Source: Phoronis ovalis (taxonomy: Eukaryota > Phoronida > Phoronidae). From it: a stretch of DNA of 20,715 bases. Below the pieces are notes generated by a model that was not told the DNA's origin, searched no databases, and saw only the letters and a list, made by a program, of their open reading frames with translations. Position numbers and translations under genes: made by a program. Where the stretch lies: assembly GCA_028565635.1 (NCBI GenBank), contig JAOXYB010111047.1:1-20715 (forward strand), read 5' to 3'. Below are positions 1 through 20,715 of this stretch, piece after piece. Numbering within the stretch: the stretch's first letter is position 1; each line of letters starts with the position of its first letter.

Positions 1-720
1 TTTAAAATTAATCCAAATTATTTGCTGTAAACAGTGGGTAGCAATCCAAATTTTTGAATATCGTTACTGTAGCAATCCAAAAAAATACAGTGAAAAGTAT
101 ACAATCCAAATCCAAAATTTTCAACGCAGCTGCACACCCCCACCAAAAAATAACCTGAGTACCCCCCCCCCAGGCTTTTGATAAGCTGCCACATGACACT
201 TTCTTGCCTGTGTATGTTTTTCATTTTTGGTTTGTTATTCTGTAAAGTTACGTTATGAAATGCATCTTAAATACTGTCATTTTAGAACAATGACTTATAA
301 TATGGACTCCAGTTGGACATATCGATCTGTTATTTTTTCAAGGAGGATTCTGTCTGTACTATAAGCACTCCATTTTGAGCTTCCAACAGCCTGATTACTC
401 TTTGCATCTACATATGATTCGTCTCATTGCACTTGTGTGGTGTATAGTTTATGATGTTTTTTGTGATATTTCAACCTTGTTTGATGGAAAGAGATAAAAA
501 AATGCGATAATACTGCTTACAACTGTTTTTTATTTGACTTGAAACTGAAGTAGTATAGTAAAATATAAATGTATCTGGTCATTGCAGTGCTTTATTAGTC
601 CAGTACAATTTGTACTGCTACAATGTCAAAATGATGTTTTTTACACTGTAAAAGTGTATTTCACCAAGTCAAGTAAGTACTTCAAAAATCATACTACTGT
701 CGTTTTTGTAAGAACTATGC
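1..720. other. Intergenic, no gene seen
   Basis: AT-rich non-coding sequence. The first 120 bases repeat the motif CAATCCAAA about four times at irregular spacing (near 43, 72, 102 and 108), followed by a run of about ten C residues near 162-171. No reading frame here resembles a protein, and open stretches are short. I see no exon of either neighbouring gene. Confidence 0.6.
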
Positions 721-959
721 TGAAAGGATTAGACTTGCTCAAGTCCTTGTGGACTTTAAAAAAAAATTAATGTTTATTTCTCTTTTTTATGTCTTGCAGT
801 TACATCACTGTGCTGTCATCAGTGTTAACACTCGACATATATATGATAGTAAAAAAAAAATGTTTTTCGAGACAATTAAAAACACTGATAAAAAAGAGAA
901 ATAAACATAATTTTTCTTTTTTTAAGTTCACAAGGACTTGAGCAAGTCTATGAAAGGAT
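721..959. mobile_element. Miniature inverted-repeat element with 9-bp target duplication
   Basis: A non-coding element of 221 bp (730-950) whose ends are long terminal inverted repeats. The left arm spans 730-790 and the right arm 888-950; the outer 22 bases pair perfectly and the rest differ by a few substitutions and 2 bases of length. The element is flanked on both sides by the same 9-bp direct repeat, TGAAAGGAT (721-729 and 951-959), which is the expected scar of transposase insertion. The interior encodes nothing. Long inverted repeats with a 9-bp duplication are typical of Mutator-like (MULE) non-autonomous elements; assignment to that superfamily is inference. The perfect duplication suggests a fairly recent insertion. 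Confidence 0.85.
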
Positions 960-1718
960 GGTAAGGTACAGTTACCTACATGTAACTAACTGTGTACTGC
1001 TGTGAATACAACAATGTTTCATCCGGTTATGGCAATTTACCAATTTTTGGTAGAGATGTGATGCCCATCCAAGTTTCAATACCCTAACCTGTGGTAAGGA
1101 CCCAAGGCTAAAAATGGCAAATTCATACCCCTTGATAGCTAAAAATATATCTTGATAACTATAATTTTAATAAGTAGTACTGAAGATTAAATGGTACAGC
1201 TGTTTTTTAGGAAAACGAATTCCATTAATATATGAAAAAGACCCATTGTAAACGGAGTTGATTCTCAACATCACAGGGCGACTACTAGTTACATAAAGGT
1301 TATGGGGCGAGCATCGTTCGGCATCAAATTCTTATTAAATTTGGAATATGCAGTTTAAAATAAAAAGCTTAACATAGCAAAAGCATACCGGCTTTTTCGG
1401 GAAGATACTACTTTCTCAGTAATTACATGAATATGTATCAGTTAGGTGGCAATTTTTGGAGAAAACTCTACTTTTTGAAAAGATCTTAACTAAAATATAA
1501 GCTCCAACACTTCTTGAGGTACAAAGCTGAAAACTTATCTCAAACTTTCAATTTTGGCTTCATTCAAAAATTACCCTAGTTAAGATTCAACTGACAGAAT
1601 CCATATAATTATTCTTTTTAACTACCCACAATTAAAATCAGAGTATAAAGTGGAAATAACTTACCTTCGCTGGCATAATTATGAATGCTTAACTTATACT
1701 TGCAGTAGCGTTGACTTT

Positions 1719-2118
1719 CCCTGGGGTCAGACTTAAATATATTACTGGCACCCATGTGCGTGATCAAAAACGCGTAAAAAGGGAGATTTTTAAGAACAAA
1801 GCGCGTTAGCGCGGGCTAATCATTTAAGATTGCATAAATATACAAAATGGTACTGAAAACCGCCACCCGCTTAACCAAATTTCGTCTCGAAGTTAATTTG
1901 CGATGCCTTTGGCTTTTGGAAGTTCGCGTGAATTTCACAAATTCCGTTTCCCGGGCATTTTCCAAAAAAACGCATTTAAGGTATTTAAAATTTCTTCCAG
2001 TCATTGAAAAGGGGTCAAAATTAAAAATGGAAAACGCATTTAGGGTCTTCAAGTTTTTCAAAAACCCATTCACGCACATGGCAAGGGTACCAGTAATATA
2101 TCTGAGTCAGAACCCCGG
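1719..2118. mobile_element. Element with imperfect terminal inverted repeats (about 400 bp)
   Basis: The left end (1719-1763) and the reverse complement of the right end (about 2072-2118) align over about 45 bases. Shared blocks include ATATATTACTGG and CATGTGCGTGA, and small indels separate them. Inside, the block AACGCATTTA recurs (near 1969 and 2034). The interior is relatively rich in CG dinucleotides. Overlapping frames on both strands are open for about 90 codons but look like no protein family. Flanks TGACTTT and TGATTTT are similar but not identical, so a target duplication is only possible. It is probably an old non-autonomous DNA transposon copy. Confidence 0.6.
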
Positions 2119-2144
2119 GTGATTTTAATGAAAGGGGATTTTTT

Positions 2145-2243
2145 TTTTTGCGATAACATTGGAAAAACGAAAAAACAATACTGTAACAATGGGAAATTTA
2201 TATACTGGATTATATTTCGTTTTCCCTAAAATTATCGCAAAAA
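2145..2243. repeat. Imperfect inverted repeat (hairpin)
   Basis: Left arm 2145-2173 and right arm 2215-2243 are reverse complements over about 29 bases with a few mismatches. Both contain TTTTTGCGATAA at the outer end and AAAACGAAA at the inner end. The loop is about 40 bases. It lies directly beside the 1719-2118 element and may be a separate small foldback element or a remnant. No coding content. Confidence 0.6.
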
Positions 2244-2249
2244 CTCGAT

Positions 2250-3377
2250 ACTTTGCCGCGGTTCTTTTCGGTTTATTGACGAAACGAATAAAAATCTGAC
2301 ATAAAATGTTATTAAATATGTAAATAGGGGCCCATAAATAGATATATTACATATGACGATGTATATAATTTAATCGGAGCTTAATTGAGTATATGTAGTG
2401 CTGGTCCTCGGAGTCGATAGTCGTTGAACAAAATCTTGTCTATTGATGTGTGACAAAGATTACAAGACATGTGATGCAGAAAGATCAAAGATCAAACTGC
2501 ATGATTACTTTCTTTTTAATAATCCGTAACTAAATTTATGTTCATGGTATTTGCGCTTAAAATGAGAATCTACGACAATCAAAAGTGCAGATTTCTGCGC
2601 CATTTCAGACCTATAATTGCTATCCCAGGCTATATAGATATATCCAAACAATTATACTGATTTTTTGATTGATTACTCTTTAATCGTACAATCAATATTT
2701 AATACTTTTAAGGAAATCAAATGTGTTTATGGTATCTTATTGCGTCACTCCCTAATTTACATCTAGCTACTAGGTTTTGCAAATATGCGCTAAATACAAA
2801 TTAATCTGATTTTAGTCAGAGTAAAAATTTGTAATTATTTTATGAACCACTACAATAATTACCATTAAAAATTAGTCTGCGTTCAGGCTGTTTTCTGAAT
2901 ATTATTATTATGATATCATTACATAGTCCGGCAGCTCTGGCTGTATATAACATTATACAATCATATGAGCAGAAAAAAATCAATTCAGTCCCTAAAAAGT
3001 GTCAATATCATTTTTGCAGGTATGTTACTAGGCAAATATTTTGATACTATAAAGATGTTGATACTGGGTAAAGAGATTAATCGTTTATTTTGGACAAAGT
3101 GTAACTATACTATGAAGTTTTAAAAAGAAAAGTTAAAATTTTAACCAAACGAGGTACTATTAAAGGTCAGACTAATGAAATTCAACGCGACAGACACTTC
3201 TACCTTCTATGCATATGCATGGTTGAAAATCGACACCCCAATTTTGTTTACATACAGGAGACACAGTATAACACTGATAATTTTAGAGATCCATGTAATT
3301 AAAATACCCAATATATTCAATGACTATTTATTCCGGGAGGAGTACTTGACAAAAAACTTGGTAGAGGTGTGAGGCCT
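2250..3377. other. Intergenic, no gene seen
   Basis: AT-rich sequence without a recognisable exon, RNA gene or long repeat. The longest open frame near its end (3175-3372, + strand) has no family resemblance and lies against the start of a minisatellite, so I treat it as chance. Confidence 0.5.
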
Positions 3378-3690
3378 CAGGTAAAAACCCTTATAACCAA
3401 TGGTAAAAATTGCTTTCCAAAAATAAACGCCATGGTAAAAACTTATTTGCGAAAACCATATCCCATGGTAAAATTCTCGAAAGTGCACCCCATGTATGCA
3501 GAAAGTAACTGTATGGTCAATTTATAATTGATGATATCAATGGTTTTTTTTTCAAGAAATACACCATTTGTAATTAATTATTTATTGAAAATATATACCA
3601 ATGGTAAAGATATTTGCAAAGAACAAGTGACCCCCATGGTAAAAATTGCCAAATACACAAAAAGATATCCCATAGTAAAAACTATAAGGC
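3378..3690. repeat. Degenerate minisatellite with CCATGGTAAAAA core
   Basis: The core (C)CATGGTAAAA(A) recurs with changes near 3378, 3398, 3430, 3463, 3599, 3634 and 3669, with weaker copies between. Neighbouring good copies are spaced about 33-35 bases apart. The sequence between cores often contains TTGC followed by A-rich bases. Copies are diverged, so the array is old or decaying. No coding content is evident. Confidence 0.65.
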
Positions 3691-3905
3691 TGTAACTGAA
3701 GGGGGCCAATGGGACGGCACATATATACAATCACTTTGAATGAGAGTACCTCCGCCCCCCGGGTTATTTATACCTAAATTTAGCAATTATTTTTGTAGAC
3801 AAGACATTATATACAATATTCTAATCAGGAGAATCTGAGTCCCATCTGATCACAACCTATCACGAATGCTTTAAACTTTACATTTGTCGCACTGCCGGGT
3901 CGCAC

Positions 3906-3927
3906 TTAACTGTTTTTAAACAGTTAA
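3906..3927. repeat. Short perfect palindrome
   Basis: TTAACTGTTT and AAACAGTTAA are perfect 10-base reverse complements separated by two T residues. A further CAGTTAA copy follows directly. It could form a small cruciform or hairpin; no function can be assigned. Confidence 0.6.
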
Positions 3928-4140
3928 CAGTTAAAGAAGTCACAATATAAAATACATTTATTGATATATTTATTTATTGACGAACATAAAATCTTACATC
4001 TGTATGGTCACTACATAATTAAATTACAAACTAAACAAAATCTACATTGTCAATCTATTTTCAAACTACCAAATATAACAAACAGACTATTATAAAATGC
4101 AAATAAATAATGTACAACGTGCATGAAATACAATATATGC

Positions 4141-4230
4141 ATGATCTTAGTTTTATCAATTAGTCCCACATTTAACTTACTGTAAAACGTCAATAAATAC
4201 AAATATATGATCTTAGTTTTATCAATTAGT
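4141..4230. repeat. 24-bp direct repeat upstream of the PDI promoter
   Basis: An identical 24-base block starting ATGATCTTAG occurs at 4141-4164 and 4207-4230, 66 bases apart. Each copy is followed further on by ACGTCAAT (4187-4194 and 4263-4270). This suggests a local duplication that copied a CRE-like ACGTCA half-site towards the PDI promoter. Confidence 0.65.
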
Positions 4231-4260
4231 GATCATTAGTCCCTCATATAAAACCTGTAA

Positions 4261-4479
4261 GAACGTCAATGTGCATGGAAAACGTGACTGGCAAGCGGAT
4301 AGCCTACTTCCCAAACAAGCCGGTTCCACGTGACATTATCGACCAGTCACAAATCCACACGCCAGCCTTGTCCGTATAAGAGCGCATGCGTGCTCTACGC
4401 CGACCTCTTGCCACGTTGAAAGTGGTAGTATAAACTCTGGGTTGTAAGTGGTCTCACTAAACACCAAAATAAAACAAAA
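4261..4479 (+). promoter_or_regulatory. PDI promoter with TATA box and ACGT-core motifs
   Basis: Directly upstream of the PDI start codon lies a TATAAA (4429-4434) and, 27 bases after its first T, an initiator-like CTCACTA centred on A4456. This predicts a short leader of about 24 bases. Upstream are several ACGT-core sites of the type bound by bZIP factors: ACGTCA (4263-4268), ACGTGAC (4282-4288), CCACGTG (4326-4332) and GCCACGTT (4410-4417). The sequence GCGCATGCG (4382-4390) resembles an NRF-1 site. PDI genes are commonly induced by the unfolded protein response through XBP1/ATF6 at CCACG-containing elements, so the cluster fits, but no full CCAAT-N9-CCACG element is present. Start site and factor binding are inference. 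Confidence 0.6.
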
Positions 4480-7400
4480 ATGAAGTTTGCAACTGTTGTA
4501 TTTAGCGTGGTATTAGGTGCTTTATTGACCCAAGCAGAAATTAAGGAAGAAGAAGGTGTTCTAGTACTAACTGATGATAATTTCGAAGGAGTAATCGCCG
4601 ACAACAAATACCTTCTGGTAGAATTTTGTAAGTATATATGCAGCTAAATGGCCATTCTTGTTGTGCAATGTTTGGTACTTTTTGCGGTATTATCTTTATG
4701 TAAGACACTTACTCAGTATTGCATAAATCAATGTACATGTTATCATCAATAGCGATTTAACATTTAAGACTTGTAGAATATGTTGCTCCCCACTTGTCTA
4801 TACTATAGATTATATTAATTATGTAATAATACCGGCATCTAGGCTGAGGGCAGTACTAAATTTTGATTTTAAACCATCATTGATAAAGTTTGCCCATTAT
4901 TGAAACATATGTCTGTTGCTCAGTCTTCTGTAGTTGATGTTGTAGAGTTTACAAGGAAGCATCCGGCTGTGTAAACAATGTAACGAGTACAAAACACAAC
5001 CTGTGTTTGCCTTTTTTGTCACTAGGGCAAAATTTTCCGTCGATTCTAAGAAATAGGCAGAGTTTGTACAGCTTTCATGTAAAAATCATCTCTCCGTAGT
5101 ACCGTGTGTAAACGAAAATATACTTTTTCAAGCCTACTGATTCGTATTCAGTGCCACTAAGTTGTGTTGAGTGTGACATCTAGAAAACATATGGTTCGTC
5201 TTGCAACTTCAGCTGCAGCTTATAAAAATTGCAAAAACGCAACACAAAACATGTTTATGACATTGTTCTTGTGTTCAGAAATATTCATTTTTCAAAAACA
5301 TATTTTTTTTGATAAATTAAAAATAGGTGTTAACATATGGTAGAAGGCCCATTTCAAAAATAATTTTACTCTCAGATGTATGTTAGAGGATGTGCAGGCA
5401 ATTAAAAGACACGTCAGTATTACAAAGACTTGCCTATTTACAGTTTTACACGTGTTGCTTTTTGATAAAATAATTAGAATACCCACATTTGCCATTTACC
5501 ATGTGGGTCTATTAAATAAGGGACTATTCTGGTGTTGTACAATTGTTTATAACAAGATTTATATTTAGATATAAATCTAAATATATTGATGAAATTCAAC
5601 ACAGTGAAATGCAAAGTTCAGTTATTCTTAAAAATTATAATTAAAATGTTATTATATTTATTTTGGACTTATTTTGGATAGCTTAACCACCTGTTCAGAT
5701 ACTATTAATGGTAATTACTGAACATTGAATATTGATTACTTAATAGCTTAGTATTTACTAAAACTGAAATAGGTAACACACATGTTTACCTTTGTATTTC
5801 CTCTAGTAGTTTTACATCTAGTATTTTCATTGGTGTTTATTTGTAGATGCCCCCTGGTGTGGTCATTGCAAAGCTTTGGAGCCTGAGTATGCCAAAGCTG
5901 CTGGAACTCTTGCAGAAGAAAAATCAGAAATCAAACTGGGCAAAGTTGATGCCACAGCACAATCCAGTCTCGCTGAAAAATATGAGGTCCGAGGTTATCC
6001 AACAATAAAATTTTTCCGTGATGGAAAACCATCTGAATATGGAGGTACACAAAAAAATTTAGATTTATAGAATGTGTCCTGAATATATTGTTATATTTAT
6101 GTTAATTGTCTGTGGAATATGCAAGTTGTTTTCATTAATATTTTCCTTATCATTGTGTAATTGCTGTTTTATCAGCGACAAGATTTGTTACATAAAATAA
6201 AATGAAGCAATTATGTTATGAAATTTAATATCTCAGTGTAATTACTTCAATTTCTGCCTGATTACTGTTTGAACTAAGAGAATAATAGAAATTTATAGAC
6301 AAAGGTATGGAAAGGGCCTTCCTATAAGTTTAATTAGTAATCATGATTTGTACTTTAATATTTTTTAATTCTCAGGTGGCCGTACTGCATCTGAAATTGT
6401 CAGCTGGCTGAACAAGAAGACTGGTCCAGCCGCCAAAACTCTGACAACTCCTGATGAATCCAAATCATTTGTTGACAAAGAGGATGTTGTTGTTGTTGGT
6501 TTCTTCAAGGTAAACAGTTGTTAAACTTTATTATTTTTTATTCTCTGGCATGTTACTAAAGGGAAATTGAAGTAGAGTTAAAGTATTCGAAAGATTTCCA
6601 TTAAAATATAAGCAATACATCTAAAAATGCTTCTTTTTGAATTTTAACTGTAGTATTTACAATCAGGTCATTACCTAGGATCCTGACTGACTTTCGACAG
6701 CATGTAGATGTCTTAATGTGTTTGACCTGTTTTCATTGTTGAGCATCATGAATTGTATGTATTGAAGGATATGCGTCAACAGGTTTTATTGCCACTAGAG
6801 ATAGTTATTAAATAGGTGTCATCTAGTCAAAATTGTCGACGTAACGATGTTGTGGCAAAACCTGATTGGTTGGAAAAGGATGAATGAAAATTAAGTGAAT
6901 TAATAATATCACACAAAATTTGTGTGCTCCTACTGTGTGTTTCATGATGTGGCAATTTAGAAAAAAAGGAAATGATAGGTTAAGAAAACGAGGAAATGAT
7001 AGGTTAAGAAACAGATTTCCGGTCAACTCCATAACATTTTAGCTTGAGTGCTAAAATTATGATCAGTGTTAAAGCTTTGAATTTTACCTAACTTGCATTT
7101 CTTGACAGCTCAAAGCTAACATTTTTTTCTGGAAAAGACTTATTTTAGTTTCCTCCCATGTATAGGCCTACTGACCACTTAGTTGCTAACGGAATTGTGC
7201 TTAAGAATGATAAAAAAAATTGCCAGTATAGTAACATTGTCAGAGTTGCCAAGCATTGGTCAGTCAAAAAGGATAGTCAATGTTCTGCCATGAATCGAAA
7301 CCTTGGAAGAGCAGCAAAACCTTGGTTTGACAAAATTAAAATCTAAGCATTCCTGTCCAATTAAGACATAATTAATGTCATGTGGTGAATTTCAATGCTC

Positions 7401-10400
7401 ATCAGTATTGAGTCTTCTAGATGTGCATCTATGCTGCACTGATGTACTTCTAACTATTCCTTGTAGGATGTGGAATCTGATGGTGCCAAAGCTTTCTTGG
7501 AAACAGCTGCTGATACAGACGATATCCCCTTTGCTATCACATCAGCTGATGATGTATTTGCTGAGCACAAAGTAGAAAAAGATGGTATTGTACTCTTCAA
7601 GAAGGTAAAGGGCATTTGATTGGTGTAAAGTTCTCTTGTGTTGTCAGTGACATAGCAGTGCTAATGAAGAAGAAGTTCAGGACTTTTTATCTGCTTGTGA
7701 CTTAATTTAAAATGAATACTGTAGTATTGTTGTTATTCAATGATGAAATTACTTAATGGATTGTTTTTTCAGTGACACAGCTGTGCCCTGTCTGACATCA
7801 TGGATGGTTATATTAAATGTTTTGCTACTTGTCATTGTATTTTGTAGTTTGACGAAGGACGAAATGTTTTTGAAGGCGGCTTTGATGCAGGCGAAATTGC
7901 TGCATTCATCCAAGCTAACCAGTTGCCACTGGTTAATGAATTCACTGATGAAGTATGTATCCATTGTTATTCATGTTGTTACTAATGTTGTATCTTTAAG
8001 TTTGATGAAGGCCGTAACGAATTTGACGGCGAAGAGTTAACTGCTTTGGAAATACTGAAGTTTGTTCGTCATAACCAACTACCCCATGTTGTCGAGTTTA
8101 CGCAGGAAGTAAGTTCACGCAGGTTGCTGTGGCCGTGGTGCTCTTCCATAAAATCCTTTTTTAATGTTGTTAAATATTTTATTGAATGCAAACAAGAATG
8201 TTAAGCTGAAGATCAAAGCTTTTAATGTTGCTGGTTGATATTTATATTTGTATCTTTTACCAAATCTGACTTATTATTCGTGAAATTCTGTCGTCTTGCT
8301 CCGATGCGCTTCTGTCTGTACGTTGAGTCTAGGGAGTGTAAAATTATGGTTTATAGTGCTGCTTTTTGTTTTTTGTACAGCTACGCTAGCTAGTGTCTAA
8401 ATGCATGTCAGTCAAACAGTCATTATGGCCAAATTGCAGAAGGTAATAATTGATTATGTCCGCTATGAAATATTGTTATGGCTTACGACATTTGTTCAGT
8501 AGTTCATTGTTCAGTTGCATACATTAGAATATAACGTGTAGTAAATAAACTGTTGCATGGTGATTTACTTGTGCTTTTTATTAGCAAGATTATGCATTTT
8601 TAATTAGTGATTCAATCTGTATTGCTGTGTGAGTAAAGTGTCTGCTTGAAGCAAAACATTTTCTGCACTTGCACTAAGTTGATGTTCATTGTTTTTGTAT
8701 TGTAGATTATTGTAGTCCACAGTAGTTAGATTCACCAGTAGTACAACCTAAATATCTATATGCATGAGCTGTCTATCACTAGATTCATGTTATTTCCGGA
8801 AACCCTCTCCCCAGTGTTTCGTACTATTTTCATTTTTCCCTAGAATAGGTACTAATGTACTATTTGCATGCACTTGGTGGAGCCAAACATTCGTCGTGTG
8901 ATTCATTCACAAATGGTATGATGGAAGTGTTTTGGGTACCAAGTACATGCAAATAGAATATTATTCCTAATCCTCGTCCTTTGTACTTATATTTCTCACT
9001 AGTAGTTTTTAATGCAATTTTTTATCGTAATTATAATGAAAGATGACTTGTGTTTCTAGGCTGCTTCTAAGATATTCAGTGGTTCCGTCAAAAGTCATAT
9101 TCTGTATTTCGTTAGCAAGAAGAGCGACGACTTCAGCAGTAAAATGGATGAATTCCGTTCTGTTGCTGTGGATTTCAAAGGAAAGGTAAGTTCACTTGTG
9201 AAATGTATGGCAATCTTACTGTACAGTAGAAGAAATGAGTCACTGTAATGTGCAGTGAAATGGTACTTGAAAGGCACCTGTTCTATGTTGTGATATTTAT
9301 AAAGTCTGACCGAACTTTAACCGCTAAGAGGCACTAGATGTCGGGGATTTCTTGAGTTAGCCAATCAGGTTACAGAATTTTTAACTGCACCATTTTTTGA
9401 CCAAAATTAGGTTATAATTCGGGGACTTCAGGGAAAAGTATAATTATTTTTGTATAGACATAGACAGATTCAAAATAGAATAAGTTCCTTTTATATAAAC
9501 AAATGTTGTGGAGAACCCTATTGTTATTGATTTTATTCTTACAAAATGCATATATTGGAGTGCAACCCTGCCTCATAAAAGTCCTAGTTGCTAGGTTTTC
9601 CACTTTTCTACTGAATTGTGCATTTGAGTGTGAAGTATTTAACTTTCTGGATTAAGCATGGTAAGAATAAACAAAATTATAAAAATTTGAGTGTATTTTT
9701 GTAATTAAAATTACCATCTGCGTTGTGGTACTTATCACAGAATCTTATGTTAGTGTTATATGTACAATATATTGTTCCACGTAGTTTATCTATACAGGTT
9801 AATAGTAATTTTTAATATTTGTAAAGTATTGATTCATGTCAACTTTTCACAGGTTCTCTTTATCTACATTGATACTGATACAGAAGACAACCAGCGTATT
9901 TTGGAATTCTTTGGTCTCAGCAAAGATGATGTACCATCCGTCCGCCTTATCAATCTCGAAGAAGACATGACAAAATTCAAGCCTGAAAGTACTGAATTGT
10001 CAGCTGCCAGTTTCCGATCATTCGTTCAAAATTACATTGATGGCAAACTCAAGGTAGATATGTATTTTCATTAAATATCCATACTTCTTTTAAAAGTCTG
10101 ATTGATTGTTGATGGGTAGAGATGTTTGTGTTCATGATTACATGCTAAAATTCTTGAAGATTGGTCATTCCTATGCTGAAAGCTTGCCAGATTTCTTGAT
10201 GATGGGATCATTCCTATATGCTGAGATCTGTATTTGCTTGTATATATTATTGTGTTCTTGAAAGCAAAGCCAGTCACTGACGTTTGTCATATTATATAAA
10301 TCATCCACACACAGTGAGTGTTCTACATATTCCATATTTTTATGTTGTTAATTTAGAACAAATGTGTATGTTTTTGCAGCCTCATCTGATGTCTGCAGAA

Positions 10401-12260
10401 ATCCCTGAAGATTGGGATAAAGAACCTGTTAAAGTACTTGTAGGAAAAAATTTCGTTGATGTAGCCAAAAATAAGGATAAGAATGTTCTTGTCGAATTTT
10501 GTAAGTATTTTAAATGCTCAACATTTTTTAGCTGGATACTTCTGGAAGCTTTTGCTTCGTTACCTGTTGAGTTTCACTTTTGTATAGGTGTCTACGAGTA
10601 AATTTTTTTTTCAAAAATTATTTTGCAGATTTCTGTTAGTTATACCTAAAAGCATGAGCAGTAATTAAAATGCATATTGTTGTGTTTCAGATGCCCCATG
10701 GTGTGGTCACTGTAAACAGCTTGCTCCCATCTGGGATGAGCTTGCTGCAAAATTCAAAGATCATGAAAATATTGTTATTGCTAAGATGGATTCTACTGCT
10801 AATGAACTAGAAGATGTTAAAGTTCAGAGTTTCCCAACAATTAAATTTTTCCCTGCTGGGTCAGATGAGGTAGGTGTATCGTGTGTTTTTGTGCATTGTT
10901 ATAGGCTTCGAAGTTTGTAGTCCAATAGTATCATAGATATTTAACAATATAATGAATCTATTACCATGTGCATTAAAAAATATGAAAACATCACACAGAT
11001 TTAATAGCGTGAGACACGTGTTGATACTCCTTTTTTACTAATTTAACAATGAAACCTCCATATTGTATGAGGTGAGCCGAAAAGTGTGTACTCTCCAAGG
11101 AGGTAGTTTTTAATGGAATAGTTCATATTTAGTTAAATTCAACTATGTAGACCTTAGACAAAATTAAATAAATATTCACTGAACAATCTTATTGTTATTT
11201 TAGGTTGTAGATTACAATGGTGAACGTACATTAGACGGATTTACCACATTCTTGGAAAGTGGAGGAAAAGTAGGTGCTGGGCCATCAGAGGAGGTCAGTT
11301 AGTTCATCAAATGCTTAAGAGATGGCAGCAGCTTACCACTCATGCATGAAGATCTACTAACTCGCTTTTTTAACTGTGCCCTTTTAACAACAGTCGTAGG
11401 ACTACTAACTTATATAGTCGTAAATCTTAAAAAACCTTGTCTTGCAGCAGCAGGTAGTATAGGCAGAAATTTGTTAACATTAATTGCACTAACTGTTCTT
11501 GTTGTTGAGGCATGCACTAGATATTTCGATGTTTTATTTACTAACCGTGAACTACTTTCATATCTGCTTTGGAAAATAACTGCTTATGCCAACAGCAGCA
11601 AAGTGCAAAATTACTTGACCAGCTTTTTAAGCATGTTAAAGATACGCTTAATCGCTTGTATGGATGAAATGACAATGATCCTGCGTGTAGACAAATCATA
11701 GCATACAGATAGCTAGCTTATAAAGTTTTGTATTTGCTATCCCCAGTGACCTTGGACCTGTGTTTTTACAAATACCCAACTAATATATGTACAATCAGCA
11801 CTAAAGAATTTTGCACTCTATGATAGCATTTATGCAACTATAAATAACATACAAAGGACTAATAACAGACTGCATGTATGTCTGTGTTTCCAAATTATGA
11901 TTTGCTGGTTATTTGGCACTGTTAAATTGGTAGTGATATTTGTTAGAAACTTGAGTAGTGAAAATGGAGCTCCATTGGATGTTTTTGTGATAATCAAAGT
12001 AAATTTACTAGGCACTAATTGCAAAACAACAAATTTAATATGGTTCTGACAGCTTTCAACTCGGTCACCAAAATCAAAAGACATTACAAATAGCCGAAGC
12101 TCTCAGAATTAACGTACATTTATTATTCCACATATATTTACAAACATTTCTCTACAATGTTTTCTTGAATTTACAGGAGGTGGAAGGAGAAGAAGGTGAG
12201 GGTGACGAAGAAGAGGATCTAGAAGAGCCTGTAGAAGAACCAAAAAAAGATGAATTATAA
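4480..12260 (+). CDS. P4HB: Protein disulfide isomerase (PDIA1/P4HB type), spliced, 507/508 aa
   Basis: ER-lumen oxidoreductase that forms, breaks and rearranges disulfides and acts as a chaperone; in animals it is also the beta subunit of prolyl 4-hydroxylase. Coding exons: 4480-4627, 5847-6044, 6376-6509, 7467-7604, 7848-7952 (5a) or 8001-8108 (5b), 9060-9185, 9853-10053, 10380-10500, 10691-10869, 11204-11293 and 12177-12260. All introns are GT-AG and all phases match. With exon 5a: signal peptide 1-19 (cut after TQA), domain a with C54-G-H-C57, cis-Pro101, buried Glu48 and Arg118; domains b and b' (about 138-350); domain a' with C395-G-H-C398, cis-Pro439, Glu389 and Arg458; acidic tail; KDEL 504-507. 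The length matches the usual 508 aa and no catalytic residue is missing. The start ATG has an A-rich context and directly opens the signal peptide. Exon 5 is duplicated, so two isoforms are predicted. Confidence 0.97.
4628..5846 (+). other. PDI intron 1, no other gene seen
   Basis: A GT-AG intron of 1219 bases that interrupts the tyrosine codon just before the first active site. It contains a perfect AT-rich hairpin: AGATTTATAT (5555-5564), a 4-base loop, and ATATAAATCT (5569-5578). Short open frames on both strands near 5290-5570 look like nothing known. Confidence 0.7.
6510..7466 (+). other. PDI intron 3 with a 21-bp direct repeat
   Basis: A GT-AG intron of 957 bases. An identical 21-base block starting AGGAAATGAT occurs at 6967-6987 and 6991-7011. 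Open frames of 60-70 codons inside it lack any family features. No RNA gene seen. Confidence 0.65.
7848..7952 (+). CDS. P4HB: PDI alternative exon 5a
   Basis: A phase 0-0 exon of 105 bases (35 codons), bounded by a TTTTGTAG acceptor and a GTATGT donor. It encodes residues 207-241: the FDEGRN turn, the last helix of domain b, and NQLPLVNEF entering domain b'. It has the same length as the corresponding human PDI segment as I recall it, so it is probably the ancestral-length version. About 21 of 35 residues are identical to exon 5b. Both flanking exons splice to it in frame. Confidence 0.93.
8001..8108 (+). CDS. P4HB: PDI alternative exon 5b (tandem duplicate of 5a)
   Basis: A phase 0-0 exon of 108 bases (36 codons), bounded by a TCTTTAAG acceptor and a strong GTAAGT donor. 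It encodes a second version of the same protein segment: it begins [10 protein letters not shown], ends with [13 protein letters not shown], and has one extra residue in the helix. The identity to 5a is concentrated at the FDEGRN turn, NQLP and EFT, which are family-conserved positions, and there is no stop or frameshift. It therefore looks functional rather than decayed. Only 48 bases separate it from 5a. Substituting it for 5a gives a 508-aa protein. Confidence 0.92.
8109..9059 (+). other. PDI intron after exon 5b
   Basis: A GT-AG intron of 951 bases that joins either exon 5a or 5b to exon 6. I looked for a third copy of exon 5 here and in the preceding intron (7605-7847) and saw none. It contains the octamer-bearing inverted repeat described separately. 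Confidence 0.65.
8845..8968. repeat. Inverted repeat with octamer motifs in the PDI intron
   Basis: The core arms 8860-8878 and 8938-8956 are reverse complements at 18 of 19 positions, and weaker pairing extends outward to about 8845 and 8968. Each arm carries the octamer ATGCAAAT in opposite orientation (8862-8869 and 8947-8954). The loop is about 60 bases. It may be a small foldback element, or an RNA hairpin in the intron just after the alternative exon pair. Confidence 0.6.
9186..9852 (+). other. PDI intron between exons 6 and 7, nothing else seen
   Basis: A GT-AG intron of 667 bases, phase 0. AT-rich and without a recognisable gene, RNA or repeat. The next three introns (10054-10379, 10501-10690, 10870-11203) are likewise unremarkable. 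Confidence 0.6.
11294..12176 (+). other. PDI last intron, with a chance-length open frame
   Basis: A GT-AG intron of 883 bases (donor GTCAGT) between the end of domain a' and the acidic KDEL exon. A 119-codon open frame (11342-11701, + strand) with two hydrophobic stretches lies inside. It has no family resemblance, and its length is about what chance allows in a window of this size and composition. If the intron were retained, the protein would stop after two codons and lose KDEL. Confidence 0.55.
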
Positions 12261-12645
12261 ACACCAACCCACCATATAGTATATCTGACACCGTATAGTC
12301 CTTCGTAAATTATAAATGATCTACCATAGAAACAACTGTATAAATACTCCAATCCACATTTTATTAATGGCCACAATTGTGTGTGCAGGCTTGTTTGGTT
12401 CGAGAGGGAATAGATAGTTAAGCATCTCATGTATTTAGCAAACTGGAAAGGCAATGCATGTACATGGCCACGACTTACTTACTTTTCGCAGTAGTTGTTT
12501 TTAGTACCTTGAGATGTATGTACAAATATTAAGATCTCTGTTGAATTAGGGTATAATCTTCTGTTGGTTTTGAAATGGTTAAACAATTGGGAGTTGTAGA
12601 TTTGACAGCGGCACTTTTTAAAGATTTTCTCAATATTCATAGCAT

Positions 12646-12651
12646 TTTATT
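12646..12651 (-). terminator. Polyadenylation signal of the C12orf4-like gene
   Basis: The first AATAAA on the minus strand after the stop codon at 12946, about 295 bases downstream. It lies inside the predicted PDI 3' UTR, which makes the two transcripts overlap. Further minus-strand AATAAA copies occur near 12360 and 12120. Confidence 0.5.
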
Positions 12652-12838
12652 AAGATGTACAGGAGAAAGCCGCTGTGAAATGATTGCTAGGTTGCTCAAC
12701 ATAGTCAGGTACCAGTGAGATCACAATACAACTAGACATTAATTTAATTTGTTGACTGAAGGTTTTGGGTCAAGTAACTTTTTTCAAGCTTTCTATTGTA
12801 TAAAGAGAATTTATACATATAAAAAAATTATTCCAGTG

Positions 12839-12844
12839 AATAAA
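12839..12844 (+). terminator. PDI polyadenylation signal
   Basis: The first AATAAA on the + strand after the PDI stop codon (579 bases downstream). Cleavage about 10-30 bases later would give a 3' UTR of roughly 600 bases. Use of this site is inference. Confidence 0.6.
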
Positions 12845-12945
12845 AAAATTGAAAAAGTATGGATTATCTCTGTTTCACTTTTAAATGTGTATAGCACAAT
12901 ATAATAATGACGGCTAATTTTGAATCAAACATCTTCTGGTCACTT

Positions 12946-15900
12946 CTATTTTCCCACTATAGGATTAGATAATCTGAAGATGCTCGGCAACATGCTTGAA
13001 AACTGAGCAAATATGTCTGCGGAAAGATCCTACAAGGAAAAAAATAACAACTCTTGCAACTGCAATTCGCAAGTGAACTTGTTGGAAATTAATACTTGCC
13101 ATTTTTGAAATTCAAATGACAGAACACAAACAGATGAATCTTTTATTTATTCGAGATGGTACCGTAAGCACAGCTAAATCAGATTTATACGCAAAGAAAG
13201 ACATGCAGTTACAAGTCCCCAAGAGATCATTCATAATACAGTTCATCCCATAAAACATCAATAATATAATGAGTATTATTTTCATTTAATATATTCTCCA
13301 AAATACTTATTATTTATACCGAAGTGAAAATGAGATAACCACCAATGTATGAATCTAGAAATTTCAAAGCTTGCCACTACTTGAGCAAAATATTAAGCAA
13401 TTTGGATGGGAATTTTACATTGCACATCAGGTGGATTTAAACTTTTATTCTAGAAATATTCATCCAGATTTTTTTTGTTGAGAAAGTGGAAAGTCTGAAG
13501 TAATAAACTCACGACAGCATACCTTAGGCACATGAAACTGTATAGTTTTTGATTCCGAGTTGCACAGTGAGGACATTTCCATAATAAATCCTTTTACACA
13601 CTTAAACACCAGTTCTGCTCTCTTCATACACCAAGGTATTGTCATTTCCTACATGAAGAAATGAACATTTAGAAAGTCAAATATTTTACATTAGGTAACA
13701 ATTATAATTTTCTTATTTCATTTGATTAAAAGTACACATACATGTGCAGGTATCTCAAATTATATTGTAAATCTGCATTTCTGTACTGCACCATGTAAAC
13801 AAAAAAAATCTTAAAGATTCTTTCGAAAATACTATAATGTGTGGGGGCCCTGTCACAATCATGGTCTGCACCTATATCAAATCCATATTTAAATAACTTG
13901 TACAAATTAAAACAATTTTGTTTTGACTCAACCAGAGAAATTACCACGGGAATATAATGTATTTTGTGCAATTCAGTTCTTACCTCAGACATTTCATGAG
14001 TCAGCAATAAAGGAATGGTTATCGTTGTAATATCATGTCTGAAACAATTCTTTAGAATATTCCTAATGGCCAATATAACGGGATGTCTGGATGATACATC
14101 TGTGTTTCGGAGACCTTCATCTGACACCAAATGAAACATCACATGCACTTCAGCCAAATTAGAATGCCGTGTGATATAAAAATCTCCAGTATACATTCGA
14201 TTTCCTCGATCTTCCCTCTGTAATGTAAACAGCATGCAAAGTACTTGTTTCAGTTTTACTCAATAGTCGCAACCCTGTACTCTCGTCGTATGTTGTGCCT
14301 TGTGTTTTAGTTTGTCAAGTCACATTTATATATATTTATGCGGACAACAGCTGCTGGCATCTTCTACTGTACAGTGTACTTCAAAATCTACATGATTATT
14401 GCATGCACATGGTAAAGCTCCAGTTACAAATTTAAACGTTCCCACAATTCTGCATGTTATAAATGAACAATCATGCATATCACTGCTCAGATTCGTTCAT
14501 AAACATAAAGATGTGAAAATGTTTGGGCTTGTGACTGGTGCTGCCGTTTCTGAATGAACCAAAGTCTGTGTCTCTTGAAATAATTTTCAATACTCCATAT
14601 TTTTTTTAATAGACATTGGGCCTTTGTTAAATTTTGAGCTTCTGGGACTGGCTTTTATTTAATTTGTTTCAACAAGTGAGATTGCATTATGGTAAAATCT
14701 TGTAAAATACTCCAGGGTGCTTTATATCAGATACAGTGCTTATTTATAGACTTGAGACACACTGTACACTGAAATAAGAGTGTGCATCTCATGATATGTT
14801 CAGTCCTGTAGATAATTAGTATAAATGAATGCAGATGTAAAGCTGGCCCAATTCCTAGCTGTGTAACACAACATGTTATACCTGATTTTCACTGGAACTG
14901 CTACTACTACTTTTAACACTGATTTTATCACATTCTTCTGCAAGTTTTCGTTGTTGTCGATATTCATTAGCCTTGGTAACGTTTTGTTCAATTATTGCAA
15001 ATTGCCTCTCTAAATCTGCGAAATGAAAATCTGTTGACTGGTGACAAACTGCTGCAAAATCTAAAAAAAAAACTAAAATAGAAAATCAGGCAAAGGTAAA
15101 AATTAATTAGTTCACACTTAGCAATTTTATTAATCAGCATTAATTAATCTTTGTACTGTCTATTTTCACACCATGCTTCACAAAATCACAGGCAGCCTAG
15201 AACTCGTGACAAAAAAGAAATGTTAAAATATTGCTTGTGAAATCAAATGGCAAACTGAAGTTACTAGAAATCTCAATGTTTTCCAGTCTTTGCTAATTAT
15301 AATATAATCATGTCACTTTAAGGAAGTAATCAACAATGTATGGGTTACTGAACACCACTGGGAAACATTGGGTGAATTAATGGACAGTATGTGTTATTCA
15401 AGCACCATTTTCAATACTGTCAGCAAAATTTGAACATTGCACAAAACAAAATACTGTTCAGTTACAGCAAGTCAATGTGGTTACCTTTTTTAATACCAGT
15501 ATATGCATTTAGTCTGTTGTCCACCAGTAGAATCATACCATTCAGTGAATTAGAATACAGGGACATGGCTGTCTGTATCCGCTGTGGTGGAGGGTGCCCC
15601 CTGTAAATAAAAAAGCCAAAGGTGTTCATGTCAAAGATTAGCAAACTTAATCAGTTGAATGGTATTAGAACATGGATATATACAAAAATGAACAGAAGTT
15701 ACAGGTTTGATAAATGTGATTACCACTGTGACTTCAGATTTTTACTATTTGCATGGCTCTTCCAACAGCATCAAATTCAAATTCAAGGATTTTCCAAGAC
15801 CATTATTTTATTTTTCAGTCAAGCTCATGTAGCGGAACTAGGAGGGTTCGGGGTTAAGAATTATTTTTGGTGATGGAACTGATTTTTAACGGTTTTTGGC

Positions 15901-18900
15901 AAATTTCAAACATCTTTTTAAAAGTACTTTAATTTTACTTCAAAGCACTTTTCATGATATTTTCAATTTTAGTGACTTTTTTATCATTAAGTTAAACTAC
16001 CAAATTAAACACTTTTCAGGTCTGCATGAACCAATCTGTTAACTGTAAACTGGTTAATTACGTCACTTGCAAAATGGCAGGTAAACGTGGTAAAAATAAC
16101 AATAGATTAGTGAACTGAAGTTTTTTATGTCACTAACTGTATAGTTGCATCAGTCTTAAAATTAAAAGCTTAGCTTACTATCTTAGTGATTTATTACCAT
16201 AATGACATAATGTATAAACAAAAAGTGCTTTTTTATTGCGTCAAACTTACCCTAATTTAGTTGCCTGATGTCGACATAAATCTAGGATATCACATGACAA
16301 TAAACGCAAGTTGTGAGTTGTCTTCAACTGGGCACCTAGAAACGAATATTGTGATCATATCAATTGTTCAAATATACAGGGGTGAGTTTTCAGGATTCTT
16401 GTACTCCCTTGTTGAATTGGGTAACTGTTTGGTTAGTTTTTTTGACATCATAATAAAGTATCCTTTGCCTGCATTAAAGAAGTAATTGCAAAAACTAACA
16501 GAAGAATTACAATCAAATATTGTAAATGAATAGACAAACCACACCTGTGCAACTGGTAAAATGTTCCCTGTTGGATCCTGTATGATTAGTGTGGGTCAAT
16601 TTTTGGTTGAAAATGAGACTACACGGCCATGATTACTGAATTAGACAAAAATTAATCTTGCCAGCTCAATTAGCAATACAATTTTAAATAATGTAAATGT
16701 ACTAAACTGTAGGATGTATGTTAATTTAACAGACAGACATTTTCCCTCAGGATCAGCACAGATTTCATTAGCCACTATGTTTGAAGTTTACCGTAACCTT
16801 CACTCCGGTACGACTTACCAAGATGTATTGTAAAGCTTTCTTCCATTCTACTAGACACTGTTTGTTGTATGTCATCACTAAAACCTGATGATACAGAACG
16901 TTGTCTCTGCCTGAAAAATAAAATTTACTAAGTCCATTTCTAAACCAAACACGAAAGAAAACACTATCAGATAAATGTACAGAAATAAACAGTTGGCTGT
17001 AAAATTGCTATAATATCACTCAGGATGCTGAGCGTAAAATCTTTATTTGTTTCTAACAGGCCAATTAATGAAGTGCTTTGCCAACTTACTACAAGAAATT
17101 TTAACAGGAAACATACATCGCCAAAGGCATGTTCAAAAAGGCAATGGCCAAGGGGGTGAAACCTATGTTTCACTATGTTTACTAGCTGCATGACATTTTT
17201 TGGACAACCATAGGACAATAGACTATTTTCACATTCTAGGTGACATTACCAGTCATGAATCCAACAGATCCCATTCTGTGCTTTGTTAATGAATAGCGCC
17301 AGGCCAGTGCACAGAGGATTGCACGAGTGTTCATTCATGAAACATTGCAGTTAAGTTTAGATACAAGTCATGCACCCAAATGTATGCAATCAAAGTAACA
17401 CTGTACCTTTCAGCAACTCTGCAGCAGATCCTTATATTACAAGCAATGATTTAACAATTTAAGTAAGTTTTAGGGCGCAAACTTACATATATGTAGGAGT
17501 CCCAGAATGCATTTGGATATCTTCATTCACTTTCATTAGCCATTCTTTATATTCTCTTCTCTGGGTTTCTTGTAAATTTGTCAACTGGCTGTCCCACCTA
17601 CTTTCAATCATCTAACAAAAGCCAAACGTTGACAAAATTGTTATAAAGAAACAGAAAGTAAATGAAATATACATAACTGAACATCTATAAATAGACAAAG
17701 TGCAACAGCACGTTTCAACATAGCTGTATTATTAGTGTGAACTATGTAATAATAATAACAATGTTTACCTGGGTATTCTCAATATGTTTCTGAGTCAGTT
17801 GATTTACTTGTTCATCTGTACATGTTTTGCCCATATTTTTTAACGCTTCATCCAGTTCTGATGCTTGTCTGTAAGTACAGGGTTGTACACAAGAATTAAG
17901 TAAACTAAATGTTGAGTGTTGTCCAACAAAGTAAAAAAAAAAATGTATTTCCTTAATAATAATGCTTTTACGTTAAATGTTAATATTGCAAAATGTATTC
18001 ACTTGTGTTTTCAAAACTGACAAGATTATTCTTACTTTGCATTTTATATTTTCCCAATTTTTTAGTCCATATTTAATACATTTTTGTCAGAAGCCAAAGA
18101 TAAATACTTGGTCAGACTAAAAAAATTGAAAATACTTATGAACCAGTAAAAGAAACTCAAAAATGAAGTAAACAATGTTTTAATGTTCTACCTACCTTTT
18201 TTCAAGATGAGCCAGATCTCTGCCTCTTTGTCGTAATAAGTCGGACACATCAATAGAATATGAATGTTCAAGTTTTAACATTTGTTCCAAGGCAGGTGAA
18301 TGGATCATTGTATGATACACTTCCGAGAAAACTAGTTCATCAGTTGCTTCTTCAGGCTCTGAAAATGCTTCCACTTCCTGTAGTAACAACACACAGTTGA
18401 TATATAGTTGATGATGAGAGTACAAGCCAATGTACATTTTGAGATTTTACATGGGAAATTTTATTTCTGACTGGCTAAGAACTGTTCCCCAAAAAGTTAC
18501 AAGCAGATTTTAGAAGGTTGTGTTTGATTGGTTTATCTTTGCTGTTCTTAATAAGAATCATCTTACTATTAGGTGGGTAAAGTTATTTGAAACTGTACGA
18601 CGTGTGAAAATGTACCAAGCCGTCCTAGACTTCCACATAATATATTCAGAGAATAGCCTTTAAGCAGTAACAAGCATACAGCTGCAGATTTTTTTCAATT
18701 CCCCTCTCGTGATTTTTGTTTCTCCACAATTGACATTTAATAAGAGACTGTTTGATTGTATATTTTGTAAAATTGTGAAAAAATTAGAGAGCCCTGTTCC
18801 CATTTCATGCATACAAATTCTGGGACAAATATGGTTGTCATGGATATCATAAAGAGAATCTGAATAGACTTGTATTGAACATTGGTCACTTTGAAAAATT

Positions 18901-19503
18901 AACATTTGCTTAACTTTAAGAATTTTCTTTACTGGAGCGAAGTGTAAACTTGCAGAATAGCTATTATAGTTACTTGATTATAGGCTTTGGTCCAACTGCT
19001 TGCCAGTAAATCAACATTAACTTGTCCTGTCTTTAATCTGTTTAAAGCGTCTGTACCATTTTCGTTGTACCACTTTTCAGTTTCTTGGATTATAAATATT
19101 TGTAATGATTTCTTCAACTCTGCAAAATAATAAATTAGATGTACAATATTTCATTACAGTCAGAATTTGTAAATGTACAGTGGGTTTAGCAAGAACACTC
19201 ATATTCTTTATTGTGCAGCAGAATTATATAGATTATAAATATGATACTATTTACACATTGCATGAGTCGTACTTTAGTAGCCAACTCATATCCCTTTAGT
19301 GTAGAAACTAGAAAACTGCAAACAGAGAGTCCAATTCATTTACCATCTTCCACATAACATGGTAGATTGTGAGCCTGCACAAGACGTCCTGTAAAATCAC
19401 TTGCAGACTGTTCCAACGGTATAATGACAGGAACAGTCAGGGTAGACTTCTGACCTTTACTTTGAAATGTGAAAACAAAATCTTTGCTTTCTGCAGTGGG
19501 CAT
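12946..19503 (-). CDS. C12orf4-family protein, spliced, 542 aa
   Basis: Homologue of human C12orf4, a conserved protein implicated in mast-cell degranulation and in recessive intellectual disability; its molecular activity is unknown. Coding exons in gene order: 19503-19344, 19119-18974, 18377-18196, 17868-17769, 17611-17487, 16910-16819, 16335-16251, 15600-15485, 15060-14882, 14217-13984, 13648-13523 and 13029-12946. All introns are GT-AG with matching phases. No signal peptide or membrane segment is visible. Residues 1-55 form a conserved N-terminal block containing [16 protein letters not shown]; about 120-245 is helical, charged and coiled-coil-like; 386-392 is a run of seven serines; 403-515 carries the best-recognised block ([40 protein letters not shown]). 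The last exon ends [15 protein letters not shown]. The length is close to the roughly 550 aa of vertebrate homologues. The first coding exon has an acceptor at 19513 and nine bases before the ATG with no stop, so an upstream start outside the window cannot be excluded. Confidence 0.93.
14218..14881 (-). other. C12orf4-like introns, nothing else seen
   Basis: A GT-AG intron of 664 bases after the serine-run exon. I see no nested gene or repeat here. The same holds for the other long introns of this gene: 13030-13522, 13649-13983, 15061-15484, 15601-16250, 16336-16818, 16911-17486, 17869-18195 and 18378-18973. Confidence 0.6.
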
Positions 19504-19512
19504 TATTTCAAC

Positions 19513-19920
19513 CTGCAAATACAAACTTTCAAAGTTAAATAAATACAACATAATGTATTTGTACAATTTAACTTATGAGATGCCAGATTAAACTTTGACG
19601 TGTGCACTGTGGGAAAGTACATATGAAGCATGGAATGTAAAACAATGAATAAGACGTCATGAAAAGAAAATGTATACTTTTTTTTCTGTCTACGTTGCGA
19701 GGTTTTTTCACCAATTAACAGCCAAATTAGTTAAGGACCATCCCAGGAATAATAAATATTTTACAATACCATTTTTAACTGCAAAAGTCACACATCGATC
19801 ATTATCAATGCATTATATTTGAAACATAGTTTTTTCAGTAAACTTAGTTATCAGGTTTTCACTTTCAGTAGACTGTCACCGAGGGGTGCTCAGGGTTCCA
19901 TCTATATAGGAATGTACTGC
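19513..19920. other. 5' flank or first intron of the C12orf4-like gene
   Basis: The minus-strand acceptor ATTTGCAG (19520-19513) shows that the first coding exon is not the first exon of the transcript. An untranslated exon, or one with a few extra codons, must lie further right. I could not identify it within the window. AT-rich and otherwise featureless. Confidence 0.55.
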
Positions 19921-19924
19921 AACA

Positions 19925-20066
19925 GAGGATCCAGTTTTTGTACCAAATTAGCAGTCGAGAGAGGATCTGGTTTTTTAGCAGAGAAGATCCAGTTTTTGAC
20001 CAAATTAGCAGAGTGGTTCCTGTTTTTTTTATAAATAAGCTGAGTTGATCTGGTTTTTGACTAAAA
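19925..20066. repeat. Degenerate tandem repeat with GATCCAGTTTTT core
   Basis: About four to five variants of a short unit occur in direct orientation. The core is GATCCAGTTTTTG or GATCTGGTTTTTG, near 19928, 19963, 19987 and 20047, often followed by ACCAAATTAGCAGAG. Spacing varies from about 25 to 35 bases, with an expanded unit around 20015. No coding meaning is evident. Confidence 0.6.
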
Positions 20067-20177
20067 CATATTGCTTTTCCAATACACAAAAAAATAGCAA
20101 TCATGTTTTTTTGCAAAAATAGTTAAGCAAACATTTTTTTGGGCAATGAAAAATAGTTGAGAGTATATGTTTTTTGA

Positions 20178-20503
20178 GCCTACATGGCACATGTACTCCG
20201 CGGTCTCTTACAGTATGGAGCTGACGGTGGTGTGCCACTGGCTCGGGTACCTTTTTTAAGCCTACACGGCACACACGCCCCGTGGTCTCTTAGAGTATGG
20301 AGCTGACGTCGGTGTGCCACTGGCTCGGGTACCTTTTTAAGCCTACACGGCACACGTACCCCGTGGTCTCTTAGAGTATGGAGCGGACGGCGGTGTGCCG
20401 CTGGCTTGGGTACCTTTTTTAAACCTACACGGCACACGTACCCCGCGGTCTCTTAGAGTATGGAGCTGACGGCGGTGTGCGGCAGGCTCGGGGTACCTTT
20501 TTT
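20178..20503. repeat. 82-bp tandem repeat, four copies
   Basis: Four head-to-tail copies: 20178-20259, 20260-20340, 20341-20422 and 20423-20503. Each begins with CCTACACGGCACAC or a close variant, carries GGTCTCTTA and GTATGGAG, and ends with GGTACC followed by a T run. Copies are about 85-95% alike by eye and clearly richer in GC than their surroundings. Unit lengths are 82, 81, 82 and 81, so a reading frame is not kept from unit to unit; the open frame on the minus strand (20180-20437) is a by-product of the repeat. It is probably a small satellite array or the internal repeat of a mobile element. Confidence 0.85.
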
Positions 20504-20715
20504 GATGAGAAGTTAAGTGTATTTCAGGGTACCTGTAGTATATTCTGGGTATAATTTTTAAGGCCTAGTCAAGAACTCTTTTGGAAAGGTAGATTTTGCA
20601 AAATAGCGTGCGTACAACAGCTATATATATACTCTTCTTCTTCTCTTCTCGGGTCAAGCGACCACACTCGTCAGACCGAGTATTCTGTCGCTGTATAACA
20701 ATAGGATAATAAAAA
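20504..20715. other. Right edge, possibly part of a mobile element
   Basis: It contains a TATATATATA stretch (near 20622), a CTT-rich tract (near 20633-20650), a moderately GC-rich stretch and a terminal ATAATAAAAA. The combination of a TATA-like sequence, about 80 bases and then an AATAAA-like signal resembles an LTR promoter and R region, but the window ends here, so this cannot be tested from the sequence given. Confidence 0.2.

Follow-up and report, generated by a model that had tools for sequence, protein, structure and literature searches.

We propose that a gene for a classical PDI in the phoronid Phoronis ovalis probably carries tandemly duplicated, mutually exclusive versions of exon 5, here called 5a and 5b. 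The gene lies within a stretch of 20,715 nucleotides (contig JAOXYB010111047.1 of assembly GCA_028565635.1), all of which was analyzed and is referred to below as the window. The original prediction had already regarded the two exons as probably mutually exclusive; that interpretation as a whole is supported in part, its exclusivity drawing good support from two further points, a 48-nt intron between the exons that holds a predicted branch-point adenine at +33 and selection acting on both copies.

A classical PDI gene with two versions of exon 5

The window gene is a complete classical PDI (P4HB/PDIA1) with the domain order a-b-b'-a', two CGHC sites and an ER-retention tail (Table 1). Translation of the exon chain yields two copies of APWCGHC and a C-terminal KDEL, the product contains two Thioredoxin stretches and one Thioredoxin_6 stretch, and its best match in the PDB is human PDI, over query residues 12-506. 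A search of 77.4 Mb in 4805 contigs returned 28 scored matches to the protein, and those on other contigs, at 38-54% identity, evidently represent more distant PDI-family genes. The sequence searched is a draft and an incomplete portion of the genome, in which a search for the tRNA-synthetase family gave no match, and a second PDI copy may therefore be present elsewhere.

Table 1. Exons and introns of the PDI gene around the exon 5 pair (window coordinates)
Feature	Position	Strand	Remarks
P4HB/PDIA1-type PDI gene, coding part	4480..12260	+	11 exons plus second exon 5; GT/AG exon chain, open frame
Exon 4, common donor AAG/gtaaag	7467..7604	+	exon-chain reading
Exon 5a	7848..7952	+	105 nt, 35 codons, phase 0-0, AG/GT borders
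Intron between 5a and 5b	7953..8000	+	48 nt; in-frame TAA if retained
Exon 5b	8001..8108	+	108 nt, 36 codons, phase 0-0, AG/GT borders
Intron after 5b	8109..9059	+	951 nt
Exon 6, common acceptor	9060..9185	+	exon-chain reading

The two versions are adjacent homologous exons of similar length and equal phases, as tandem-duplicated exclusive exons are, and are identical in 21 of the 36 columns of an alignment that has a single gap (E = 1e-11 in a single comparison). The earlier description of two diverged exons, identical at about 21 of 35 residues, both in phase 0-0 with intact splice sites and giving 507 or 508 aa when one of them is included, thus holds in each particular: both are open with AG/GT borders, and the lengths read from the exon chain, stop excluded, are 507 aa with 5a, 508 with 5b, 543 with both and 472 with neither. 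Were the intron between them kept, the resulting fused exon of 261 nt would truncate the protein at its TAA. When 5b was searched against the same 77.4 Mb in 4805 contigs, the two scored candidates were both matches (E <= 0.001), namely the 5a and 5b sites themselves. Introns 3, 4, 5b and 6 were screened for additional or degenerate exon 5 copies in eight comparisons of 100 shuffles each, and no candidate rose above shuffled sequence, the lowest result (5a against intron 5b, on the opposite strand) being matched by 8 of 100 shuffles. A junction primer for human P4HB reads CTTTAAGAAG up to the exon 4/5 border and TTTGATGAAG beyond it, and the window reads CTTCAAGAAG and, in 5b, TTTGATGAAG, such that this border, the 5' border being the one compared base by base, agrees between the two genes (PMC7640458). 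Given this agreement, a single ancestral exon would have been doubled here.

Age of the duplication and coding constraint

Between 5a and 5b, 44 of 105 aligned codon bases differ. Synonymous divergence amounts to 20.5 differences over 22.3 sites (pS 0.92) and replacement divergence to 23.5 over 82.7 (pN 0.28); the synonymous sites being saturated and the replacements not, both copies would be old and long kept as coding exons. Among 20000 random sets of 44 substitutions none kept an open frame with at least 21 identical residues, and 73% gained a stop. The coding constraint looked for in exclusive exons is accordingly visible in both copies, and indicates that the tandem exon duplication is real and selectively maintained.

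Retention of family-conserved positions, as originally predicted, is borne out by a 32-sequence alignment. Seven invariant exon 5 positions (F205, D206, E207, N228, E235, F236 and T237 of P0005) are present in both copies, and of eight positions conserved at >=90% (G208, N210, G214, F224, L230, P231, V233 and Q238) 5b keeps all eight and 5a seven. We also compared 118 segments drawn from 120 listed homologues, leaving out the overlong P0003 and P0004. Both copies hold the columns that are at least 80% conserved in this set, except column 36 in 5a, a D where 93% of the homologues have Q, and column 30 in 5b, an H found in none of the 118, which usually have L (83%). Column 25 of 5b is likewise an H found in none of the 118 homologues, and human PDI does have H there.

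The 21 identities between 5a and 5b fall inside the range of 18-29 of 35 observed for the same exon between seven named lophotrochozoan species, and on this account the pair is perhaps much older than the species. The distance between 5a and 5b exceeds that from 5a to 81 of the 118 homologous segments and that from 5b to 55 of them, which suggests that the duplication is old or that the copies have sped up. A tree of the exon 5 segment (35 columns) contains no strongly supported fork, 12 of 15 being open, and neither dates nor roots the duplication.

The short intron and a possible steric block to joint inclusion

The intron between the exons is shorter than all 37 other introns measured or estimated (minimum about 113 nt), a small sample made up of 10 other introns of the PDI gene (190-1219 nt), 10 of the neighboring gene (157-664 nt) and 17 of 21 exon gaps in chaperonin genes (about 113 nt and up, the shortest read directly), four gaps having been dropped because they span missing model positions. 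The chaperonin gap sizes were estimated from protein matches, and such matches can run across an intron (the one at C4686:13946-14434 is about 220 nt too long); with this reserve, the 48-nt intron is exceptional in this genome. By pattern matching it contains a branch-point-like TACTAAT on the forward strand (7980..7986), whose A, at intron position 33, precedes the 3' splice site by 15 nt, and a second, looser match, TTCAT, with its A at position 21. RNA folding gives the intron by itself almost no structure (-0.3 kcal/mol), and the stretch from 5a to 5b folds at -57.6, a value without a shuffle control.

A distance from donor to branch point of about 50 nt has been proposed as the threshold against joint assembly (PMC7969005), and potential steric cases are given as 57 of 629 human exclusive clusters (PMC5740500). 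With its predicted branch A at +33 the 48-nt intron lies below the published value of about 50 nt, and joint inclusion involves no frame shift. The donors of 5a and 5b are ordinary GT and hence give no sign of U2/U12 incompatibility; moreover, as the frame is open with both exons, neither nonsense-mediated decay nor frame loss can enforce exclusion. By comparison with OGDH, steric mutual exclusion would be the best reading of the pair. Specifically, we posit that the 5a donor would be too near the 5b branch point for the U1 and U2 snRNPs to assemble together; 5a would thus not be spliceable to 5b, exon 4 would join either 5a or 5b, and the chosen exon would join exon 6. Going further, cell type or stage might govern the choice, 5a being closer to a default, and the chosen exon would replace the b-b' junction along with the end of domain b. 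Counting against exclusivity, introns of about 48 nt are spliced in some animals, such as nematodes, and just 15 nt separate the predicted branch A from the 3' splice site.

Splice-site strength and regulatory motifs

Splice sites were scored with matrices built from the other sites of the two genes. The acceptor of 5a scores 6.9 and that of 5b 0.8 (0.78), the latter being the sole AAG among 21 scored acceptors and the third lowest, and the donor of 5b scores 7.91 against 5.42 for 5a. With so weak an acceptor 5b could be rare, and we infer that the splice-site layout would make 5a the default and leave 5b in need of help. The word TGCATG, which we take to be Rbfox-type, occurs four times in the intron after 5b (8402, 8554, 8761 and 8865), where 0.66-0.67 occurrences are expected (P ~0.004-0.005, eight motifs having been counted); we treat these words downstream of 5b as a regulatory lead only. 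The same intron holds an inverted repeat of 37 nt (8842-8878/8938-8974), one arm of which includes the TGCATG at 8865. Upstream of the PDI start (3981-4480) an exact ERSE is absent, and CCAAA-N10-CCACG at 4311-4330 is near to, without exactly being, the ER-stress element.

Predicted consequences for the protein

Exon 5b encodes residues 207-242 of the 5b isoform. Of the human constructs matched in the PDB, 1bjx, presumably a construct of domain b, aligns to query residues 135-244, and 3bj5, presumably one of b', starts at 228; from these borders exon 5 takes in the final portion of b together with the opening residues of b', in agreement with the position first suggested for the segment. Over a stretch of 17 residues the net charge passes from -2 in 5a to +1 in 5b, with two histidines added, and direct reading assigns the same change (-2 to +1) to a stretch of 11 residues within the exon, which, assuming the fold of human PDI, should be helix. 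LPLVNEF in 5a becomes LPHVVEF in 5b, the net charge of the whole exon stays nearly constant (-7 in 5a, -6 in 5b), and neither the CGHC sites nor the KDEL tail is affected by the switch, b' too being for the most part unaffected. The likely effect would be a different hinge, or a different surface beside the client-binding b' domain.

Changed contacts with the alpha subunit of prolyl 4-hydroxylase had also been suggested as an outcome. This part of the original prediction fares poorly: the structure of the human prolyl 4-hydroxylase catalytic domain with PDI is described as having contacts with a, b' and a' and none with b (PMC9676403), MTP is reported to employ domains a, b' and a' (PMC7763558), and exon 5 reaches b' by its last residues only. 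As the solved complex is described without b contacts, partner choice of this kind is not favored and a change of hinge or surface is more likely. We tentatively consider, as a possibility that falls short of an even chance, that the pair forms an ancient regulated hinge switch at the b-b' junction, through which domain geometry and the choice of clients would be tuned to the tissue or stage; this would amount to an isoform system for classical PDI, whose origin may long predate the species and which related phyla may share or may have lost.

The pair in other species

Full-length PDI was compared with protein records, 8000 candidates being scored; among the best 120, which are at most 70% identical, none has separate best places for 5a and 5b. 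A search with the 5b region gave no match among six candidates at E <= 1, and one with the 5a region gave five vertebrate PDIs (11 candidates), a thin yield that would reflect the limits of a word search more than biology. The protein database is clustered at 90%, which would hide isoforms differing by one exon. PDI records labeled as isoform X1 (Haliotis asinina) or X2 (Saccostrea echinata and Lingula anatina) may or may not represent an exon 5 pair.

Alternative explanations

That the gene makes a single PDI, one of the copies (5b being the likelier) having become a relic or a very rarely used exon, is in our judgment unlikely. The weak AAG acceptor, the two histidines absent from the 118 homologues and the want of a protein record near 5b among the six candidates at E <= 1 speak for it; yet synonymous divergence is saturated while replacement divergence is low, every position conserved at >=90% in the 32-sequence alignment is kept in 5b, the 5b donor outscores that of 5a (7.91 vs 5.42), and such age should leave stops or lost sites, although the use of one copy may have been lost very recently. 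An assembly artefact or a misjoining of alleles, for which the draft state of the genome (4805 contigs) is the argument, is the least credible of the alternatives, given that 44 of 105 aligned codon bases differ, far beyond what alleles would show, and that the PDI matches on other contigs (28 scored in all) are merely 38-54% identical.

If both copies are genuine and used, they might still behave as cassettes, alternative without being strictly exclusive, with single, double and skipped forms all occurring. Both exon lengths are multiples of three and the four products (507, 508, 543 and 472 aa) are all in frame, as this would require, but the 48-nt intron with its predicted branch A at +33 opposes double inclusion and double skipping would delete the end of domain b; we regard such behavior as distinctly unlikely. 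Constant inclusion of both exons, giving a 543-aa PDI with the segment doubled at the b-b' junction, would leave the frame open and is nevertheless very improbable: a second copy of the segment would sit in domain b, none of the 120 listed homologues has separate best places for 5a and 5b, and the intron lies below the published threshold (PMC7969005). Mutually exclusive use of 5a and 5b thus continues to be our preferred reading.

Genomic surroundings

A neighboring gene of at least 11 exons occupies about 13523-19512 of the window on the minus strand, tail-to-tail with the PDI gene, and its product seems to resemble C12orf4. The window further contains an 82-nt tandem repeat in about four copies (20170-20503, 89% matches) and, at about 730-950, an inverted repeat seen by eye (CTTGCTCAAGTCCTTGTGGACTT ... 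AAGTTCACAAGGACTTGAGCAAG) that looks like a small mobile-element hairpin; Rfam gave no match in the window at gathering thresholds. Elsewhere in the genome, a match to the Cpn60/TCP1 chaperonin family (C679:16833-18455) covers almost all of the family model in a single intronless open frame, and is a candidate retrocopy, Hsp60-like gene or contaminant. The gene order of the mitochondrial contig, C1114, is chiton-like and places atp6 between cox3 and nad3, the frames being named by direct reading; no tRNAs were found on this contig by ARAGORN run with the bacterial code. A single move of atp6 from the chiton-like order makes three breakpoints by our own count, and three breakpoints is also the distance given for Phoronis psammophila against Katharina (PMC3285623). 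A large mitochondrial inversion is reported as common to molluscs, Phoronis and, with further change, entoprocts (PMC2728741).

Comparison with known systems

Classical PDI has usually been diversified by gene duplication (PDIA2, PDILT, ERp57 and others). Should the exon pair be as proposed, a switch confined to b-b' within one gene would be a natural experiment on this junction, separate from catalysis, and would allow the control of client choice by b-b' geometry to be tested cleanly by a swap; an ER chaperone would, in addition, join the genes in which exon choice is set by the distance from donor to branch point. The original prediction knew of no description of an exon switch in a classical PDI, and in keeping with this we found no printed case of exclusive exons in a PDI gene in the literature, as judged by titles and the openings of abstracts, subscription papers aside. 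The strings "exon" and "splic" are absent from a paper on PDI gene neighborhoods (PMC5722932), and P4HB and "disulfide" from the main texts of PMC9741552 and PMC5740500. Human P4HB, an orthologous kind of gene with the same exon 4/5 border, has splice variants described as lacking or truncating domains, unlike an exon 5 switch, and the main text of the paper on these variants does not contain the term "mutually exclusive" (PMC7640458). Exclusive exon systems of this kind are known; the gene and the position in the protein appear to be new, and we do not claim priority.

In alpha-tropomyosin, as in the PDI pair, the exclusive exons are adjacent and in frame, and the tropomyosin branch point is unusually distant from its acceptor. 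The PDI pair differs in that its whole intron is short and its predicted branch point is 15 nt from the acceptor; the likeness lies in exclusive splicing enforced by branch-point position, as reported for alpha-tropomyosin (PMC7969005) and as we propose here. Exons 4a and 4b of OGDH differ in that their branch points have been mapped, whereas that of the PDI pair is predicted, in that their intron measures 118-131 nt in birds and mammals against 48 nt here, and in that the proteins are unrelated (PMC7969005). They are nonetheless like the PDI pair in being an ancient exon duplication in a metabolic housekeeping gene, and are reported to be kept exclusive by branch points whose distance to the 5' splice site is 25-41 nt (PMC7969005).
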